Positions 1 through 64,000 of a DNA stretch of 64,000 nucleotides are shown piece after piece. How positions within the stretch are numbered: position 1 is the stretch's first letter; each line of letters starts with the position of its first letter. The notes below the pieces were generated by a model. It was not told the origin of the DNA, did not search any database, and worked only from the letters and a program-made list of their open reading frames with translations. The DNA is taken from the NCBI RefSeq assembly GCF_003675875.1, contig NZ_RCDI01000001.1, positions 496,001 through 560,000 of the forward strand. The letters are read 5' to 3'. Both the position numbers and the translations under genes were made by a program. Source of the DNA: Halostella limicola. Lineage in GTDB: Archaea > Halobacteriota > Halobacteria > Halobacteriales > Natronoarchaeaceae.

Positions 1-1
1 G

Positions 2-388
2 ATGGTCATCGTCTTCTCGGCGTGGCGGAACTTCCCGTTCGCGTTCCTGCTGTTCGTCGCACGGCTACAGGCCATCCCCGAATCGATGTACGAGGCCGCA
101 CGCATCGACGGCGCGAGCGCGATCGCGCAGTTCAAGGATATCACGCTCCCCGAGCTGCGAGGCACTATCGCCATCATCGTCCTCTTACGCGGGATCTGGG
201 AGTTCAACGCGTTCGCGCAGATCTGGCTGCTCACGAGACAGGTGACGACGCTCCCGATCCTGGCCTACCGGACGGCGTTCGCCAACTTCGAACAGGGCCT
301 CGGTGCGGCGATCGCCTTGCTCCTGTTCGTCATACAGATACTGCTGGTCATCGGGTTCATCACCCTGTTCGGGGAGGACAGCGTGTAA
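2..388 (+). CDS. Sugar ABC transporter permease, MalF/UgpA type (5' end outside window)
   Basis: This is the C-terminal part (at least 128 residues) of a binding-protein-dependent permease that would form half of the membrane channel of a carbohydrate importer. The EAA loop that docks on the ATPase is visible at about residues 31-50 (EAARIDGASAIAQF). At least two hydrophobic helices follow, the last ending just before GEDSV. The gene begins before the window, so the true start is not visible; the Met codon at base 2 is internal. It was probably followed directly by the second permease at 1769, but a tnpB element now lies between them. The substrate is unknown; the nearby glycosidase-like gene and TrmB regulator suggest a sugar. 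Confidence 0.9.
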   Translation: MVIVFSAWRNFPFAFLLFVARLQAIPESMYEAARIDGASAIAQFKDITLPELRGTIAIIVLLRGIWEFNAFAQIWLLTRQVTTLPILAYRTAFANFEQGLGAAIALLLFVIQILLVIGFITLFGEDSV

Positions 389-389
389 G

Positions 390-1757
390 CTAACCCACGG
401 CTAAAACCGTGAACTTTCACCATGGATTCCCGCTCTAGCCAAATCAGGCAGGGGTTTCACCCCGTTCGCGTTCAGCATCCCGGTGTTCAAACGCACGCCT
501 ACGGGTGCGCCTCCTCCGACTCCAGTTTGGTTCCGGAAGAGTCGATAGCCAACGTTCTTCGCGGCATTGTAGTCCGCGTGGTTCGTGTACTCACACCGTT
601 GGCACTCGAAGGTGTCCTGCGACGGGCGGTTGTTCTTAGCTGTGTGCCCGCACGACGAACACCGACGCGACGTGTTCGACGGCTCTACCTGCTCGACGGC
701 AATCCCGCGTGGCTCGGCCTTGTACGTGACGTACTCGTAGAGCCGTCGAAACGCCCACCTGTGGATCCGCTTCGCGCCTGGCATCCGCTCACGAATGTCG
801 GTCAGGTCCTCGAACGCGATGTGCGAACATCCGCGTTCATCGGCTTCAGCGACGAGTTCGTTTGCGATCCGATGGAGCATCTGCTTGAAGCGACCGGTCT
901 CTGTGCGTCCGACAGCCCGGATGTTCTCGTGGGCGTCATGCGAGCCGCACTGTTGAAGCGAGGCACGACGCTTCTCGTACTCCCGTTGCCAGTGGTCGAG
1001 TTCGTCACCGGACCAGAATATTCCCGTCGAGGTGACGGCGATGTTCTCGACCCCGAGGTCCACACCGAGAACCGTCCCGTTCTCGCGTGGGTCGGGAGCA
1101 TCCACATCCGCCTTTGTTCGAATGTGGAGGTAGAACTCGTCACTGTGTTCGCGGTAGTGAAGCGTTGCGCCGGTTATCTCGTAATCGGCGGAGAAAAGAT
1201 ACTGCAAGTGGGGCGTATCGCGGTCTTCGTCGGGCAACACGTACCCGGCGGTGATGCGCCCATCAACGGTCGCGAGCGTCGCATGGTCATCGTGGAACGT
1301 TGCGTTGCGCTGGTTGTACTCGACGAACGGCGAGGTGAACGTCGGCAACGAGGCCGTCTTACCACGCTTCCACTTAGCGAGCGTAGCTTTCAGCGCGTCC
1401 ACGGCTCTCTCACGCGCCGACTGAACGTGGTTGCTGTGCAGGTCGGTTCGATCGCGTACCTCAGAGTACGTCGTCTCATGGAGCACCGACTTGCGGGTTT
1501 CGACCCACTCGCCGTCGTAGGCGGCATCAACAACGTAGTTGGCGGCCTTGAGAAACTGCTGAATCGTCTCGCGAAGAAGGTCCGCACCGCTGTCGTTCAC
1601 GTCGAGTTTGACAGGGATTGTCCGGCGGACCTCCATAAACATCACAATACGTCCTATGCACTTAAACAGTAATACAAGGTGGAGAAGTTGGCCTGCCACC
1701 GTTAGTGGTAGTAGAGTCACGCAAACGCCTGTCCTCCCACGACAAAAGTCGGGGGTT
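390..1757 (-). mobile_element. IS1341-type (tnpB-only) IS605-family element inserted between two permease genes
   Basis: A single tnpB gene on the minus strand is flanked by small stem-loops like those at the ends of IS200/IS605 elements. One is at 396-411 (CACGG, 6-nt loop, CCGTG). The other is an imperfect stem around 1736-1755 (CCCACGAC AAAA GTCGGGGG). No tnpA is present, so the element would need a transposase in trans; a complete tnpA-tnpB element lies at 12.8-14.6 kb. The exact ends are inferred, since these elements make no target duplication. The tnpB stop codon lies in the loop of the 396-411 hairpin. Confidence 0.7.
401..1636 (-). CDS. tnpB: TnpB-like RNA-guided nuclease/transposon protein
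   Basis: A 411-residue TnpB. The RuvC-like catalytic core appears complete: [11 protein letters not shown] (first Asp), FEDLTDIRE (Glu) and ADYNAAKN (last Asp). A four-Cys zinc ribbon (CSSCG...CQRC) lies between the second and third motifs. TnpB proteins are programmable DNA nucleases guided by an RNA from the element's own right end, and they promote element retention. I place the start at 1636 ([13 protein letters not shown]), which matches the usual N-terminus; an ATG six bases upstream is equally possible. The open frame reaches 1720, but that extension looks like non-coding element end. The gene lies antisense to the transporter genes on both sides. Length and motifs are normal, so it is probably functional. 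Confidence 0.88.
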
Positions 1758-1768
1758 TCAACGCATCG

Positions 1769-2680
1769 ATGAACTGGATCGCCATCATCGCCAGCGCGGC
1801 CCGCGAGTCCGCGACCGGCGTGCGTCTACTCCGACAACAGGTGCGTCGCGACGGCCGACTGCGTCGCCTCGGATTCTACATTAGCCTCGGGCTCACGCTG
1901 CTCGTGTCGCTGTTCCCGTTTTACGTGATGTTCATCACGAGCATCTCGCCCGACGACGCCATCTACGTCGACGACCCCTCGCTGCTGCCGCAGGCGGTCA
2001 CGCTGAAGCAGTACACCGTCCTGTTCGGCTCCGAAACGTTCGCGTTCACCAGCTACTTCCTGAACAGCGCGGTCGTGGCGTCTATCACCGCGCTGTTCTC
2101 GCTCATCATCGGGGTCATCGGCGCCTACAGTTTCACGCGCCTCGAGTACCCCGGCAACACGATCATCCGACGCGGCGTGGTCGTGGTCTACATGCTTTCC
2201 GCCATCACAGTCGTCGTCCCGCTGTTCATGCTCATCTCTGCCCTCGGGCTCGTCGATACGCGCCTGAGCCTCCTCATCACCTACACGGTGAGCACGCTGC
2301 CGCTGACGCTGTACATGCTCTGGAACTACTTCGAGAGTATTCCGGAAGCTATCGAAGAGGCGGCGATGCTGGACGGCTACTCGCGGATCGAGATCATCTT
2401 CCGGGTGATCGTCCCGCTCTCGTTGCCCGTCCTGGTCGCGACGTTCCTGTTCGCGTTCAAGATCGCCTGGAACGAGTACCTGTTCGCGTCGGTGTTTCTC
2501 AAGTCACAGGCCAAGCTCACCCTCCCGATCGGGATCGAGCAGATGAACGCCAACTTCTCGAACGTCTGGGGCCAGATCATGGCCGCGTCGTTTCTCACCA
2601 CGCTACCCATCATCGTGATGTTCCTCTACCTGGAGAAGTACATGGTGGAAGGACTGACCGCGGGGGCCGTAGAGGGATAA
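1769..2680 (+). CDS. Sugar ABC transporter permease, MalG/UgpE type
   Basis: A 303-residue inner-membrane permease, the partner of the permease at 2-388. A basic N-terminus of about 40 residues is followed by about six hydrophobic helices. The ATPase-coupling EAA loop is at about residues 197-215 ([19 protein letters not shown]). The last residues, [10 protein letters not shown], are typical of the MalG family. The ATG at 1769 lies only about 10 bases from the inferred end of the inserted tnpB element, so the original upstream signals may have been replaced. The ATPase gene starts 3 bases after its stop, indicating one operon. The family imports sugars or glycerol-phosphate; the exact substrate is unknown. 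Confidence 0.93.
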
Positions 2681-2683
2681 CTA

Positions 2684-3928
2684 ATGCACGAGACAGACTC
2701 ACCGGGCACAGACGAAGAGACCAGCCCCGACGCCGAAGCCGTAGAACCGCCGACCGACGGCGATCGCACCGTTGCAGGGGGGACAGCCGACAGCGACGGG
2801 ACGGCACTCGCAAAGGAGATGACCGCCGAGCAGGGCGGCGAGACGGTGGAGCTCGCTGCACTGACGAAACGGTACGACAGTACGGTCGCCGTCGACAGCA
2901 TCTCGCTGGATGTCGCGGAAGGCGAGTTCCTCGTCCTGCTCGGCCCCTCCGGTTGCGGCAAGACGACGACCCTGCGGATGGTCGCCGGGCTCGAGAGCAT
3001 CACGGACGGCTCGGTCATCATCGGTGGAACGGACGTCTCCCAGACCACGCCGCAGAACCGCGACGTGGCGATGGTGTTCCAGAACTACGCGCTGTACCCG
3101 CACAAGACGGTCCGGGAGAACATCCGCTTCCCGCTGCGGAAGACCGACCTGTCGAAGGCCGACCAGACCAGTCGCATCGAATCCACCGCCGACCTGCTGG
3201 ACATCGCCGACCTGCTGGACAAGGAGCCGGCGGCGCTGAGCGGCGGTCAGCGTCAGCGCGTCGCCATCGCGCGCGCTATCGCCCGGGAACCGTCTGTGCT
3301 CCTGATGGACGAGCCGCTGTCGAACCTCGACGCGAAGCTGCGGGTCCGGACGCGCTCGGAACTGCGTGACCTCCAACAACGGCTCGGCATCACCACCGTG
3401 TACGTCACCCACGACCAGGAGGAGGCGATGAGCATCGCCGACCGCATCGCGATCATGAACCAGGGACGTATCGAACAGGTCGGCACGCCCGAAGAGGTGT
3501 ACCGAAACCCGAACTCGACGTTTATCGCCGACTTCCTCGGGGACCCATCGATGAACATCGTCTCCACCGCCGGCGAGAACGCTCCCGGCACGAACGACGA
3601 TGGGATCATCGCGGGACTCGCCGCGGCGGCACCCGATCGCGCTGCACAGGTGGGCGTCCGACCGGAGGACCTCTATCTCGTCGACGGTACCGGGGCGTTC
3701 GTCGGGGACAACGCGCCCGATGCGGTGTCGTCGGTGTACGAGTGCCCGCTGACAGTCCTCGAGCCTATCGGACGCGCGTACGAGCTCACACTCGAGACGG
3801 GTGCGGAGCAGATCGTCGCTCGGGCCCGGACCGTGCCCGACGAGCTCCGGGGTCGTGACCGAGTCCGGATCGCCTTCGACCGCGACGCGGTGTACGCGTT
3901 CGATACCGATGGGAGGCGGCTCCGATGA
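2684..3928 (+). CDS. ABC transporter ATP-binding protein, MalK/UgpC family (first copy)
   Basis: A cytoplasmic ATPase of 414 residues that energises the permease pair. Walker A is GPSGCGKTT, the Q-loop lies in VFQNYALYPH, the signature is LSGGQRQRVAIARA, Walker B is LLMDEPLSNLD, and the switch is THDQEEA. A C-terminal TOBE-type domain of about 130 residues (GVRPEDLYLVD) identifies the CUT1/MalK subfamily. The first about 45 residues are a low-complexity acidic tail. A second Met at 2819, preceded by AAAGGAG, is a plausible alternative start and would remove that tail. Three bases separate it from the permease stop. A paralogous ATPase follows, so the transporter may use either protein or a heterodimer. 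Confidence 0.93.
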   Translation: MHETDSPGTDEETSPDAEAVEPPTDGDRTVAGGTADSDGTALAKEMTAEQGGETVELAALTKRYDSTVAVDSISLDVAEGEFLVLLGPSGCGKTTTLRMVAGLESITDGSVIIGGTDVSQTTPQNRDVAMVFQNYALYPHKTVRENIRFPLRKTDLSKADQTSRIESTADLLDIADLLDKEPAALSGGQRQRVAIARAIAREPSVLLMDEPLSNLDAKLRVRTRSELRDLQQRLGITTVYVTHDQEEAMSIADRIAIMNQGRIEQVGTPEEVYRNPNSTFIADFLGDPSMNIVSTAGENAPGTNDDGIIAGLAAAAPDRAAQVGVRPEDLYLVDGTGAFVGDNAPDAVSSVYECPLTVLEPIGRAYELTLETGAEQIVARARTVPDELRGRDRVRIAFDRDAVYAFDTDGRRLR

Positions 3929-4076
3929 GACGCGGCTGCACAGTAACCACGACGAACGGGGTGTCACCCACACGGATGGAACGCCAGCGTAACTACCGTT
4001 CAGCGGGTGGACTCCGCAACGGCGAGTGTGGTCGCGTCGGACGCGGACTCCAGAACGGAAACGGACGTGATCCCCG

Positions 4077-5222
4077 ATGGTAGAACTCTGCCTCGACAAC
4101 GTCACCAAGCGCTTCGACGACGCACAGGGCACCGAGACGGCCGTCGACGATATCTCGATGACCGTCGAGGACGAACTGCTGGTGCTGCTCGGGCCGTCAG
4201 GCTGTGGCAAGACGACTACCCTGCGGATGATCGCCGGGCTCGAAACGGTCTCGGACGGCCGCATCACCATCGACGGGCGCGACGTGACCGGCACGCCGCC
4301 GAGCGACCGCTCCATCGCGATGGTGTTTCAGGACTACGGTCTCTACACCATGATGTCCGTCAGGGAGAACATGGCGTACGGTCTCAAGCATTCGACCGAT
4401 CTCTCGAAGACTGAGCGGAACGCCCGCGTCGAGGAGATGGCCGAGATGTTCGACATCGGCGAGCTTCTCGATCGGAACGTCACCGAACTCTCCGGCGGGC
4501 AGAAACAGCGAGTCTCCCTCGGTCGGGCCATGGTCCGCGAACCGGACGTGTTCCTGCTGGACGAGCCGCTCGCGAGCCTCGACGCGAAGCTGCGAGCCGA
4601 AATGCGGACTGAACTTCAGCAGATCCAAGAGGAACTCGACATCACCACCGTGTACGTCACCCACGACCAGAAGGAGGCGATGACGATGGCCGACCGGGTG
4701 GCCGTCCTCGACGACGGCGTGCTTCGCCAGCTCGGTCCGCCGGAAGACGTGTACGAGAACCCCGCCGACCGCTTCGTCGCGGACTTCCTCGGGAACCCCG
4801 CGATGAACCAACTCCCGGCGACCACCGCTCGGGAGGACGGTCGGTACGACTTCCACGTTTCCGTCGGCGACCGGCGGCTCCGCTTCGCGTCGATACCGTC
4901 CGGGGACCTCTCACTCGCCGACGGCGACCCCGTCACCGTCGGCGTGCGGCCCGAGGACCTTCGCCTGAACGACCCGGCGTCGGCTGATTTCGACGCGTCC
5001 GTCTCGGTCACTGAGTACCAAGGAAACGATAACTTCGTCCACCTCGAGGTGGGATCCCGCGAGTTGACGGCCGTCGTGCCGCCGGCAGTCAATCCGTCCC
5101 CGGGCGACACCGTTCCCGTCACGGTACCGCCCGACGCACTCCACCTGTTCGACGCGGACACCGGTACCGCCCTTCGGTCCGTTCGAGACGGGCAACGGCA
5201 ATCCGGGGCCGTCCGCTTTTGA
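4077..5222 (+). CDS. ABC transporter ATP-binding protein, MalK/UgpC family (second copy)
   Basis: A 381-residue paralogue of the preceding gene. All ATPase motifs are present: GPSGCGKTT (Walker A), VFQDYGLYTM (Q-loop), LSGGQKQRVSLGRA (signature), FLLDEPLASLD (Walker B) and THDQKEA (switch His). A TOBE-type regulatory domain (GVRPEDLRLND) occupies the last about 120 residues. It lacks the acidic N-terminal tail of the first copy. Tandem ATPases in one haloarchaeal sugar transporter operon may support heterodimeric NBDs, but this is inference. About 150 bases without a recognisable gene separate the two ATPase genes; whether both are on one transcript is not clear. Confidence 0.93.
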   Translation: MVELCLDNVTKRFDDAQGTETAVDDISMTVEDELLVLLGPSGCGKTTTLRMIAGLETVSDGRITIDGRDVTGTPPSDRSIAMVFQDYGLYTMMSVRENMAYGLKHSTDLSKTERNARVEEMAEMFDIGELLDRNVTELSGGQKQRVSLGRAMVREPDVFLLDEPLASLDAKLRAEMRTELQQIQEELDITTVYVTHDQKEAMTMADRVAVLDDGVLRQLGPPEDVYENPADRFVADFLGNPAMNQLPATTAREDGRYDFHVSVGDRRLRFASIPSGDLSLADGDPVTVGVRPEDLRLNDPASADFDASVSVTEYQGNDNFVHLEVGSRELTAVVPPAVNPSPGDTVPVTVPPDALHLFDADTGTALRSVRDGQRQSGAVRF

Positions 5223-5437
5223 GACGCTGGTCGCGTTCCCCTCTCGCCAGTCCGCGAACGAGGCAGTCGAAGCGCTATTGAAATCTCCAGACAGGTACTA
5301 CACGTGACGACGACAAGAAAACGCGATTCGCAGATCATGCCGTCACGCACTACGTGGAATATCGTCGAAGTGGAGGAGTGAACGGCGTGCCTTCCAATAC
5401 ATGCTATAGCGCCCCAACGCTTTACCGAGATGGTGTA

Positions 5438-5448
5438 TTACAGTGTAA
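5438..5448. promoter_or_regulatory. Palindrome abutting hicB start, likely HicB operator
   Basis: TTACA-G-TGTAA is a perfect 11-nt palindrome ending 2 bases before the ATG at 5451. HicB antitoxins usually repress their own operon, so an operator here is plausible. Its position also argues that translation starts at 5451 rather than at the in-frame ATG at 5430. Confidence 0.4.
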
Positions 5449-5450
5449 CA

Positions 5451-5699
5451 ATGAGTACTGGCGTTGAACCCACGATCACGCTCACTGACGAGGGTGAGTG
5501 GTGGATCGCCACAGATACTGAAACGGGCGTTACGTCTCAGGGACAAACGCGACACGAGGCACTTGAGAATCTGGACGAGGCGCTCGCAGGGTATCACGGC
5601 GAAGGCGATGACCCGACTGACGAGGAACTCCGAGAGTTCGGGATCGACACGGAAACTAACGACTCTGGCTCGCTCGACGATTCTGAGATTTTCGAGTAA
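5451..5699 (+). CDS. hicB: HicB-family antitoxin
   Basis: An 82-residue protein with the HicB partial-RNase-H-like fold: TLTDEGEWWIATDTETGVTSQG followed by the helix TRHEALENLDEALAGY. HicB binds and neutralises the HicA mRNA interferase and often represses its own promoter. The acidic C-terminal tail after residue about 55 is typical of short haloarchaeal HicB forms without a DNA-binding domain. I chose the ATG at 5451 because a palindrome lies between the upstream ATG (5430) and this one. The toxin gene starts 15 bases after the stop, in the antitoxin-first order that is common in archaea. Confidence 0.85.
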   Translation: MSTGVEPTITLTDEGEWWIATDTETGVTSQGQTRHEALENLDEALAGYHGEGDDPTDEELREFGIDTETNDSGSLDDSEIFE

Positions 5700-5714
5700 G
5701 CGGAAGCCGTATCG

Positions 5715-5969
5715 ATGTCACGTCAGACGTTTTCAGGCAAAGATGTCATGAAGGTGATGGTAAATAGTGGAATTTACGAATGGGATCGAACGAACGGCGA
5801 TCATGCAATTCTTCGCTGGGAACCGCCTTCTGGCCATGACTCCGATGCACGAACTGTCCCAGTACCGCTTCACGATGAATTGAGCACCGGAACACTGCGT
5901 GCTATCGCAAACCAAGCCGGTGCGAACGATTTTCAAGAATTCTGTGACTGGATCGAGCGGAACTGCTGA
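5715..5969 (+). CDS. hicA: HicA-family mRNA interferase toxin
   Basis: An 84-residue HicA/YcfA-like double-stranded-RNA-binding-fold toxin. The expected pieces are visible: the N-terminal helix FSGKDVMKVMVNSGIYEWDR, the strand carrying the catalytic His (NGDHAILRWEP), and the strand-helix VPVPLHDELSTGTLRAIANQAG. HicA cleaves mRNA and is held inactive by HicB, encoded just upstream. Spacing and order fit a two-gene operon. The pair sits between the transporter operon and its probable regulator, so it probably arrived with the accessory DNA here. Confidence 0.85.
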   Translation: MSRQTFSGKDVMKVMVNSGIYEWDRTNGDHAILRWEPPSGHDSDARTVPVPLHDELSTGTLRAIANQAGANDFQEFCDWIERNC

Positions 5970-6204
5970 ATTCGTCCCTTGCTTCGGTCTCTATGAACTG
6001 GACTCTGTCTCAGATACTGCTGTAGATTGAATTTTTTCACTCTGTGATTGCGCTACAGGCACTCACGAGGGAATCTTGCGATCATCTGCTTCACTCACAA
6101 CCTTGCCCGATATCTCTAATTGCCCATAGAGAGGATCCATCTCTCACGGAGTCCTTGTTTGTTCCATCTCTCTGGCACTGGATCGCAAAGTAGCGAGTAC
6201 AAAT

Positions 6205-6768
6205 TTAGCCGGCACAGTAGAGAACTTCACCGTCCGTTTTCGGGTTTGCTGGCGGGGTGGTCTGTCGATGTCTCACGATCTGTGCGGCCGAGACGTAGTA
6301 GTATACCGTATAGAAGTCATCGACAAAGACGCGATTGGATGTACTGGTCGTGATTTCTGTGTTTGCAGTGTCGTTTGTTGCGGTGACTCTCGTGGTTTCC
6401 GTATGTGGGCCTTCTGTCGTATACGAGCCTCCGAATACCATCTCAAGCGTTACGAGAAATCCCGCGCCAGACTCACTCACGTCCGAACTTTGAACGCTTG
6501 CACCTAGCTCACCACCATGGAGCGATCGATGGGCAACAACGTAGGCATTTTCGTAGTCGCTGGCCAGTCCGATTGCTGCGTCTTCGTCGAGATTTTGGGA
6601 CGGAGTCCGAACGTCGAGACCGACCGCGGATGTAGCGGTTTGACGGTCACACCTGGCTTCGTTACTCTCTTCGCCCGTCAAACTGGTCACACATCCTGCG
6701 GTCATCAGAATTCCAACGAACACGAGGGAGATGACCTGTGATTTCGTCCCGGGCATACATTTTTCCAT
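6205..6768 (-). CDS. Predicted haloarchaeal lipoprotein, function unknown
   Basis: A 187-residue protein with an export signal: a short basic start (MEKCMPGTKSQ), a hydrophobic stretch (VISLVFVGILMTAG) and a lipobox-like LMTAGC with Cys at residue 26. It should therefore be lipid-anchored on the outer face of the membrane. The mature part contains a Ser/Thr-rich middle (TTEGPHTETTRVTATNDTANTEITTSTSN) and a Tyr-rich strand (DDFYTVYYYVSAAQIV). I do not recognise a family. A second in-frame Met at residue 5 (MPGTKSQ) is also possible. No operon partner is evident. Confidence 0.7.
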   Translation of the reverse strand: MEKCMPGTKSQVISLVFVGILMTAGCVTSLTGEESNEARCDRQTATSAVGLDVRTPSQNLDEDAAIGLASDYENAYVVAHRSLHGGELGASVQSSDVSESGAGFLVTLEMVFGGSYTTEGPHTETTRVTATNDTANTEITTSTSNRVFVDDFYTVYYYVSAAQIVRHRQTTPPANPKTDGEVLYCAG

Positions 6769-7060
6769 GATGATTGATAGACATAGTCTTTACCTGGGTT
6801 GGCTGTATTGAGCGATTAGGCTACCTTCTGAATAGGCGTTGACCTGTGTTGCATTTGCGCCCTGTATTCAGCACGGCTCTATCGACATTACCCACTGATG
6901 ATACAACTTCCGTAGCAGGTTCGCAGTTCTACTTCTCAACTGATTCGCGACGGTAGTGAGGAGAGGAAGCAGGTAAAAATCGGGACATATAGAGGAATTA
7001 GATATCGACCACCATAGATGTGGGGAGACGGTTATCTGAATTGAGGGCGTTGTTAAGAAT
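6769..7060. other. Intergenic region with possible insertion-sequence scar
   Basis: No gene was found in these 292 bases. At 6857-6871 the 15-mer GCGCCCTGTATTCAG occurs; the same 15-mer is at 62014-62028. It may be a remnant of a once-mobile element. The bases before 7061 would hold the promoter of the next gene, but no TATA box stands out. Confidence 0.3.
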
Positions 7061-7342
7061 ATGGGTACAAGCGAGAGGGAGGAGCACGACCTGTATTACC
7101 CCGGGGAAGACAAGAAATTGAGTACAGCAGTCCTCGAAACGATCCAAAAGCAGACTGATAAAGATATTACAAAGGCAGACTTCCATCTTTACGACGATAT
7201 TGACCCAGACGCCCTCGATAGTCTCTTTCGTAAGGAATCCACTGCTGAGACTTCAGTACAGTTCAATACTGACGACGTGACGGTCACGCTGTGGGGAGAT
7301 GGAGCCGTCGCAATTCAGGTCACGCCCCGTACTGACGAGTAG
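7061..7342 (+). CDS. HalOD1-type output domain protein
   Basis: A 93-residue stand-alone protein. The pattern LSTAVLETIQKQTDKDITKADFHLYDDIDPDALDSLF matches the halobacterial output domain 1 (HalOD1), in which a pair of helices is followed by a conserved IDPDALDxLF. The second half, VQFNTDDVTVTLWGDGAVAIQ, is the expected beta-strand section. These proteins are abundant in haloarchaea and are thought to act in signal output, but the biochemical role is unknown. It lies 184 bases before an HTH_10 regulator on the same strand, which is a common kind of neighbourhood. Confidence 0.75.
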   Translation: MGTSEREEHDLYYPGEDKKLSTAVLETIQKQTDKDITKADFHLYDDIDPDALDSLFRKESTAETSVQFNTDDVTVTLWGDGAVAIQVTPRTDE

Positions 7343-7601
7343 ATCATACTACTCTGTTCTATAAGCAACTCTCCTTTTCAGCTCATTCGGAATTGGAGTG
7401 AATGAAGCAAGCGTCGAGAATCGGTACCTACCGTGAAGGCGTTACCGGAACACTAATATAAATATAATTATATTATAGACATAGAGACCGACCTGATCTT
7501 ATAGGTGACTTCAGGATCGTCGTGAAGTGAGCGAAGTAGAGGAAAGATCACGTATATGGCCATTCCTGCTCTTTTTCTGCTATTACCCATTACCATTTTG
7601 T

Positions 7602-8240
7602 ATGCTTATCGTTGAGTATTGGACAGATACCCCTCTGCTGAAAACTGCTTTCGGACGCGCCCCAGAGATGATTGTATATCCTGAAGAAGGATATATTGAC
7701 GAGACGGCCCACTATATCTTCTGGGCAGAGGGAGGGGATTTCAAGGCCTTCGAGGAGGGCCTTGATGCCGACCCGACAGTCACCGATCCGAAAACCCTGA
7801 CCGAACTGAAAACACGTCGGCTATACCGGGTCACATCCACTGGTCAGGGGGGAGGTACAAAGACACTCCAGGCTTGGCGCGACCTTAACCTTGTGCTGCT
7901 TGACGGAGAAGGAACTCAGGATGGTTGGACGCATCGGATGCGGTTTCCTGACCGGGAGGCGCTTGGCCAATATCACAGGCTCTTTCTGGAGCAGGGATGG
8001 CCTTTCCGCCTTCAAACGGTTTATCGTGAGTCTGAAGCGCGGAATGATGTTGATGCGTTGTTAACCGACAAACAGAAAGAGGCTCTTGTCACTGCTTATG
8101 AGGCTGGACATTTCGATATCCCGCAAACCGCGTCCCAAACCGACGTTGCAACAGAGGTCGGTGTCTCCCCTCAGGCACTTTCTGAACGGCTCCAGCGAGG
8201 GATACGAACCTTGATTGAGGCGACAGACATCACCGCATAG
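7602..8240 (+). CDS. Bacterio-opsin-activator-like HTH_10 transcription regulator
   Basis: A 212-residue protein. Residues about 155-205 (LTDKQKEALVTAYEAGHFDIPQ...TDVATEVGVSPQALSERLQRG) form the C-terminal HTH_10 domain of the Bat family. The N-terminal about 150 residues (LIVEYWTDTPLLKTAFGRAPEM) match the unnamed ligand or signal domain often found with it. The open frame can be read from a GTG at 7527. That would add a hydrophobic stretch (PFLLFFCYYPLPF) unlike the family, so I take the ATG at 7602. Probable cytoplasmic DNA-binding regulator; targets unknown. It could act with the HalOD1 and DUF7344-like genes beside it. Confidence 0.8.
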   Translation: MLIVEYWTDTPLLKTAFGRAPEMIVYPEEGYIDETAHYIFWAEGGDFKAFEEGLDADPTVTDPKTLTELKTRRLYRVTSTGQGGGTKTLQAWRDLNLVLLDGEGTQDGWTHRMRFPDREALGQYHRLFLEQGWPFRLQTVYRESEARNDVDALLTDKQKEALVTAYEAGHFDIPQTASQTDVATEVGVSPQALSERLQRGIRTLIEATDITA

Positions 8241-8305
8241 GACTTAAATCCCAGAATATTCTCGCACCGCGGGGATAGGGCTGCGAGTGTTCGTTCTCTA
8301 TACTG

Positions 8306-8653
8306 ATGGCAACTCAAACGCCGATCTACGAAGCAGTTAGGGAACCACGGCGTCGTAAAGTTTGTCAGTATTTGGAAACTACTGAGAGTACCATGGTGAC
8401 GCTTGAAGAGGTAGCTACGCACGTCGCCACAGACGAACAGACTGAACGCGATAGTTCCGTAGCAGACGAGGAATCTTACCGGCGGATTCTCCTTGATCTC
8501 CACCATCGACATCTGCCGAAATTGGACGATGCAGTTGTACTACAGTATGAGTTCGACCGGAAGTTACTGAGTACTAGATCTAAACTACCGGCAGCTATCG
8601 AACTAATCAAGAGTATGCAGGGAACCGCTGAGAATACCACTGCGCTCCCATAG
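8306..8653 (+). CDS. DUF7344-like winged-helix protein
   Basis: A 115-residue protein with the haloarchaeal pattern: IYEAVREPRRRKVCQYL (helix), TLEEVATHVA (recognition-like helix) and the conserved YRRILLDLHHRHLPKLDDAVVLQYEFDRKLL. Proteins of this family (DUF7344, formerly unannotated) look like small winged-helix regulators, often next to HTH_10 and HalOD1 genes as here. A decayed relative lies at 62179-62500. No regulatory target can be named. Confidence 0.7.
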   Translation: MATQTPIYEAVREPRRRKVCQYLETTESTMVTLEEVATHVATDEQTERDSSVADEESYRRILLDLHHRHLPKLDDAVVLQYEFDRKLLSTRSKLPAAIELIKSMQGTAENTTALP

Positions 8654-8773
8654 ACACCCTCTCTGCAGACAACTTTAGTGGCCAGTACACATTTTGTATA
8701 CTCACCGACCTTACGGCTGTTCCAATAGAAAGATACCCACAAATCCGGTTTCAACTGAAGCGGTAGCGCGGAG

Positions 8774-10153
8774 TCCCCTTCCTCAAGGAGTGACCAAGGG
8801 GAGCGAGTAGGGAGGGGAGGAGCGCGTTCGCATAGGATACACCACCAGTCTATAAGTAGCCACATACTTACATTGAAACTGTGGCAGACGACTACGTGCA
8901 TCGGACGGCAATCACTCGTCTCGAAGTTACCGACGAGCAACGCGACCTCCTCGAAGACACAATCTCCGAGTGGAAGCGTGGTTGCCAAATCGCCACGGAC
9001 ATGGCGTGGGGCAAGTGCAACGCCAAGAGCGATGTCCAACCCCTCGCCTACGATACCGTGCGCGAAGACACCGACCTCGGGAGCCAGCATGCGATTCTCG
9101 CCACCCATCAAGCAGCACAAGCTATCACCGGCTGTATCGAACGCCGGTCGAAGGGGAAGAAGGTTAGCAAGCCCACCTTCACCGCGCCCACGGTGAAGTA
9201 CGACACCCGGACCATGACGCTCTTCGATGACGACACCGTCTCCCTTTCCACTACGGAGAACCGTGTCCGGTGTGACCTTGCTCTCCCCGAAGCAGATGAT
9301 GGCTACCAACGGCAGTACCTTGACTCTGACTCGTGGAGCGTCACGGAAAGTACACTCACCACCCGCGACGGCGACTACTTCTTACACATCGGCTTCCGCC
9401 GACACAAGAACGATACCGAGCGGAATACTGCCGAGGACGGAACGGTTCTCGGGGTTGACCTCGGTATCGAAAACCTCGCTGTCACCAGTACGGCCTACTT
9501 CTTCAGCGGGCGGGAGTTAACCCACGATCTCCGCGAGTTCGAGAAGGTACGTACTGGGCTCCAACAGACCGGGACACGAAGCGCCCATCGAACGCTCGAA
9601 CAGTCAAGTGGGCGCGAACTTCGATATATCCGCGACGTGCTTCACCGTGCGTCGAACGCCATCGTCACGGAAGCACTCCGATACGAGTGCGACATCATTG
9701 CCTTCGAGGACTTGACCCATATCCGCGACCGAACAGGCGCGTCGTGGGGGCACAAGTGGGCGTTCCGGACGCTCTACGAGCAAGTGGAGTACAAAGCCGA
9801 AGCGGTCGGTATTTCGGTGAAACAAGTCGGTTCGGCGTACACATCCACGCGGTGCGCCGAGTGTGGATTCACGGCAGACGAGAATCGCCCGACTCGAACC
9901 GATTTCTGTTGCCAGAAGTGCGAGTCGGAAGCGAACGCGGACTACAACGCGGCGAAGAACATCGGTATGCGGTACATCCGTCGAGGCCAACAGTCGTCTC
10001 GGCGGACGGGCGACAGTCAGCTCGCCCTAAAGTCTGGAACGGTGACGCTGAGTGGCGGATTTACCGCCCACCCGGACGGGTTCGAGGCCGAGTTCATGGA
10101 CAAGCCCCACCCTCCACGAGCGAACCCGTCAGGGTGAGCGAAGTAGGGTGGGG
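8774..10153 (+). mobile_element. IS1341-type (tnpB-only) element with matching end hairpins
   Basis: The left end has a stem TCCCCTTCCT (8774-8783) with AGGGAGGGGA (8809-8818). The right end has a 9-bp perfect stem CCCCACCCT (10105-10113) with AGGGTGGGG (10145-10153). Both contain the shared core GAGCGA(A)GTAGGGNGGGG, so they are related termini of one element. The tnpB coding region ends inside the right hairpin loop. No tnpA is present. Exact ends may extend a few bases beyond the stems. Confidence 0.75.
8881..10137 (+). CDS. tnpB: TnpB-like RNA-guided nuclease/transposon protein
   Basis: A 418-residue TnpB starting at GTG (8881). The core motifs are intact: GVDLGIENLAV, FEDLTHIRD and ADYNAAKN, with a zinc ribbon CAECG...CQKCE in between. 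It resembles the copy at 401-1636 in motif order and spacing (TSTAYFFSGREL against [12 protein letters not shown]), but the proteins clearly differ in sequence, so they are separate acquisitions. Known TnpB proteins use an RNA from the 3' end of the gene and the right end of the element. The stop (10135-10137) lies within the 10105-10153 hairpin. It was inserted near the transporter-linked glycosidase gene. Probably functional by motif content. Confidence 0.88.
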   Translation: MADDYVHRTAITRLEVTDEQRDLLEDTISEWKRGCQIATDMAWGKCNAKSDVQPLAYDTVREDTDLGSQHAILATHQAAQAITGCIERRSKGKKVSKPTFTAPTVKYDTRTMTLFDDDTVSLSTTENRVRCDLALPEADDGYQRQYLDSDSWSVTESTLTTRDGDYFLHIGFRRHKNDTERNTAEDGTVLGVDLGIENLAVTSTAYFFSGRELTHDLREFEKVRTGLQQTGTRSAHRTLEQSSGRELRYIRDVLHRASNAIVTEALRYECDIIAFEDLTHIRDRTGASWGHKWAFRTLYEQVEYKAEAVGISVKQVGSAYTSTRCAECGFTADENRPTRTDFCCQKCESEANADYNAAKNIGMRYIRRGQQSSRRTGDSQLALKSGTVTLSGGFTAHPDGFEAEFMDKPHPPRANPSG

Positions 10154-10192
10154 TAGTTGACTAAAGTCGCAGTCGAGGGATCGCCGAACACC

Positions 10193-11119
10193 TCATTCCG
10201 GCACGGGCACCACGGTCCGCCGGAGGTCGAAGCTCCCGTCCTCTCGGGCGACCTCGGCGAACAGCTCCCACGAGTCGTCGTGGCGAAGGATATCGAGGTA
10301 CCGGCACGTCCCGAACGACGAGAGGCCGGTCGCCCGGTCGGCGGTCGGCGACGAGTACAGGGGGCCGTCGGGACAGGTATCGACGAACTCGACGAGGTCG
10401 GTCGTCACTGCCATCCCCGTCCGTAAGTTCCACGTCCGGCCCTCGTCGGCGACGCCGCTGCCGTCGTAGAAGACGAGCCACGCCGGCGCGTCCGGCGCGG
10501 GCACCACCGCGGAGACGCGCGTGTGGTGGTCGTGCCAGTACGCGCGTTCCAGCACGGGGTTTTCCTCGACGCGGTGCCACGTGTCGCCGTCGACGCTCGT
10601 CGCGAGGTGGGCCTGCTCGGAGACCCCGTCCGCGCCGGCGTAGAACATGTAGTAGCGCCCGCCGACGGTCACGATGTAGGGGTCCTTCACCGTCCCCGAC
10701 TCGCCGGTCCCTGGCTGCGGGCGAAACACGGGGCGACTCGTGGACGGATCGATATCCGAAACCGAGGGCGCGTCCGCACACTTCTCGATCACCCAGTCGT
10801 TCCCGCCCCGGTCGACCGGCACGTAGAGTTGCACGTCACCGGTCCGCGGGTGCGTGGCGAGCGCCACCCGTTCGATACTGACGACGCCGAGTTCGTCCGC
10901 GGTCATCGTGAACAGCGACGAGAGGTCGCCGTCGTCGTACTCGTAGAACGTGACCCGGTTGCCGCGTCGCTCCGGGTCGCGTTTCCGGACCGCGAGATAC
11001 GTCGTGCCGTCGTGGCGGTGAACACAGGGAGCGCCGACCCAGTGCCCTTCACCGCGTCCCTCGGGTTCGAGGAGCGTTTCGGCGTCGCCGAAGTCCGCCG
11101 CCGGTGGGTTCGCGTACAT
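10193..11119 (-). CDS. Five-bladed beta-propeller glycosidase-like protein (GH43/GH32/DUF1861-like)
   Basis: A 308-residue protein without a signal peptide. It has repeated strand patterns typical of five-bladed propeller glycosidases: GAPCVHRHDGTTYLAVR, VKDPYIVTVGGRYYMFYAGAD, AHLATSVDGDTWHRVEENPVL and PAWLVFYDGSG. The Asp in VKDPYIV is in the position of an acidic active-site residue in GH43-type enzymes; I cannot verify the full triad. It is probably cytoplasmic and may act on the sugar imported by the transporter at 1-5.2 kb. It diverges from the TrmB gene at 11322, which plausibly controls it. The exact family is uncertain. Confidence 0.7.
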   Translation of the reverse strand: MYANPPAADFGDAETLLEPEGRGEGHWVGAPCVHRHDGTTYLAVRKRDPERRGNRVTFYEYDDGDLSSLFTMTADELGVVSIERVALATHPRTGDVQLYVPVDRGGNDWVIEKCADAPSVSDIDPSTSRPVFRPQPGTGESGTVKDPYIVTVGGRYYMFYAGADGVSEQAHLATSVDGDTWHRVEENPVLERAYWHDHHTRVSAVVPAPDAPAWLVFYDGSGVADEGRTWNLRTGMAVTTDLVEFVDTCPDGPLYSSPTADRATGLSSFGTCRYLDILRHDDSWELFAEVAREDGSFDLRRTVVPVPE

Positions 11120-11255
11120 CGTATAATAACAACCACGCTACGGGGTTATAATTTTTCACCGGGCAGCTACCACGTGTCACCGCGTGGCGTCAGGACGGCC
11201 GCGTCGAGACCAGAACGGCGGACTCGAGGCCGTCCGCCGAAGACCGGTGGGAACT

Positions 11256-11272
11256 TATTCAGGGCCGGAGTA
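11256..11272. promoter_or_regulatory. Possible TrmB-type operator in the divergent promoter region
   Basis: TATTC, 7 bases, GAGTA forms an imperfect inverted repeat. It resembles the TACT-N7/8-GAGTA motif known for a haloarchaeal TrmB. It lies 50 bases before the TrmB start and on the upstream side of the divergent glycosidase gene, so it could serve autoregulation. Single occurrence seen; weak evidence. Confidence 0.3.
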
Positions 11273-11321
11273 GTGAAAGTTAGCTAGCGCGTCCATCCGC
11301 CGCACGCACACCCATTCAGCT

Positions 11322-12380
11322 ATGAGCGATCCCGAACTCCTTCGGAAGTTAGAAGATCTCGGTCTGACCGAGTATCAGACGAAAGCGTACGTCGCCGCCG
11401 TCCAGGCCGGTCAGATCCCGTTGAGCGAACTGGTCGACGAATCGGGCGTCCCCCAGGGACGGATCTACGACGTCATCGATAACCTAGAGGACATCGGGCT
11501 GGTCGAGGTCCGGTCCGGCAGTCGCGGCAAGGAGGTCAGTGCGCCCTCACCGCAGACCGTCCTCGAGGACCTGAAGCGACGGCGGGTCAACGACCTCTCG
11601 GAAACCGTCTCCTCGGTCGCGTCCTCGCTCGAGGAACTCCACCAGCAGGCCGAGCGGGACCTCACGGACTTCGTGTCGATGGTCAAGCGCGAGGAAACGG
11701 CGCTGCGGCACGCGAAAAGCGCCATCAACATCGCGGACTACTGGCTGACGGTGTGTATCCCCAACGACCGGTACGCCGAGCTCGAACCGGAACTCATCGA
11801 CGCTGCGGACCGCGGTGTCACTGTCCGCGTCCTCTTTACCGGGACTGACCCGAACGAGGTCGGGCGGGAGTTCCCCGAGCGGTTCCGGATCCGCCACCGG
11901 GCCGCCGCGGACACGTTCGTCGTCGCCGACTGCGCCTACGGTGTCTTCTCGAGCAAGCATCCCGCACAGGACCAGCAGTCGTACATTATCAGTCAGGAGT
12001 CGAACCTCGTGTTGCTGTTCCAGAACTACGGCGAGCAGATCTGGAACGCGTCGCGGGTGATCCAGGAGACGGCGGAGTTCCCGCGGCGCTACCTCGACCC
12101 GTGGCGGACGATCATCGACCTCCGCGAGCGCTTCGACGCCGGCGAGGACTTTGCCGCCATCGTCGAGGGTCGGCGGACGGACACACACGAGACCGGCACC
12201 TGGGAGGGACCGATCGTGGAGTACGACGCCGGCGGCCCGGTCGACGTGGACTACATGCGCTCGCCGCCGACGTACGCCTCGATCACGCTGGGGACCGAGG
12301 ACGGCCCCGTGAAAGTCGGCGGCTGGAAGGCGACGTTCGAGGACGTCGCCGCGACCGGGATCGAAGTGTGGCAAGAGTGA
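11322..12380 (+). CDS. TrmB-family sugar-sensing transcription regulator
   Basis: A 352-residue protein. Residues 1-75 form the TrmB winged helix (LEDLGLTEYQTKAYVAAVQAG, then SGVPQGRIYDVIDNLEDIGLVEV). A coiled linker (VSSVASSLEELHQQAERDL) leads to the PLD-like dimerisation and ligand domain at about 125-240 and a C-terminal TrmB_C domain ending with VKVGGWKATFEDVAATGIEVWQ. TrmB proteins bind sugars and control sugar transport and metabolism. Divergent orientation from the propeller gene and nearness to a sugar ABC transporter make those genes its likely targets. Length and domains are normal. Confidence 0.9.
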   Translation: MSDPELLRKLEDLGLTEYQTKAYVAAVQAGQIPLSELVDESGVPQGRIYDVIDNLEDIGLVEVRSGSRGKEVSAPSPQTVLEDLKRRRVNDLSETVSSVASSLEELHQQAERDLTDFVSMVKREETALRHAKSAINIADYWLTVCIPNDRYAELEPELIDAADRGVTVRVLFTGTDPNEVGREFPERFRIRHRAAADTFVVADCAYGVFSSKHPAQDQQSYIISQESNLVLLFQNYGEQIWNASRVIQETAEFPRRYLDPWRTIIDLRERFDAGEDFAAIVEGRRTDTHETGTWEGPIVEYDAGGPVDVDYMRSPPTYASITLGTEDGPVKVGGWKATFEDVAATGIEVWQE

Positions 12381-12467
12381 CTCCACGTCTGCGGACGTAT
12401 CGTCTGGCGGGTTCCCCGTCATATCAGGGACGGTAGGGTCGGCTTCCCGTCGTACTGTCTCCCGACG

Positions 12468-12707
12468 TCAGAACAGCATCTCGTACAGGATGCTGTCGTG
12501 CATCGCCGTCGCGATCGCGCCGATCGCCCGCTCACAGTGCGGACAGACGACGAGTTCCGAGGAGCCGGTGTCGCTCTCGCTCATTCGCAGAAACCCGACC
12601 TCGTCCTCCTCGGTGATGCGTGCCTCGCATTCGGGACAGCGAGCGCTGTCGACAAACGTAAACGCCATACGCGACATCGACACCGGATACTCCATCACTG
12701 TTGGCAT
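12468..12707 (-). CDS. Small double-CxxC putative zinc protein
   Basis: A protein of up to 79 residues with two metal-binding knuckles, CPEC (ARCPECEARI) and CPHC (VVCPHCERAI), about 30 residues apart. Haloarchaea encode many such micro-zinc proteins, mostly of unknown role. In-frame ATGs at 12707, 12677 and 12668 are possible; the shorter forms (MSRMAFTF or MAFTF) look more natural. A damaged relative lies at 17815-17947 and shares a nearly identical block around DTGSSELVVCPHCERA. Confidence 0.6.
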   Translation of the reverse strand: MPTVMEYPVSMSRMAFTFVDSARCPECEARITEEDEVGFLRMSESDTGSSELVVCPHCERAIGAIATAMHDSILYEMLF

Positions 12708-12924
12708 CAGTTGCTTCTGTGAGAGGTGTGCGGTACAGAACGTCGGTCGCGCGCCGGTGGTTTCTTGGGTGCCGTATCGTGATAGAGTTACGAGCGCATA
12801 CCCCCGTCTTTAGGCGGGGGCCAAGCGGACAATAGCGTACATTCCCACCGACGACGCTACGGCTGGATTTCCCACCGATTCACCACCAGTATCAAGATAC
12901 CTTGAACCATAGTGTGCAACACGG

Positions 12925-13314
12925 ATGAAGACCACACGGCACGCGACCTACAACCTCAACTATCACATAGTGTGGTTGCCGAAGTCCCGCAACTCGGTAC
13001 TCGTCAACGAGGTCGCTGACCGTGTGCGAACCATCCTCCACGAAATTGCCGACGACAAGGGCCTCGAAATACTCGACCTGACCGTACAACCCGACCACAT
13101 CCACCTGTTCGTCAGTAGCCCACCGAAGCACGCGCCGTCGCTTCTCGCCAACTGGTTCAAGGGTATTTCCTCACGGAAGTACAACCACCGATACGCCGAC
13201 CACGATGGCGAGAAAATCGGGTGGGCGAGAGACTACTACGCGGGAACAGCGGGCCATGTATCCAGCGAAACGGTCATGAACTACATCCAGCGTCACGAGG
13301 AGGACGAGTCGTGA
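12925..13314 (+). CDS. tnpA: IS200-type Y1 HUH transposase
   Basis: A 129-residue TnpA. The HUH motif is seen in VQPDHIHLFVSSPPKHAPS, and the nucleophile Tyr lies in the C-terminal helix SSETVMNYIQRH. These enzymes cut and join single-stranded element ends at subterminal hairpins; such hairpins flank this element. The length is normal for the family. The next gene starts at GTG 13311, overlapping the stop (GTGA), so the two are translationally coupled. Confidence 0.92.
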   Translation: MKTTRHATYNLNYHIVWLPKSRNSVLVNEVADRVRTILHEIADDKGLEILDLTVQPDHIHLFVSSPPKHAPSLLANWFKGISSRKYNHRYADHDGEKIGWARDYYAGTAGHVSSETVMNYIQRHEEDES

Positions 13315-14546
13315 CCGAATTCACGAAGACGCTGGAACTCAAACTTGTGGACCCGAACGCCCACAAGCGGAGGAAACTCCGAGAGACGCGAGAAGCGTAC
13401 CAGCACGCTCTCCAAGACGCCTTCGACGCCCGATGTATCACGCAGACCGAAGCGAACGACGTGGTGGTCAACTACGACCTGAGCGGGTACGCGAAGAACG
13501 CTCTCAAGAAGTACGTCCCGCAACTCACGACGACGTACAACGCGGGCGAACTTCACGACGACCACCCCGTCCGCTTCACGAACGAAGGGCTACGGCTTGA
13601 CCACAAGCCCGAGAACGCTATCGAGTGGTACGTCAAAATTCCGCACCACGAGGACTACCACCTCTGGATGCCAGCACAACCAAATCCCGAACAACGGGAC
13701 TGGTTGGAAGCATTGAACGCGGGAGACGCCACGATGGGCGAGAGTCGGCTGTTCGAGCGGGACGGGACGTGGTATCTCCACGTCACCGCTACCCGCAACG
13801 TTGAGGATGATTCCGAGATGTCCGCCGAAGAGCGGACGCCCATCGGAGTCGATATTGGAGAAGCGTCACTTGTCACGGTGTGTCACCGCGACAGGCACGG
13901 TTCTCCGACCGCTCCCGAACTGTGGGCCGACGAGGGCAAGACTGTTCGTCGGCTCCGCAAGACCTACTTCACCGCCACGAGGCGACTTCAGACGCGCGGA
14001 AGTGAGCGTATCTCGGAGTCCTTCGGGGACGATATATGGAACCAGATAGACGACGTGTTCCACCGCGTCACCCGCGAAGTCGTGGAGTACGCCGAGTCCG
14101 TCGAGAACCCCGTTCTTGTTCTGGAAGACCTGACGTACATACGGGAGTCGATGGACTACGGCGAGTACATGAACCGCCGTCTCCACGGATGGGGATTCGC
14201 CAAACTCCACGCGCAGATACGCTACAAAGCCGTTGAGAAGGGTATCCCCGTCGAGACGGTGAACCCGCGAAACACCTCGAAGGAGTGCCACGCTTGCGGT
14301 GAAGTAGGATACCGCCCGCGACAGGCGACGTTCAAGTGTACGAACGATGCGTGCTGTATGGGCGAGTACCAAGCGGACGTGAACGGAGCGGTGAACATCG
14401 CAGACCGCTACCTCAGCGGAGAGAGTCGTTTCAGAGAACACGAGAACGACGATGACTCGGCTGAGGGTGGGGGGCGTTTGACCGCCCCACAAGACAGCCA
14501 AGCCGATGCTACCAAGCAAGAGACGCTTGGAACGTATGCGTCTTGA
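13311..14546 (+). CDS. tnpB: TnpB-like RNA-guided nuclease/transposon protein
   Basis: A 411-residue TnpB read from GTG 13311, which overlaps the tnpA stop. Upstream codons in the same frame (from 13221) lie inside tnpA and are not used. The motifs are GVDIGEASLVTV, LEDLTYIRE and ADVNGAVN, with a zinc finger CHACG...CTNDACC. The N-terminal half is more diverged from the two single tnpB copies than they are from each other. It is the accessory partner of tnpA in IS605-family elements and a candidate RNA-guided nuclease. Confidence 0.9.
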   Translation: MTEFTKTLELKLVDPNAHKRRKLRETREAYQHALQDAFDARCITQTEANDVVVNYDLSGYAKNALKKYVPQLTTTYNAGELHDDHPVRFTNEGLRLDHKPENAIEWYVKIPHHEDYHLWMPAQPNPEQRDWLEALNAGDATMGESRLFERDGTWYLHVTATRNVEDDSEMSAEERTPIGVDIGEASLVTVCHRDRHGSPTAPELWADEGKTVRRLRKTYFTATRRLQTRGSERISESFGDDIWNQIDDVFHRVTREVVEYAESVENPVLVLEDLTYIRESMDYGEYMNRRLHGWGFAKLHAQIRYKAVEKGIPVETVNPRNTSKECHACGEVGYRPRQATFKCTNDACCMGEYQADVNGAVNIADRYLSGESRFREHENDDDSAEGGGRLTAPQDSQADATKQETLGTYAS

Positions 14547-14654
14547 AACCGTAGGGCCACGCTCGGCCTGAAATCCCGTGGTGGGATTCCCGCGTCTTCA
14601 GGCGCGGGAGGAGGTCAATGGGTCCGGCACCTCTGACGCTTTCGACGCCCGCGG

Positions 14655-14790
14655 TTACTCGTCCGTATACGGCGCACAGACCTGCGTGATTCCTCCTCGA
14701 CCGTCACCTACGGCTCCCAGCCCGTTGCCTCGCGGAGCTTCGACGCGTCCGCGCAGGTGTCGTGGACGTACACGTTCTCCACGCCGGGGC
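14655..14790 (-). pseudogene. 3' remnant of an NAD-dependent nucleotide-sugar epimerase/dehydratase
   Basis: Reading the minus strand gives GVENVYVHDTCADASKL, then REATGWEP, a TAG stop (14708-14710), then VTVEE. After a one-base shift it continues as GITQVCAPYTDE and a TAA at 14655-14657. The string ADASKLREATGWEP.VTVEEGI looks like the conserved tail of SDR-type sugar epimerases. Only about 45 codons remain, with a nonsense codon and a frameshift, so it is dead. It starts 45 bases from the right end of the IS605 element, which may have driven the deletion. Confidence 0.55.
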
Positions 14791-15154
14791 CGTGCCAGAG
14801 GGAAGATCGATACCAGTGCCACGCTCCGTGTTCAGCGGCTTGCCCACTGCGTTGCAGTTCTCATTGCCACCCGTTGCGACGGTGTCGTCGCTATCGCGTT
14901 CCTGCCGATCCGAAGCGTGCGGCCGCCATCATCACTGACCGCTGCGGCCCGGTCGACACGCCGCGATGGGGGGGAACAGTTCCGCTTATAGTGGTGCATG
15001 TTGACGTACAACATATGTACAGTAGATATGATCAGTATTTGACCAAACCGACACCTGTGAAGAGACACGGAACGACCGCCAGTGGCGCGTCCGCTGTCGC
15101 ATCGGTACCGGGCCGGACGAGGGCCACCGTCTCGACGCACGAGCGCCTCTCCCA
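14791..15154. other. Non-coding stretch before Tat protein gene
   Basis: I see no gene in these 364 bases on either strand. The part from 14990 to 15050 is locally AT-rich (GTTGACGTACAACATATG and following) and probably holds the promoter of the gene at 15155. Confidence 0.35.
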
Positions 15155-16345
15155 ATGAGCGGCCGACGCCACCCATTGCGACGGCGCACCGTGCTGTCGG
15201 CCCTCGGTGCTGGGATCGCCGCTGGCGTGGTGCGTCCTGCGAGCGCCGGGAGTGATACGCCCCCCGACTTCGCCCTCGTGCAGGGCGATACCTGCGTGCC
15301 GGTGCGACCGCTCCAGGGCGGGTCGCCCGCCGACGGGCTCTACGAGTACCAGCTTCCCGAACGATACGTCTCCGACGAGAACGGCGCGGTCGTCGGCGAC
15401 ACCGCGCCGTACGCGTCCGCGGGGACGCAAGACCTCCAGCGCCCCCAGACGAGCATCGCGTTCCTCTATCGCGGCCCTGACGGGCTGAGTCTCGTCGTCG
15501 TGCACGGCAAAGTGGACGCCGACGACGCAGGGTCCGTGACGTTCCGGCTCGCGGGCCTCCCCGATGACGGACGTTGGCTCGTCAAGGACGACTTCTACCG
15601 CGATCCCAACTCGGGGGAGATCGCGACGTCGAACTACGACCGGTGGTACCTCGACCGCGACCCGCAGCGGATCGACTGGACGTGGGGCAGCGCCGGCACC
15701 GACGGCGGCGTGTTCCGCGGCCTCGGTGACGACATCGACGTCACCATCGATCCCGCGTTCAACGAGGAGGCCCCCCTTTTCAACGAGTATTACGAGGGGA
15801 CGGTGACCGACTGGCAGTTCCTCACTGCGACCGACGGCGGCGTCGAGCGCGTCGCACTCGACCGTTCCACCCCGATCCGGGTCACGACTGGCCCCTGTGA
15901 CGACGCCTCGGCGGGTTCCGAGCAGCGCCGTCGGTCCGACCGGCAGCGCACCGAGCGAACACAGTCGGTCGAGGCCGAGCAGACACGGACCACGGACGGG
16001 GCGTCGGGAACGGACCAGCGCCAATCGGCCGACGTCGAGCAGACCCAGGCGAGCGGCGGGTCGGGGTCAGACCAACGGCAATCGGTCACTGTCGAGCAGA
16101 CCCAGGCGAGCGGCGGGTCGGGGTCAGACCAACGGCAATCGGTCACTGTCGAGCAGACCCAGACCGCGGACAGTGGGTCGGGGCAGTCGACACAGACGCA
16201 GTCCGAGCGCACGCGCTCGGTGACCGTCGAGCAGTCCGGTGAGGTCACGGTCACGGACGGGGCCGACTGCGGTGAGGCTGAGTCGGCCATCGACGCGGCG
16301 CTCGAGGATACCGACGTCGAATACGAGTGCGAGGACGGCGGGTGA
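15155..16345 (+). CDS. Tat-exported protein with Gln/Ser-rich tandem repeats
   Basis: A 396-residue protein. The N-terminus (RRHPLRRRTVLSALGAGIAAGVV, cleavage near PASA) carries a twin-arginine signal, so it should be exported folded. Residues about 35-250 form an unrecognised globular domain rich in Asp, with DFYRDPNSGEIATSNYD and DWTWGSAGTDGG. Residues about 287-343 carry three 19-residue repeats based on DQRQSVTVEQTQASGGSGS, followed by a diverged Gln/Ser/Thr stretch. The two Cys near the C-terminus (DCGEAES, EYECEDGG) could form a disulfide. It is likely cell-surface or secreted; the role is unknown. It lies next to glycan synthesis genes. Confidence 0.75.
   Translation: MSGRRHPLRRRTVLSALGAGIAAGVVRPASAGSDTPPDFALVQGDTCVPVRPLQGGSPADGLYEYQLPERYVSDENGAVVGDTAPYASAGTQDLQRPQTSIAFLYRGPDGLSLVVVHGKVDADDAGSVTFRLAGLPDDGRWLVKDDFYRDPNSGEIATSNYDRWYLDRDPQRIDWTWGSAGTDGGVFRGLGDDIDVTIDPAFNEEAPLFNEYYEGTVTDWQFLTATDGGVERVALDRSTPIRVTTGPCDDASAGSEQRRRSDRQRTERTQSVEAEQTRTTDGASGTDQRQSADVEQTQASGGSGSDQRQSVTVEQTQASGGSGSDQRQSVTVEQTQTADSGSGQSTQTQSERTRSVTVEQSGEVTVTDGADCGEAESAIDAALEDTDVEYECEDGG
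16013..16183 (+). repeat. Three in-frame 57-bp tandem repeats
   Basis: Units begin at 16013, 16070 and 16127, each coding 19 residues. Units 1 and 2 are identical over their last about 36 bases, and units 2 and 3 over their first about 36 bases. Such near-perfect tandem copies can gain or lose units by slippage or recombination without changing the reading frame. Confidence 0.9.
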
Positions 16346-16414
16346 CGGCGGTGCGCGTCCGCCGAGGCTACTGGGTCACGAACACTGCGTTCGAGCCGGT
16401 CGCCGACCTCGTCC

Positions 16415-17380
16415 CTATCGGTCCAGTCGCGCATCGCCGTGATCCAGTACCGTGACGTCGTACAGCGCTGTCCAGCGGTACCGGCGACCGTTCCAGTCGA
16501 ACTCCGACCGCGCGAGGCCGTACAGCAAGAGCGGGAGGCTGACGATATAGCCCGGTACGGCCAGGAGGAACGTCCAGCGGTGAAGTCCGCAGTAGGCGTA
16601 GGCGAGCCCCGTCACGATCGTGACGAGCGGGATCGTTAGGATCGGAGCCAGTATCGTCCCGCAGAGAACCAGCAGTGGAAGTACGGCGGCGAACATGACC
16701 AGTCCGACCGGGTCGAGATACAGACCTGTCCGCGTCCATCGGACCTGCCGGTCGAGCGTCTCTGCGCAGGTGCCCGCGACCGGCATCGGCCGAACGAGTT
16801 CGGGCACCGAGTGGACGCCGTCGACGCGCTGGGTGAGCAAGGCGTCATCGCTCATGGTCCGCCGGAGGTCGGCGATGTACGCGTCGAGGTCGAGGGCGTC
16901 GCGTCGAAACGCCATCGTCCCGCCCCACGCGGTGGTCTCCAAGAGCACTGTCAGGGCGGCGCCGACCGCGGTCGGCCCCTCGAGCAGCGCCGACAGCGGC
17001 CGCTTGCTGACCACGACCGGCGCCGACGAGACGACGTGGCCCGCAGGAGCCTCGGCGAGGTGGTCGCGGACCGTCGCGAGCCACTCGGGGCCGTGCGCGA
17101 AGTCGGCGTCCGTACAGACGAGATACTCCCCTGTCGCCCGCTCGAGGCCGGCAGCTAACGCGTTACATTTCGCTGAACATCGTCGCGGCTCCCCGGCGAC
17201 CACCACCTCCGCGGGCGTGGCAGCCGCCGCGGCGACGACGGGGTCATCAGGACGGTCACAGGCGACGATGAACTCCTCGCCGGGCGCGAGTTGTTCGACG
17301 AGTTCGTCACACGCCCGCGTCCAGCGCCGCGTGGGGAGGACGACGCTCAGGGATCCGTCGATCGCGTGCTGTGGTGGCAT
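16415..17380 (-). CDS. Membrane glycosyltransferase, GT2/GT21-like
   Basis: A 321-residue enzyme. The nucleotide-sugar domain shows VVLPTRRWTRACDELVEQL, a DAD metal motif (VCTDADFAHGPEWL), the catalytic-base region (MSDDALLTQRV) and QVRWTR, which matches the QxxRW-type motif of processive and ceramide-type transferases. Three or more hydrophobic helices follow at about residues 215-300 (MFAAVLPLLVLCGTILAPILTIPLVTIV). This layout resembles ceramide glucosyltransferase and hopanoid GT families. It probably transfers a sugar to a membrane lipid on the cytoplasmic face; donor and acceptor are unknown. Confidence 0.8.
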   Translation of the reverse strand: MPPQHAIDGSLSVVLPTRRWTRACDELVEQLAPGEEFIVACDRPDDPVVAAAAATPAEVVVAGEPRRCSAKCNALAAGLERATGEYLVCTDADFAHGPEWLATVRDHLAEAPAGHVVSSAPVVVSKRPLSALLEGPTAVGAALTVLLETTAWGGTMAFRRDALDLDAYIADLRRTMSDDALLTQRVDGVHSVPELVRPMPVAGTCAETLDRQVRWTRTGLYLDPVGLVMFAAVLPLLVLCGTILAPILTIPLVTIVTGLAYAYCGLHRWTFLLAVPGYIVSLPLLLYGLARSEFDWNGRRYRWTALYDVTVLDHGDARLDR

Positions 17381-17814
17381 TCCTCATCCTCTCTGGTTGC
17401 GGCCACAGGGCTATAGCGCTTCTCGTCAGCACCAGGTGGTTTCCTTGGTGGGTCCGCTGCTCCCGGTCGGCGCTGTGGAAAGATGTCCCCGTAGTTTTAT
17501 CAATACTCACGGTGGCGACTCGTTTGTCGGCGTCACGAAGACTGCCGACGCCTGTTGCCAGCCACAACGCCGTGACCACGCCCACCAGCCACTGATGTCC
17601 ATCGTCCCCATAGTGGGGTAGCGACTCCACTAGTGAGGCCGCCCACAGCGAACCCCCGCCGAGATGACCGGGGGTTCGCGGCCACCTCACCTGCTCTTGC
17701 GGCACGCACGTACCGGCGACCCTGCTCGCCGGATATGGTGAGCTAGCGTGGTGGGGGCAGCGATTCCTATCCACCCAGCCTGCTCGCCGTGCCCGAACGG
17801 CGACGGCAGCCGTT
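17381..17814. other. Region without a clear gene, containing a strong hairpin
   Basis: No convincing coding region was found in these 434 bases. Open frames exist on both strands but show no family signal. At 17648-17679 there is a perfect 11-bp inverted repeat, listed separately. Confidence 0.4.
17648..17679. repeat. Perfect 11-bp inverted repeat (hairpin)
   Basis: GCGAACCCCCG, 10 bases, CGGGGGTTCGC. The stem is long and GC-rich without a T-run, so a simple terminator is not obvious. It resembles in size and loop the end hairpins of the IS605 elements in this window and could be a solitary element end. Confidence 0.6.
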
Positions 17815-17947
17815 CATCAGAACAGGATGCTGTCGTACATGCGGTCGCGACCGTGCCGACCGCCCGCTCGCAGTGCGGACAGACGACGAGTTCCGAGGAG
17901 CCGGTGTCGTAGAGTGATTCGTCCCTGGCGAGACAGCGTGCTCCCAT
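17815..17947 (-). pseudogene. Broken copy of the small double-CxxC protein
   Basis: The codons for DTGSSELVVCPHCERAVGTVATA match the gene at 12468-12707 almost base for base over about 55 bases. The first zinc knuckle region is replaced by MGARCLARDESLY. After ATA, a frameshift separates the rest of the tail (the DNA still reads ATGCTGTCGTACATG as in the intact gene). The intact-type C-terminus is thus lost. It appears to be a rearranged duplicate. Confidence 0.6.
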
Positions 17948-18034
17948 GGGTGAGGTCCAGCATCTGCCAGTATCGACTCATTACGGCCACGTATGAGGTG
18001 TGTAACTAACCCGCTGTCGCTCGACAGTACTGGT

Positions 18035-18181
18035 ATGGACACACCGGCTTTCACACACGATGCGGACTCAGTGAGCTGTCCCTCGTGCCTGCGGCCGGCG
18101 GCGTCGTGGGAGACAGCCGAGCGCTACGGGATCGAGTGTCCGCACTGTGGGCACACGGAGGCGTTCAGTCAGCCCGACTAA
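18035..18181 (+). CDS. Small zinc-ribbon protein
   Basis: A 48-residue protein with two CxxC knuckles, CPSC (SVSCPSCLRPAASW) and CPHC (IECPHCGHTEAF), 17 residues apart, a compact zinc ribbon. The ATG at 18035 gives a start MDTPAFTHDA; an upstream in-frame ATG at 17993 would add 14 residues without clear logic. It converges with glmS (stop at 18219), leaving only 37 bases for termination. Function unknown. Confidence 0.6.
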   Translation: MDTPAFTHDADSVSCPSCLRPAASWETAERYGIECPHCGHTEAFSQPD

Positions 18182-18218
18182 CCAAGCGACGCCGTGCCGT
18201 GTGGCGCCACCGGTACGC

Positions 18219-20021
18219 TTACTCGACGGTGACGCTTTTCGCGAGGTTTCGCGGCTTGTCGATCGGCCGGTCCTTGAGTGCGGCGACGTGGTAGGCGAAC
18301 AGCTGCCAGTAGACGTTCGCGACGAGCGGCGCGACCCGGCCCACGTCGGGGACAGTGAAACGCGCGTCGAGGTATTTCTCGTCGTCGGGCATGGACGACG
18401 CGCCGATGACGGGCGCACCGCGGGCCTGAGCCTCCTTCACGTTGTTGAGCGTGTCCTCGGGCTCGGTCCCGGCTGTCAGCGTCGCGAGCACCGGCGTGCG
18501 CTCCGTGACGAGCGCGAGCGGGCCGTGTTTGAGCTCGCCCGACGCGAAGCCCTCGGCGTGGTCGTAGGAGATCTCCTTGAGTTTGAGTGCGCCCTCGAGC
18601 GCGACGGGGTAGCCGAGCTGGCGCCCGACGAAGAAGAACGCGTCATGGTCGGCGTATTCTTCTGCGACCGACTGGACGGCAGCCTCGTCGTCGAGCACCT
18701 GCTGGACGGCGCCCGGGAGCTGCTGGAGGTTGCCCAGCACCGTCGACGCCTGGTCCGCCGTGAGCGTCCCGCGCTGGCGGCCGATGTGGACCGCGACCAG
18801 CGCCAGCGTCGCGACCTGGGAGGCGAACGTCTTCGTCGCGGCGACGCCGATCTCTGGGCCGGCGCGGATGAACACGCTGTCGTCGGCTTCCCGTGTGACG
18901 GTGCTGCCAAGCGTATTCGTCACCGCGAGCGTTCTGGCGCCCGCCTGATTGGCCGCCCGGAGCGCCGACAGCGTGTCGGCCGTCTCGCCGCTCTGCGTGA
19001 CGGCGATGGTGAGGGTGCGCCACGGGTCGCTGCCGCTGTCGAACGCGTACTCGCTGGCGATCGACACCGACGTGCGGACGTCCGCGAACTCTCCGAGGAG
19101 TCGCGCCGCGTACTCACCGGCGTAGTTGGAGGTGCCGCAGGCGACGATCTGGATCTCTTCAATTGACTGCAGGTACTCCTGGGGGAGGTCCAGGTCCAGA
19201 TCCACTGTGCCGGCCTGTTGGTCGATACGGCCGGCGATCGTCTGGCGCAAGGCGTCGGGTTGCTCGTGGATCTCCTTGAGCATGTAGTGGTCGTAGCCGC
19301 TCTTCTCGGCGGCGTCGGCCTCCCACTCGATCGTCTCCGTCGGCGGGTCCACACGGTCGCCGTCGCGATACAGCGTGACGGCGTCGCGAATGACCGCGAC
19401 GTCGCCGTCTTCCAGGTAGGTCACCTGGTCCGTGTACTCGAGAAACGCCGTCACGTCGCTCGCGAGGTACGTCCCATCGTCGCCGTGGCCGAGCACGAGC
19501 GGGCTGTCGTCGCGGGCGGCGTACACGCCGTCGTAGCCCTCGACTGTCGCACAGACCGCGTAGCTGCCCTCGAGGCGGTCCGTGACGGCGGTGAGGGCGT
19601 CGACGGGGTCGTCGCCGGCCGCCAGCCGCTCCTCGAGGAGGTGGGGGATGACCTCCGTGTCCGTCTCGCTCGTGAACTCGTGGTCGGCGAGGTCGGCCTT
19701 GAGCGCGTCGTAGTTCTCGATGATACCGTTGTGGACGACGGCAACTTCCCGGGTGCAGTCCGTATGCGGGTGGGCGTTCGCGTCCGTCGGCAGGCCATGC
19801 GTCGACCAGCGCGTGTGGCCGATGCCGCAGGTCGCCTCGCTGCTGGGCGGGCAGGCCTGGACGAGTTCGTCCACCTCGCCGCTGCACTTCTCGATCGATA
19901 TGTCGCCGTTGTGGAGGGCGACGCCTGCGGAGTCGTAGCCGCGGTACTCGAGGTTCTGGAGGCCGGTCTGGATGATAGGCAATGCGTCTTGGTCGCCGTG
20001 ATAGCCGATAATACCACACAT
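18219..20021 (-). CDS. glmS: Glutamine--fructose-6-phosphate aminotransferase (isomerizing)
   Basis: A 600-residue cytoplasmic enzyme making glucosamine-6-phosphate from fructose-6-phosphate and glutamine. The N-terminal glutaminase domain begins MCGIIGYHGD with the catalytic Cys2 and includes GIGHTRWSTHG and HNGIIENYDAL. Two SIS isomerase domains follow (ACGTSNYAGEYAARL, VTQSGETADTLSAL, SGELKHGPLALV), and the conserved end KPRNLAKSVTVE is present. The length is normal. It is 3 bases downstream of the glmU-like gene, so both are one operon feeding UDP-GlcNAc synthesis for the glycan genes that follow. Confidence 0.97.
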   Translation of the reverse strand: MCGIIGYHGDQDALPIIQTGLQNLEYRGYDSAGVALHNGDISIEKCSGEVDELVQACPPSSEATCGIGHTRWSTHGLPTDANAHPHTDCTREVAVVHNGIIENYDALKADLADHEFTSETDTEVIPHLLEERLAAGDDPVDALTAVTDRLEGSYAVCATVEGYDGVYAARDDSPLVLGHGDDGTYLASDVTAFLEYTDQVTYLEDGDVAVIRDAVTLYRDGDRVDPPTETIEWEADAAEKSGYDHYMLKEIHEQPDALRQTIAGRIDQQAGTVDLDLDLPQEYLQSIEEIQIVACGTSNYAGEYAARLLGEFADVRTSVSIASEYAFDSGSDPWRTLTIAVTQSGETADTLSALRAANQAGARTLAVTNTLGSTVTREADDSVFIRAGPEIGVAATKTFASQVATLALVAVHIGRQRGTLTADQASTVLGNLQQLPGAVQQVLDDEAAVQSVAEEYADHDAFFFVGRQLGYPVALEGALKLKEISYDHAEGFASGELKHGPLALVTERTPVLATLTAGTEPEDTLNNVKEAQARGAPVIGASSMPDDEKYLDARFTVPDVGRVAPLVANVYWQLFAYHVAALKDRPIDKPRNLAKSVTVE

Positions 20022-20024
20022 AGA

Positions 20025-21182
20025 TTATCCCGTCCGCACGACTGCGTTCGATGCGATGCGATCCCCGACGACGGCGCCGTCGCCGACCGTGACGTCGTCG
20101 CCGATCACTGTTCCTGGTTCGAGGACGACCGTGCTGCCGAGCGTCGTGTTGTCGCCGACGACGCCGCCAAGCGTGACGTCTTCATGGACGGTGCCGTCGA
20201 CAGTCAGCGTCGTCTGGCCGCCGCTGACGGTGCTGCCGGCGCCGACCGTCGCGTTCTCGCCGACGATGCAGTCGCGAACGACGGCGCCGTCCTCGATGAC
20301 GGCGTCCTGGAGGACGATCGCGTTCGCCACGACCGCGTTCGCGCCGACAGTTACGTTCGGGCCAAGCGCCGTGCCCGGGCGGAGCGTCGTGTTCGGGCCG
20401 ACGACCGTGTCGGTGCCGACCGTGACGGCGTCCGCGACGGCCGCCGATGGATCGATGCGGCCCGCCGTGGCGTTGGTGGTGTCGTCGAGGAGGTGGGCGT
20501 TGACCCGGAGGAGGTCCCACAGCTGGGAGACGTCCGTCCACGTTCCTTGGTGGCGGAGGACGTCGACGCGTGTGTGGTCGGCGAGGTTCGTGACGGCCCG
20601 CGGGAGTCCGATCTCGCCTTCCGGGGTGGGGTCGGTGTGGTCGATCACGTCGATGATCGCCGGAGGGAGCCGGTAGACGCCCGCGTTGATGAGTTCCGAC
20701 GTTGGTTGGTGGGTCGGTTTCTCCTGGATGTCGACCAGCCGTTCGGCGTCGGTCGTGACGACGCCGTACTCCCTGGGTGTGTCGACGCGCGTCGCCGTCA
20801 CGACCGCGTCGGCATCCGTGTTGGTCGTTCGGACGCGCTCGACGAGGTTAGCGTCGATGATGCGGTCGCCATTGAGCACGAGAAAGTCGTCGTCGACGTA
20901 GGGGGCGGCCTGCGCGACGGCGTGGCCCGTGCCGAGTTGGCGCTCCTGGATGGCGTACGTGATGTCGACGCCCCAGTCATCGCCGTCGCCGAAGTGATTC
21001 TGGATGCGCGCGCGCTGGTAGCCGACGACGAGGACGATCTCGTCGATGCCGGCCGCCGCGACCGCCTCGACGACGGACTCGAGGATCGGAGTGTTGGCGA
21101 CCGGCAGCATCGGCTTCGGTCGCCGGTTCGTCAGCGGCCGCAGCCGGCGGCCCTCGCCCGCCGCGAGGATGACCGCTTTCAC
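20025..21182 (-). CDS. glmU: GlmU-like sugar-1-phosphate nucleotidyltransferase/acetyltransferase
   Basis: A 385-residue two-domain protein. The pyrophosphorylase domain has the signature VILAAGEGRRLRPLTNRRPKPMLPVAN and the metal/nucleotide segments GTGHAVAQAAPYVDDDFLVLNGD. The C-terminal about 150 residues form a left-handed beta-helix of hexapeptide repeats (AAVADAVTVGTDTVVGPNTTL and later turns). This suggests GlcN-1-P acetyltransferase plus UDP-GlcNAc pyrophosphorylase, though relatives act as glucose-1-phosphate thymidylyltransferases. Its operon with glmS supports the UDP-GlcNAc role. The ATG at 21182 gives a natural start, MKAVILAAG. Confidence 0.88.
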   Translation of the reverse strand: MKAVILAAGEGRRLRPLTNRRPKPMLPVANTPILESVVEAVAAAGIDEIVLVVGYQRARIQNHFGDGDDWGVDITYAIQERQLGTGHAVAQAAPYVDDDFLVLNGDRIIDANLVERVRTTNTDADAVVTATRVDTPREYGVVTTDAERLVDIQEKPTHQPTSELINAGVYRLPPAIIDVIDHTDPTPEGEIGLPRAVTNLADHTRVDVLRHQGTWTDVSQLWDLLRVNAHLLDDTTNATAGRIDPSAAVADAVTVGTDTVVGPNTTLRPGTALGPNVTVGANAVVANAIVLQDAVIEDGAVVRDCIVGENATVGAGSTVSGGQTTLTVDGTVHEDVTLGGVVGDNTTLGSTVVLEPGTVIGDDVTVGDGAVVGDRIASNAVVRTG

Positions 21183-21403
21183 TCGGGATCACCGTTGTAA
21201 GTCATTTGAATCCCATTAACTCCATAACAAGTTAAGTCTTTTACTCATTTTTTCTATCACACTGAATCAGCGTTACCTTGGTGATTTTTCGGGAGAAATA
21301 TAATTTTAATGACTGCAATTACGGAATGGTGACGCGAGTAAACGTATTCTGGTACGACGTCCCCTCACCGAGGGGATTTGGTACGAGTGTGATGCAGTTC
21401 TCA

Positions 21404-21625
21404 CTAGTTTGACTGCACTATTCTTCCGCAGGAGATCGCGGTGACAATGAGAATAGCCATACCAAATTGCAAACTGAAAAGGGCCCTTCCGGCCGGCGAA
21501 TTCATGGCCGCAAATCCACCGAGTTCTTCGACTACCGTATAGAAGGTGTTAATCCCCATTATTATAACAAGTATGAACACTCCTACTGGCATCCATTTGC
21601 CCTCGTTCCACTCTTTCGTAGACAT
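21404..21625 (-). CDS. Small two-helix membrane protein
   Basis: A 73-residue protein with two hydrophobic segments, PVGVFILVIIMGINTFYTVV and FSLQFGMAILIVTAISC, joined by ELGGFAAMNSPAGRAL. No family is recognised. The surrounding DNA is more AT-rich than the flanking glycan genes. It is isolated between glmU and the glycosyltransferase gene, on the opposite strand to the latter. It could be real or chance; hydrophobic organisation favours a real gene. Confidence 0.45.
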   Translation of the reverse strand: MSTKEWNEGKWMPVGVFILVIIMGINTFYTVVEELGGFAAMNSPAGRALFSLQFGMAILIVTAISCGRIVQSN

Positions 21626-21897
21626 GTGATTGACAAGAGTAATGATATACAGATGATAAATATTGTGATAGGGCGGAGTTATCTCGGTAGAGAGTGGTCG
21701 TGCTTGTCAGGAATCGTTTCCGCCTCGTCCTTTACTGAAATAATTCATAGGAAACAGTATCACATAGGAAAGTGTTTAGTAGTTAGGATAATTTTTAGAT
21801 GACATGTCTAAGGATGGATGGACTGAGAGCAGGTGGAATGCGGTGATGGGATGATGCGCATGCTACAGTCCGAATATCGGCAGCCCATTTTCAAATC

Positions 21898-23190
21898 ATG
21901 TCACACGAGTCAGTAACGGGTCCGGAGACGCAAGCCCCCAGAAAACCCGAGACGACGTACGCGGTCGCGATCGTCCCAGGTAACCCCGATGCGGTGTTCC
22001 AGACTGCTTGCGGTGCACTCCGCGAAGGGTTTACTGTGTACGTCGCTTCAGATGGCCTTGATCCCGAAGTACACCACCTACTCGAGCAGGTGGATGTCCG
22101 TGTCGTCGATGGGCTGGAACACCGTCTCCAGACGGATACCAGAGAAGTACTGACGGACACAGCCAAGGCGGACGATGTCGACGGACTCGTGCTCTGTCAC
22201 GCCGATGAGACCGTCGACTTCGCTGCGTGTCGGCGCTCGCTCGCCGCGTCGTCGTCGTTCGCTATCTCCGCGTCCGACGAGTCCACGTCGTCCGGTCGAT
22301 TGGTCGGGATCCCCGCCTACAACGAAGCGGTCGGGATCGGGAGTACGATCATCGCTGCACAGCAGTTCGCTGACGAGGTCGTCGTCGTCGACGACGGCAG
22401 CTCGGACGACACTGTTGCAATCGCTCGTGATACGGGGGCGACGGTGCTCGAACACGAGGAGAATAAAGGGAAGGGGCGCGCCCTCCAGACGTTCTTCGAG
22501 TATGCCCGCTCGTCGAACCACGAGTCGTTCGTCGTGCTTGATGGCGATGGCCAACACCTGCCAGAGGACATTCCGGCCGTCGTTGATCCGGTCGAAACGG
22601 AGGATGCGGACGTCGTCATCGGCAGTCGCTATCTCGAGGGAACCGGCGCCGACGAAACGCCGTTCTATCGTCGACTCGGCCAGAAGACGCTCGACTATCT
22701 GACCGTCGGCTCGAGCGGAACGAAGCTCTCCGATACCCAGAGCGGGTTTCGGGCGTTTTCGCCGGACGCGGTTGATCGGCTGTCGATCCAGACGGACGGG
22801 ATGGGCGTCGAAAGCGAGATGATCGGGAACGCGATGGACCACGATCTGACGATTGACGAGGTCGCCATCGACGTCCGGTACGAAGGCGTCGACGGCCAGA
22901 CGTACAATCCACTGCAGCACGGGCTGCGCGTCGCAACGTTCCTCCTGCAACTCATCCGGGATCGCCATCCATTGGCGTTCTTCGGTGTGCCGGGCTTCCT
23001 CTGTACCGCCGCGGGTGTGACGCTCGGTGTGAACGTGATCCTCCTCTACAACAGCGCCGGTACCTTCGCGATCGGCCGCACGCTCGGAGGCATCTTCCTG
23101 ATGATCGTGGGAGTGCTCGGCGTGTTCTGTGGGCTCGTCCTGAATCGGATGTCGAACATGATTACCGAACTGAAGGAGGTGTCGCGATGA
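21898..23190 (+). CDS. Dolichyl-phosphate-type family 2 glycosyltransferase with two C-terminal TM helices
   Basis: A 430-residue protein. Residues 1-135 form an unusual N-terminal region (AIVPGNPDAVFQTACGALREGFTVYVASDG). The GT-A domain starts at about 138 with VGIPAYNEAVGIGSTI, then DEVVVVDDGSSDDT, VLDGDGQHLPEDI (the DGD metal motif) and DTQSGFRAFSPDAV. Two hydrophobic helices near the C-terminus (FFGVPGFLCTAAGVTLGVNVILL and GGIFLMIVGVLGVFCGLVL) anchor it. Relatives charge dolichyl phosphate in archaeal N-glycosylation. Its stop overlaps the epimerase start by 4 bases, and it leads a co-directional run to 27929. Confidence 0.88.
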   Translation: MSHESVTGPETQAPRKPETTYAVAIVPGNPDAVFQTACGALREGFTVYVASDGLDPEVHHLLEQVDVRVVDGLEHRLQTDTREVLTDTAKADDVDGLVLCHADETVDFAACRRSLAASSSFAISASDESTSSGRLVGIPAYNEAVGIGSTIIAAQQFADEVVVVDDGSSDDTVAIARDTGATVLEHEENKGKGRALQTFFEYARSSNHESFVVLDGDGQHLPEDIPAVVDPVETEDADVVIGSRYLEGTGADETPFYRRLGQKTLDYLTVGSSGTKLSDTQSGFRAFSPDAVDRLSIQTDGMGVESEMIGNAMDHDLTIDEVAIDVRYEGVDGQTYNPLQHGLRVATFLLQLIRDRHPLAFFGVPGFLCTAAGVTLGVNVILLYNSAGTFAIGRTLGGIFLMIVGVLGVFCGLVLNRMSNMITELKEVSR

Positions 23191-24296
23191 CGGCCGATGT
23201 CGATGTGACGATCGTGCTGGGGACGCGCCCCGAGATCATCAAGCTCGCGCCCGTCATCCGCGCCTGTGAACAGTACGACGTGGCGTACTCGGTAATCCAC
23301 ACGGGTCAGCACTACTCCGACTCGCTCGATACCGTCTTCTTCGACCAGCTCGAACTCCCGGAGCCTGACCACCACCTCGGCGTCGGATCGGACACGCATG
23401 CGAACCAGACGGCCGCAATGATGGTCGGGATCGAGGAGCTCCTGCTTGCGGAAGACCCGGAGGTCGTGCTGGTGCAGGGCGATACGAACTCCGTGCTCGC
23501 GGGCGCCATCGCGACGAGCAAACTGGATATCGAGCTCGGCCACATCGAAGCCGGGCTCCGGAGTTTCGACCGATCGATGCCTGAAGAGACGAATCGGATC
23601 GTTACGGACCACGTCGGCGACTACTTGTTCGCGCCGACCGAGCAGTCACGCGAGTACCTGCTGGATGAAGGCGTCGACGACGAGCGTATCTACGTCACCG
23701 GCAACACCGTCGTCGATGCGGTTGAACAGAACCGGGCGCTCGCCGAACAGAAGAGTGATATACTCAACACTCTGGGAGTCGAACGACGTGAGTTCGCCCT
23801 GATGACTGCCCACCGCGCGGAGAACGTTGACGACAAAGACCGATTCAAGGAGCTACTCGATGGTGTCGGGCAGGTGGCGGAAGAGTTGTCAATCGACCTC
23901 CTCTATCCGATTCACCCCCGTGCGCGGAGCAAGCTCAATGAGTTCGACCTTGATGTTCATGCTCGTATCCGGCTTATCGAGCCGCAGGACTATTTGGATT
24001 TCCTGACGCTCGAGAGTGCAGCTTCGCTCATCCTGACTGACTCCGGCGGCGTTCAGGAGGAAGCTTGTATTCTGGGTGTCCCCTGTGTGACGCTGCGGGA
24101 GAACACGGAACGTCCGGAGACGATCGAGGCAGGTGCGAACCGCCTCGTCGGAACGGACCCAAGCCGGATCGTTGATGGGGCCGTCACAGCCGTCACCGAC
24201 GCTGGTGACTGGCAGAACCCCTTCGGTGACGGCACTGCTGGCGAACGGATTCTGGACGCGCTACCGATTACGATGCGATCAGAGGTGCTACAATGA
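23187..24296 (+). CDS. wecB: UDP-N-acetylglucosamine 2-epimerase (non-hydrolysing)
   Basis: A 369-residue enzyme that interconverts UDP-GlcNAc and UDP-ManNAc. Family landmarks are all visible: VLGTRPEIIKLAPVI near the start, HTGQHYSDSLD, VQGDTNSVLAGA, HIEAGLRSFDRSMPEE, TAHRAENVD, LTDSGGVQEEACILGVP, and RENTERPETIEAGAN. The length is normal. It overlaps its neighbours by 4 bases on each side (ATGA), indicating tight co-translation with the glycosyltransferase and the UDP-ManNAc dehydrogenase. It takes the UDP-GlcNAc supplied by GlmS and GlmU. Confidence 0.96.
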   Translation: MTADVDVTIVLGTRPEIIKLAPVIRACEQYDVAYSVIHTGQHYSDSLDTVFFDQLELPEPDHHLGVGSDTHANQTAAMMVGIEELLLAEDPEVVLVQGDTNSVLAGAIATSKLDIELGHIEAGLRSFDRSMPEETNRIVTDHVGDYLFAPTEQSREYLLDEGVDDERIYVTGNTVVDAVEQNRALAEQKSDILNTLGVERREFALMTAHRAENVDDKDRFKELLDGVGQVAEELSIDLLYPIHPRARSKLNEFDLDVHARIRLIEPQDYLDFLTLESAASLILTDSGGVQEEACILGVPCVTLRENTERPETIEAGANRLVGTDPSRIVDGAVTAVTDAGDWQNPFGDGTAGERILDALPITMRSEVLQ

Positions 24297-25582
24297 GTAC
24301 GATCTGTGTCCATGGACTAGGCTATATCGGCCTGCCGACCGCTGCAATGTTCGCTAATTACGACCACGACGTCATCGGTTACGACGCTGATTCCGAGGTT
24401 ATAGACCAGCTCAATGACGGTGAAGTCCACTTCGACGAACCTGGTCTGCGAGCGTTCGTGACGCAAGCGCTCGAATCCGGGAATCTTACCGTCAGTGACG
24501 AAGTCGTCCCTGCGAAGTACCACATTATCGCTGTGCCGACGCCGTTCGATGACGACACCAAGGAAGCCGACCTGGCGTACGTGAAGACTGCAGGTGAGGC
24601 GATCGTACCGCACTTGCGGACGGGCGACACGGTAATTCTGGAGTCGACCGTGCCGCCAGGGACGACTGTCGACGTGTTACAGCCGGTCCTCGAGGAAAGC
24701 GGCCTCAATGCGGGCAACGACTTTGCGCTCGTTCACTGCCCCGAGACGGTACTCCCGGGGAACATCATCACCGAACTGCGGGAGAACAATCGTATCATCG
24801 GCGGCGTCAACGGCGTCTCAACGCAGGCAGCCGTCCGACTGTACGAGTCGTTCGTCGAAGGCGAGATTCGGACGACGGCAAACGCGACGACCGCCGAGTT
24901 CGTCAAACTGATCCAGAACACGTTCCGCGATACGAACATTGCCCTCGCGAACGAGATCGCGATTCTGGCGGACGACTACGGGATCGACTCGCGGGAAGCG
25001 ATCGACCTGGCGAATCAGCACCCTCGTGTCGATATCCACCAACCCGGGCCGGGGGTTGGCGGCCATTGTCTCCCTATCGATCCCTGGTTCCTCGGCCAGA
25101 ACTCCGACAAACTGGATCTGATTGAGGTTGCCCGGCAGGTGAACGATGGAATGTCTGAGTACGTCATCGAGATCCTGCAAGACGAACTCGGCTCGGTGGC
25201 CGGCAAGAAAATCGCCATTCTAGGTGTGGCGTATAAAGGGAACGTCGGCGATACGCGAATGAGTCCTGGCTTGAAGCTGGCTCGTGACTTGCAGGCAGTG
25301 GAATCAACTGAGGCTGACGCGGCAATTGTGGATGGTGGTTCGTCGGTTGATATTGCACTGCACGACCCGCATGTGACTGATTCAACGCTTGATCTCACTG
25401 ACCTTGATGACGCTGTCAGTGATGCAGATGCAGTTGTGATCACCACTGATCACGATGAATTCGAACAACTCGACCCTCGGCAGATAGGCGATCTCATGAA
25501 TTGGGATCTGGTCGTTGACACGAAAGCGATCCTTCCGGAAGCACGGTGGCAATCAGCAGACATGACCCTGCGACGTATCTAA
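24293..25582 (+). CDS. wecC: UDP-N-acetyl-D-mannosamine dehydrogenase
   Basis: A 429-residue nucleotide-sugar dehydrogenase producing UDP-ManNAcA with NAD+. The N-terminal Rossmann motif is VHGLGYIGLPTAAMFA. The central domain contains ESTVPPGTT, VHCPETVLPGNI and EFVKLIQNTFRDTNIALANE. The catalytic Cys is in PGPGVGGHCLPIDPWF. The C-terminal domain starts with ILGVAYKGNVGDTRMSPG. Coupling to wecB makes the ManNAc specificity more likely than UDP-glucose. The DUF354 gene starts 3 bases downstream of the stop. Confidence 0.95.
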   Translation: MSTICVHGLGYIGLPTAAMFANYDHDVIGYDADSEVIDQLNDGEVHFDEPGLRAFVTQALESGNLTVSDEVVPAKYHIIAVPTPFDDDTKEADLAYVKTAGEAIVPHLRTGDTVILESTVPPGTTVDVLQPVLEESGLNAGNDFALVHCPETVLPGNIITELRENNRIIGGVNGVSTQAAVRLYESFVEGEIRTTANATTAEFVKLIQNTFRDTNIALANEIAILADDYGIDSREAIDLANQHPRVDIHQPGPGVGGHCLPIDPWFLGQNSDKLDLIEVARQVNDGMSEYVIEILQDELGSVAGKKIAILGVAYKGNVGDTRMSPGLKLARDLQAVESTEADAAIVDGGSSVDIALHDPHVTDSTLDLTDLDDAVSDADAVVITTDHDEFEQLDPRQIGDLMNWDLVVDTKAILPEARWQSADMTLRRI

Positions 25583-25585
25583 CCG

Positions 25586-26644
25586 ATGTCTAATACAAGT
25601 GAAACAACAACGTGGATCGACCTGGTAAGTCCCTCTCATCCGTTCTTCTTCCGCGCATTAGCTGATGAATTCCCGGAGATGCGACTCCAAACGACTGTCC
25701 GGGAGAAAACGGAGACAGTTGCCCTCGCGGCCGAGGCCGGATTTAAGTATCGTGTGGTTGGCAGAGACTTCGATAACCCTCGTCTTCGGAAGTTCGGTAT
25801 CCCGCTTCGCACTGGGCAACTCGCGCTGTCCGCCCCCCAAGCAGACGTGTCCTTCTCGTCCCGAAATGCGATGTGTATCCTCGCATCCAAGGCAAGGGGA
25901 ATTCCATCGATACACTTCACAGACAATGACATCACCGCGCATGTCGATGGACTCTCCTTCGAGAAACTCTACAACCGGCTTGAAGCGATGGCGACGCACA
26001 ACGTCGTCCCGGCAGCCTTCGAGACGAACGAGCTCGTCAAACGCGGTGCGGATCCCGAGAGTGTGCACACCTACGACGGCTACAAGGAAGATATCTACAT
26101 TGCTGATTTTGAGTCTGATCCGGCGTTTACCGATCAGTTCCCCTTCGAGGAGTATATCGTCGTCCGGCCGGAAGCACTCGACGCTGCCTATGTTGATACT
26201 GAGGAGTCACTCGTTCCCGAGTTGCTTGAGGGTGCTGTCGAACGGGATTTGAGTGTCGTTTATCTTCCCCGCGGCCGGGGGGACGAGCGATATGCAGCTC
26301 CCTATGACGACACGGAGGTCTACACACCGGATGAAGCACTCAACGGGCTCCAGCTGGCTTGGCACTCGAGATGTATGCTCACTGGGTCCGGCACGATGGC
26401 GCGGGAAGCAGCCTGTATGGAGAAACCAGCCGTGTCCTTCTTCCCGAACACGCTACTCTCGGTGGACCGCGAACTCGAAGCTGACGGGCGGATCTTCCAT
26501 TCACGCGATCCAACTGCGATTTTCGATTATATCGATTCACTCTCAAACCAAGATATTTCACCGGATCTAACGCGATCGAGGACTGTCCGTCAAGAAGTCG
26601 CTGAGATTGTCACGGAGATTATCAATGAAGAACACCATCCCTGA
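25586..26644 (+). CDS. DUF354-family protein, predicted GT-B-fold glycosyltransferase or epimerase-like
   Basis: A 352-residue cytoplasmic protein. Features of the DUF354 family are visible: the early SPSHPFFFRALADEF (in place of the usual DxxHPxHVHFF), then EAGFKYRVVG and FTDNDITAHV. Near the end, LAWHSRCMLTGSGTMAREAACMEKPAVSFFP is a GT-B-like nucleotide-sugar loop. These proteins occur in archaeal surface-glycan clusters and are presumed glycosyltransferases, though activity is not established. It sits 3 bases after wecC and overlaps the next gene by 20 bases. Confidence 0.82.
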   Translation: MSNTSETTTWIDLVSPSHPFFFRALADEFPEMRLQTTVREKTETVALAAEAGFKYRVVGRDFDNPRLRKFGIPLRTGQLALSAPQADVSFSSRNAMCILASKARGIPSIHFTDNDITAHVDGLSFEKLYNRLEAMATHNVVPAAFETNELVKRGADPESVHTYDGYKEDIYIADFESDPAFTDQFPFEEYIVVRPEALDAAYVDTEESLVPELLEGAVERDLSVVYLPRGRGDERYAAPYDDTEVYTPDEALNGLQLAWHSRCMLTGSGTMAREAACMEKPAVSFFPNTLLSVDRELEADGRIFHSRDPTAIFDYIDSLSNQDISPDLTRSRTVRQEVAEIVTEIINEEHHP

Positions 26645-27929
26645 GAGCGCTGAGACTGACGACCAGGACGCTGAACGAACGGAGTCTGACGATTCGGTTC
26701 CCCGTAGTTCGGAACCTGATAACGCGGCTCCCGATATCGACGTCACGTACGATTTAGAGGACATCTGCGATCGCTGTCTTGAGTGGGCTGCAGCGCAGGA
26801 GTATGCAGGCTATGACCCGTACGATGGCTTGAATAGTCCCTATCTCTCTGCCGTCTCAGACAACTGGTTAACACGGCTGATCGGAATCCATACGGTGAAC
26901 AAATCTCCGATCAATCTCCGGCCGTTGCTCAACGTCCCGAAAGAGCGCAATCCAAAGGGAGTTGCTCTGTTTGCGATGGCGTATTTGAACCGGTACCGCG
27001 AGACTGGCCGGGATGCTGACAAAGACACAGCAGAAGACCTTCTTCGCTGGCTCGATCGAAATCGCTCTCCGAATTATGACGACGCCGCATGGGGGTACAA
27101 CTTTGACTGGCAGAACGCGCGGAAGTTCTTTCTGCCGGAATATTATCCCTCCATTGTCGTCACCGTTTTCGGCGGTCGGGCGTTCCTCGAGTACTACACC
27201 GTGACTGGTGTAGAGTGGGCACTTGAGACGGCAAAATCAGCGGCGTCGTTCATCCGCACCCACATTAACCAAGAGCAGGTCAATGGCTTCGACGTATTCA
27301 CCTACACGCCCTACGATTCGTTCGTCTTGATAAACACGAACGCTCTCGCTGCAGGTTTCTTCTATCGGCTTGGGAACCATACAACTTCGACAGCGTTGTC
27401 AGATCGAGCGGAAGAACTCTTCGAGTTTGTTATCGATGCTCAAGCGAGCAGTGGCGGATGGTACTACGCGATGCCTGCTACGGACTCGCATTTGAGCCAC
27501 GACAACTTCCACACTGGATTCGTTTTGGAGAGCCTCTACGAATATGCGATGGAGCAGTCCGACGATCATCCTGCGAAACGGGCCTATCAGAAAGGCATGG
27601 AGTTCTACCAGCAAAACCTGTTTGATGAGAACGGCGCACCTCGCTTTGAAGCCGATCAACGTTACCCCTATGACGCCCACGCCGCTGCTCAAGCAATACT
27701 CACCTTCGTCCAACGAGGGTCCGACCGGGACTGGGAGCTTGCGGGCGACGTTTGCCAATGGTCGCTCGATAATCTCTTTGATTCAGAAGGATACTTCTAC
27801 CGGCGAATCGGGCGTGTCCTTACCGACAAAACACCGTACATGCGGTGGAGTCAAGCTTGGATGTGCTATGCGCTTTCAGCATTTAGTCTCCATAGCACAA
27901 AGGCTCTCTCGACTGCTGAAACTGAGTAA
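26625..27929 (+). CDS. Alpha/alpha-barrel (six-hairpin glycosidase-like) protein of glycan cluster
   Basis: A 434-residue protein starting at ATG 26625, inside the end of the DUF354 gene. After an acidic leader of about 40 residues it consists of repeated helix pairs: GVALFAMAYLNRYRETG, TAEDLLRWLDRNRSPNYDDAAWGYNFDWQN, VTVFGGRAFLEYYTVTG, ASSGGWYYAMPATDSHLSHDNFHTGF and RWSQAWMCYALSAF. This is the layout of six-hairpin barrels seen in heparinase and glucuronyl-hydrolase-type enzymes. Relatives are often mislabelled as antibiotic transporter permeases, but there are no membrane segments. It probably modifies or binds the surface glycan. Its 3' end overlaps the convergent propeller gene by 47 bases. 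Confidence 0.7.
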   Translation: MKNTIPESAETDDQDAERTESDDSVPRSSEPDNAAPDIDVTYDLEDICDRCLEWAAAQEYAGYDPYDGLNSPYLSAVSDNWLTRLIGIHTVNKSPINLRPLLNVPKERNPKGVALFAMAYLNRYRETGRDADKDTAEDLLRWLDRNRSPNYDDAAWGYNFDWQNARKFFLPEYYPSIVVTVFGGRAFLEYYTVTGVEWALETAKSAASFIRTHINQEQVNGFDVFTYTPYDSFVLINTNALAAGFFYRLGNHTTSTALSDRAEELFEFVIDAQASSGGWYYAMPATDSHLSHDNFHTGFVLESLYEYAMEQSDDHPAKRAYQKGMEFYQQNLFDENGAPRFEADQRYPYDAHAAAQAILTFVQRGSDRDWELAGDVCQWSLDNLFDSEGYFYRRIGRVLTDKTPYMRWSQAWMCYALSAFSLHSTKALSTAETE

Positions 27930-28974
27930 CGGGAACGTTTCGTATTGTCCCGTGGTCTTTCTGGGTATTGTAGGGATTCACGAATAGCCCGCGCTCAGGA
28001 TGAGTAGCCATGAAGATGTACGAGTTTGTGTCCACAATCGTAGATAGCGGGTGCCTGCCCTTCTTGTACGAGACTACGGTTTCCCAGGTTTCAAATGAAT
28101 CGGCAGACGTCGCATGCAGTACACAGGCCTCATGCTGTGGTTCCGTTGCGGGTTCGATCGCAGTCGAGAAAAATACGTGATATTCCCCACTGATTTCCAG
28201 TGTCTCTGCGTAATAGACGGGACTTGAGACTGTATGAAGCGTCTCTACAGGTGGGTCTTCGGCGTTAAGATCATTGCGATCGAGTTTCACGATCCGGTTT
28301 TCCTCTGTGTATGGACAATCCATCCCCCAAAGGATGGCGGACGGAGTAAACGCAAGGTCGACCGCTCGCCAGAGTTGACTTCCAGTTCCGATGACCTCTA
28401 ACTCCCCCTCAGAAAGTCGGAGGATCATGGATTCATCGTCCGTATCTCCGGTCGTAATCCACCGATCACCAGTATACGGATCCACTTGTACCGAATGTAT
28501 ATGTCGTGCATCAAATGATGCTATCGTTGTCCACGACACGCCATCGTTCCGACTGGCGAGAAGGCGTGGTTGCTGTGATCGGTCTAATGGATACTCTCCG
28601 AGATAGATTATACCTTCGTGGGCACAGAACCCCGACGGGAGGATTCCCATCGGCCCTGAAGAGGCGGGCAATTGGCGGACTGCTACCCAGGAATTTCCGT
28701 TGTCTAAACTCCGAAAGAGACGATTCCCTTGCGTTGCATAGAGTTCGTCAGTAGTTACTCGCCAGACGTTTGTGGTCAAATACGGCCCAACTAATTGGGA
28801 GAGAACTTCTTTCGTGACGCTGTTCGTCTGGAGCAGTCGACTTAGTGAACCTGTCCGTATCCCGAGACTTGGGAGGTGACTGACCTGGGTGAACTCCAAT
28901 CCACCTCTTTCATCGTACACATTTTGACTATCTGACGTATATAGCATATCTTCCCAGATTCCTTCTAACTTCAT
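27883..28974 (-). CDS. BNR/sialidase-like beta-propeller protein
   Basis: A 363-residue protein without a signal peptide. Several Asp-box-like strands are visible: LFRSLDNGNSWVAVRQL, LLASRNDGVSWTTIASF and similar turns, giving a propeller of about six blades as in BNR-repeat proteins. The acidic and arginine active-site set of true sialidases cannot be identified, so catalytic activity is not claimed. It is convergent with, and overlaps by 47 bases, the barrel protein gene. It lies in the glycan cluster and could be a binding or trimming protein. Confidence 0.65.
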   Translation of the reverse strand: MKLEGIWEDMLYTSDSQNVYDERGGLEFTQVSHLPSLGIRTGSLSRLLQTNSVTKEVLSQLVGPYLTTNVWRVTTDELYATQGNRLFRSLDNGNSWVAVRQLPASSGPMGILPSGFCAHEGIIYLGEYPLDRSQQPRLLASRNDGVSWTTIASFDARHIHSVQVDPYTGDRWITTGDTDDESMILRLSEGELEVIGTGSQLWRAVDLAFTPSAILWGMDCPYTEENRIVKLDRNDLNAEDPPVETLHTVSSPVYYAETLEISGEYHVFFSTAIEPATEPQHEACVLHATSADSFETWETVVSYKKGRHPLSTIVDTNSYIFMATHPERGLFVNPYNTQKDHGTIRNVPVTQFQQSREPLCYGD

Positions 28975-29094
28975 GCTCTCTCTAATTCATGTCCTCGCCT
29001 AAACTATTACGGTTGTCATTTATGTGTTTCTGTCATTAAAGGCATAACACCTGATTGATAAGATATATCTGATAGGCTGTCTAATGGGGTAGCA

Positions 29095-30480
29095 ATGCCA
29101 GAATCACCGAATGTTCTTTTCCTCGTTCTCGATTCGATGCGGACTGATCGAGTATCATGTTACGGTCATGATCGGAAGACAACTCCAAACCTAGATGAAT
29201 TTGCTTCGTCGGCAACTCGCTATACGAACGCGTATACTCCCGCGCCGTGGACTCTTCCCACACACACCTCGTTGTTTACCGGCCTCTTTCCCTCTGAACA
29301 CGGCATCACGAACGCGTTCCCCGATAGTAATCTTCAGCTCTCTCCGGAGATCTCGACACTTGCGGAGAAACTTCGTGATTCAGGGTATCGGACGGCTGGC
29401 TTTTCTAACAATCCCTGGGTCGGAAAGACATCGGGACTTGACAGAGGTTTTGACGACTACGTTGAGTGGAACCTCGAAATTGGGAGTGAAGCAACCTCTG
29501 CGATCCATTCGACGACTGACCGGCTTGCCTCGCGGTTCAATTCGCTGGTCGGGCATGCAGCTCGTCAGCCGATTTATCTTCTGAAACGTCCCTTCTTTAC
29601 CGACTCGCTCACGCGGCGAGCGTCGACATGGATTGACACCGCATCCGCTGATGGACAGCCTTGGTTCTGTTTCATGAACCTCATGGAAGCCCACAGTCCG
29701 TACTTTCCGCGCAAGTGGGCCTTCCGGGAACTCGGGCTCTCCACACCAGGGCCTATCGAACCCCGGGTGTTGAACACGAAACTACTGGCCTATATCATGG
29801 GAAAAGCCGATCTTGAGCCGGACACCCGCGAACGGGTGATGGAGTTCTATGATGCGAGTCTTCGCTATCAGGATCGGAAAGTGGCCGAATTGCTGGACCT
29901 TCTTCGAGAGAAGGGCGTGTTCGATGACACGATAATCGTTATTTGTTCTGACCACGGGAAGACGCTCGGTGGATTCGACCGTTCAGAAACTCCGCCTCAC
30001 TATCTTCGAGATATCAATACCCGTGTTCCGCTGATCGTTAAAGCTCCTGACCAGAACAATGGCGCCCTCGTCAAATCGCCCGTTGAACTTGTCTCTCTTC
30101 ATCAGTATATCTCAAACGGTGCATCACAAGCAGTCGAAGAGTATCAGCCGGATGCCGACCACGCTCTATTTGAAGACTTTATTCCCCACACGGGGCGGCA
30201 AACCCCATATGATGACGTAACCTACTGGCGAGGGTTGGGAACTACTTCGGGGAAGTTCGTCCAGAGTGATACGGACGACAGCTATCTCTTTGACGGCAAA
30301 GGATTCGATGAACAGGTCCTTGCTGACTCCGATTCTACGTTACAAAGTAGATTAACAGATGCCCTTTCCAGTCGTATTGATAATCTTGGTAATACGGCTT
30401 CGGATGAGGATGGTAATCGGATGGACGATCTAGAGGGAGATGTTCAAGCGCAGCTCAAGGACCTCGGGTATATGAAATAG
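29095..30480 (+). CDS. Sulfatase-like alkaline phosphatase superfamily protein lacking the Cys/Ser nucleophile
   Basis: A 461-residue protein. The metal site is seen in NVLFLVLDSMRTDRVSCYGH and in ICSDHGKTLGG. The usual sulfatase motif (C/S)xPSR...TG is replaced by WTLPTHTSLFTG, so the formylglycine-forming Cys or Ser is absent and a Thr is in or near the nucleophile position. Such haloarchaeal proteins may be phosphohydrolases or phosphotransferases rather than sulfatases. There is no signal peptide, so activity is probably cytoplasmic. The C-terminus ends with LKDLGYM, a tail also seen in the phosphodiesterase-like protein at 34513 (LENLGYL). Confidence 0.82.
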   Translation: MPESPNVLFLVLDSMRTDRVSCYGHDRKTTPNLDEFASSATRYTNAYTPAPWTLPTHTSLFTGLFPSEHGITNAFPDSNLQLSPEISTLAEKLRDSGYRTAGFSNNPWVGKTSGLDRGFDDYVEWNLEIGSEATSAIHSTTDRLASRFNSLVGHAARQPIYLLKRPFFTDSLTRRASTWIDTASADGQPWFCFMNLMEAHSPYFPRKWAFRELGLSTPGPIEPRVLNTKLLAYIMGKADLEPDTRERVMEFYDASLRYQDRKVAELLDLLREKGVFDDTIIVICSDHGKTLGGFDRSETPPHYLRDINTRVPLIVKAPDQNNGALVKSPVELVSLHQYISNGASQAVEEYQPDADHALFEDFIPHTGRQTPYDDVTYWRGLGTTSGKFVQSDTDDSYLFDGKGFDEQVLADSDSTLQSRLTDALSSRIDNLGNTASDEDGNRMDDLEGDVQAQLKDLGYMK

Positions 30481-30606
30481 GATAGCAGACGGAGAGGAGT
30501 CTCCTTAGTTTGTGAATACCATCTCAAGTTTTGTTAATATATATATATATATAAATAATTTTTATTTTTATATAAAATATTAATAACAAAATATCGTTAT
30601 AACTTA
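30481..30606. terminator. Extremely AT-rich convergent spacer
   Basis: The 126 bases between two convergent genes include runs such as TATATATATATATAAATAA and TTTTTATTTTTATATAAAATA. T-rich tracts on both strands would stop transcription from either side. This also marks the left edge of the AT-rich cassette. Confidence 0.5.
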
Positions 30607-31725
30607 TTATATAGTGTATGAAATAATATCTTCCCAATCCTGCTCAGCACTTTCGTAAGAGAACGATTGTCCAACTGATATAGCATTCTCTTCAAGCGTG
30701 TTGCGTAATTCTTCATCCGTGAGAAGACGTTCCATAGCCTCCACAAAGTCCGATAGGTCACGGTTATCAACCAGTAATACATTTTCCTCATTAGTCGCAA
30801 TATCTGGAATGTTTCCGATAGATGGTGTTATACAGGCAAGTCCCATAGCCATTGATTCCAAGAGTGAAAGTCCCAGAGCCTCTCGCTTTGACGTCAGTAC
30901 AAATATACTTGATTTTGAATAGAATTCTACGGGTTCGTTAATCCAACCAGGCAGAGTAACACTATCCGAGAGCTTATACTCTTCTATGACTGCTCGAACG
31001 GACTTTTCCAACTCTCCGCTTCCAAGCATTACTGCTTGAACATTATATCCTCGTTCTCGTAGTTCCTTAATTGCGTGAATAAACAACAGAGGATCCTTTT
31101 CAGGCGCAAAACGTCCTGACCATACAAAGTCGTATACCACTTCTTTCTTCCTCTTAGGGTTATATTTTTCAGTATCGATCGCATTAGTGAGGATAAATAT
31201 ATTTTCTATCGGTACCCCATATTGGGTGAGCTGAGATTTATGTTCTGTTCCGAGTACTGACAGGGAACCAAATTGTCGGAATACAGTTTTTGGGAATATT
31301 CGATACCATGATTGGGCATGAACATCCAAATCAGCTCCAAGGATACCTAAGTGAGTCGGTGTTTTTGATATATTGCCTATGAGCAGAGCATACATGCCAT
31401 AGGGAAAAAGAGAGAAAGACACTACAAGATCATAATCGTTGGTCACGGCATCTTTAAAAGCTTCAAAGAAGATTAGAATTATCCCTAGCATTCTAAAACC
31501 AAATGTTGGTACTTTTTGATACTGTATTTCAACATTCTCATTGGGAGTAAGGCAGACCATTTTAGTTCTGTCAGCAACTGTTGCTAATGGTTCTATGTGG
31601 CGCTTGATCTTGTCAGGGTTGGAATGCTCGGAGATGACTAAGACATTTTGGTCAACTGTATCGTTCTTTTCTCTCACACCCATGGGAATAGTATAATATT
31701 TTATAAATCCTACGATCTCTCCCAC
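30607..31725 (-). CDS. Family 4 glycosyltransferase
   Basis: A 372-residue GT-B enzyme. The C-terminal donor-binding domain has FVWSGRFAPEKDPLLFIHAIKEL, VMLGSGELEKSVRAV, LPGWINEPVEFYSKSSIFVLTSKREALGLSLLESMAMGLACITPSIG, with the E-x7-E motif in REALGLSLLE. The N-terminal acceptor domain starts near VLVISEHSNPDKIKRHI. A second Met at 31683 may be the real start. The gene is notably AT-rich with many AAT, ATA and TTA codons. It probably adds a sugar in the glycan assembled by this cluster. Confidence 0.88.
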   Translation of the reverse strand: MGEIVGFIKYYTIPMGVREKNDTVDQNVLVISEHSNPDKIKRHIEPLATVADRTKMVCLTPNENVEIQYQKVPTFGFRMLGIILIFFEAFKDAVTNDYDLVVSFSLFPYGMYALLIGNISKTPTHLGILGADLDVHAQSWYRIFPKTVFRQFGSLSVLGTEHKSQLTQYGVPIENIFILTNAIDTEKYNPKRKKEVVYDFVWSGRFAPEKDPLLFIHAIKELRERGYNVQAVMLGSGELEKSVRAVIEEYKLSDSVTLPGWINEPVEFYSKSSIFVLTSKREALGLSLLESMAMGLACITPSIGNIPDIATNEENVLLVDNRDLSDFVEAMERLLTDEELRNTLEENAISVGQSFSYESAEQDWEDIISYTI

Positions 31726-31805
31726 ACATTATTCTACACGGTCTAGACCGGAATACGGGAGAGCATCAAAAGTGATATAGGTGTAGAAATTACCTCTTTG
31801 AATAC

Positions 31806-33221
31806 ATGTCCTCTCTTGCTAATATCGGTCGTCAATTCCTCCTAAAGTCTGGTTCACAAATTGTCTCACTCCTCACTATAATGTATTTTACTCGGATACT
31901 TTCTCCAGAACAACTTGGACAATACTTTTACTTTGAATCTTTATTAGGGATGGTGGCTATTTTTGCTGGTTTTGGAATTTCAGGGGCAACTGAAAAATAT
32001 GTGAGCGAAAAATCTGATAGATCTCTTTGGTTCTCCTCAGGCTTGTTCCTTATTATTTGTACGTCTATTGCTATTTCTGCTCTATTTATTATATTTAATT
32101 CTAAGGTCCATGAAATACTTTCTTCTCAGTATCTATTACTATTTATTATAGCGTTAGTATCTACTCGACTCTATTCGATTTATCAACACCTACTACGCGC
32201 AGAATTACGTGCCGCTACAGCAGGCAGTATTGATCTGGCACGATTTGTTGTAATATTCGCTATATCTTTCCTCCTCGTAAAGTATGGGCTTGGATCGACT
32301 GGACTCATCCTGGGATACATACTTTCTCATGTACTTCTTCTCCCTATTTCTGTCTTTATTTCTAAAACTTCAGTTACTATACCTAGATTCCAGGAGGGGA
32401 GAGAGTTGATACATTTTGCTAAGTATTATGCCATCAATGTTCTTGGATCCAAAATATTCTATCTGGCTGATGTTGTGATAATTGGTATACTTCTAACAAA
32501 AGCTGATGTGGGGCGTTATGAAATAGCTTGGAGGCTTATATTTGCAGGCATGATGTTGAACAGTATCATTTCAAATACAGTATTTTCCTATATTAGCAAA
32601 TCATACGGAGAAAATGATACGAAAGGGATCACCAGCGAAATTGGCCAGAGTCTACGCTATATTCTTCTGATCCCCTTTGCCACCGCTGCTGGTGCATTCT
32701 TTATAGGTCAAGAAGTCATCTCATTACTTTTCACAGCGGATTACACGACTCCTCGGTTAGTTATTACAATACTGGGGGTTGGATTCATTTTCCAAGCTAT
32801 TTTTTCTCTGTTCAGTCGATCGCTTATTGCTATAGACAAACCAAAGATGGCTTTTTATGCGACTACGGCTGCCATAACAGTGAATTTAGTAATGAATCTA
32901 CTATTCATACCTATCTTTGGCAGCCTTGGAGCTGCAACAGCAACAGCAGTCTCGTATGCATTTGCTGCAGTCATCTATTATTTTACACTCCGGCGTTATG
33001 TCAAAATATCATTTTCATGGACAAGACTGAAAATACAGTCCTCAGCGGCGATCTTAATGGCAATTGGGTTAGCAAGTACGATAAAATGGATGGGGAAGTC
33101 ATCAGATATTTTAGTTATAGTATATCTCCTGGGAGGCGGGGCGATCTACATCGTATTGCTCCTATCTTCGCACAAAATTAGATATGATATTATAAAGCTA
33201 TTGAGGGAAACAAGATATTAA
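31806..33221 (+). CDS. Wzx-like polysaccharide/lipid-linked oligosaccharide flippase
   Basis: A 471-residue integral membrane protein with 12-14 hydrophobic helices. The first segment ANIGRQFLLKSGSQIVSLLTIMYFTRILSPEQLGQY is typical of the RfbX/Wzx branch of the MOP superfamily. The Arg after the first helix and the FSRSLIAIDKPKMAFYATTAAITVNLVMNLLFIPIFGSLGAATAT stretch are also family-like. It would flip lipid-linked glycan units across the membrane. It lies in the AT-rich cassette, divergent from the GT4 gene. The stop overlaps the convergent GT61 gene by 4 bases. Confidence 0.9.
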   Translation: MSSLANIGRQFLLKSGSQIVSLLTIMYFTRILSPEQLGQYFYFESLLGMVAIFAGFGISGATEKYVSEKSDRSLWFSSGLFLIICTSIAISALFIIFNSKVHEILSSQYLLLFIIALVSTRLYSIYQHLLRAELRAATAGSIDLARFVVIFAISFLLVKYGLGSTGLILGYILSHVLLLPISVFISKTSVTIPRFQEGRELIHFAKYYAINVLGSKIFYLADVVIIGILLTKADVGRYEIAWRLIFAGMMLNSIISNTVFSYISKSYGENDTKGITSEIGQSLRYILLIPFATAAGAFFIGQEVISLLFTADYTTPRLVITILGVGFIFQAIFSLFSRSLIAIDKPKMAFYATTAAITVNLVMNLLFIPIFGSLGAATATAVSYAFAAVIYYFTLRRYVKISFSWTRLKIQSSAAILMAIGLASTIKWMGKSSDILVIVYLLGGGAIYIVLLLSSHKIRYDIIKLLRETRY

Positions 33222-34420
33222 CTGGTAGCTTCCTGAATCATTTGTTCTAGGTCTCGAACATTAACTCTTAGATCTGGGCCAACTGAATGACAGTGTAAAC
33301 AACCATACCAAAATCCATGCTGTTTAGACAGTGAATAATAAACCCGCGTATTCGAATTTCCTCTGAGTAATTCAATTACGGAGACTTCGTCAGAATAGAT
33401 CAGATCCGTCAAACCTGCCCCATGAGGTGCAACTATCGTATCTGCTTGTGAGAAAAGAGCAACAGTTTCGGCAACGCTCATTTCGGATAGAGTATATCGC
33501 TCGAATCCATATTTTTCCAAACATTCCATGACAGCCTCTTCATTCACAACCTGTCGTGCAGAGGCGTCATTACGCGTAATATATACGTTAGAGGTGAATC
33601 GGTTTTTACTGACCCGTTTTAATGCTTCAGACCTCATACGTTCACGAAGCCATCCTGTGGAGAGCGCCGACCAGGATCTATGATCTGCTTCCCGTCTGGA
33701 TGTAGGGAGGATGAGCTTATCGACAGTTGCATATTCTGAGTCCCAAAAAATGAGATCCTCTTCAGAGTATCCTAGCAAGTCGAGTGATTCTAACTGAAAA
33801 CTTGTTGGATTTGGTCCAATAATTAGCGGTGGGCTGTTTCCGGTTTCTTTCCTATATCGCTCAACTCCTTCAAGCCGAGTGAGAGTTTCTGCAGTCCAAT
33901 GAAAATACCCCTTATTCCAAGCATTATATAGTAGAACAGCGGAATCAAAGTGATCCGTTTCGGGATTAGAGATCAAGCCCGGATCACGTGAAATATCTTT
34001 TATTGTATTGTATATATTTGCTACAAGAACTTGAGGGCTTCCAAGTGGTTCAATTGGGAACTTACCATTTATGACAACTAAAGGATAAGTACCTAGCAAT
34101 TTTGCCTCAGTCGTCCCCACGTAGGGTTTCGTGATGGTAAAATTCCCCTGCTGATTCATTATCTTTGAGTCGATATAATCGTATGAATCGGGGAGAGGTT
34201 TTTCAATCTTTTTAGCCGAATCGTACTCAAACACTTTCCCTTTATCTTGACATATTCGGTATAGTTCTTGATCGTCTATGATCAGGGGGTTATAATCGTT
34301 TGTGAGGAAGTTTGCTACGGGTGAAAGCGATATTTGTAAACCTCTTTCATATATCCACTCTGTGGCCGCAGAAATACCATTTTGACGATACTCACTTATT
34401 ATCTCCTCTCGGAAGGACAT
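33218..34420 (-). CDS. Family 61 (DUF563) glycosyltransferase
   Basis: A 400-residue protein. The middle contains YNAWNKGYFHWTAETLTRLEGVERY, matching the conserved N-(Y/F)xHWxxE-type block of DUF563. Towards the end are VYITRNDASARQVVNEEAVMECLEKYGF and LFSQADTIVAPHGAGLTDLIYS, the hallmark PHGAG motif. GT61 enzymes transfer xylose or GlcNAc in eukaryotes; prokaryotic members build surface polysaccharides. There is no signal peptide or TM helix, so it should be cytoplasmic. AT-rich codon use matches its neighbours. Convergent overlap of 4 bases with the flippase gene. Confidence 0.88.
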   Translation of the reverse strand: MSFREEIISEYRQNGISAATEWIYERGLQISLSPVANFLTNDYNPLIIDDQELYRICQDKGKVFEYDSAKKIEKPLPDSYDYIDSKIMNQQGNFTITKPYVGTTEAKLLGTYPLVVINGKFPIEPLGSPQVLVANIYNTIKDISRDPGLISNPETDHFDSAVLLYNAWNKGYFHWTAETLTRLEGVERYRKETGNSPPLIIGPNPTSFQLESLDLLGYSEEDLIFWDSEYATVDKLILPTSRREADHRSWSALSTGWLRERMRSEALKRVSKNRFTSNVYITRNDASARQVVNEEAVMECLEKYGFERYTLSEMSVAETVALFSQADTIVAPHGAGLTDLIYSDEVSVIELLRGNSNTRVYYSLSKQHGFWYGCLHCHSVGPDLRVNVRDLEQMIQEATS

Positions 34421-34512
34421 ACAACCTTACTAGAGACGCTGCTATTCAATAATTCGATCCGTTGGTAAACATATAAGGATTAAAATATAAGCTCAAATAC
34501 AGAGGAATAATT

Positions 34513-35991
34513 CTAAAGATACCCTAAGTTTTCAAGTCGATCTTCAACTTCACCGTGAGTTGATTCTTTCTCCTGGGGAGCTTGGTACTGAGGTGGATCG
34601 AAGTATTCTACTTCTTTGTTTGATTGGCTAATAACTACATCCCCATCCATATCATTAGGTACTTTCATATCGCACAGGTGTAGCAGCGTTGGGGCAATAT
34701 CGATCAGGTTAGGAGAATCCAAGTTTGAGGTTATATCTTGTCCCTTAGCAACAAATATGCCGTCTGAGTCATGGTGAGCGATCGATTCATCAAGTATCGT
34801 CTGTCCAATTGGCCCATCGTTCATCTTCATTTCATTGGACGATACAATAATTTCAGCCGCATCATCAGTATAAGGGCCATAATAAACCTCGTACCGTTCT
34901 TTTGCCGAAATGCCATCTATCTCATTTATACCCTTGATAATCTCCTTGATTATAGCACTTTCTTCCTTACTCTCCGGTATTCTATTGATACGTATACCAG
35001 CTTCGTCTTTTGAACGACAATAAGCAATTGAGGATTCTAGATCTATTTCCTTTTTTGCTTCTAGAATAAATCCTGCAGACTGGAGGAGATCTTTGATCTG
35101 TTTCAAGAAAGGACGAATAGAATCAAATTGGAGCAACTTTCGTCCTATTTTTCCCACAGATACCTTTGAGAGGTTTTGGAGATTTTTGTCTTCGGATTTC
35201 TCTCTTGTACCGGTTTTTAAATATCTATTCTTTTCGAGCCAGTCATTTGCGTAAAATAGTCTATCAAATATCCGAAACCCGTGATCACTTATTAGTAACA
35301 GATTATCTTCTTCATATAAACTATTATCTATGTCTTTAATATAATCATCAACCTCTGCCAACACCTCTCTCACAGCTGTGGCGATCTCACTCTCAGGGTT
35401 CTGTTTCAACTCTTTATAGCCGGCATGCTGTAACCAATCCGTTACACTCACTAACTGGAATAGGATATCATGATCGTCTTCATTTAAAACTTTTCTGAAT
35501 TGTTTGGAATTGTGAGTGAAACTTTTAGAAAGCTTTTCGATTTTTTGTTTAGAAGTGCCACTAAGTGTTGGATATTGAGGGGGTTCAATACTATATTTAT
35601 CATAAATATCGGCTGGTGTGGGTTCTGTTTGATCATCCAACCAAGAAGGTACTATATCGCCTTCAATTCGAGCTGGAAAGCAAAGCGGGAGATTCCATAA
35701 AAAGATATCATTCTCACCTTCATAGAGATATTCATAGAATGTCTTTGATTTTAGATCTTCTCCGGTGTTGTATTCCATATCTCCATTTTGATACGAGACA
35801 AAATCAAAAACCCCATGCTTACCTTGTTGCTTCCCTGTTTGAAAGGATGCCCAAGCTGCAGCAGTTAAAGGAGGATTCGTACTCTGCAACTCCGAAGAAA
35901 TATTATCATTGACTAATCTCTGTATGTATGGTGTGTATTCTAGTAGATCGTGATGGAAGGCATCAAGGCCTATGATTACGGTTCTAGTCAT
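34513..35991 (-). CDS. Type I phosphodiesterase/nucleotide pyrophosphatase-like alkaline phosphatase superfamily protein
   Basis: A 492-residue protein. The first metal-binding strand is TRTVIIGLDAFHHDLLEY. The Thr nucleophile lies in NPPLTAAAWASFQTGKQQGKHGVFDFV, and later ligands are in LISDHGFRIFD and IAHHDSDGIFVAKG. I start at 35991 because MTRTVIIGLDA is the natural N-terminus; the open frame reaches 36075 with an unlikely extension. Haloarchaeal and bacterial glycan clusters often carry this AP-family protein; its substrate there is unknown, possibly a nucleotide sugar or lipid-linked phosphodiester. The C-terminal tail EDRLENLGYL is shared in form with the sulfatase-like gene. Confidence 0.82.
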   Translation of the reverse strand: MTRTVIIGLDAFHHDLLEYTPYIQRLVNDNISSELQSTNPPLTAAAWASFQTGKQQGKHGVFDFVSYQNGDMEYNTGEDLKSKTFYEYLYEGENDIFLWNLPLCFPARIEGDIVPSWLDDQTEPTPADIYDKYSIEPPQYPTLSGTSKQKIEKLSKSFTHNSKQFRKVLNEDDHDILFQLVSVTDWLQHAGYKELKQNPESEIATAVREVLAEVDDYIKDIDNSLYEEDNLLLISDHGFRIFDRLFYANDWLEKNRYLKTGTREKSEDKNLQNLSKVSVGKIGRKLLQFDSIRPFLKQIKDLLQSAGFILEAKKEIDLESSIAYCRSKDEAGIRINRIPESKEESAIIKEIIKGINEIDGISAKERYEVYYGPYTDDAAEIIVSSNEMKMNDGPIGQTILDESIAHHDSDGIFVAKGQDITSNLDSPNLIDIAPTLLHLCDMKVPNDMDGDVVISQSNKEVEYFDPPQYQAPQEKESTHGEVEDRLENLGYL

Positions 35992-36176
35992 GATACGGCG
36001 GAGTAGTTCAATTATTAAATAAATGACGATCCGTATATGTACATCACCCTCATTGATATATGACGGTGCCCGCAATAAGAGACTCTAATAAACCCTTTTT
36101 GGGTATGAAACCTCCGGCGACCGGTCTGACAAAACCACCTATATCCAATACACTATAAATATAACATAAATTTACG

Positions 36177-37712
36177 TCATTTACTTATATAAATATACGT
36201 TTCTTCAGACACATAAACTTTATTCACCCCGGGATGTGAGTTGATTCTTTCTTCAGATGATCTCCACGATTCGAGGGAAATATAATTCCCTAATACAACA
36301 TGATTCCATTCATAATTAATTACAAAGCTGCCCTTCTCAATATTGTTATGTTCCCTAATATTAATCACGTCTTCAGATTGCATTACTCGCGTAGGTGGTT
36401 TCTTCCCACTCTCACCAAACTTCTCAGTTAAATACATACTCAATAAATAACGCGGCTTTTGGGTTGAGTAAATAGGATCATCTAAATACTCACCGATAAA
36501 GCTACTTGCAACTTTGTAATCATCTAAGCCATCGGTTCGATTAATAAGATCGGCTTCGGCATTCGCCGCATAAAATAAGGGTGCTTGGAGTAGTAGCCCA
36601 CCAAGTGCGATTACAACGAATACACGTCGAATCTTTACGCGTTTCCAGATCTTCTCTCCAATTTGTAATCTCCAGCAGTAAGCGAGACAAAGGATTGTAG
36701 GGAAATGCAGCCAAGGAATTGGGATTGATCCGATAGTCAATCTGAGTGTTATAAATACACCAGTTCCAACAATGAAAGAACTGATCAAAAAGTCTAATAG
36801 ATGTAATTTCCTGTTCTGGAGGCGCCGTAACATCATAATCCCGAATGATGAAAGAACCAAACCAACTATAATATATTTGAATATTGATAAATAAGTCAAT
36901 ACCTCTGGCCGGACCAGATAGATCTCCGAAAGCTCTTCAGGTAGAGTGTTTGCTCCAAGCCATCCTCCCAAGAACTTGGATATACTAGATATTTCGTGAA
37001 CACGTAACACCATTGGCACAGCGGTAGTATATATGAACTCGCTTATCCTTGTTATCAGAATTATAGAGATGGCGATCACTGGTAATAACATCCTCATTGA
37101 TATAATTTTAGTGCGCTCAGAAACTATATCTGGGTGCCAGTGGTACAAAGTCCCAATACTTATGGCCAAAGCTAATATCGAAGAGAGTCCAATGACAGAC
37201 CAATTATAAGAAGTGAACATTAATGTTGTCATGATTATAGTAAATGCGGGTGCTATTCGTCTGTAATGATCAAAGTTTCTTGCAAATATGATCAGGAGTG
37301 TTATAACACAGAGAAATAACACTGCTCCCATTCCATGAGGCCAATAAAATAACTTATTTGTTCCATTTATCCCAGATACAAAATGCAAGAATACGATACT
37401 ACCTGCTATCTTATAATTATTAGATAGTTGGTATGAGGTTGTGAATAAAATAGCAACATATGGCCAAACTAAGAATGGAAATGTAAGTAAGTTAGATCCT
37501 TTGACACCAAGTATTTGAATAAAAACAATCCCATAACTGTAGAATGCTTCGATCAACTTTCCATTCGTCGAAAGGTGGCCCGTTTGTTGACTGTGGGAAA
37601 CGACTTCAGCGTGTTGTGCAGCAAAGTCAGCTATTGAAATTGTATGTAGATAGAGGGAAATGGCGGCCGCTAGGAAAATGGTAGTCAATCCTATCTTCAA
37701 TCCGGATTTCAT
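36177..37712 (-). CDS. Multi-pass membrane protein, possible polymerase or GT-C glycosyltransferase
   Basis: A 511-residue protein with about 11 hydrophobic helices, from GLTTIFLAAAISLYLHTISI at the start to VFVVIALGGLLLQAPLFYA at about residue 388, then a soluble tail of about 120 residues (KFGESGKKPPTRVMQSEDVI). The first external loop (AAQHAEVVSHSQQ) carries His and Glu residues. The topology resembles Wzy-type polymerases and GT-C enzymes, but no signature motif can be shown. Its position with a flippase and two glycosyltransferases supports a role in polymer assembly. Strongly AT-rich. Confidence 0.6.
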   Translation of the reverse strand: MKSGLKIGLTTIFLAAAISLYLHTISIADFAAQHAEVVSHSQQTGHLSTNGKLIEAFYSYGIVFIQILGVKGSNLLTFPFLVWPYVAILFTTSYQLSNNYKIAGSIVFLHFVSGINGTNKLFYWPHGMGAVLFLCVITLLIIFARNFDHYRRIAPAFTIIMTTLMFTSYNWSVIGLSSILALAISIGTLYHWHPDIVSERTKIISMRMLLPVIAISIILITRISEFIYTTAVPMVLRVHEISSISKFLGGWLGANTLPEELSEIYLVRPEVLTYLSIFKYIIVGLVLSSFGIMMLRRLQNRKLHLLDFLISSFIVGTGVFITLRLTIGSIPIPWLHFPTILCLAYCWRLQIGEKIWKRVKIRRVFVVIALGGLLLQAPLFYAANAEADLINRTDGLDDYKVASSFIGEYLDDPIYSTQKPRYLLSMYLTEKFGESGKKPPTRVMQSEDVINIREHNNIEKGSFVINYEWNHVVLGNYISLESWRSSEERINSHPGVNKVYVSEETYIYISK

Positions 37713-38039
37713 TATAGTGGATATAGTTATATAGAATTTAATATGTATTTACCGGTTCTATTTTAGAGTGATGTGAGAACAACAGTTCTCTTTTGAAAGT
37801 ATTTATGATATATGTCGGAAGAGCGTATCAAAATCCAGTCAGGTATTACTATCTCTAATTACGATACTCAAGTGCGAGCGATTTCCACCCCGACTCAATG
37901 AGCCGAGCGACTGTGCGATGGCAAATCAGACGCTGTCAGCTCCTTGGAATGGAGTGATACAGAAATGGACGCGCTCACAGTTGTCAAGCAATGACTTCCC
38001 TTTGCGTTTAACTCTAACTCCATATCTGGAACCTTGTTT
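37713..38039. other. Intergenic stretch at the right edge of the AT-rich cassette
   Basis: No convincing gene in 327 bases. Base composition returns toward normal within it. On the minus strand, around 37863-37925, a reading such as RTVARLIESGWKSLALEYRN hints at a protein remnant but is interrupted and cannot be assigned. Confidence 0.35.
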
Positions 38040-38279
38040 CTACTCCTCTCGAGGATCCTCAACGAGTTCATAAAGGCCACCTTGATTTAGCTGCTTCACC
38101 CATCCAGCATTTCTCAAATTTCGCAATGCATATTCTACTTGTCCTTTATCTAAATCAGAGTTCTCGCGAATATACAGTGGATTCACTCGTCCCCATGGAT
38201 CCTGGCTTTCACATCCGTTTTTGAACAACTCTAAGACTTGCTCCTCCCGTTCGTTCGGTTCGTAGTTTTCGTTCACCAT
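38040..38279 (-). CDS. Small winged-helix DNA-binding protein divergent from the RAMP operon
   Basis: A 79-residue protein. NEREEQVLELFKNG, VNPLYIRENSDLDKGQVEYALRNLRNAGWVKQLNQGGLYELVED is a complete winged helix: helix, helix, recognition helix (KGQVEYALRNLRNAG) and the wing. I chose ATG 38279 because GGGGAGG lies 3-4 bases upstream; the frame can extend to 38339. It faces the five-gene RAMP operon, and nested palindromes lie between them, so it may regulate that operon and itself. The effector, if any, is unknown. Confidence 0.75.
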   Translation of the reverse strand: MVNENYEPNEREEQVLELFKNGCESQDPWGRVNPLYIRENSDLDKGQVEYALRNLRNAGWVKQLNQGGLYELVEDPREE

Positions 38280-38352
38280 TTGCCTCCCCATTTCAGCGGT
38301 GGAGACATAATTCCAAGCAATTCGTTTGGTATTCCGCACAGTAAAATATCAA

Positions 38353-38381
38353 GCACTTTGCTAAGCAAAAACACTAAGTGC
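38353..38381. promoter_or_regulatory. Nested palindromes between the winged-helix gene and the RAMP operon
   Basis: TTTGCT-A-AGCAAA (38357-38369) is a perfect palindrome. It overlaps a wider repeat GCACTT (38353-38358) and AAGTGC (38376-38381). The position between divergent genes is right for an operator of the winged-helix protein. No experimental support can be seen. Confidence 0.45.
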
Positions 38382-38404
38382 CTCTCTGTTGTATCTGATA
38401 ATGA

Positions 38405-38470
38405 GAACCCAGTCCTGTAGGGTGCTATAGCGCAAAAGCGCCCGCCTGCTGGAACAGGCGGACTGGGTTC
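38405..38470 (+). ncRNA. Candidate structured RNA element upstream of the RAMP operon
   Basis: An outer stem pairs GAACCCAGTCC (38405-38415) with GGACTGGGTTC (38460-38470), 11 bp perfect. Inside are GCGC-AAAA-GCGC (38430-38441) and CCGCCTG-CTGGAA-CAGGCGG (38442-38461); the latter shares two bases with the outer stem, so the folds may be partly exclusive. It ends 17 bases before the first start codon of the operon. It could be a guide-like or crRNA-like RNA, a 5' leader switch, or a DNA cruciform. The fold is seen; the function is inference. Confidence 0.5.
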
Positions 38471-38487
38471 CGTGCACTGAAGAACCC

Positions 38488-38685
38488 ATGTCTAAAACGG
38501 ATGCAACCGGAGTTGAATCCTCCGGATCGAGAAAGAGCAGCGCTTGGGAAGGACCCATCGCAAAACGAAATCGGTATGGGAAGTATACAGGAGACTTCTT
38601 CCTTCGATGCTCTGACTGTGGAATCGAAGTGTTGGTTGACGACAGAGACCGCGTAAGTCACTTCAAGAGGTGTCGACACGCATGA
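38488..38685 (+). CDS. Small Cys/His protein, first gene of RAMP operon
   Basis: A 65-residue basic protein. The C-terminal half has a single zinc-finger-like set, RCSDCGIEVLVDDRDRVSHFKRCRH (C-x2-C ... H-x3-C-x-H). The N-terminal 30 residues are Ser-rich with KRNRYGKYTG. I recognise no named family. Its stop overlaps the next start by 4 bases, and this pattern holds for all four junctions in the operon, which argues that the small genes are genuine parts of the system. Possibly a nucleic-acid-binding accessory. Confidence 0.7.
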   Translation: MSKTDATGVESSGSRKSSAWEGPIAKRNRYGKYTGDFFLRCSDCGIEVLVDDRDRVSHFKRCRHA

Positions 38686-38873
38686 CTGACGGGTTTACCA
38701 TCGAATACTCTCCTGTCTATGGGAGCCGCCAACGGATTCGGTACGAACCGCGATCGGATGAATCCGGTTACTGGCGTATCGACGAGGTGTGGAACGGGTG
38801 TCGGTGGCGGATCCGCGGTCGGGAACCCGTGCGCGACGTCGTTTATGAAGATGGCGAGGAGGTGTTCCGATGA
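38682..38873 (+). CDS. Small basic protein, second gene of RAMP operon
   Basis: A 63-residue protein, MTDGFTIEYSPVYGSRQRIR, then WRIDEVWNGCRWRIRGREPV. It is rich in Arg and Trp and predicted mostly beta, as in small RNA- or DNA-binding folds. No family is recognised. The start at 38682 overlaps the previous stop (ATGA). A slightly longer reading from 38670 is possible but would overlap further. The stop overlaps the Cas7-like gene start by 4 bases. Confidence 0.65.
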   Translation: MTDGFTIEYSPVYGSRQRIRYEPRSDESGYWRIDEVWNGCRWRIRGREPVRDVVYEDGEEVFR

Positions 38874-39724
38874 CCAACATCCAGGACGTCTACGTTCGAC
38901 TCGAGGCTGACCTGCTGGTGGTCGGCGACTCGATCATGACCGACCGCCATCATGCTTCGAACGGGAACTACGAAGCCGACGACCCGCAGAACCAGATCGG
39001 TGGGATCATTCCGGCTTTTCCGCTCTCCGGGTGGCTTCGGCATGGGATGGAAGCAGTCGTGCAGCAGTACGGCAGCACCGCGTGTCATCCTGGAGAGTCG
39101 AACGCGAACTTCAGGAAGGACAGTGTCTACGACCGTGACCTTGACGACGGGTACCATGAGAAGGGTGCGTGCGTTGAGGATCCAAACGTGGACGACGGCT
39201 GCGTGGTCTTTGACCTATTCGGCGGCTTTGGTGGCGTTCCCGGGAAGGTGATGCGACGGCCGATCAAGTTCAACCCCGTCCGTTCGAGCGTGGACTACAC
39301 GCGCGGCCAGGCCGAAGGTCACTACCGCCAACTCAACCGCAACGTCGTCTCCCGCAACGACGAAGACAAGCGAGAGCCGCTGCGGAACACCGAAGTGGAT
39401 GCCATCGCCAATCTCGACGGCTGCTGGCACCTCTCCTTCCGAGAGTCAAAGCCGGAGTTCCTCGGGTTATTGATTGAAGCAATCGAATTCCTCAATAAAA
39501 GAAGCACCGAGTTCATGCACCAACTCGGTGGTGCGCGAAACTTCGGCGCGGGGATCGTCGACACGCACGTCATCAATCCCCTCTACGACAAGCGGGAACT
39601 GCAGCGAGTCTTCGACCGCGGGCGGGGAACTACGCAGGCGATGGACGAGAAAGACACAGAATGGGCCGAGGAATACCGCCCGGTATTCATCGAAGCACTG
39701 GAAGAGCGCATCGAAAGCCAATGA
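38870..39724 (+). CDS. Cas7-like RAMP protein of an HRAMP-type derived class 1 CRISPR-related system
   Basis: A 284-residue protein with RAMP-fold signs. The motif IPAFPLSGWLRHGMEAV (47-63) is like the I-P-x-S-L-(K/R)G-x-(L/F)R segment of Cas7/Csm3 backbone proteins. GGARNFGAGIVD (220-231) is a Gly-rich loop typical of RAMPs. Residues about 95-165 hold the middle insertion with Cys101, DLFGGFGGVPGKV and RRPIKFNP. In class 1 effectors Cas7 polymerises along guide RNA. Haloarchaeal HRAMP loci, known from the literature, combine diverged Cas7 and Cas5 with an uncharacterised protein and no CRISPR array; this locus fits that description. No Cas10, Cas3, Cas1 or Cas2 is present here. Confidence 0.8.
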   Translation: MTNIQDVYVRLEADLLVVGDSIMTDRHHASNGNYEADDPQNQIGGIIPAFPLSGWLRHGMEAVVQQYGSTACHPGESNANFRKDSVYDRDLDDGYHEKGACVEDPNVDDGCVVFDLFGGFGGVPGKVMRRPIKFNPVRSSVDYTRGQAEGHYRQLNRNVVSRNDEDKREPLRNTEVDAIANLDGCWHLSFRESKPEFLGLLIEAIEFLNKRSTEFMHQLGGARNFGAGIVDTHVINPLYDKRELQRVFDRGRGTTQAMDEKDTEWAEEYRPVFIEALEERIESQ

Positions 39725-40467
39725 CTGACTCAAGAGATCGCGTTCTTATCACTAGCTACAGACACGATGCGCACAAGATGACCGGCCATCCGCACGACGC
39801 TGCACCCGAGACGATCGCGGGCATGCCAGTGAACCAGCCGGTCCCTCAGGGCGCGGACGGCGACGCGGCAGCACTGAGCCGGCCCACTGGCCAGCCCGAG
39901 CAGACGGTGGACACCCACGCGACGCCCTATCGGCTGTCGCTCCTCGAGGGCGAGAGCCGAGACGAGGCGCAGGCGGCCACACGCGATGACGAGACCGCCG
40001 TCCGCGAGCTCCTAACAGAAACCGATCCGGAAGCCATGCACCGGGCGTGGTTGGACAGCGACGTCGCCGCGGCGTTCAACGAGAGCGTCTACTACCCGTA
40101 CACGTCGCTGAAGTACCACACACTACTGGTGGCGGCACTTCTGGCGAACTACCGCGACGGCCACGAGTTCGCCGACCTCCAGTTGGTCGTGGATCCAGCC
40201 GACGAGCTCGTGCCACACCGGACGGTCTACGCGGGTGAGCGCTTCGCACTCAGAATCGACGCGAAAACCGACGGACGGCCAGGCGCACGGCTCGGTCGAC
40301 GGCCGTGGCGGTCGTGGGCGTCGACGTGGTCCCGATTGACCGCGCAGCCGCTCGACACTGACAACGACAAGATCGAGATGGTGCTTGATACGAACCTCCG
40401 TCGGATCGGCGCGTGGTCCACGGCACTGCAGTACATCGAGGATTACGAGAAGAGGTTCGAGCAATGA
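39721..40467 (+). CDS. Uncharacterised conserved-looking protein of HRAMP-type operon
   Basis: A 248-residue protein between the Cas7-like and Cas5-like genes, with 4-bp overlaps on both sides. The first about 90 residues are low-complexity (Pro, Ala, Gln and Asp rich). The rest is a mixed domain: DDETAVRELLTETDPEAMHRAWLDSDVAAAFNESVYYPYTS, LLVAALLANYRDGHEFADLQLVVDP, and IEMVLDTNLRRIGAWSTALQYIEDYEKRF. I do not recognise the fold. HRAMP loci are reported to contain one such uncharacterised conserved protein, and this gene's position fits it. It could be a small-subunit-like or nucleic-acid-binding component. Confidence 0.7.
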   Translation: MTDSRDRVLITSYRHDAHKMTGHPHDAAPETIAGMPVNQPVPQGADGDAAALSRPTGQPEQTVDTHATPYRLSLLEGESRDEAQAATRDDETAVRELLTETDPEAMHRAWLDSDVAAAFNESVYYPYTSLKYHTLLVAALLANYRDGHEFADLQLVVDPADELVPHRTVYAGERFALRIDAKTDGRPGARLGRRPWRSWASTWSRLTAQPLDTDNDKIEMVLDTNLRRIGAWSTALQYIEDYEKRFEQ

Positions 40468-41390
40468 CGAAAATTCAACAAGTCCACTGGGAGCTGACGA
40501 TGGACTACATCGGCCACCCGTACTACGTCTCGGGGAACGCCATCCTGCACGCGCTCGGGCAGCGGCTTCCGAACGACGCCCATCAGCACCTGCACGCGAG
40601 CCACGGTATCTTCGTCCCAGGGCAGTTCGGGTCGTTCCCGGAGGAACACTCGCAGCATGGTGTCCAGCCGTATCTCGGCAGTAGCCTCCCGTCCGTCAAG
40701 GCCTACGACGACCTGTTCCTACTGCGTCACCCGGCACAGCCGTGGCTGCTTGACTCGCGGCCGTGTGACGCACTGAACACCCACGACGTCCGCGTTCAGG
40801 GTGGCCACCCAGCGTTCGCGCACGAAACCATCATGGGCAGGCCCGCTGAGGCATGGAAACAGTACCAAACCACGACGTGGTACATCACCGCCTACCTTCA
40901 TGCCGACCAAGATGACGTCCTTCCGCTCAACGAAAGCAGCCTGGACGGCCTCCAGTTCGGCGGGAAGCGCAATTACGGCTACGGGACCACTCGGCTGAAG
41001 GAGACTCAGATGGTCGACCTCGAGACCCTGGACTACTCACGGCTCGACAACGCCGAAACGTTCCGCCTCGAACTGGTGACACCGTTCGTACTGGCGTCGG
41101 CGTATCCCGACGCTGCCGACCAGGACGTTCCGTGGTGGTGGGGAGAGGACCGCGCCGACCTCCGGGAACGCGAGGAGAAGCTACTCGAGGGGCGTGAAGA
41201 GTACATACTCCAGACGGTGGACCACGGACAGGTGGTACCGTACGAGGGCGACCGCCCGGTGGAGACAGCAAAGAGCGGCATCCGCCGCGTCGGAAGCCAC
41301 TCGAAGTATGGGTTCGGAGAACTACGAGTACTACCGATAGAAAAGGAAACAGATCCATCTCGGACGCTTCACTGTAGTAGGACCCAATAA
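40464..41390 (+). CDS. Cas5-like tandem RAMP protein of HRAMP-type system
   Basis: A 308-residue protein with two Gly-rich RAMP loops. GLQFGGKRNYGYGTTRLKE lies at 162-180, ending the first ferredoxin-like domain, and VGSHSKYGFGELRVLP at 276-291 ends the second. This two-domain plan is seen in Cas5, Csm4/Cmr3 and Cas6; the second loop particularly resembles the Gly-rich loop of Cas6. His residues occur in LHASHGIF and HPAFAHE, but no catalytic site can be claimed. In class 1 complexes Cas5 caps the crRNA 5' handle. It is the last gene of the operon and runs 22 bases into a convergent truncated gene. Confidence 0.78.
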   Translation: MTKIQQVHWELTMDYIGHPYYVSGNAILHALGQRLPNDAHQHLHASHGIFVPGQFGSFPEEHSQHGVQPYLGSSLPSVKAYDDLFLLRHPAQPWLLDSRPCDALNTHDVRVQGGHPAFAHETIMGRPAEAWKQYQTTTWYITAYLHADQDDVLPLNESSLDGLQFGGKRNYGYGTTRLKETQMVDLETLDYSRLDNAETFRLELVTPFVLASAYPDAADQDVPWWWGEDRADLREREEKLLEGREEYILQTVDHGQVVPYEGDRPVETAKSGIRRVGSHSKYGFGELRVLPIEKETDPSRTLHCSRTQ

Positions 41391-41833
41391 ATAAACGAAC
41401 CCTTGTGAATGCCCGGTCGAGATGGAGAATAATAAAGAAATCGAGTTCGCATCAAAAATTTGATTTCGGCAGGCGACACCGCGACTTTCGCATTTCCGTT
41501 GCGCTTGTTGTGGGCAAACGAGAGAATCGCGCCGTACTTCTCAGCCTTCGTGGTCTTCGCGGCTTCAGCGTCCCCGAGCGCGTCGATTTGTGCTTCGACT
41601 GCCCGTAGCCGCTCCTCGCGCTCGGCACAGTGCTGTCGGAACGTCCGCCCTGCATCGGGGAGTTCCTCAAGCGTCTCGATATCGGCATCGACGAGCGCGC
41701 GAAGGGTTCCCGTGAGCAGTGGTATGTCCCGATTCGTCGCCCTCGACACCGTCTCTTCGAGGTCGTGAATAGCGTCCTCGAGGGCAGCAAGGCGTCGTTC
41801 GAGGGCTTCATCGCAGTCGTCTGCGCCACTCAT
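41369..41833 (-). pseudogene. Plasmid-type coiled-coil protein truncated at the RAMP operon boundary
   Basis: A 154-residue reading. Residues 1-95 are a long helix or coiled coil (EALERRLAALEDAIHDLEETVSRA, REERLRAVEAQIDALGD). Then comes KAEKYGAILSFAHNKRNGNAKVAVSPAEIK, which looks like the start of a helix-turn-helix region that normally continues. After PAEIK (about 41456) the remaining 30 codons (FLMRTRFLYYSPSRPGI) are read antisense to the RAMP operon tail and look like foreign sequence. So the gene probably lost its C-terminus when the RAMP operon arrived. It is the last gene of a three-gene minus-strand operon and may still yield the coiled-coil part. Confidence 0.6.
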
Positions 41834-42234
41834 GCCTCTGTCCCATCCGTTGGTGGACTTGCATCGACACGCTCGATGTCAAGCAGGCAGAACTGGTGGG
41901 TTTGCCGCCCGACGTCCGATACCGTCCCGATCAAGGCGCCTACGAGGGTCTCACTCGTGCCAAGGGTCGGCGCCGAGATCCCATCGGGGCCACAGTCCCG
42001 GCAGTAACAGCGCGCCACGTCCCACTCCGTCGCGTCTGCCGCCCGATAGGCATACACGACGACGTTTTCCCCCTCCCGAAGCGTTCGTCCACAGTCGGCA
42101 CACTGGGCTTCAGGGATCGGGACGCCAATCGACACCCCCGTCAGGAGCTGTTCCGGCGTCGTGAGGACCGTCGACAGCTCGGTATCGGTACGCTCCCATG
42201 GCGTGTCCCACGGGTGGATGTACTCGTCGATCAT
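41830..42234 (-). CDS. Haloarchaeal plasmid-associated zinc-finger protein
   Basis: A 134-residue protein with four Cys in two pairs: CADCGRTLREGENVVVYAYR, then CYCRDCG. This resembles a treble-clef or zinc-ribbon. The N-terminus is MIDEYIHPWDTPWERTDTEL. The C-terminal half (VGALIGTVSDVGRQTHQFCLLDIERVDASPP) is beta-rich. I know no function. It overlaps both neighbours by ATGA, forming an operon with the 57-residue protein upstream and the coiled-coil gene downstream; such sets occur in haloarchaeal plasmids and integrated elements. Confidence 0.65.
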   Translation of the reverse strand: MIDEYIHPWDTPWERTDTELSTVLTTPEQLLTGVSIGVPIPEAQCADCGRTLREGENVVVYAYRAADATEWDVARCYCRDCGPDGISAPTLGTSETLVGALIGTVSDVGRQTHQFCLLDIERVDASPPTDGTEA

Positions 42235-42404
42235 GCACGCCGCTCCGTGGTATCATCGTGCCGACTGCGAGGTTCGTACTCCTGCGTTGGGTCGTAGCAC
42301 TCGAAACATGGGAGTGACTCACCCGTCGGGCCGTCACACCAGTCGTTGTCGCAATCGTTCGTTGCTCCGCCAGTCTTTTGTTGTGTTCGTTCTGTAGTTG
42401 CCAT
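42231..42404 (-). CDS. Very small Cys-rich protein, first gene of a plasmid-type operon
   Basis: A 57-residue protein, MATTERTQQKTGGATNDCDN then DWCDGPTGESLPCFECYDP and a charged tail ending TTERRA. Four Cys (C18, C23, C33, C36) could bind a metal. It is short but supported by the 4-bp ATGA overlap with the next gene (42234) and by an operator-like inverted repeat about 110 bases upstream. Function unknown. Confidence 0.6.
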   Translation of the reverse strand: MATTERTQQKTGGATNDCDNDWCDGPTGESLPCFECYDPTQEYEPRSRHDDTTERRA

Positions 42405-42511
42405 TGCTTCTCGAACCTCCGAGGAGCACGGTCGGTGTCATCAGCACCGGCCGGTTTCGATTCAGCAATACCGTGCTCGCTAGTTCCATCTATGCACTAA
42501 TGCCTATTAAT

Positions 42512-42548
42512 ACTATGCAATAGTGAAGACTGGTCATTATTGCATAGT
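42512..42548. promoter_or_regulatory. 11-bp inverted repeat between divergent genes, likely operator
   Basis: ACTATGCAATA (42512-42522) and TATTGCATAGT (42538-42548) are perfectly complementary, 15 bases apart. A partial copy, TCTATGCACTAAT, lies at about 42489-42501. The site lies between the minus-strand operon starting at 42404 and the plus-strand gene at 42578, so one regulator could control both. The arms are AT-rich, unlike the flanking DNA. Confidence 0.6.
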
Positions 42549-42577
42549 AGATAAAACTGGAGTGTAGAGATTTACTT

Positions 42578-42811
42578 ATGACTGGTTATCAAAACAGCAT
42601 ACCGATGGGACGATATCGCGCGATAATGACGGAAACTGATAGAAAGCATATCTCGGAAGAAGATGATCCGTCTGATAGGCAGGTGGATCAGTCGGTCTAC
42701 CGGGTTCGTAAAAGAATCAATGAGGAACTCCCACAAGATATTGAGGTCCTCGAAGAACATCGCCCTGATCTTCTTGAGGAACTACGTGATGTGGTTTGCG
42801 AGGAAGACTAA
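42578..42811 (+). CDS. Small conserved haloarchaeal protein of plasmid context
   Basis: A protein of up to 77 residues. The core (MTETDRKHISEEDDPSDRQ, then YRVRKRINEELPQDIEVLEEHRPDLLEELRDVVCEE) is helical and acidic, with a pattern (RVRxRIxEELPxDIxxLxEHxPxLLEELRxVVC) familiar from haloarchaeal mobile-element genes. The start could be 42578 or an internal ATG (42608 or 42626). It faces the three-gene operon across the inverted repeat at 42512-42548. It might be the regulator that binds there, but no DNA-binding fold is certain. Confidence 0.6.
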   Translation: MTGYQNSIPMGRYRAIMTETDRKHISEEDDPSDRQVDQSVYRVRKRINEELPQDIEVLEEHRPDLLEELRDVVCEED

Positions 42812-42850
42812 CGTACTGTCAAGAATATATCTGATACTTGGATATCAATT

Positions 42851-44068
42851 TTACTTCTGATGTTCTAAGTTTGGCGTTTGATCGATGTACTGATCCCGCA
42901 CCTCCTGCACCCATGCAGGATCAAACGTGGTTTCGATCTGCTTGACGCGCCCCTCACTGCCCTTCGACTGGACCCACGTCTCAACGATATTCATCGTCTC
43001 GAGGTCGGTCAGGAGGTCGCGAATCGCTCGTTCACTCACCTGCGAACCCTCACCCACGACGTCCGTGTACGCGTCGCGAACCTGTGCGGTGGTCACTGGC
43101 TGAACGATCTCGCCGGACAACCGCTCGGTCCACGCAGTGACCGCCAACAACACGAAGAAGTGCTTCACAGGGAGACTGAGGAATTTCTCTTGGATCGCCG
43201 TTTTATCAGTCTGATCAAGGTTTTGTTCGATACACTCGACAGTCACTTGGTCGAGGCCCCGTTCGTTCGCCGTCTCGCCGGCATGTCGAAACAGCGTTAG
43301 TGCCTTCCGGGCGTCACCCCACCGTGTCGCCGCCATCGTGATTCCTGCATCGATCGCTGCATCCGACAGTGCACCATCCTGGAATGCCGTCTTGAGCCGC
43401 GGCTGCAACACCTGTGCTAGTTCCTCGATGGAGTAGGGTGGGAAGAAGAGCTCCTCACCGCTCATTGCGCTTTGGACGCGACTGTCCAACCGCAGGTCCA
43501 CCTCGAGCAACTCGTTACTGATGAGCCACACCGATAACTGGATGTCGCGTGTGAGCTTCCCCTCGCCGCGCAGCAGCCGGTAGAAGAAGTCGCTCGGATC
43601 GTAGTTGCTGTCGTGCTGGACGTGGTCGATCTCGTCGAGGATGAGCACCGTCCACTCGGGATAGTCCGCAAGCGCCGTCCAGATCCCCTCGAACACGCCA
43701 TCGAGTCCTGCGTAGGCGCCCAGTTTCTCGCCCGTGAGCTCGACATGGATCTCGTTGGCGGCGCTAAACAGCGATCGACACTCCTTCAGGTTCACGTACT
43801 CGACGGCGAGGGCGTCGGTCCGCGCGGCGAACTCACGACACACCCGTCGCGTCGTAAGCGTCTTCCCCGTGCCCGGTGGGCCGTAGATCAAGACGGTCGT
43901 CGGGAGGTAGCCCTCGTGGACGCCGTTCAACAGCGTCGCGAGTGCGCGCTCCTGGGCGTCACGGGCGACGATCTCGTCGGGGTCGGTAAGGGGATCGAGC
44001 GCGCCCTTGTCCGCGAAGACGCTGTCGTCGGGGGCGGTGTCGTCGAAGCGGTCGTCGTACTTGCTCAT
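42851..44068 (-). CDS. orc1/cdc6: Orc1/Cdc6-family replication initiator
   Basis: A 405-residue AAA+ initiator. Walker A is GPPGTGKT (63-70), Walker B is ILDEID (142-147), sensor-type segments are WLISNELLEVDLRLDSRVQS, and the sensor-2 region is GDARKALTLFRHAGETA. The C-terminal winged helix (SGEIVQPVTTAQVRDAYTDVVGEG..SERAIRDLLTDLETMNIV) would bind origin DNA. Archaeal initiators usually sit beside their own origin, so the gap at 44069-44531 is the first place to look. Five broken copies of this gene's 5' end occur at 48.4-63.2 kb. The gene appears intact. Confidence 0.95.
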   Translation of the reverse strand: MSKYDDRFDDTAPDDSVFADKGALDPLTDPDEIVARDAQERALATLLNGVHEGYLPTTVLIYGPPGTGKTLTTRRVCREFAARTDALAVEYVNLKECRSLFSAANEIHVELTGEKLGAYAGLDGVFEGIWTALADYPEWTVLILDEIDHVQHDSNYDPSDFFYRLLRGEGKLTRDIQLSVWLISNELLEVDLRLDSRVQSAMSGEELFFPPYSIEELAQVLQPRLKTAFQDGALSDAAIDAGITMAATRWGDARKALTLFRHAGETANERGLDQVTVECIEQNLDQTDKTAIQEKFLSLPVKHFFVLLAVTAWTERLSGEIVQPVTTAQVRDAYTDVVGEGSQVSERAIRDLLTDLETMNIVETWVQSKGSEGRVKQIETTFDPAWVQEVRDQYIDQTPNLEHQK

Positions 44069-44190
44069 AGCGGCGTGCAGCGGGGGTTACGCGTGAGTAC
44101 GTGCCGACAGTGAAAAGGTACGCAAGGAACGGAGAGCGCCGATCGCGACGCTGGCAGTGGAGTCACCAGCGAGGATACCACATGTGGGCT
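44069..44190 (-). promoter_or_regulatory. Leader/promoter region of orc1/cdc6, conserved in decayed copies
   Basis: Read on the minus strand toward the start codon, this holds TTGCGTACCTTTTCACTG, then GGCACGTACTCACGCGTAA. The corresponding upstream DNA of the fragments at 48.6, 54.8 and 63.2 kb keeps the same blocks (CCTTGCGNAC, TTTATCA-like box, GTGTACTCACGCGT). The TTTATCA or TTTTTCA box is a likely TATA element. The wider block AGCGAGGATA (about 44162-44171) also recurs at 54868. Confidence 0.5.
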
Positions 44191-44531
44191 GGGTAGTGCG
44201 ACAAAACGGTTGACTGCAGAATGCTGTAGCGATCGATTACGGCAGTAAAACGTTACTAGGCAATTTCCGAGCGATGATCGGTGCCATAGGGACTTGCTGG
44301 TAGTCACCTCGTGTGAACGTTCCTCTGCTGTCGGCACCGTCCTTGACCATCGCGCGACGAGCACCGTAGCGGGGACCCCAGCCCTAATTTGGGCGTATCT
44401 CCGCGCCGTTGACGCCACCATCCGTGTGCAGTGGTGCTACCGCTTAGAATAAATCTCAGGGATGGTTCGATGATGCGGGCTCAGCTCGTCTAGTCGAAAA
44501 GTCAATATAGAACAAATAACTCACAAAAGCA
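44191..44531. other. Possible replication-origin region next to orc1/cdc6
   Basis: No gene is visible. As the spacer beside an Orc1/Cdc6 gene it is a candidate origin, but I could not pick out clear paired ORB repeats by eye. An AT-rich stretch at 44499-44525 precedes the next gene and may be its promoter. Confidence 0.3.
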
Positions 44532-46259
44532 GTGTCGATGCCAACTATACGCCAATATACCGATGAGACGGGGCTTTATTTACGGTCCAATATCGAGGGT
44601 CGGTTTATCACTCTGCAACTCACACCCGCAGCGGAAGGCCTTCTCAGGGATCTTGGATACACTGCTGAGGAGGAGATCTCGTGGACCCTGCTCCAGCCGC
44701 TCTGTGAGCAGGGCCACGTCTATACCAACAAATCCGGAACAGAAGTTACGCAAGAGACGATCGATGCCGGCGTTTCAACTACTTCTACCTCGCTCTCTAA
44801 GGCGGAAAAACAGCGGATTGAGGAGTTCCTTGATCGCCATACTCCGCGAGGCAGTTTGACAGAGAACATGCAGCCTGACGACAACTCTCCGGACGACGCT
44901 ACCGAAGCGGATTTCGGCAACCAGGAGTACTTCATCAAAAAGTGGTCGCCCACTGATGACGAATACGAAGCGACGGTAAACCGATTAGCGAATGCCGGAG
45001 ACCCGGAGGGGATCAAAAAATCGGTCGCACACCATGCCACTGAACACCCGATCCAGCCGAATCGGTTCCACATCAGTTCTCGCGGAATACCGGTGTATTC
45101 CTTTGATTCGAACGGGATCCCGTGGGTAGTGTATGACTTCCGGATGATTCGAGACTCGACGCTCGATGCCTCTCTCTTTTTCGATATCAGGCCCGGTGAA
45201 AGCGGTTCGCAGTCGATCACGATCGAGAACGAGATCGTCGAGTGGCACACGAGTAGCGACCGGTTTTCCCCTCGCCAAGTAGAGGATATCGTCACTGTCT
45301 TTCCCGATATCTCCTACTATGTTCATAACTTAGTCAAAAGTCCCAGACTTGGTGATCTACAGGGGACTGCGACGGCAGCAATCCCAGATGGAGACGAGGA
45401 CCGTATCGAAGCGTTGGATGAGATCGGACCAATTACCCCTGCTGAGTATGGTCGGGTCTTCGGCGTGCCCCTGACGTTAGGACAAAAAGGATACGGGCGC
45501 ATCCGGACCCACACAGGCCATACGTTCCCCTTCTCTGAAGACGAATTCGAAGATCCAGAAATTGAGACTGGCGATCTCGTCTCGCTTGATGTCAACCATC
45601 ATCGCGGTCGGATTTACGCCTTTAATATTCGCCACGAAGCGGACGACCTGGAGGTACAGGAGTTTCTGGAATCCTGGCCAAACTGGCGCAACTGGTCACT
45701 GGAACAAGTACGCTCGCACTGGAAGGACGATCAGATGAGATCAGAACCGTCGAGTGATGATCATCAGGCAGAGAAGTCCCGCAATCAGTATACTCTCGCG
45801 GCCAGCGACGACGCCTGTGAGAGGATCGAGGTAGAGTTCGACCCACTCCTATTGTTTTTGACGACCGAGACTAATGATACTGAATCGGACACGCCGTCTG
45901 TGATTGAAAACGCTGCTAGGACTCTCTTGAAAGACGTGATCGACGGGGATATCCCATCGGATATCGCTTGCTCACCCTCCCAATCAGTAGAACTTCTTCT
46001 CCCGTCCGATCTGCTATCGTTGATTGATACGGCCATCGAATCGACTGCTGCAGTCGAGTCCCGAACGCAGTTTTTCAATGCAGCGCTTCAGCGTCACCAT
46101 GATCTCGGTGCCGATGATCGAGTGGAACTAACGTTCCGGGTTCCACGGGGTCAATTTACTGTTCTAGAACGTCTTGCGGACCGCCGAAAGATGTCGACTG
46201 GTGACCTCGGACGAGAAATGTTCGAAGAGGGGATCAGAACAGCAATCGAAGAAGAATAG
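44532..46259 (+). CDS. Large uncharacterised haloarchaeal protein with a cold-shock-like segment
   Basis: A 575-residue acidic protein of no family I know. The N-terminal about 60 residues (LYLRSNIEGRFITLQLTPAAEGLLRDLGY) look like a small alpha/beta module. The middle holds GQKGYGRIRTHTGHTFPFSE followed by ETGDLVSLDVNHHRGRIYAFNIR, a pattern close to a cold-shock/OB domain. The C-terminal 70 residues (VELTFRVPRGQFTVLERLADRRKMSTGDLGREMFEEGIRT) resemble a ribbon-helix-helix-like DNA-binding end. It lies divergent from orc1/cdc6 across a possible origin and could be a replication or partition accessory of the element. This is inference. Confidence 0.7.
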   Translation: MSMPTIRQYTDETGLYLRSNIEGRFITLQLTPAAEGLLRDLGYTAEEEISWTLLQPLCEQGHVYTNKSGTEVTQETIDAGVSTTSTSLSKAEKQRIEEFLDRHTPRGSLTENMQPDDNSPDDATEADFGNQEYFIKKWSPTDDEYEATVNRLANAGDPEGIKKSVAHHATEHPIQPNRFHISSRGIPVYSFDSNGIPWVVYDFRMIRDSTLDASLFFDIRPGESGSQSITIENEIVEWHTSSDRFSPRQVEDIVTVFPDISYYVHNLVKSPRLGDLQGTATAAIPDGDEDRIEALDEIGPITPAEYGRVFGVPLTLGQKGYGRIRTHTGHTFPFSEDEFEDPEIETGDLVSLDVNHHRGRIYAFNIRHEADDLEVQEFLESWPNWRNWSLEQVRSHWKDDQMRSEPSSDDHQAEKSRNQYTLAASDDACERIEVEFDPLLLFLTTETNDTESDTPSVIENAARTLLKDVIDGDIPSDIACSPSQSVELLLPSDLLSLIDTAIESTAAVESRTQFFNAALQRHHDLGADDRVELTFRVPRGQFTVLERLADRRKMSTGDLGREMFEEGIRTAIEEE

Positions 46260-46428
46260 ACTCTCCGAGTTCTACGCACGAACTCAATCGCAGTTCCCTA
46301 GCAATTCTAGAATACATGTCCTGCTGATAATAATACCTGCCGAGTTGTTCTATCAGACTCGATGGCTGTGCTTCGGAATGGTCAAGTGAACGCCAGAGCC
46401 GGCCGATTGACGAGTTCCAGTTAGATTA

Positions 46429-46710
46429 CTACTTCCGAACTTCTGAATAATCCTTAGCCTTCTCCCGCCACCCTTCGAACTTCTTTCGATTCGCACGCCA
46501 ATGTTGCGGTTTGAGAAGTTCGTTACTCGCAACCGCCGGGTCATCGGGATCGAGGTCAAACTGCTCGGCAACCCATGCCCGATACTGGGCAACGGTCTGT
46601 GGCTTCTCGGGCGGATGCGTCTGCAGGTGTGCCGTGTTAAGATAGTTGAGCCGGTCGCCACAGACCAAACAGGGAAGCGTGCCCTCGTTCGGGGTTTTCT
46701 TTTCACCCAT
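46429..46710 (-). CDS. Ros/MucR-like C2H2 zinc-finger protein
   Basis: A 93-residue protein. LPCLVCGDRLNYLNTAHLQTH fits the C-x2-C-x-H-x-H finger of Ros/MucR regulators, followed by the family-like HPPEKPQTVAQYRAWVAEQFDLDPDDP. The C-terminus (RKKFEGWREKAKDYSE) is charged. I prefer the ATG at 46710 (MGEKKTPNEG); another in-frame ATG is at 46728. Ros/MucR proteins are transcription regulators in bacteria; haloarchaeal versions occur on mobile elements with unknown targets. Confidence 0.75.
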   Translation of the reverse strand: MGEKKTPNEGTLPCLVCGDRLNYLNTAHLQTHPPEKPQTVAQYRAWVAEQFDLDPDDPAVASNELLKPQHWRANRKKFEGWREKAKDYSEVRK

Positions 46711-46864
46711 ACGCGACCACAGTTGCACCGTTCCTATTATTCTACTGGCTAGAACAACAGCAATCGGTCGAACTGCTGTCCCCTCGTGACGCCCATCTGG
46801 ACTCGAAGCTGTTGATCACCTCTTTACGGCCAGTCTTTATCACTGATATCAGCGAAACGAGGAT

Positions 46865-47476
46865 ATGGGCGAAGCCCTCATCGAGGCGACGCTCGACCGG
46901 CTATCACGAGTGTTCCACAAAGAGGCGGATTTCCAACAGGCCCTCACGTGAGCGTTACATCAACACTTTCCGTCGCTGACGATCCGGACTGCATACTCAG
47001 TAGATGGCTCAACGGTTGATCTCTGGCTGGTGGATACTGAAGGGACGATGGCAGTCGAACTGAAATACCCGAAGAAGGACTTCACTGCCCGAACTGACGA
47101 AGAGCTATTCGACTTTGGGAGTGATCCGACGGATATGGCCTGTGCCAGCTATCTCACCGATATACAGCGGCTGGAAACACTAGTTGCAGATGGGCGCTGT
47201 GATCAAGGGGCGGCCGTGATACTCTCGAACGACGCGCTACTCTGGGATAATCAACCGAGTGGCGCCAATTATGACTCCTTCAAACTGTACGATGGGCGGA
47301 CTGTGAAGGGAACGCTGGCATGGCCGGAGGAAGCAAGTCTCCGACAGAGTCAGGACCGCACTATTCGGTTGGCCGGGACGTATACCTTGGACTGGCGAGA
47401 ATATACCTACCAGTATCCCAGTCAACCGACTGGAGAGACGCTATTCAAATACTGTTTGACGGCCGTTGATGGATAA
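46865..47476 (+). pseudogene. PD-(D/E)XK nuclease-like gene with one in-frame stop codon
   Basis: One frame runs from ATG 46865 to TAA 47476, broken only by TGA at 46949-46951. The part before the stop reads MGEALIEATLDRL, then FHKEADFQQALT. After it the reading is ALHQHFPSLTIRTAYSVDG, then VDLWLVDTEGTMAVELKYPKKD. The D...ExK arrangement (VDLWL...VELK) is a PD-(D/E)XK nuclease core with a normal N-terminal helix. The stop is one base from TGG (Trp). The downstream 148 codons are otherwise clean, so decay looks recent. Reinitiation at ATG 47030 would lose the first Asp. Confidence 0.7.
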
Positions 47477-47679
47477 CGTTCTCCTATCTTGTCTACTCAT
47501 AGCGGTGGAAACCTGACCAGAGACATGACTGTATTCTGATGGCCTTCCGAGCCTATTCCTCACCGATACGGACGTGCGAACTACATTCCGTGTCGGCCGC
47601 GGTCGCGTACCTCATCGAGTGCTGGTCGGCCATGTAGCACCCCCCCCCTCGTTACCGGCGCTCGTTCCCACCACTACTC

Positions 47680-47695
47680 AGTAGCACTGTTTACG
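47680..47695. promoter_or_regulatory. Decayed TA-operon operator copy
   Basis: AGTAGC-ACTG-TTTACG matches the perfect palindrome AGTAAC-ACTG-GTTACT of the duplicate locus at 56439-56454 with four changes, so the symmetry is lost here. Confidence 0.4.
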
Positions 47696-47718
47696 ACGTT
47701 TCGGATGCAACCGTAGAT

Positions 47719-47993
47719 ATGGCGACTGCAGTGAAGGTCGACGAGGACGCGAAGGCGTGACTCGAAGAACTCCGGCGGAGATTCGCCTTCAGACGGGCGA
47801 GACGATCACCCAACAGGACCTCCTGACGCGGCTGATCGATGACGCGTATGAGTCACGAGCGGAGGTCATCGACTCCTTCCGGGTCTCGACCGTGCCGCTC
47901 TCGGACGAGGAGAAAGAGGCGATGCGACGTGGCCGCATCAGTTCGGTCGTCGAGACCGACGAAGCGGATATCGACGACATCCTCTACGGATGA
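47719..47993 (+). pseudogene. Broken VapB-like antitoxin (first copy)
   Basis: Frame 1 from ATG 47719 reads MATAVKVDEDAKA, then TGA (47758-47760), then LEELRR. A one-base deletion then moves the frame to EIRLQTGETITQQDLL and on to the natural end ADIDDILYG. Both lesions are seen by comparing with the duplicate at 56480-56751, which keeps LEELQAEIRR. Antitoxins of this type bind DNA and a PIN toxin. The pair is followed at once by a broken toxin gene. Confidence 0.7.
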
Positions 47994-48415
47994 CGGTGCT
48001 CGTCGAGACGGGTGTGTCGGCTGCCGACCACGATACGGACGCGTCCAGACACGATGTGGCCAGCGAGGCACGCCGTCTACGACGGCGAGTTTGGCCACCC
48101 GTCTGTGAGCGACTACGTGTTCGACGAGGCCATCAGGCTGACCCGGACGCTGTCGGGCTCACACGCCGCAGCCAAACAGTTGAGCGACCGACTCCGCGGT
48201 CACGACCCGGATCCGCACGTGTACGAGCTACTTCACGTCTCGACCACGGTCTTCACCGACGCGATTTCGGTGTTCGAACGATACGACGACCAAGCACTGA
48301 GTTTCACGGATGCGACGAGTGTCGTCTGATCGACCGACATGATCCCGACGGAATCCTAAGTTTCGACGACGACTTCGATGGTGTCGTTCGACGGATCGCT
48401 CCAGAGAACGTGTGA
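47990..48415 (+). pseudogene. Frameshifted VapC-like PIN-domain toxin (first copy)
   Basis: The start MTVLVETGVSAADHDTDASRHDVA is a PIN N-terminus (usual first Asp in LVDTS is Glu here). The frame then shifts so that a neighbouring frame carries HAVYDGEFGHPSVSDYVFDE and AVFTD-like FTDAISVFERYDDQALSFTDAT, the middle and C-terminal PIN parts. A second shift returns to LIDRHDPDGILSFDDDFDGVVRR at the end. Two frameshifts and a changed active-site residue mean it is inactive. Confidence 0.7.
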
Positions 48416-48434
48416 TGGGGTCCGAGGACACCGA

Positions 48435-48648
48435 GTTGTGAGCGTCTTCCCCGTGCCCGGTGGGCCGTAGATCGAAACGGTCGTTGGGAGGCAGCCCTCA
48501 TGCTCACCGTTTAACAGCGTCGCGAGTATTCCTGTGCGTCGCGAGCGACGATCGCGGCGGACTCAGTAAGTGGATCGAGCGTGCCCTTGTCGGCGACGAC
48601 GTTGTCGTTGGGCGCGGTGTCGTCGAAGCGGTCGTCGTACATGCTCAT
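48435..48648 (-). pseudogene. Orc1/Cdc6 5' fragment 1
   Basis: From ATG 48648 the reading is MSMYDDRFDDTAPNDNVVAD, KGTLDPLTESAAIVARDAQE, then a small deletion shifts the frame. The Walker A sequence GPPGTGKTLTTR is still encoded in the DNA near 48440-48480. Similarity to the gene at 42851-44068 stops shortly after Walker A. The upstream leader blocks are kept to about 48690 and in part to 48790 (GCGTGCCAGCGG). Confidence 0.8.
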
Positions 48649-48998
48649 ACCATCTTTCAGCGGGGGGAGGCGTCGACAGTGAAAAAGATGCGCAAGGAAT
48701 GGACGGTGCCGAACGCAACGCGGGCGACGGGTGCGGTGTCGTGAAAGCAGTCGACGTCCCTGTTCATGGAATATCGGTCCGCGTGCCAGCGGTACGACCT
48801 GTGGTCGTCCGCGGGGTAACGGTGTTGGAGCACCCCATCCGGATTTGGGAGCGGTGTCTTGTAGAAGAGGGTCGCAGGACACGGTCTCGGCGATCTCGAC
48901 GTGAGTGCCCGCAACGGTATTGCTACGCCAACAGGAAATGGTGGGGGCAGCTCACCGTCGTCACGATGGCGCATCCCACCGGATCGCTCTCCATCGTA
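48649..48998. other. Non-coding DNA upstream of the Orc1/Cdc6 fragment
   Basis: Beyond the conserved leader no gene is seen. The block CGTGCCAGCGGTACGAC (about 48780) is similar to CGTGTGCCAGCGGACTGACG in the same relative place near fragment 5 (63367), so the duplicated unit reached at least 130 bases upstream of the start codon. Confidence 0.35.
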
Positions 48999-49229
48999 CT
49001 AGAGACCTCGAGAAGGGGACCACTCGAACGGCGGCCGTAGCCATGTGGCCGGCGTCATATCGAACAACGCCGTCTCGCACCCGTCGTGGCGAGAGCGATG
49101 TGGCGGAGTGTCGATCGTGATCAGTACTGCATCCCCCGATTCTATCCCGTCGTGGAGAGCGCCGTAGTGGTAACGGTATGATATAGCAACCGCATCACCG
49201 ACGATATCGTTCGCAGACGCTGGTAACAT
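48999..49229 (-). CDS. Possible small protein or gene remnant
   Basis: A 76-residue reading, MLPASANDIVGDAVAISYRY, then GDAVLITIDTPPHRSRHDGCETALFDMTPATWLRPP. The regular beta-type middle and TIDTPP/HDGxETA pattern look protein-like rather than random, but I cannot name a family and it may be a remnant. It would start 23 bases from the palindrome upstream of the phasin-like gene. Confidence 0.3.
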   Translation of the reverse strand: MLPASANDIVGDAVAISYRYHYGALHDGIESGDAVLITIDTPPHRSRHDGCETALFDMTPATWLRPPFEWSPSRGL

Positions 49230-49231
49230 CT

Positions 49232-49258
49232 ATACCATCAGATGCCATCAGATGGTAT
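49232..49258. promoter_or_regulatory. Inverted repeat upstream of the phasin-like gene
   Basis: ATACCATC (49232-49239) pairs perfectly with GATGGTAT (49251-49258). Within it CATCAGATG is repeated directly. It lies about 110 bases before the ATG at 49366 and near an apparent promoter, so it may be a repressor site. Confidence 0.45.
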
Positions 49259-49365
49259 TTAGATCCATACAGTGGAAGAGACTTATACGCCCGGAGTGCC
49301 TCTGGTCTCTTGCAAGCGAAGATTCCGAGGCAACTTGGTTCGCCACGGAATCACCCCACATAACC

Positions 49366-50319
49366 ATGACAAACGCAACCACACCCATCGAAGCGGCATT
49401 CGAACTGCAGCGCCGAACAGTCGAACACAGCCAGCAGCTCGTCGAGCAGAGCCTCGACTTCCAGCAGAACGCCCTGGAGGCGTTCTTCCAGAACGGGCTC
49501 TCGGCCCAGCGCAGTGCCCAGCGCCAGGGCACCGAACTGTCGCGGGAAGTCTTCGACGCCTACCTCGACGCGGTCCAGTCGGCGGTCGACGACGACAAGT
49601 TCCGCGCGATGATCGACCAGCAGTTCGAGGACAACGCAGAGCAGACCCAGGACCTGCTGAACAAGCAGTACGAGCAGGGCGCCGACCTGTTCCAGCGTCT
49701 GCTGCACGTCCAGCTCGACGCGCTCGAGTCGGCAGTCGACGACGTCGACGTCCAGTCGGCGGTCGACCAGCAGCTCGACGAGTTCGAACAGGCCCAGGAC
49801 GAGGCCTGGGAGGAGTTCGAAGCGGAGTACCGCGACATGGTCAACGACCTGTCGCGACAGCAGAAGCAGCTGGTCGCCGAGTCGACCCAGTCGTTCCTCG
49901 ACGCCCAGCAGGAGACCGAACAACAGACCATCGAGGGCGTCCAGCGCGCCGAAGAGACCGCCGAGTCCGTCCAGCAGCAGACCGAAGAGACCGTGCGGAC
50001 CGCCCAGCAACAGACCGCTGGCGTCGTTGAAACGTCTCAGGAAGCCACGCAAGGCGTCGCCGGCGACGCCGCCGAGGCGACCGAAGAGGTCGTCGACGAG
50101 ACCTCGGATGCGCTCGAAGACGCGGCTGACCAGGACGCCGAAGAAGATGTGGAAACCATCGACGGCATCGGCGCGACCATCGCCGAGCGACTCAACGATG
50201 TCGGGATCGTGAGCGCCAACGACCTCGCGTACGCGCAGACGGAGACCGTCGCCGAGGCCGCGGAAGTCTCGGAGGAGCAGGCTTCGGACTGGATCGAAGC
50301 AGCGGAGTCGCAGGAGTAA
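49366..50319 (+). CDS. Phasin-like coiled-coil protein with a C-terminal helix-hairpin-helix
   Basis: A 317-residue protein made almost wholly of helices rich in Gln, Ala and Glu. The N-terminus, AAFELQRRTVEHSQQLVEQS then ALEAFFQNGLSAQRSAQRQG, resembles phasins that coat polyhydroxyalkanoate granules. Residues about 190-265 are a long Gln/Glu/Thr coiled coil (EETAESVQQQTEETVRTAQQQ). The last 55 residues (VETIDGIGATIAERLNDVG, DLAYAQTETVAEAAEVSEEQ) form a helix-hairpin-helix/SAM-like module usually tied to nucleic-acid binding. I start at 49366 because the preceding in-frame codons look non-coding. Granule or chromosome association is inference. Confidence 0.7.
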   Translation: MTNATTPIEAAFELQRRTVEHSQQLVEQSLDFQQNALEAFFQNGLSAQRSAQRQGTELSREVFDAYLDAVQSAVDDDKFRAMIDQQFEDNAEQTQDLLNKQYEQGADLFQRLLHVQLDALESAVDDVDVQSAVDQQLDEFEQAQDEAWEEFEAEYRDMVNDLSRQQKQLVAESTQSFLDAQQETEQQTIEGVQRAEETAESVQQQTEETVRTAQQQTAGVVETSQEATQGVAGDAAEATEEVVDETSDALEDAADQDAEEDVETIDGIGATIAERLNDVGIVSANDLAYAQTETVAEAAEVSEEQASDWIEAAESQE

Positions 50320-51125
50320 TCTCCGTCGCCGCAGCTGTCGACGGCTTATTTTGCCCGTACCGATTCCCAGCCCTGGGAATGGACGGCGGTAGTGAGAGGA
50401 GGATGCAGAGAGTGCCGTCCCATCGATGTTGGACGAACGAGTACGCTGCAAAACTGGTGCTCTCCACTCTCCACCAGGAAGCCGCCGAAGAGAGCGGCTG
50501 GATCACGCTATATTTCAGGAAGCAAGGATTAGTCGGACAAATACGAGAAACGTGATAGTTCTTCTCAGTCCAACGGCGAACTGGCGCAGATTGCCACGGT
50601 AATCGCGTGCGGGAGAAGCTGATGATCGATACCTCGCTGTCTCTCACGGGTGTCCGTATCGATTCAGTCTCCCAGCAGACTCGTCCCTCCCTGATACCAC
50701 TCATATATATATGGTATTTTATACTAAAACGGAAGCGTTTAAGTAATATAATAACAGTGAAACAACTGTCGGGAAAGCTGCCCGACATGCTGGAACCCCG
50801 GCCGCCCCGTCATATACGCGCGTGGGGTATGTGCGTCATCTCCCCGGAGTCACGGGCCGGCGACCAACCCGTCCTCTGTGAGAGAACTATCACGGAACTT
50901 CTCAACCGGAAACGCCGTGGGTAGGACATGCGTCACTCTGCTGGTCTCCCTTTTTGATTTCGACACAGCACCGAAACCCAGTGCGTTGCCGTGCGCGCCG
51001 CCCAGTTTGATGAGGAACGTCTCTGCCCTGACTTTTCAGTTAGATCTGGTGTTTTATATTATTATTAATTTATTCAATAATAGTTAATAGAAAATGAGTG
51101 GATTTCGGGACGGGGTACTATCCCA
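50320..51125. other. Long non-coding gap
   Basis: No convincing gene in about 800 bases. At 50694-50717 ATACCA and TGGTAT flank CTCATATATATA, and an AT-rich run follows to 50757; this looks like a promoter with no obvious gene after it. From 51053 to 51095 an AT-rich stretch (ATTATTATTAATTTATTCAA and on) probably holds the promoter of the gene at 51126. Confidence 0.35.
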
Positions 51126-52337
51126 ATGACATATTCAACACGGCGAACGTTCCTGCGGTCGATCGGCGCAGTGACAATGGCAGGCGGGTTCGCCACTACT
51201 GGTAGTGCAGGGCAGTCACAGGACCTGCGGCTGTTCGGCACGAAACAGGTCCACAGTGCCTGTACGGAAGCCGTCACGCAGGGCCACTACGCGTACGTGA
51301 CCGATTACTCACCAGGAAACGTCTCGGTGATCGATCTACGAAATCCGAATCGTCTCCAGGAGGTGGCAAGCCGCGATGTCCCGGGGTCGTTTGCGTGGGA
51401 CGTCAAAGTCGAGGGCAATCGAATGTACGTCGCGAGCCAACTGGATGAAAGCGGGGAGCTTGCGCCGCCACTCGGCGAGGGCAACCCGGACGAGGTCGGT
51501 GTTACGATCTACGACATCAGTGATCCCACCGACCCGACCGACATCGGGTTCGTACCGGTCCCGCCGGTAGGGTCGCACAACGTGTATCCGGACGGCACGA
51601 CGCTGTACGTTATCCGCCATGCCGTCCCAACTGACGAGGGCTTCCAATATGTCCTCGAGGTCTGGGACGTCGACGATGCAAGTGACCCGTCACGAATCGC
51701 GACATATGACCCCACGGACGAAAGTACAGGGCTCGTGCATGACGTGTACGTCCAGAACGACCTCGCGTACGTTGCGGCGTTCGATGCCGGCCTGCGCATC
51801 CTCGATGTGTCCGATCCGGCGAGCCCGGAGGAGGTGGGCCACTGGCCGGACCCGACCGACGCGGCCCACTACGCCCAGCCGATGCCGAACGACGATATCG
51901 TCTTCGTCGGCGATGAGACGTTTAGCGAGCCATATGGTGGGATCCACGTACTCGACACGTCTGACCTCTCGAACATCGAAAAGATCGGGTTCATCGATTC
52001 GCCCGACACCCCGGGCTTCGACACGTCGCATAACTTCGACGTGACGGCGAACCGGCTCCACACCTCGTGGTACGAGGGCGGGGTTCGCGTCTTCGATATT
52101 TCAGACCCCGGGTCCCCATCGGAGATCGCGTCGTACGACCCGGACGGCTCGTCGTTCTGGACCGCGATCCAGCATCGGAGCTTCACGCTTGCGAGTGATC
52201 TGAGCCGTGGCTCCATTGCACTGCTGCACACCGACCGTGGGGAGCGAGCCCCACCCGCCGGTGACGCTACCCCGATCGATATCCAAGGCGACGGTGTGGC
52301 CCACACGGCGCGTCGACATCCCGGACCCGACGAATAG
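51126..52337 (+). CDS. Tat-exported LVIVD-repeat beta-propeller protein
   Basis: A 403-residue protein. STRRTFLRSIGAVTMAGGFA is a twin-arginine signal with cleavage near GSAG. The mature part has repeated LVIVD-type motifs: VSVIDLRNPNRLQEVA, VTIYDISDPTDPTDIGF, LEVWDVDDASDPSRIATY, LRILDVSDPASPEEVGHW, IHVLDTSDLSNIEKIGF and VRVFDISDPGSPSEIASYD. These make a propeller of about six blades. It should lie outside the cell, perhaps surface-bound; the ligand is unknown. A diverged copy of the DNA coding its last residues and beyond occurs near 54931-55005. Confidence 0.88.
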   Translation: MTYSTRRTFLRSIGAVTMAGGFATTGSAGQSQDLRLFGTKQVHSACTEAVTQGHYAYVTDYSPGNVSVIDLRNPNRLQEVASRDVPGSFAWDVKVEGNRMYVASQLDESGELAPPLGEGNPDEVGVTIYDISDPTDPTDIGFVPVPPVGSHNVYPDGTTLYVIRHAVPTDEGFQYVLEVWDVDDASDPSRIATYDPTDESTGLVHDVYVQNDLAYVAAFDAGLRILDVSDPASPEEVGHWPDPTDAAHYAQPMPNDDIVFVGDETFSEPYGGIHVLDTSDLSNIEKIGFIDSPDTPGFDTSHNFDVTANRLHTSWYEGGVRVFDISDPGSPSEIASYDPDGSSFWTAIQHRSFTLASDLSRGSIALLHTDRGERAPPAGDATPIDIQGDGVAHTARRHPGPDE

Positions 52338-52436
52338 GCAGTTGGAAACGCGCCGTGAACCCGGGCGTGGGGTGGAACAGGTGTCCGCAAACGATCCCTA
52401 GGCCATCTTTTTTCGCGCAACGAGTCTGCTTGGTGC

Positions 52437-52512
52437 TTGCTAACTGGTCGAGTCCCCCGTGTCGGCGACAACGCTGTCGTCGGGGGCGGTGTCGTCGAAG
52501 CGGTCGTCTACA
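52437..52512 (-). pseudogene. Orc1/Cdc6 5' fragment 2
   Basis: Only about 22 codons remain: DDRFDDTAPDDSVVADTGDS, preceded by a damaged start (CATGTAGACGAC in place of ATG...TACGACGAC). The upstream DNA keeps parts of the leader (GATTACGCGTGCCAG, ACCAGCGAGG). It lies about 100 bases after the LVIVD gene. Confidence 0.65.
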
Positions 52513-52631
52513 TGTTCCCAGGATCTCGATTACGCGTGCCAGTAGACCAGCGAGGGATCGTGCGGACGGTAACAGAGATGGAGTGTCCCATTCAGGATTC
52601 CGAGAGATGGGAAGTAAAGGTATCTGAGAGA

Positions 52632-53000
52632 CTATGCTTTCGTACTACACGCATCGAATATGGCTGCCCGCATTGACTCTCCTTCTGGTTCAACGCTTAC
52701 CACCCTGCCATAGAACGCCTCCGTTTCTGGAAAATGATAGATAATCGCGTCATCAAGCCAATACGTGAGCGCACGAAACTCGCCAGCAGTGAGGAACTCT
52801 TCAATACGATCTTTTCCCAGCATGAGCACAATCATTTCCTGCCGTATCTCATTGAGATCGTCTGAAGAGTACTCTTCATCAAGATCGTCTCGGACGTATC
52901 TGGATACGTATCCGGTTTCGTCATACTCAACGGCGACTCGGAGATCATCTCCTAACTTCGTTTTCAGCGTAGCGATCCAGTTCGGTTTTTCGTCGCTCAT
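52632..53000 (-). CDS. Uncharacterised haloarchaeal protein (DUF7522-like)
   Basis: A 122-residue acidic protein: WIATLKTKLGDDLRVAVEYDETGYVSRYVRDDLDEEY, then EMIVLMLGKDRIEEFLTAGEFRALTYWLDDAIIYHFPE and VVSVEPEGESMRAAIFDAC. It has a conserved-looking two-part alpha/beta layout known from many small haloarchaeal proteins that lack a function; DUF7522 is my best guess by memory. Upstream AT-rich DNA at 53060-53110 is a plausible promoter. Monocistronic. Confidence 0.7.
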   Translation of the reverse strand: MSDEKPNWIATLKTKLGDDLRVAVEYDETGYVSRYVRDDLDEEYSSDDLNEIRQEMIVLMLGKDRIEEFLTAGEFRALTYWLDDAIIYHFPETEAFYGRVVSVEPEGESMRAAIFDACSTKA

Positions 53001-53477
53001 CGACTTTGCCTCCTGATGGCGTGGCCGGCTTGTCCCTTCTTCCCTCTTCTATCACGCATAATAATTATATTGAACAACTAACCGGATAAGCCCTTTTTCT
53101 AAATAATTGGTGAATCAACCATTTGGACGAGACTCCTGGTGCAGAAGGCAACTGGTTCAGCGCATTGGCACACGGTAGTGGGCTGGACGGAAACGCCGGC
53201 GGGAAGTAGAAGCGAGGGCTGCTCGGCATCACTGAGACAGGCATCTCAGGAGACGGAACGACGCCGTCGGCAAGTAGCTCTCAGCGTCACCGTTCACCAG
53301 CCTCATCATCGCTCGTTTCTCCCGCCGACGATCCCGGTAGGTTTGAACAGCGGGCTGAGTACAGGCGGACGCGTCGCGCGATGGCACGGAACGTCCAGTC
53401 TGTTGTCACTATACTTATCGTATTTTGGTATACTTATTTAGTCCGACAGTGACGATACCTACAGAGGGAAACGCTCA
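53001..53477. other. Intergenic region with direct repeats before PadR gene
   Basis: No gene is seen. At 53410-53418 and 53429-53437 the 9-mer TATACTTAT is repeated 19 bases apart, and one copy probably serves as the TATA box of the PadR gene while the other may be an operator half. The rest is GC-rich without features. Confidence 0.4.
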
Positions 53478-53780
53478 ATGTACGACCTGACAGGATTTCA
53501 GCGCGACTTGCTGTACACGATCGCTGGCCTCGATGAACCGCACGGCCTCGCGATCAAAGAAGAGATGGATGACTACTACGAGACGGAGGTACACCACGGG
53601 CGACTCTACCCGAATCTCGATACCGTGGTCGACAAGGGACTGGTGAACAAGAGTGAGAAGGATCGACGGACGAACGAGTACCGGTTGACGAAGCGTGGCC
53701 GGCGTGAAATCCAAAGTCGCCGGGAGTGGGAAGACCAGTACCTCTCTAACACAGACCTCGCCGACGCTGTCTCCACCTGA
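53478..53780 (+). CDS. PadR-family transcription regulator
   Basis: A 100-residue winged-helix protein, LTGFQRDLLYTIAGLDEPHGLAIKEEMDDYYETEVHHGRLYPNLDTVVDKGLVNKSEKDRRTNEYRLTKRG. The GRLYPNLDTVVDKGLV block is the PadR hallmark. It lacks the long C-terminal coil of larger PadR proteins, as do most haloarchaeal members. It is probably a repressor; the target may be its own promoter (direct repeats at 53410-53437). Confidence 0.88.
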   Translation: MYDLTGFQRDLLYTIAGLDEPHGLAIKEEMDDYYETEVHHGRLYPNLDTVVDKGLVNKSEKDRRTNEYRLTKRGRREIQSRREWEDQYLSNTDLADAVST

Positions 53781-54412
53781 TCTCCGTTTCTGGGGCATCA
53801 AACGGGGCTCTGACCCGATTGTTGTACCGGTGCGGCACTGACTAATTCATCTGGGTGTGTCTGCGGATTCCCACCGAGACGGTGTCCAAGGCGGTCATAC
53901 TCGATGGATTGACCGAGCCAGTTTCACCGAAAGGTGTTTAGCAGAGTGAGAGACTGTCCGTGATCCCGATAGCTAGCAAATACCATATCAGACACCTAAT
54001 CTGTATAGGGACCAAGGATGGGGGCGAACACTGCCGCGCCCACCTGTCCAGCGTCCCCTTCCCAGGTGGACGAGTGCCAGGGACTACGAGACACCCAACA
54101 ACAGATGGGAGGTTTCCGCCCAAGTGTCGCAACTGAAGCCTTCACTGCCGATTTATGTTAGTTCAGAAGTTTACATATATCCCCACAGTATTTACGAAGG
54201 GAGCTCTCCTACAGTTGGTGCCGACTCACGGACAGCGAGGGCAACGAGAGGCGATGATGCGGCTGAGTCAGTCGCAAGGGGACTCCCACCGCATACAGAC
54301 AGAAATCCACCTCTCGGCTCGTCTCTGACGAGCTGTGAGTCGCCACTCGCACCCTCGCACATCGATCGTGCACCATCTGAACAACGGCATCGACCAGTGT
54401 ACAAGACTTCAC
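53781..54412. other. Long non-coding gap
   Basis: No gene is recognised in about 630 bases. A stem CCACCTG...CAGGTGG lies near 54041-54070. An AT-rich patch at 54153-54185 is promoter-like. The frames here show no family signal. Confidence 0.3.
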
Positions 54413-54568
54413 ATGACCGATCACCATACCTGCCCACTTTGTGACTCAACAGGAGAGAGCGTACGTACCATCTATATGCACCTGATGGTGCATCACCGCA
54501 AAAGCGAGGTCTGCAAAGCCCTGTTAGAAGCATCCGACGGCAGTACGGAGTTGAGGAAACTCCAGTAA
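54413..54568 (+). CDS. Small C2H2-type zinc-finger protein
   Basis: A 51-residue protein, MTDHHTCPLCDSTGESVRT, IYMHLMVHHRKSEVCKALLE. The C-x2-C...H-x3-HH arrangement is a classical small finger in which the helix carries YMHLMVHH. Haloarchaea encode many such micro-proteins, some with growth or stress phenotypes. I start at 54413; in-frame codons upstream lack coding character. Isolated gene next to Orc1/Cdc6 fragment 3. Confidence 0.65.
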   Translation: MTDHHTCPLCDSTGESVRTIYMHLMVHHRKSEVCKALLEASDGSTELRKLQ

Positions 54569-54664
54569 CCCGGCGCGGAACAACGATGCAGCGGTCCTAC
54601 GAACGCCAGTGGCTATCGAACGGGAACGAACGACTACCAGTTCGCGGCGATTTTCGGCCGGCCG

Positions 54665-54776
54665 GCGGCGCGCGTGATGATTTCGTCTGACACGGAAAGG
54701 GAATCGAGCGTCCCGTGTCGGCGAAGACACTGTTGTCGGGGGCGGTGTCGTCGAAGCGGTCGCCGGACGTGCTCAT
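54665..54776 (-). pseudogene. Orc1/Cdc6 5' fragment 3
   Basis: From ATG 54776: MSTSGDRFDDTAPDNSVFAD, then TG and a one-base deletion. In the next frame the DNA still encodes the SDEIIAR-like segment equivalent to DPDEIVAR. About 37 codons remain. The upstream leader is well kept (TGAGTACACGCCG, GCAAGGAATGGATG, AGCGAGGATA). Confidence 0.75.
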
Positions 54777-55191
54777 ACCGTCTAGCGGGAATACGGGTGA
54801 GTACACGCCGTCATTGCTAAATGTTCGCAAGGAATGGATGACGTCGAGCCTGATACGGCCGATACTAGCGAGGATATGGCACGGGTGGAGTGACGTACCA
54901 AGACGAGTCGATAGCCAAGCGACGGCATGCCGCACACGGCGCGTCGACAGTCAGGGCCTCACGAGTAGACCTCTGGATACGGGGCGCGGAGTGGCCCAGA
55001 CGTCGGCCACCGCCCTGGCGTCTCTTGTGGCGTACCGAGTTCGGCGCTCCCCGATACGGGGACGGGTACAGACGACCAGCGTGCCGAGCGACGACGCCAC
55101 CACGTCGAAGTGCTTCCAGTCGTCCCGGTGCTGGTGGCGACCCCTTCACCACGACTGCGGACAGCCTAGCGCTATCGTTGCAGGGGGTCGG
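54777..55191. other. Leader copy and duplicated LVIVD-gene tail
   Basis: 54777-54880 is a copy of the orc1/cdc6 upstream leader. 54931-55005 is related to the DNA at 52307-52380 (both start CACACGGCGCGTCGACA), which is the 3' end of the LVIVD gene and what follows. From 55010 on nothing is recognised. Confidence 0.45.
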
Positions 55192-55595
55192 CTACCGCAC
55201 AGCGTCGAGCGCGCCACGAGCGTTCACTCGGCCGGCCCCGAGTTCCGAATCGCCGCGACCGTTAACGAGATCCGCCCCCAGCTTGATTGCGTTCTCGACT
55301 TGCCGAGCGTTCGCGTTCGGAGCGACCTCGCGGACGAGGGCCGCGGTCCCCACTACTTGGGGCGCTGCATTCGATGTGCCAGCGAAATAGGCATACGATG
55401 CATTGTAGAGATCTTCCGGGACTGTCGAAAGCACCAGGTTCGCCGGGTACGGCCACTCGACGTCAGCCTCCGGGTCTACGGTCTTCTCATACGTCTCGTA
55501 CCCGCCGCCGGGTGCGCCAACGTCGATTTCGTTGGTCCCCCAGTTCGAGTAGAAGGTCAGTGCGTCGTTCGGGCCGGTCGCACTCACGCTCGTGA
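55192..55595 (-). pseudogene. 3' fragment of a subtilisin-like (S8) protease gene
   Basis: The reading SGESAPSITSVSATGPND then NWGTNEIDVGAPGGGYETY, SYAYFAGTSNAAPQVVGTAALV and NARQVENAIKLGADLVNGRGDSELGAGRVNARGALDAV matches the last third of a subtilase with the catalytic Ser in GTSNAAP. The Asp and His parts are missing. The fragment meets a membrane-protein fragment on the other strand at about 55595. It cannot be active. Confidence 0.8.
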
Positions 55596-55597
55596 TG

Positions 55598-55975
55598 CTC
55601 GGCGCGCTCTCGCCCGACGTGGTCAAGGTTCGACTCCTCATCCCTGCGACGTCCATCGAGGCAATGCTCGGCATCCCCTTCGATTGGCTGCCGCTGCACA
55701 CGCTCGGCGGCACAGTCTTGATCGTCGCCATCGGAGCGTGGCTGGTCGGTCCAGAGCAGCGCCGTGTCACCCTCCTATTACTGGCACTCGGTGCCGTCTC
55801 CCATCACGCGCTCGACCTTCTGCTCATCACCCCGAGCGGATACGCGTACCCTGTCCTCTGGCCACTCACCGGGTACCATCCGCCGACCGGCAACCTCTAC
55901 CTCAGCAGTGATCGCTGGCCGGCCGCCGTCGCTGGGTGCATCGCGCTCGTCCTATGGGCTGGCACACGGGATTGA
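55598..55975 (+). pseudogene. N-terminally truncated membrane metal-dependent hydrolase-like gene
   Basis: The reading GALSPDVVKVRLLIPATSIE, then LPLHTLGGTVLIVAIGAWLV, LLLLALGAVSHHALDLLLITPSGYAYPVLWPLTGYHPP and AAVAGCIALVLWAG shows two to three membrane helices and the HHALDLL metal-type motif of YdjM/DUF457-like hydrolases. The first part of the gene (usual His near the N-terminus) is absent, as it runs straight into the subtilase fragment. An ATG at 55592 exists, but the product would be incomplete. Confidence 0.6.
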
Positions 55976-56024
55976 GAGTGAGTAATTCCCTGGCTCTTGG
56001 CCGCGGCGTCCCACCAGAACCCCA

Positions 56025-56195
56025 GCCGTGCACTCGCGACACACCCGTCGTCGTGAGCGTTCCCCGTACTCGGCGGGCCGTACACCGACATGGTCGTCGG
56101 GAGGTAGCTCTCGTGGACATCGTTCAACAGTATCGCAAGCTGGCGCTCCTGTGTGTCACGCGTGACGATCCCATCGCGCTCGGCGAACGGCTGCC
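56025..56195 (-). pseudogene. Orc1/Cdc6 fragment 4
   Basis: The reading FAERDGIVTRDTQERQLAIL, then LNDVHESYLPTTMSVYGPPSTGNA corresponds to codons about 30-75 of the intact gene. Walker A is damaged (GPPSTGNA for GPPGTGKT), and both the start and everything after Walker A are lost. It lies 160 bases upstream of the second broken TA locus. Confidence 0.75.
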
Positions 56196-56438
56196 TTGGT
56201 AACCGGCGCCGCTTCATCCCGCCGTCAGGAACCTCTCGAACGGTCGCAGGCGGAGAGACGGGAGTCAAGTGCGTTAGATACCGGCGCCGTACGCTGGGGC
56301 GCTCCGGGCACGTCCCCGGCGGGTGGCCGTGCTGGATACGGTGGTGACTCCGTGACGTCCGCGGTCGCCGAACCTCACCGAGTGCTGGTCGGCCATGTGG
56401 CGTCCCCTCGACACCGGCGCTCGTTCACACCACTACTC

Positions 56439-56454
56439 AGTAACACTGGTTACT
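56439..56454. promoter_or_regulatory. Perfect palindrome in TA promoter copy 2
   Basis: AGTAAC-ACTG-GTTACT, about 30 bases before the position of the lost antitoxin start. It is the likely operator of the VapB-like antitoxin; the other copy at 47680 has lost symmetry. Confidence 0.5.
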
Positions 56455-56479
56455 ACGTTTCGGATGCAACTGCCGTCTG

Positions 56480-56751
56480 GCGACTGCAGTGAAGCTCGAC
56501 GAGGACGCGAAGTGCAACTCGAAGAACTACAGGCGGAGATTCGCCGTCGGACGGGTGAGACGGTCACGCAACAGGACCTCCTGGCGCGGCTGATCGACGT
56601 CACGTACGAGTCACGAGCGGACGTCATCGACTCCTTCTGGAACTCGACCGTGCCGCTCTCTGACGGGGAGAAAGACGCGATGCGACGTGGCCGCAGCAGT
56701 TCGGGCGTCGAAACCGACGAAGCGGATATCAACGACGTCCTCTACGGATGA
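56480..56751 (+). pseudogene. Broken VapB-like antitoxin (second copy)
   Basis: The DNA matches the copy at 47719-47993 including about 120 bases upstream. Here the start ATG has become CTG (CTGGCGACTGCAGTGAAG), and a one-base deletion after GACGCGAAG shifts the frame before QLEELQAEIRRRTGETVTQQ. The remainder to DINDVLYG is intact. The two copies carry different lesions, so they decayed independently after duplication. Confidence 0.7.
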
Positions 56752-56860
56752 CGGTGCTCGTCGATACGAGCGTGTTGTATGCCGATCATCTGGATAGCGC
56801 GGAGAACTACGTGGGGAACGACTTCGATGGCTTCGATCGAAGGATCACGACAGCAGTCTC
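56748..56860 (+). pseudogene. Internally deleted VapC-like PIN toxin (second copy)
   Basis: MTVLVDTSVLYADHLDSAEN has the intact first-Asp motif LVDTS. It jumps directly to DFDGFDRRI, equivalent to the last residues of copy 1 (DFDGVVRRI). About 100 codons of the PIN domain are missing. It overlaps the antitoxin end by ATGA as in a normal vapBC pair. Confidence 0.65.
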
Positions 56861-56892
56861 CACACAACTGCCCGTCCGACTAGCCTGTTTTC

Positions 56893-57612
56893 CTACCGTA
56901 GTTCACCCCACGTCCCAACCAGCTCACCCTCAACATACCGCCGTTGCTCGAAGCCGAGGGCGTTACAGAGCAGCGTGTGGCCTATGAACGAAAGCGTGTA
57001 GTCGGCCATCCCGAACGGGTGGAGTTCCCGCTGGTTCGCTGGAGGCAGTACGGAGCCGATGACGTTGATCTCCGCTTCGCCAGCCGACAGCGTGCCGGCG
57101 CCGACGCCGTTGTCACCGAACACACCGGCGACCGTCCCGTCGAACGCGTCGGCCTCCACGGTCCAGACAGGTGAATCGACCCCAGTCGTATAGCCGAGCT
57201 GTGAGATCTTCCAGATCTCCTTCTGGATCGGCCGCACGTCCGTTAACAGTGAACGCTCTAGGTCTCGTTCCTTCAGATTCGGGAATCGGACCGTGCTCGA
57301 AGTCACGTCGTCACCATCAATACTCGCAGCGTCGCTGACATCCAGCACACCCAGCAACTGTAGCCCGAATCAGTGAGCACGAGGTTCCCGCCAGCCTCGA
57401 CGAACGCCTCGATAGCCGCGACGTAACGGTCGTCGTGGGAGACGACGAGGTTCTCGTAGTGGCGCTTGCCGGAGTTCCCCTTCAGCAGCCGCCTAACGCG
57501 GACGTCGTGGACGCGCAGTCCCTCGATCGATCCGTCCTCCAGATAGGGGGCAAGGTCCTCGAAGAACTGCATCGGGTTGACGACGTACTCGCGCTGGAAG
57601 TAACACGGGAAT
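56893..57612 (-). pseudogene. C-terminal remnant of a zinc-carboxypeptidase-like (M14) secreted protein
   Basis: Frame 1 reads FQREYVVNPMQFFEDLAPYL then EAFVEAGGNLVLTDSG. A one-base shift at about 57355 leads to LLGVLDVSDAASIDGDDVTS, VRPIQKEIWKISQLGYTTG, VLPPANQRELHPFGMADYTLSFIGHTLLCNALGFEQRRYVEGEL and the stop at 56893. I recall this as the C-terminal extension of haloarchaeal M14 carboxypeptidase-like proteins; the catalytic domain is absent. It is truncated and frameshifted. Confidence 0.55.
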
Positions 57613-57647
57613 GATCTGTGGTACGTACGGATAACTGGCGACACGCC

Positions 57648-57679
57648 TATAAGATCGTACATACAACGTACGTACAACG
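57648..57679 (+). promoter_or_regulatory. Promoter and operator of the vapBC pair
   Basis: TATAAG at 57648-57653 lies 27-32 bases before the ATG, right for a leaderless archaeal transcript. Between them, CGTACATACAACGTACGTAC (57657 onward) includes the palindrome GTACGTAC (57668-57675). The same 8-mer occurs at 57621-57628. The antitoxin probably binds these. Confidence 0.5.
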
Positions 57680-57982
57680 ATGAGCACGAAGCGAGTGAAT
57701 TTCCGGCTCCCGGAGGAACTGATCGCTCAAGCGGATGTTGCTGCAGAAGTCACGCACAAGAACCGGACCGAGATCCTGATCGAGGCGCTACAGCAGTATC
57801 TTGAAGAGAAGGAGTCTGACGAAAGCTTCCGGGAGGCGGTCGTGGAACTGTATCTCGACGGCCAAATCGAGTTTGAGAAACTCGCGGAAGTCATCGGTCG
57901 GCAGGATGCCGAGTCAGTGCGTGCGTCAAAGCACGTGCTAGATCGGGGCGAGGAACTCGCTGACGACCTCGCAGAGCTGTGA
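57680..57982 (+). CDS. vapB: Ribbon-helix-helix antitoxin (VapB-like)
   Basis: A 100-residue protein. MSTKRVNFRLPEELIAQADVAAEVTHKNRTEILIEALQQYLEE is a complete ribbon-helix-helix of the CopG/Arc type. The C-terminal part (REAVVELYLDGQIEFEKLAEVIGRQDAESVRASKHVLD) resembles UPF0175 and would wrap the toxin. The stop overlaps the toxin GTG by 4 bases. It is the only intact PIN-type TA pair among three in this window. Confidence 0.85.
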   Translation: MSTKRVNFRLPEELIAQADVAAEVTHKNRTEILIEALQQYLEEKESDESFREAVVELYLDGQIEFEKLAEVIGRQDAESVRASKHVLDRGEELADDLAEL

Positions 57983-58473
57983 CTGTCGTCGTCGATACGA
58001 GCGCGTTCATTTCACTCGCTGTCGGTGATGTACTCGATCAGACGCTGGCAGCGTTCGACGTCGTCACGACGCCAACGGTCATCGAGGAACTCGAAGAGAC
58101 GGCTGAGTACGATGACCGACACGGAACAGCGGCGACCACAGTACTCCGACAGACAGACGTACTAACGGTACAGGACGCTGACGGCGCGCCGTTCGAAACG
58201 AGTCGTGTCGATACCGGGGAGGCGAGTTGCGTCGCCGCCGCCCGCGACGTTGACGCCGCGTTCCTCGTAACGGACGATTATCGAGCACTCCCCGAACTAC
58301 AGGGACTGGTCGATGCGGAGGTTGCAGTGTCACCGATCGTGCTCCGAGCGCTCGTCAAGCGTAACGCACTCAGTTCCGAGAGCGCGGAAACCGCGTTCGA
58401 AACGATCGCTGACGGGCGAGACTGGCTCGATGCGCCGATCTACCGGTACGCGCGCCGCCTGTTCGACGAGTAA
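57979..58473 (+). CDS. vapC: PIN-domain toxin (VapC-like)
   Basis: A 164-residue protein starting at GTG 57979. PIN features are MTVVVDTSAFISLAVGD (first Asp), TPTVIEELEE (Glu), DTGEASCVAAARDVDAAFLVTDDYRA (the GEASxxxxA and TDD acidic residues). VapC toxins cut tRNA or rRNA until bound by the antitoxin. The long C-terminal helix (ESAETAFETIADGRDWLDAPIYRYARRLF) is typical of haloarchaeal PIN proteins. Translational coupling with the antitoxin is seen. Confidence 0.88.
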   Translation: MTVVVDTSAFISLAVGDVLDQTLAAFDVVTTPTVIEELEETAEYDDRHGTAATTVLRQTDVLTVQDADGAPFETSRVDTGEASCVAAARDVDAAFLVTDDYRALPELQGLVDAEVAVSPIVLRALVKRNALSSESAETAFETIADGRDWLDAPIYRYARRLFDE

Positions 58474-58516
58474 TTCGGAGCGCTACGTCCGATCCTCTGG
58501 ATTACCTGCGGGAAGA

Positions 58517-59011
58517 TCACTTCCGTACGAACTGCCCGTCCTCACGCTTTTCAACCTCGTCACGTTCGTATACTCTGCCGCTCATCGCCACATACACGCC
58601 GTCGTCAAGCGACTGCACTGCTCCTACAGCCATTCCCACGTTGAACGCCGCGTCCGAGTCGGTCATCCGCTGGGGTTTCGCTGCGCCGGTGAGCACAATC
58701 GTTTTCTCGCAGTCCAGTTCCGCGGCCGTCTCGACCATCGTGTCGGATCCATGTGTGACGACGACGTTCTTGCCCGGCGCCTCCCTGCAAGCTTCGCGTA
58801 TTTTTTGTCGATCATCGGCGTTAGTATCGAGACTGTCTTTCTTCATCACGGACTCAACAGCATAGTCGAAGTTCGGCTCCGGGGCGATACTTTCCAGAAT
58901 CCGCTCGACAGCGGGATCATCGATTGTGAAGTTGCGAGTCCCCCGCCGCGTGACGTAGTCTTTGTCGATCGTTCCGCCAGTGGTCACGAAGTGGATGTAC
59001 TCGTCTGTCAT
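58517..59011 (-). CDS. Single-domain asparaginase-like protein
   Basis: A 164-residue protein containing only the N-terminal catalytic domain of type I/II asparaginases: YIHFVTTGGTIDKDY near the start (first Thr nucleophile region) and VVTHGSDTMVETAAEL (second Thr and Asp). The C-terminal domain of about 150 residues present in normal asparaginases is missing, and the end EKREDGQFVRK looks natural. Such short forms occur in haloarchaea; activity is unproven. It follows the antiporter gene by 3 bases, so both are probably co-transcribed. Confidence 0.78.
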   Translation of the reverse strand: MTDEYIHFVTTGGTIDKDYVTRRGTRNFTIDDPAVERILESIAPEPNFDYAVESVMKKDSLDTNADDRQKIREACREAPGKNVVVTHGSDTMVETAAELDCEKTIVLTGAAKPQRMTDSDAAFNVGMAVGAVQSLDDGVYVAMSGRVYERDEVEKREDGQFVRK

Positions 59012-59014
59012 AGT

Positions 59015-60775
59015 TCAAGCTCCGAGCGTAGCAAACGCGAACACGATCGCGAGGTACCCGACAACGATGGCGACCGCCGTAACCGTGATCGGCGAGAGGT
59101 AGTCGTAGTTGCCAGTACGTTCGTCGATCTCGCCGCGCTCGACGCGCTCGACGCGCTCGACGTCAACCGTACCGGCTTCAATCTCTTCAGCCGTGGGCAT
59201 CACCTCGGGAAGGCCCTTGCGCCGTGCGTCGAGTTTGTTGAGCACGATAACTGCCACGGCCGTCAACACGAATGCGAGCGGCAACGCGATGAGCGGGCTC
59301 CGAAGCCCGAAGCCGTACAGCACGAGAATGATCAGAGTGACGCCGGCGGCCGTCGCCGCGAAGGGAATCTGTGTGTTGACGTGGTCGATGTGGTCGGATC
59401 CTGCGAAGATCGAAGACATCACGGTGGTGTCGCTAATCGGAGAACTGTGATCTCCCCAGATGGCACCACCGAACAGTACCGCCACCAGAACTGGGAGCAC
59501 AGATGGGCCGACGAGCTGGTACCCCAGCGGGATTGCAAGTGGCGTTAAGATCGCCATCGTGCCCCAGGACGTCCCGGTCGTGAACGCGACGAACATAGCG
59601 GCGACGAAGATGATCAACGGGAGGAAACTGCCCGGGACGCCACTGCCGACCATCACGTCGACGATGTACTGCGCGGTGCCGACCTGCTCGGCGGCATGAC
59701 CGATCGCCCACGCCAGCACGATGATTGCGAGCGCGATCATCATCGTGTTGAACCCGTCGATGATCGTTTCGCTGGCCTCTTCGAGATCCATCGTCCGGTA
59801 GGCGAGCGAGCCGACGAATCCGGTAAGCATGAACGCAAACGCTCCGTACAGTAAGCCGAGCGCCACGTCGGTTTCCTGGAAGGCCGTCGGGATATCCACA
59901 CCCGGCTGGTAGCCCCCACCGAGCCACCACATGGAGACGAGGCCGACAACAAGCAGGACGATGATCGGGACAAAGAAGTTCACTAGCGAGGGGTTCTTCT
60001 CACTCGGTTCGCCGACGTCCGCCGAGACATCCGACAGCGGGGTCGCGTCGTCGCGGATAGTTTTCCCGGTCGAACGCGCACGCCACTCGGCGTTTAGCAT
60101 CGGACCGAAGAACCGCTGGGTAATCGCGATGAATCCGACCATAAAGAACGCCATGAAGCAATAGATATTCCACGGGATCGACCGGAGGAACAGTCCGAAC
60201 GCCGTCACCCCGATTTCATCGGCGGTGAACCGCGCCGCCTCAAACCCAGTGATGATCATCGACACCTGGAACCCGATCCAGTTCGACACCGGCCCAAACG
60301 TCGTCACTGGCGACGTCGTTGAGTCGAGCGCATAGGCGTGCATCTCTCTGGATGACTTGTTCTCTTGAGAGAGTTCCCGCGTCGCGTTGCCCGTGACGAC
60401 GGTGCTGGTGTATGAATCGAAGAAAATGAAGACGCCGATTAGCCACGTGAGAATCTGTGAGTCACGGGCGGTATCTACGCGATCGCCGATCCAGCGTTCC
60501 AGCGCCAGGATCCCCCCAGATCGGTAAATGAACGCAGCACCAGCTCCCATAAACAGGATCAGGATGATGAACTTCGTGTCGAACGGTGACCGGACGACTT
60601 CGACAAGCCAATCCATTGTGAGCGCTGTCGCGCCAATCGGATTTCCGCCGGCGACAAGTAATGCCCCGATCCAGACGCCGGCAAACAGTGACACTAACAC
60701 CTGTCGGGTTGTCATCGCAAGTATGATCGCCAGTAGTGGTGGCGCCAGTGCGAGGACGCCGAAATGTTGCGACAT
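59015..60775 (-). CDS. NhaC-family Na+/H+ antiporter
   Basis: A 586-residue membrane transporter with about 12 hydrophobic helices. Family-like segments are FGVLALAPPLLAIILAM, VLVSLFAGVWIGALLVAGGNP, FIFFDSYTSTVVTGNATRELSQ, GPVSNWIGFQVSMI and FTTGTSWGTMAILTPLAIPLGYQLVG, AIWGDHSSPISDTTVMSSIFAGSDH. The last two are characteristic of NhaC. It exchanges sodium for protons (or acts on amino acids in some relatives) across the cell membrane. I prefer ATG 60775; the frame reaches 60802. It is followed after 3 bases by the asparaginase-like gene. Confidence 0.92.
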   Translation of the reverse strand: MSQHFGVLALAPPLLAIILAMTTRQVLVSLFAGVWIGALLVAGGNPIGATALTMDWLVEVVRSPFDTKFIILILFMGAGAAFIYRSGGILALERWIGDRVDTARDSQILTWLIGVFIFFDSYTSTVVTGNATRELSQENKSSREMHAYALDSTTSPVTTFGPVSNWIGFQVSMIITGFEAARFTADEIGVTAFGLFLRSIPWNIYCFMAFFMVGFIAITQRFFGPMLNAEWRARSTGKTIRDDATPLSDVSADVGEPSEKNPSLVNFFVPIIVLLVVGLVSMWWLGGGYQPGVDIPTAFQETDVALGLLYGAFAFMLTGFVGSLAYRTMDLEEASETIIDGFNTMMIALAIIVLAWAIGHAAEQVGTAQYIVDVMVGSGVPGSFLPLIIFVAAMFVAFTTGTSWGTMAILTPLAIPLGYQLVGPSVLPVLVAVLFGGAIWGDHSSPISDTTVMSSIFAGSDHIDHVNTQIPFAATAAGVTLIILVLYGFGLRSPLIALPLAFVLTAVAVIVLNKLDARRKGLPEVMPTAEEIEAGTVDVERVERVERGEIDERTGNYDYLSPITVTAVAIVVGYLAIVFAFATLGA

Positions 60776-61007
60776 GAGTTGTGTTACCATTCCACTATAC
60801 AAAAAACCGATTATAAAACTAAATAGAATAGACCCTGTTGAGATTCATAAATCAGCATAGATTCTGACTGTTACGGCAAAATTATCTTGAGCCAACTGGA
60901 GAGAAAATACACAAACATCTCCCCAGGGGTATCACATACAGAGCGGCTGGACGAGTCGCGACAAAACGACGGATCCGGGTTGCCTCTCGGAGAACTGGCA
61001 AAGCTAG

Positions 61008-61904
61008 CTACAGTGGAGTTTCGATCGGGTGCCACTCCCAGGCGTCGTCCGTCGCTGTGATGTGTCCAAGACCCGGCGCAGGGAAGTGAAAGGCAAATAC
61101 GAGGGCTTCGGTCTGACTTGCCCTGTCGAGTAGATCTCGGCGCGTCTCGACAGTTTGGTCGGGGTTGTAATCGACGGCAGCGGTCCACTCTGGGTGGGCA
61201 ATGTGCAGTGGATGCAGGACCGTATCGACCAAGTGGAGCAGGCGCTCCTCGTTCGAGGTGACTTCGACAGCGACGTGACCGGGTGTATGGCCCGGTGCCG
61301 GTAGGGTCCGAACCCCGGGAACGATCTCGGTCTCATCCTCTACCAGTTCGATCCGTCCATCGAGCGGCTCGAGATTGGCCTGCGCAGCCGTGATCAGCAG
61401 CGTTCGGAGTTCCTCATCGACACGGAGTGATGAGAGGTCCGGGTCCGCGCCTGTCCAGAACTCCCACTCCGCCTCGGGCATGACGTAGCGAGCGTTCGGA
61501 AACGCCGGGTCCCCATCGTCGGTGAGCATACCGCCGACGTGATCCGCATGGCCGTGGGTGATCAGGACAACATCGACGGCGGTGGCGTCGATATCGGCCG
61601 CGTCGAGCGAGGTCTGGAGTTTGCCGGTCGTTGGGGCCATCTCACCTCCGCCAGTATCCACGAGAACGGTCTGGTCGCCAGCGTCGATCACGAGGCTGGG
61701 ATACGGACTGACGTACTCCTTCCACTCGTCTGGCTGGATGCCTTCATCTGCCAACGCCTGTTCACGCTCGTCGGGCGGTGCATCCGCAAAGAATACCTCT
61801 GCCGGGTGGGGATATGCGTAGGACCCATCACTCACGAGCGTACAATCGACCGTCCCGACCTCGAACCGGAATGGGTCCGAACCCGAGTCGATGCTGCTTG
61901 TCAT
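61008..61904 (-). CDS. MBL-fold metallo-hydrolase
   Basis: A 298-residue protein. The zinc motif is ITHGHADHVGG, preceded by VLVDTGGGEM and followed by LPAPGHTPGHVAVEV and LHLVDTVLHP, all in the order of glyoxalase-II/lactonase-type MBL enzymes. No signal peptide, so cytoplasmic. The natural start MTSSIDSGSDPFRFEVG is at 61904; the extension to 62000 is unlikely. Substrate unknown. No operon partners. Confidence 0.9.
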   Translation of the reverse strand: MTSSIDSGSDPFRFEVGTVDCTLVSDGSYAYPHPAEVFFADAPPDEREQALADEGIQPDEWKEYVSPYPSLVIDAGDQTVLVDTGGGEMAPTTGKLQTSLDAADIDATAVDVVLITHGHADHVGGMLTDDGDPAFPNARYVMPEAEWEFWTGADPDLSSLRVDEELRTLLITAAQANLEPLDGRIELVEDETEIVPGVRTLPAPGHTPGHVAVEVTSNEERLLHLVDTVLHPLHIAHPEWTAAVDYNPDQTVETRRDLLDRASQTEALVFAFHFPAPGLGHITATDDAWEWHPIETPL

Positions 61905-62178
61905 GTGGTACCACGGTACAAGGTGGGTCGTGTGGCGGCATAAGTATTCGTGAGTGATCGATATCGACCCGCAAAACATCTCTGTGTTGGCAGGATCCAC
62001 GTGTGCTGCAGTCGCGCCCTGTATTCAGTTTGCTCCTCAGGGACCCACCTGTTTGTCTGACAGTCGATACCGAAGCGAGGAAAGATGGTGTCGCTCTGTT
62101 ATCCGCCTCCAGCCAACGGAACGATTGTGAGAACGAGCGTGTGGAGGTCTTCAGTTGACGGTACACACGCCCGGCGTC

Positions 62179-62500
62179 ATGAGACGCCGTCGTATACCCG
62201 ACGTGGCGAGTGCGGTGCGGCGGCGCTGTACTATCGCGATCCTCAACGACCACGGTGAACCGCTCTCTTGAGCAGAAATCGCCGAGCGCGTCGCAGCCCG
62301 CCAGTACGAGGTCGAGCGTAAGATGGTAACGAGCAAGCAGTGAGAGGGTGTCTGTACGGCCTCTATCAGGCGCACCTGGGGAAATTGACCGATGTCGAGG
62401 CGGTCGCCTTCGTCGAGCGGGCCAAGATTCTCGCTCCAGCAAACACGGTGGCGTTGGCTCATGCACTCCGTCGACTGCGGACACAGTTCTCCGTCTGATC
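62179..62500 (+). pseudogene. Decayed DUF7344-like winged-helix gene
   Basis: The frame from ATG 62179 reads RRRCTIAILNDHGEPLS, a TGA (62269-62271), AEIAERVAARQYEVERKMVTSKQ, a second TGA (62341-62343), EGV, and then a one-base deletion leads to LYQAHLGKLTDVEAVAFVERAKILAPANTVALAHALRRLRT. The order matches the DUF7344-like protein at 8306-8653 (LHHRHLPKLDDAVVLQYE). Two stops and one frameshift make it a clear pseudogene. Confidence 0.7.
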
Positions 62501-62626
62501 GGCCCACGACGTGTGGGCGACGACATGCCGCGACGGGAGCGAGGTCGCTGCTCTAGGTCTCCTCACGTGCCGCCGTCCGGCGACGCCGCAGGAGTAGCAC
62601 CGGGCCCCCACGCCCCTCCTGCTAGT

Positions 62627-62884
62627 TCAGTCCCCCCATGCACTGGGCCCGATGCCGAGGCGCTGGACGACCGGTCGGTAGAGACTCCCAACAACGAGCA
62701 CAATCAGCAATTCGATCCAGAAGCCCACGTCGCCGGCGAGTGACCGGACGACGGAGAGCACGAGAAATACGAGGAGCAGCAGCGCGACGTAGTGGGGGAC
62801 GACCTCGAGGAGCCGGTTGCTGTTCAGAGCTATCGGTTGCACCGGAGACAACAAAACGATTGTTGGGACAGGCGACGTCCGCAA
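62627..62884 (-). CDS. Small two-helix membrane protein
   Basis: An 85-residue reading. The second part, LLEVVPHYVALLLLVFLVLSVVRSLAGDVGFWIELLIVLVVGSLYRPVVQRLGIGPSAW, has two TM helices and resembles a common small haloarchaeal membrane protein. The N-terminal 20 residues (MRTSPVPTIVLLSPVQPIAL) look non-native, so the 5' end may have been replaced when Orc1/Cdc6 fragment 5 was joined nearby. Function unknown. Confidence 0.5.
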   Translation of the reverse strand: MRTSPVPTIVLLSPVQPIALNSNRLLEVVPHYVALLLLVFLVLSVVRSLAGDVGFWIELLIVLVVGSLYRPVVQRLGIGPSAWGD

Positions 62885-62969
62885 CCGAGAGACGACATCT
62901 CAGAACAGCTGATGAGCCATCAGAAGCGATAGCCGAGTCAGCAGAACGGCCAGCTCCTGCCAACAACAC

Positions 62970-63237
62970 GATAGCGAGATCGTCGGTCCGAGCGGCGAAC
63001 CCCTGACAGACGCGTCGCGTCGTGAGCGTCTTCCCCGTCCCCGGCGGGCCGTAGATCGAGACGGTCGTCGGGAGGTAGCCCTCGTGCACCCCGTTCAACA
63101 GCGTCGCGAGGTCGCGTTCCTGTGTGTCCCGACCGACGATCTTGTCCGGCTCAGTAAGGGGATCGAGCGCGCCCTTGTCGGCGAAGACGCTGTCGTCGGG
63201 GGCGGTGTTCGTCGAAGAGGTCGTCGTACTTGCTCAT
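62970..63237 (-). pseudogene. Orc1/Cdc6 5' fragment 5
   Basis: From ATG 63237 MSKYDDLFDE is followed by a one-base insertion. The next frame gives TAPDDSVFADKGALDPLTEP, DKIVGRDTQERDLATLLNGV, HEGYLPTTVSIYGPPGTGKT, LTTRRVCQGFAARTDDLAI and then unrelated sequence. It is the longest fragment (about 88 codons) and nearly identical to the intact gene at 42851-44068 over this part. The upstream leader is well conserved. Confidence 0.85.
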
Positions 63238-63689
63238 GGCGGCGTTCAGCGGGGTGACGCGTGAGTACACGCCAGCAGTGATAAAGGTGCGCAAGGACCG
63301 GATGGTGTCGAGCGCGACGCTGGCGGCGGACGCGTTATTGTCCTCCGTGCGCTGGGGATAGCGGGCCGTGTGCCAGCGGACTGACGACTGAAGAGCGCCC
63401 GAGCACGGGAAACAGTGGGGACCAATCGGGCTCTCCGACTCGGCCATCGACCGACGCCGTCGCGGCACCACCGACGCGGTCGCAGCGGTGCGGAGGCGTC
63501 GCCGCTCCCAGTCGTCGCAGCGAACTGGCTGCACCGCGTCACGCCCACTGACCCAGATCGGATTCGTCGGAGGCGTCACCGTCTGGCGGAACTCATCCAC
63601 GATGGGGCCAATTCACAGTCGGCGATGGTCGGGCCACGGCGTGCTGAATCGGGGCTCATGTGAAAAAATGATCTATCGGAGACACATTC
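63238..63689. other. Leader copy and non-coding DNA
   Basis: 63238-63330 is a good copy of the orc1/cdc6 leader (CGCGTGAGTACACGCC, TGATAAAGGTGCGCAAGGA). Beyond that no gene is recognised, although frames stay open because the DNA is GC-rich. Confidence 0.4.
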
Positions 63690-63989
63690 CTACCGTGTTA
63701 TCGTCAGACCCCCATCCATTTTGAAGAAGCCGAGGTGAAGTTCGTAGGGTGGTTCTGTGTCTTCGCTCTTTATCGTTCGAGTCACCAGTTCACCCTCGTT
63801 CACATTGAGGGCTACGCTATGTAGTGAACAGTGGACATCAAGGGTGACAGACCCGCCCCAGTCCTCGATCGTTGCGCTGTCATAGTCTTCAATAAGATCA
63901 TACGGAGGCCAATTCTCAAAGCCCGTTGACGCTACTTTCCCACCGGTTTCTTCGATCACGAGATCGTTTCCTTCCTCTCTGAACTCCAC
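63690..63989 (-). CDS. Hypothetical protein, probably cut by the window end
   Basis: At least 99 residues: EFREEGNDLVIEETGGKVAS, YDLIEDYDSATIEDWGGSVTLDVHC, VALNVNEGELVTRTIKSED, YELHLGFFKMDGGLTITR. It is acidic and beta-rich. The frame stays open to the window edge, so the visible GTG at 63989 is probably internal. No family is recognised. Confidence 0.5.
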   Translation of the reverse strand: MEFREEGNDLVIEETGGKVASTGFENWPPYDLIEDYDSATIEDWGGSVTLDVHCSLHSVALNVNEGELVTRTIKSEDTEPPYELHLGFFKMDGGLTITR

Positions 63990-64000
63990 CTCGTAAAACG

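Follow-up and report, generated by a model that had tools for sequence, protein, structure and literature searches.

A 66-nt element directly ahead of a HRAMP operon in the window (the whole 64,000-nt stretch of Halostella limicola DNA analysed here) is a member of a large, strongly conserved family of three-way-junction RNAs, in which an outer stem, P1, encloses two further stems, P2 and P3. We think it rather likely that this element forms a structured leader at the 5' end of the HRAMP mRNA, that it belongs to a new haloarchaeal family of cis-acting leaders, and that it works as a bistable translational switch. HRAMP (haloarchaeal RAMP) is presented in the accessible text of its descriptions as an array-less, type III-derived CRISPR system with diverged RAMP proteins (PMC8730458; PMC12669027), and the operon downstream of the element fits this system: it encodes diverged Cas7-like and Cas5-group proteins (Table 1) and has no CRISPR array in its vicinity. 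A sequence-only reading of the same DNA had remarked that HRAMP loci are not accompanied by a CRISPR array; no repeat array was found in the 36–45 kb interval of the window. Relatives of the Cas7-like protein, found by protein search in 99 of 391 genomes of the class, fall mostly into two groups (about 65–83% and 54–61% identity); a profile search of the PDB returned no relatives of this protein.

Table 1. Features of the leader RNA, its surroundings and the HRAMP operon (window positions).
Feature	Position	Strand	Basis or remark
Divergent winged-helix protein, 79 aa	38040–38279	−	Weak, sub-threshold wHTH/TrmB Pfam matches
Perfect palindrome TTTGCTAAGCAAA, candidate operator	38357–38369	.	Sequence
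BRE/TATA position, weak AAAAACACTAAG in window copy	38367–38378	+	Family TATA/A-tract positions and sequence
Three-way-junction leader RNA	38405–38470	+	Fold z −5.0; family covariation; CM match 76 bits
P1	38405–38415/38460–38470	+	Part of leader RNA
P2	38420–38426/38437–38443	+	Part of leader RNA
P3	38444–38448/38455–38459	+	Part of leader RNA
Alternative hairpin P1*	38465–38487	+	GGGTTC (38465–38470, end of P1 3' strand) with pre-AUG GAACCC (38482–38487)
Conserved first codons, M(S/T/K)x(N/S)xxxxQE...	38488–38528	+	Nucleotide pattern about CAAGAANNYNNCG at codons 9–13
First ORF, 65 aa, Zn-finger-like (CSDCGIEV...HFKRCRH)	38488–38685	+	No Pfam match
Second small ORF, 63 aa	38682–38873	+	
HRAMP Cas7-like RAMP protein	38870–39724	+	PADLOC Csm3 E 7.8e-5; TIGR03986 E 1.3e-3, under cut-off
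HRAMP conserved uncharacterised protein	39721–40467	+	Operon position; no family match
HRAMP Cas5-group (Cmr3-like) RAMP protein	40464–41390	+	PADLOC Cmr3 E 7.8e-7
Second leader-family member	42402–42479	−	CM R1 27 bits, R2 36 bits; fold z −3.3; diverged
Convergent operon headed by second member	42231–42404 (57 aa), 41830–42234, 41369–41833	−	

The sequence-only reading described a perfect 11-bp outer stem with two hairpins inside it, the whole ending 17 nt ahead of the first gene. The stem is as described (GAACCCAGTCC paired with GGACTGGGTTC), and so is the 17-nt gap to the ATG at 38488. Both hairpins are also present, but the first is GGGTGCT...AGCGCCC rather than the short GCGC-AAAA-GCGC, as judged from the minimum free energy (MFE) structure and the family consensus, and the conserved core of the second (given as CCGCCTG-loop-CAGGCGG) is only GCCTG...CAGGC because the flanking CC belongs to P2 and the flanking GG to P1. 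The MFE of the element is −38.5 kcal/mol, compared with −21.9 ± 3.3 kcal/mol for its dinucleotide-shuffled versions, none of 200 being as good (z = −5.0), these energies assuming 37°C and standard salt as against the multimolar salt of the haloarchaeal cytoplasm. The minus strand folds equally well because the element is near-palindromic, and thus folding by itself cannot indicate the strand. The exact sequence has a single copy in the genome, where the covariance model match spans 38404–38490 on the plus strand.

Comparison across haloarchaea supports the suggestion of a conserved structured RNA. In both homologue groups, a descriptor search upstream of the Cas7-like relatives found the same architecture, with differing sequence and with its end some 20 nt ahead of the first ORF. 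In a plain MAFFT alignment of 20 relatives, 91.4% of the cells in paired positions were paired and 14 of the 23 pairs carried double changes, while sliding the partners against each other lowered pairing to 22–45%. A covariance model built from the alignment of 20 recovered the element in most HRAMP loci. With 95 members, 93.4% of cells were paired (33–49% when slid), 20 of the 23 pairs showed double, compensatory changes, and none of the shuffles attained any of the pairing measures; alignment A3 was fitted to the model structure, the MAFFT-based count being the more independent. A structure-blind MI-APC scan placed pairs from P1, P2 and P3 at 13 of the top 14 ranks. The compensatory changes exceed what column composition and the slid controls give. 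Across the family, sense-strand pairs included 150 G.T but 41 A.C, an imbalance that fits an RNA of that strand. Searches of 4227 Rfam families at permissive thresholds, one of them with the 1 kb around the window element, gave nothing relevant and no hit above the gathering score.

The element lies between a promoter and the AUG of the first ORF, always in the sense orientation, ahead of many unrelated genes. Family members share a TATA-like stretch at −32 to −28 from the element start (80–93% A/T at −32 to −29) and an A-tract (BRE) at −37 to −35, and the distance from the 3' end of P1 to the AUG has a median of 20 nt; the window copy has a poor promoter consensus. Given archaeal promoter spacing, a TATA stretch some 30 nt before the element suggests that transcription starts at about the first nucleotides of P1, most likely at or a few nt from its 5' strand. 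This arrangement argues for the regulatory leader that had been offered as a second possibility for the element. Upstream, 67 of 97 family members have a divergent wHTH gene related to the winged-helix protein of the window, and its product is probably a transcriptional regulator of many copies. The palindrome TTTGCTAAGCAAA, a candidate operator, sits between the divergent genes in the window, and a similar stretch occurs upstream of the element at locus L053.

Such a leader might be a passive 5' structure that guards the mRNA from 5'-to-3' decay or sets basal translation, with no switching. The element begins close to the predicted transcription start and many copies are most stable when P1 is formed, as this explanation would have it, and a structure serving mRNA stability alone would show much of the same evidence. 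What a passive stem would not need is a further regularity: the nucleotides just before the AUG are complementary to, and covary with, the 3' strand of P1, and we therefore regard a purely passive role as unlikely.

In the window this complementarity would allow an alternative hairpin, P1*, which is mutually exclusive with the outer P1 (Table 1). The pairing recurs with different letters in different subtypes, the end of the P1 3' strand and the pre-AUG segment reading GGGTTC/GAACCC, GGTCTTC/GAAGACC, GGTTTGT/ACAAACC, GGCTGTT/AACAGCC or GCTTC/GAAGC. Taking one member per pre-AUG type, the pre-AUG segment makes a mean of 5.47 Watson–Crick pairs with its own P1 3' strand, against 3.99 ± 0.18 when permuted (0 of 20 000 permutations). 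At wobbles and mismatches within P1, the pre-AUG letter is the complement of the 3' strand in 71 cases and a copy of the 5' strand in 27, even with a register that favours the 5' strand; to describe the pre-AUG segment as a direct repeat of the 5' strand, which we also tested, is thus the poorer choice. Complementarity and tracking together indicate two mutually exclusive folds, state A with P1 and state B with P1*, whose competing helices are both conserved, less clearly in leaders of the GGGCTTC type. In these leaders one A.C mismatch is kept between the pre-AUG segment and the 3' strand, and the non-Watson–Crick pairs of the alternative helix number 29 A.C and 4 G.U; the persistent mismatch means that P1* is unequally supported across subtypes. 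Averaged over the leaders, the segment between the two P1* strands is more stably folded than its shuffles (mean z −1.0).

The two states are often close in predicted energy. The median difference is 2.0 kcal/mol; B is the better state in 21 of 94 leaders, and in 46 of 94 it either beats A or falls short of it by no more than 2 kcal/mol. The MFE structure is state B in the copy of Halobacterium salinarum NRC-1 and at L052 and L056. For the window copy, state A has the lower energy by about 5.7 kcal/mol and is the MFE structure, and the window leader may therefore rest in A. We propose that in state A the three-way junction would leave the approximately 20 nt before the AUG single-stranded and so allow initiation, while in state B the outer half of the P1 3' strand would pair with the pre-AUG nucleotides, forming a hairpin that abuts the AUG and would block initiation. 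In the GAAGC subtype the state B hairpin would take in the start codon itself. Some factor, whether a protein, a small RNA, a ligand or a change at the 5' end, would set the balance between A and B. The conserved pre-AUG sequences are not of the Shine-Dalgarno type, and in the available text of PMC3986360 the Shine-Dalgarno mechanism is reported to be unused at 5' UTRs in Haloferax volcanii.

In nearly all subtypes P1* stops 0–1 nt short of the AUG, which could also point to a processing signal: an endoribonuclease would cut at the base of the hairpin and release a leaderless mRNA, the usual, well-translated haloarchaeal form. That most haloarchaeal mRNAs are leaderless, as stated in PMC3986360, agrees with this idea. 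A candidate nuclease was not identified, however, and in most copies P1 is the stronger of the two helices; we consider processing quite unlikely. A terminator-like role was discounted, since what comes after the hairpin is a start codon and not a U-run.

RAMP proteins are RNA binders, and the sequence-only reading put forward the element, if conserved, as a candidate for the RNA bound by the Cas5/Cas7-like proteins. As an HRAMP partner, it would be bound by these proteins as guide or scaffold, possibly while it also serves as a leader. A second model matched 67 of 88 HRAMP loci at E ≤ 0.05, a diverged element of the GAAGC or AGAACC type was recognised by eye at some eight others, and in all about 75 of the 88 have the leader RNA. 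The RNA is not specific to HRAMP. In a scan of the class, 212 of 391 genomes held a family match at E ≤ 0.001, single genomes having as many as 10 copies; since the many-genome scans scored just 10–12 candidates per genome, the numbers of copies and of genomes are minimum figures. The Cas7-like protein occurs in 99 genomes, 76 of them with the RNA, and 136 genomes have the RNA without the protein; a search with a Cas7 profile raised the protein count to 105 of 391 and reassigned four of the RNA-only genomes, so that approximately 132 remain RNA-positive without an HRAMP Cas7. The RNA is enriched in HRAMP genomes (76/99 against 136/292, odds ratio 3.8), but this follows from the HRAMP operons themselves bearing the RNA. 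Among 48 sampled non-HRAMP copies searched up to 5 kb downstream, 44 showed no trace of HRAMP; the other four have HRAMP remnants and may be decayed HRAMP loci. These genomes and traceless copies mean that the RNA is not dedicated to HRAMP; HRAMP specificity, our first working idea, was dropped after the class scan. Combined with the absence of a repeat array in the neighbourhood, this makes a role as HRAMP partner very unlikely. At L134, L138, L140 and L165, fragments of HRAMP genes lie downstream of the leaders and no intact HRAMP Cas7 was found; these are probably degraded HRAMP loci.

At the level of the phylum, 32 of 345 sampled genomes were positive, all from the genus, family or order of the window genome; this sample was tallied by positives, with negatives outside the order not itemised. 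Family copies occur in Haloferax sulfurifontis, in Haloarcula japonica and on plasmids of Halobacterium salinarum, one of these being the leader on pHSAL1 of strain DSM 3754 (NZ_CP038632.1, 116516–116609, minus strand). No match was found for an exact 20-mer of the element in viral contigs, for one element type in phage records, or for a second element type in plasmids.

The genes behind the leaders are of many kinds. First ORFs include SWIM zinc-finger proteins (5 of 38 scanned), small zinc ribbons, a Tat-signal sequence, the opening genes of HRAMP operons and proteins of no known family; they share only their first ~13 codons and are otherwise unrelated. The sharing extends to the nucleotide level, codon 11 ending in T or C in 94% of cases (background 58%), codon 12 ending in C in 85% (38%) and codon 13 starting with G in 95% (48%). 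A 42-nt block coding for MSMKTSAGLQDSGT follows two leader subtypes and precedes unrelated proteins, with identity dropping sharply on either side. Since an MI scan found no pairs between these codons and the leader, codons 9–13 stay a linear motif; a pairing of J1/2 (TCGG) with codons 12–13 was inspected by eye and dropped for want of covariation. The proposed switch does not account for these conserved nucleotides within the coding region. Nor do the downstream genes, with SWIM proteins, zinc ribbons, HRAMP and others among them, form the single pathway that a metabolite riboswitch would be expected to serve. At L187 (4002–4043), the conserved first-codon block (about CAAGAANNYNNCG) is fused to an unrelated protein. 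A family of ~100-aa proteins (LGxDxxGxxHxY ... W..V..RGW), recognised by eye and with no common Pfam family, recurs after leaders at L014, L016, L036, L142, L146, L148, L154, L155, L157 and L164.

Several loci carry leader and gene as tandem units (four at L131, three at L132, four at L156), several of which encode SWIM zinc-finger proteins. Such repetition, together with the joining of one 42-nt start block to different proteins, might suggest that the element acts as folded single-stranded DNA, an attC- or REP-like site for cassette recombination or a transposition end. The excess of G.T over A.C on the sense strand, the fixed orientation and place between TATA and AUG, and the lack of any consistently linked recombinase make this highly improbable. 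Returning to the leader as a translational switch, we see about equal grounds for and against a broader reading: that the family is a new natural class of archaeal RNA switch, confined to haloarchaea in the sampled phylum, in which the mRNA 5' end and the pre-AUG segment compete for one strand, and that wHTH gene, promoter, leader and the first 13 codons form a module, a portable expression cassette which has been joined to many unrelated genes, HRAMP among them.

Structured leaders as such are a known kind, and what appears new is the family, the alternative helix at the AUG and the link to shared first codons. Like bacterial riboswitches, ribosomal-protein leaders and other switching leaders, these are 5' leaders with two competing helices, one of them by the start codon. 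Unlike these, the present family has no known ligand, has no Shine-Dalgarno sequence to mask, continues into conserved codons past the AUG, precedes unrelated genes and was found only in haloarchaea among the samples searched. A synthetic translational riboswitch in haloarchaea indicates, in the accessible text of its report, that leader structure can control translation in these organisms (PMC8241225), but that system is engineered. CRISPR RNAs and tracr-like RNAs are likewise structured RNAs beside RAMP genes; the leader described here differs in lacking repeats, in heading an ORF and in its presence at many loci, and in many genomes, that have no cas-like genes. The accessible text of the published HRAMP descriptions names no RNA (PMC8730458; PMC12669027); the leader found here also precedes many non-HRAMP genes. 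We found no description of the leader family in the open-access literature, and it is apparently undescribed.

To our knowledge, few natural structured leaders are known in haloarchaea. With mRNAs that are mostly leaderless, a multi-copy, covarying leader family found in more than half of the sampled haloarchaeal genomes therefore gives a way into RNA-based regulation among archaea. It explains the common starting peptide of many unrelated small haloarchaeal ORFs, and it offers a concrete, testable reading of how HRAMP might be controlled. Because Halobacterium salinarum carries copies on plasmids and others are present in Haloferax sulfurifontis and Haloarcula japonica, work on the family in laboratory strains is practical. 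The two leader copies of the genome studied here, the window element on the plus strand and the diverged second member on the minus strand, face each other across the HRAMP operon, the latter heading a convergent operon of its own (Table 1).
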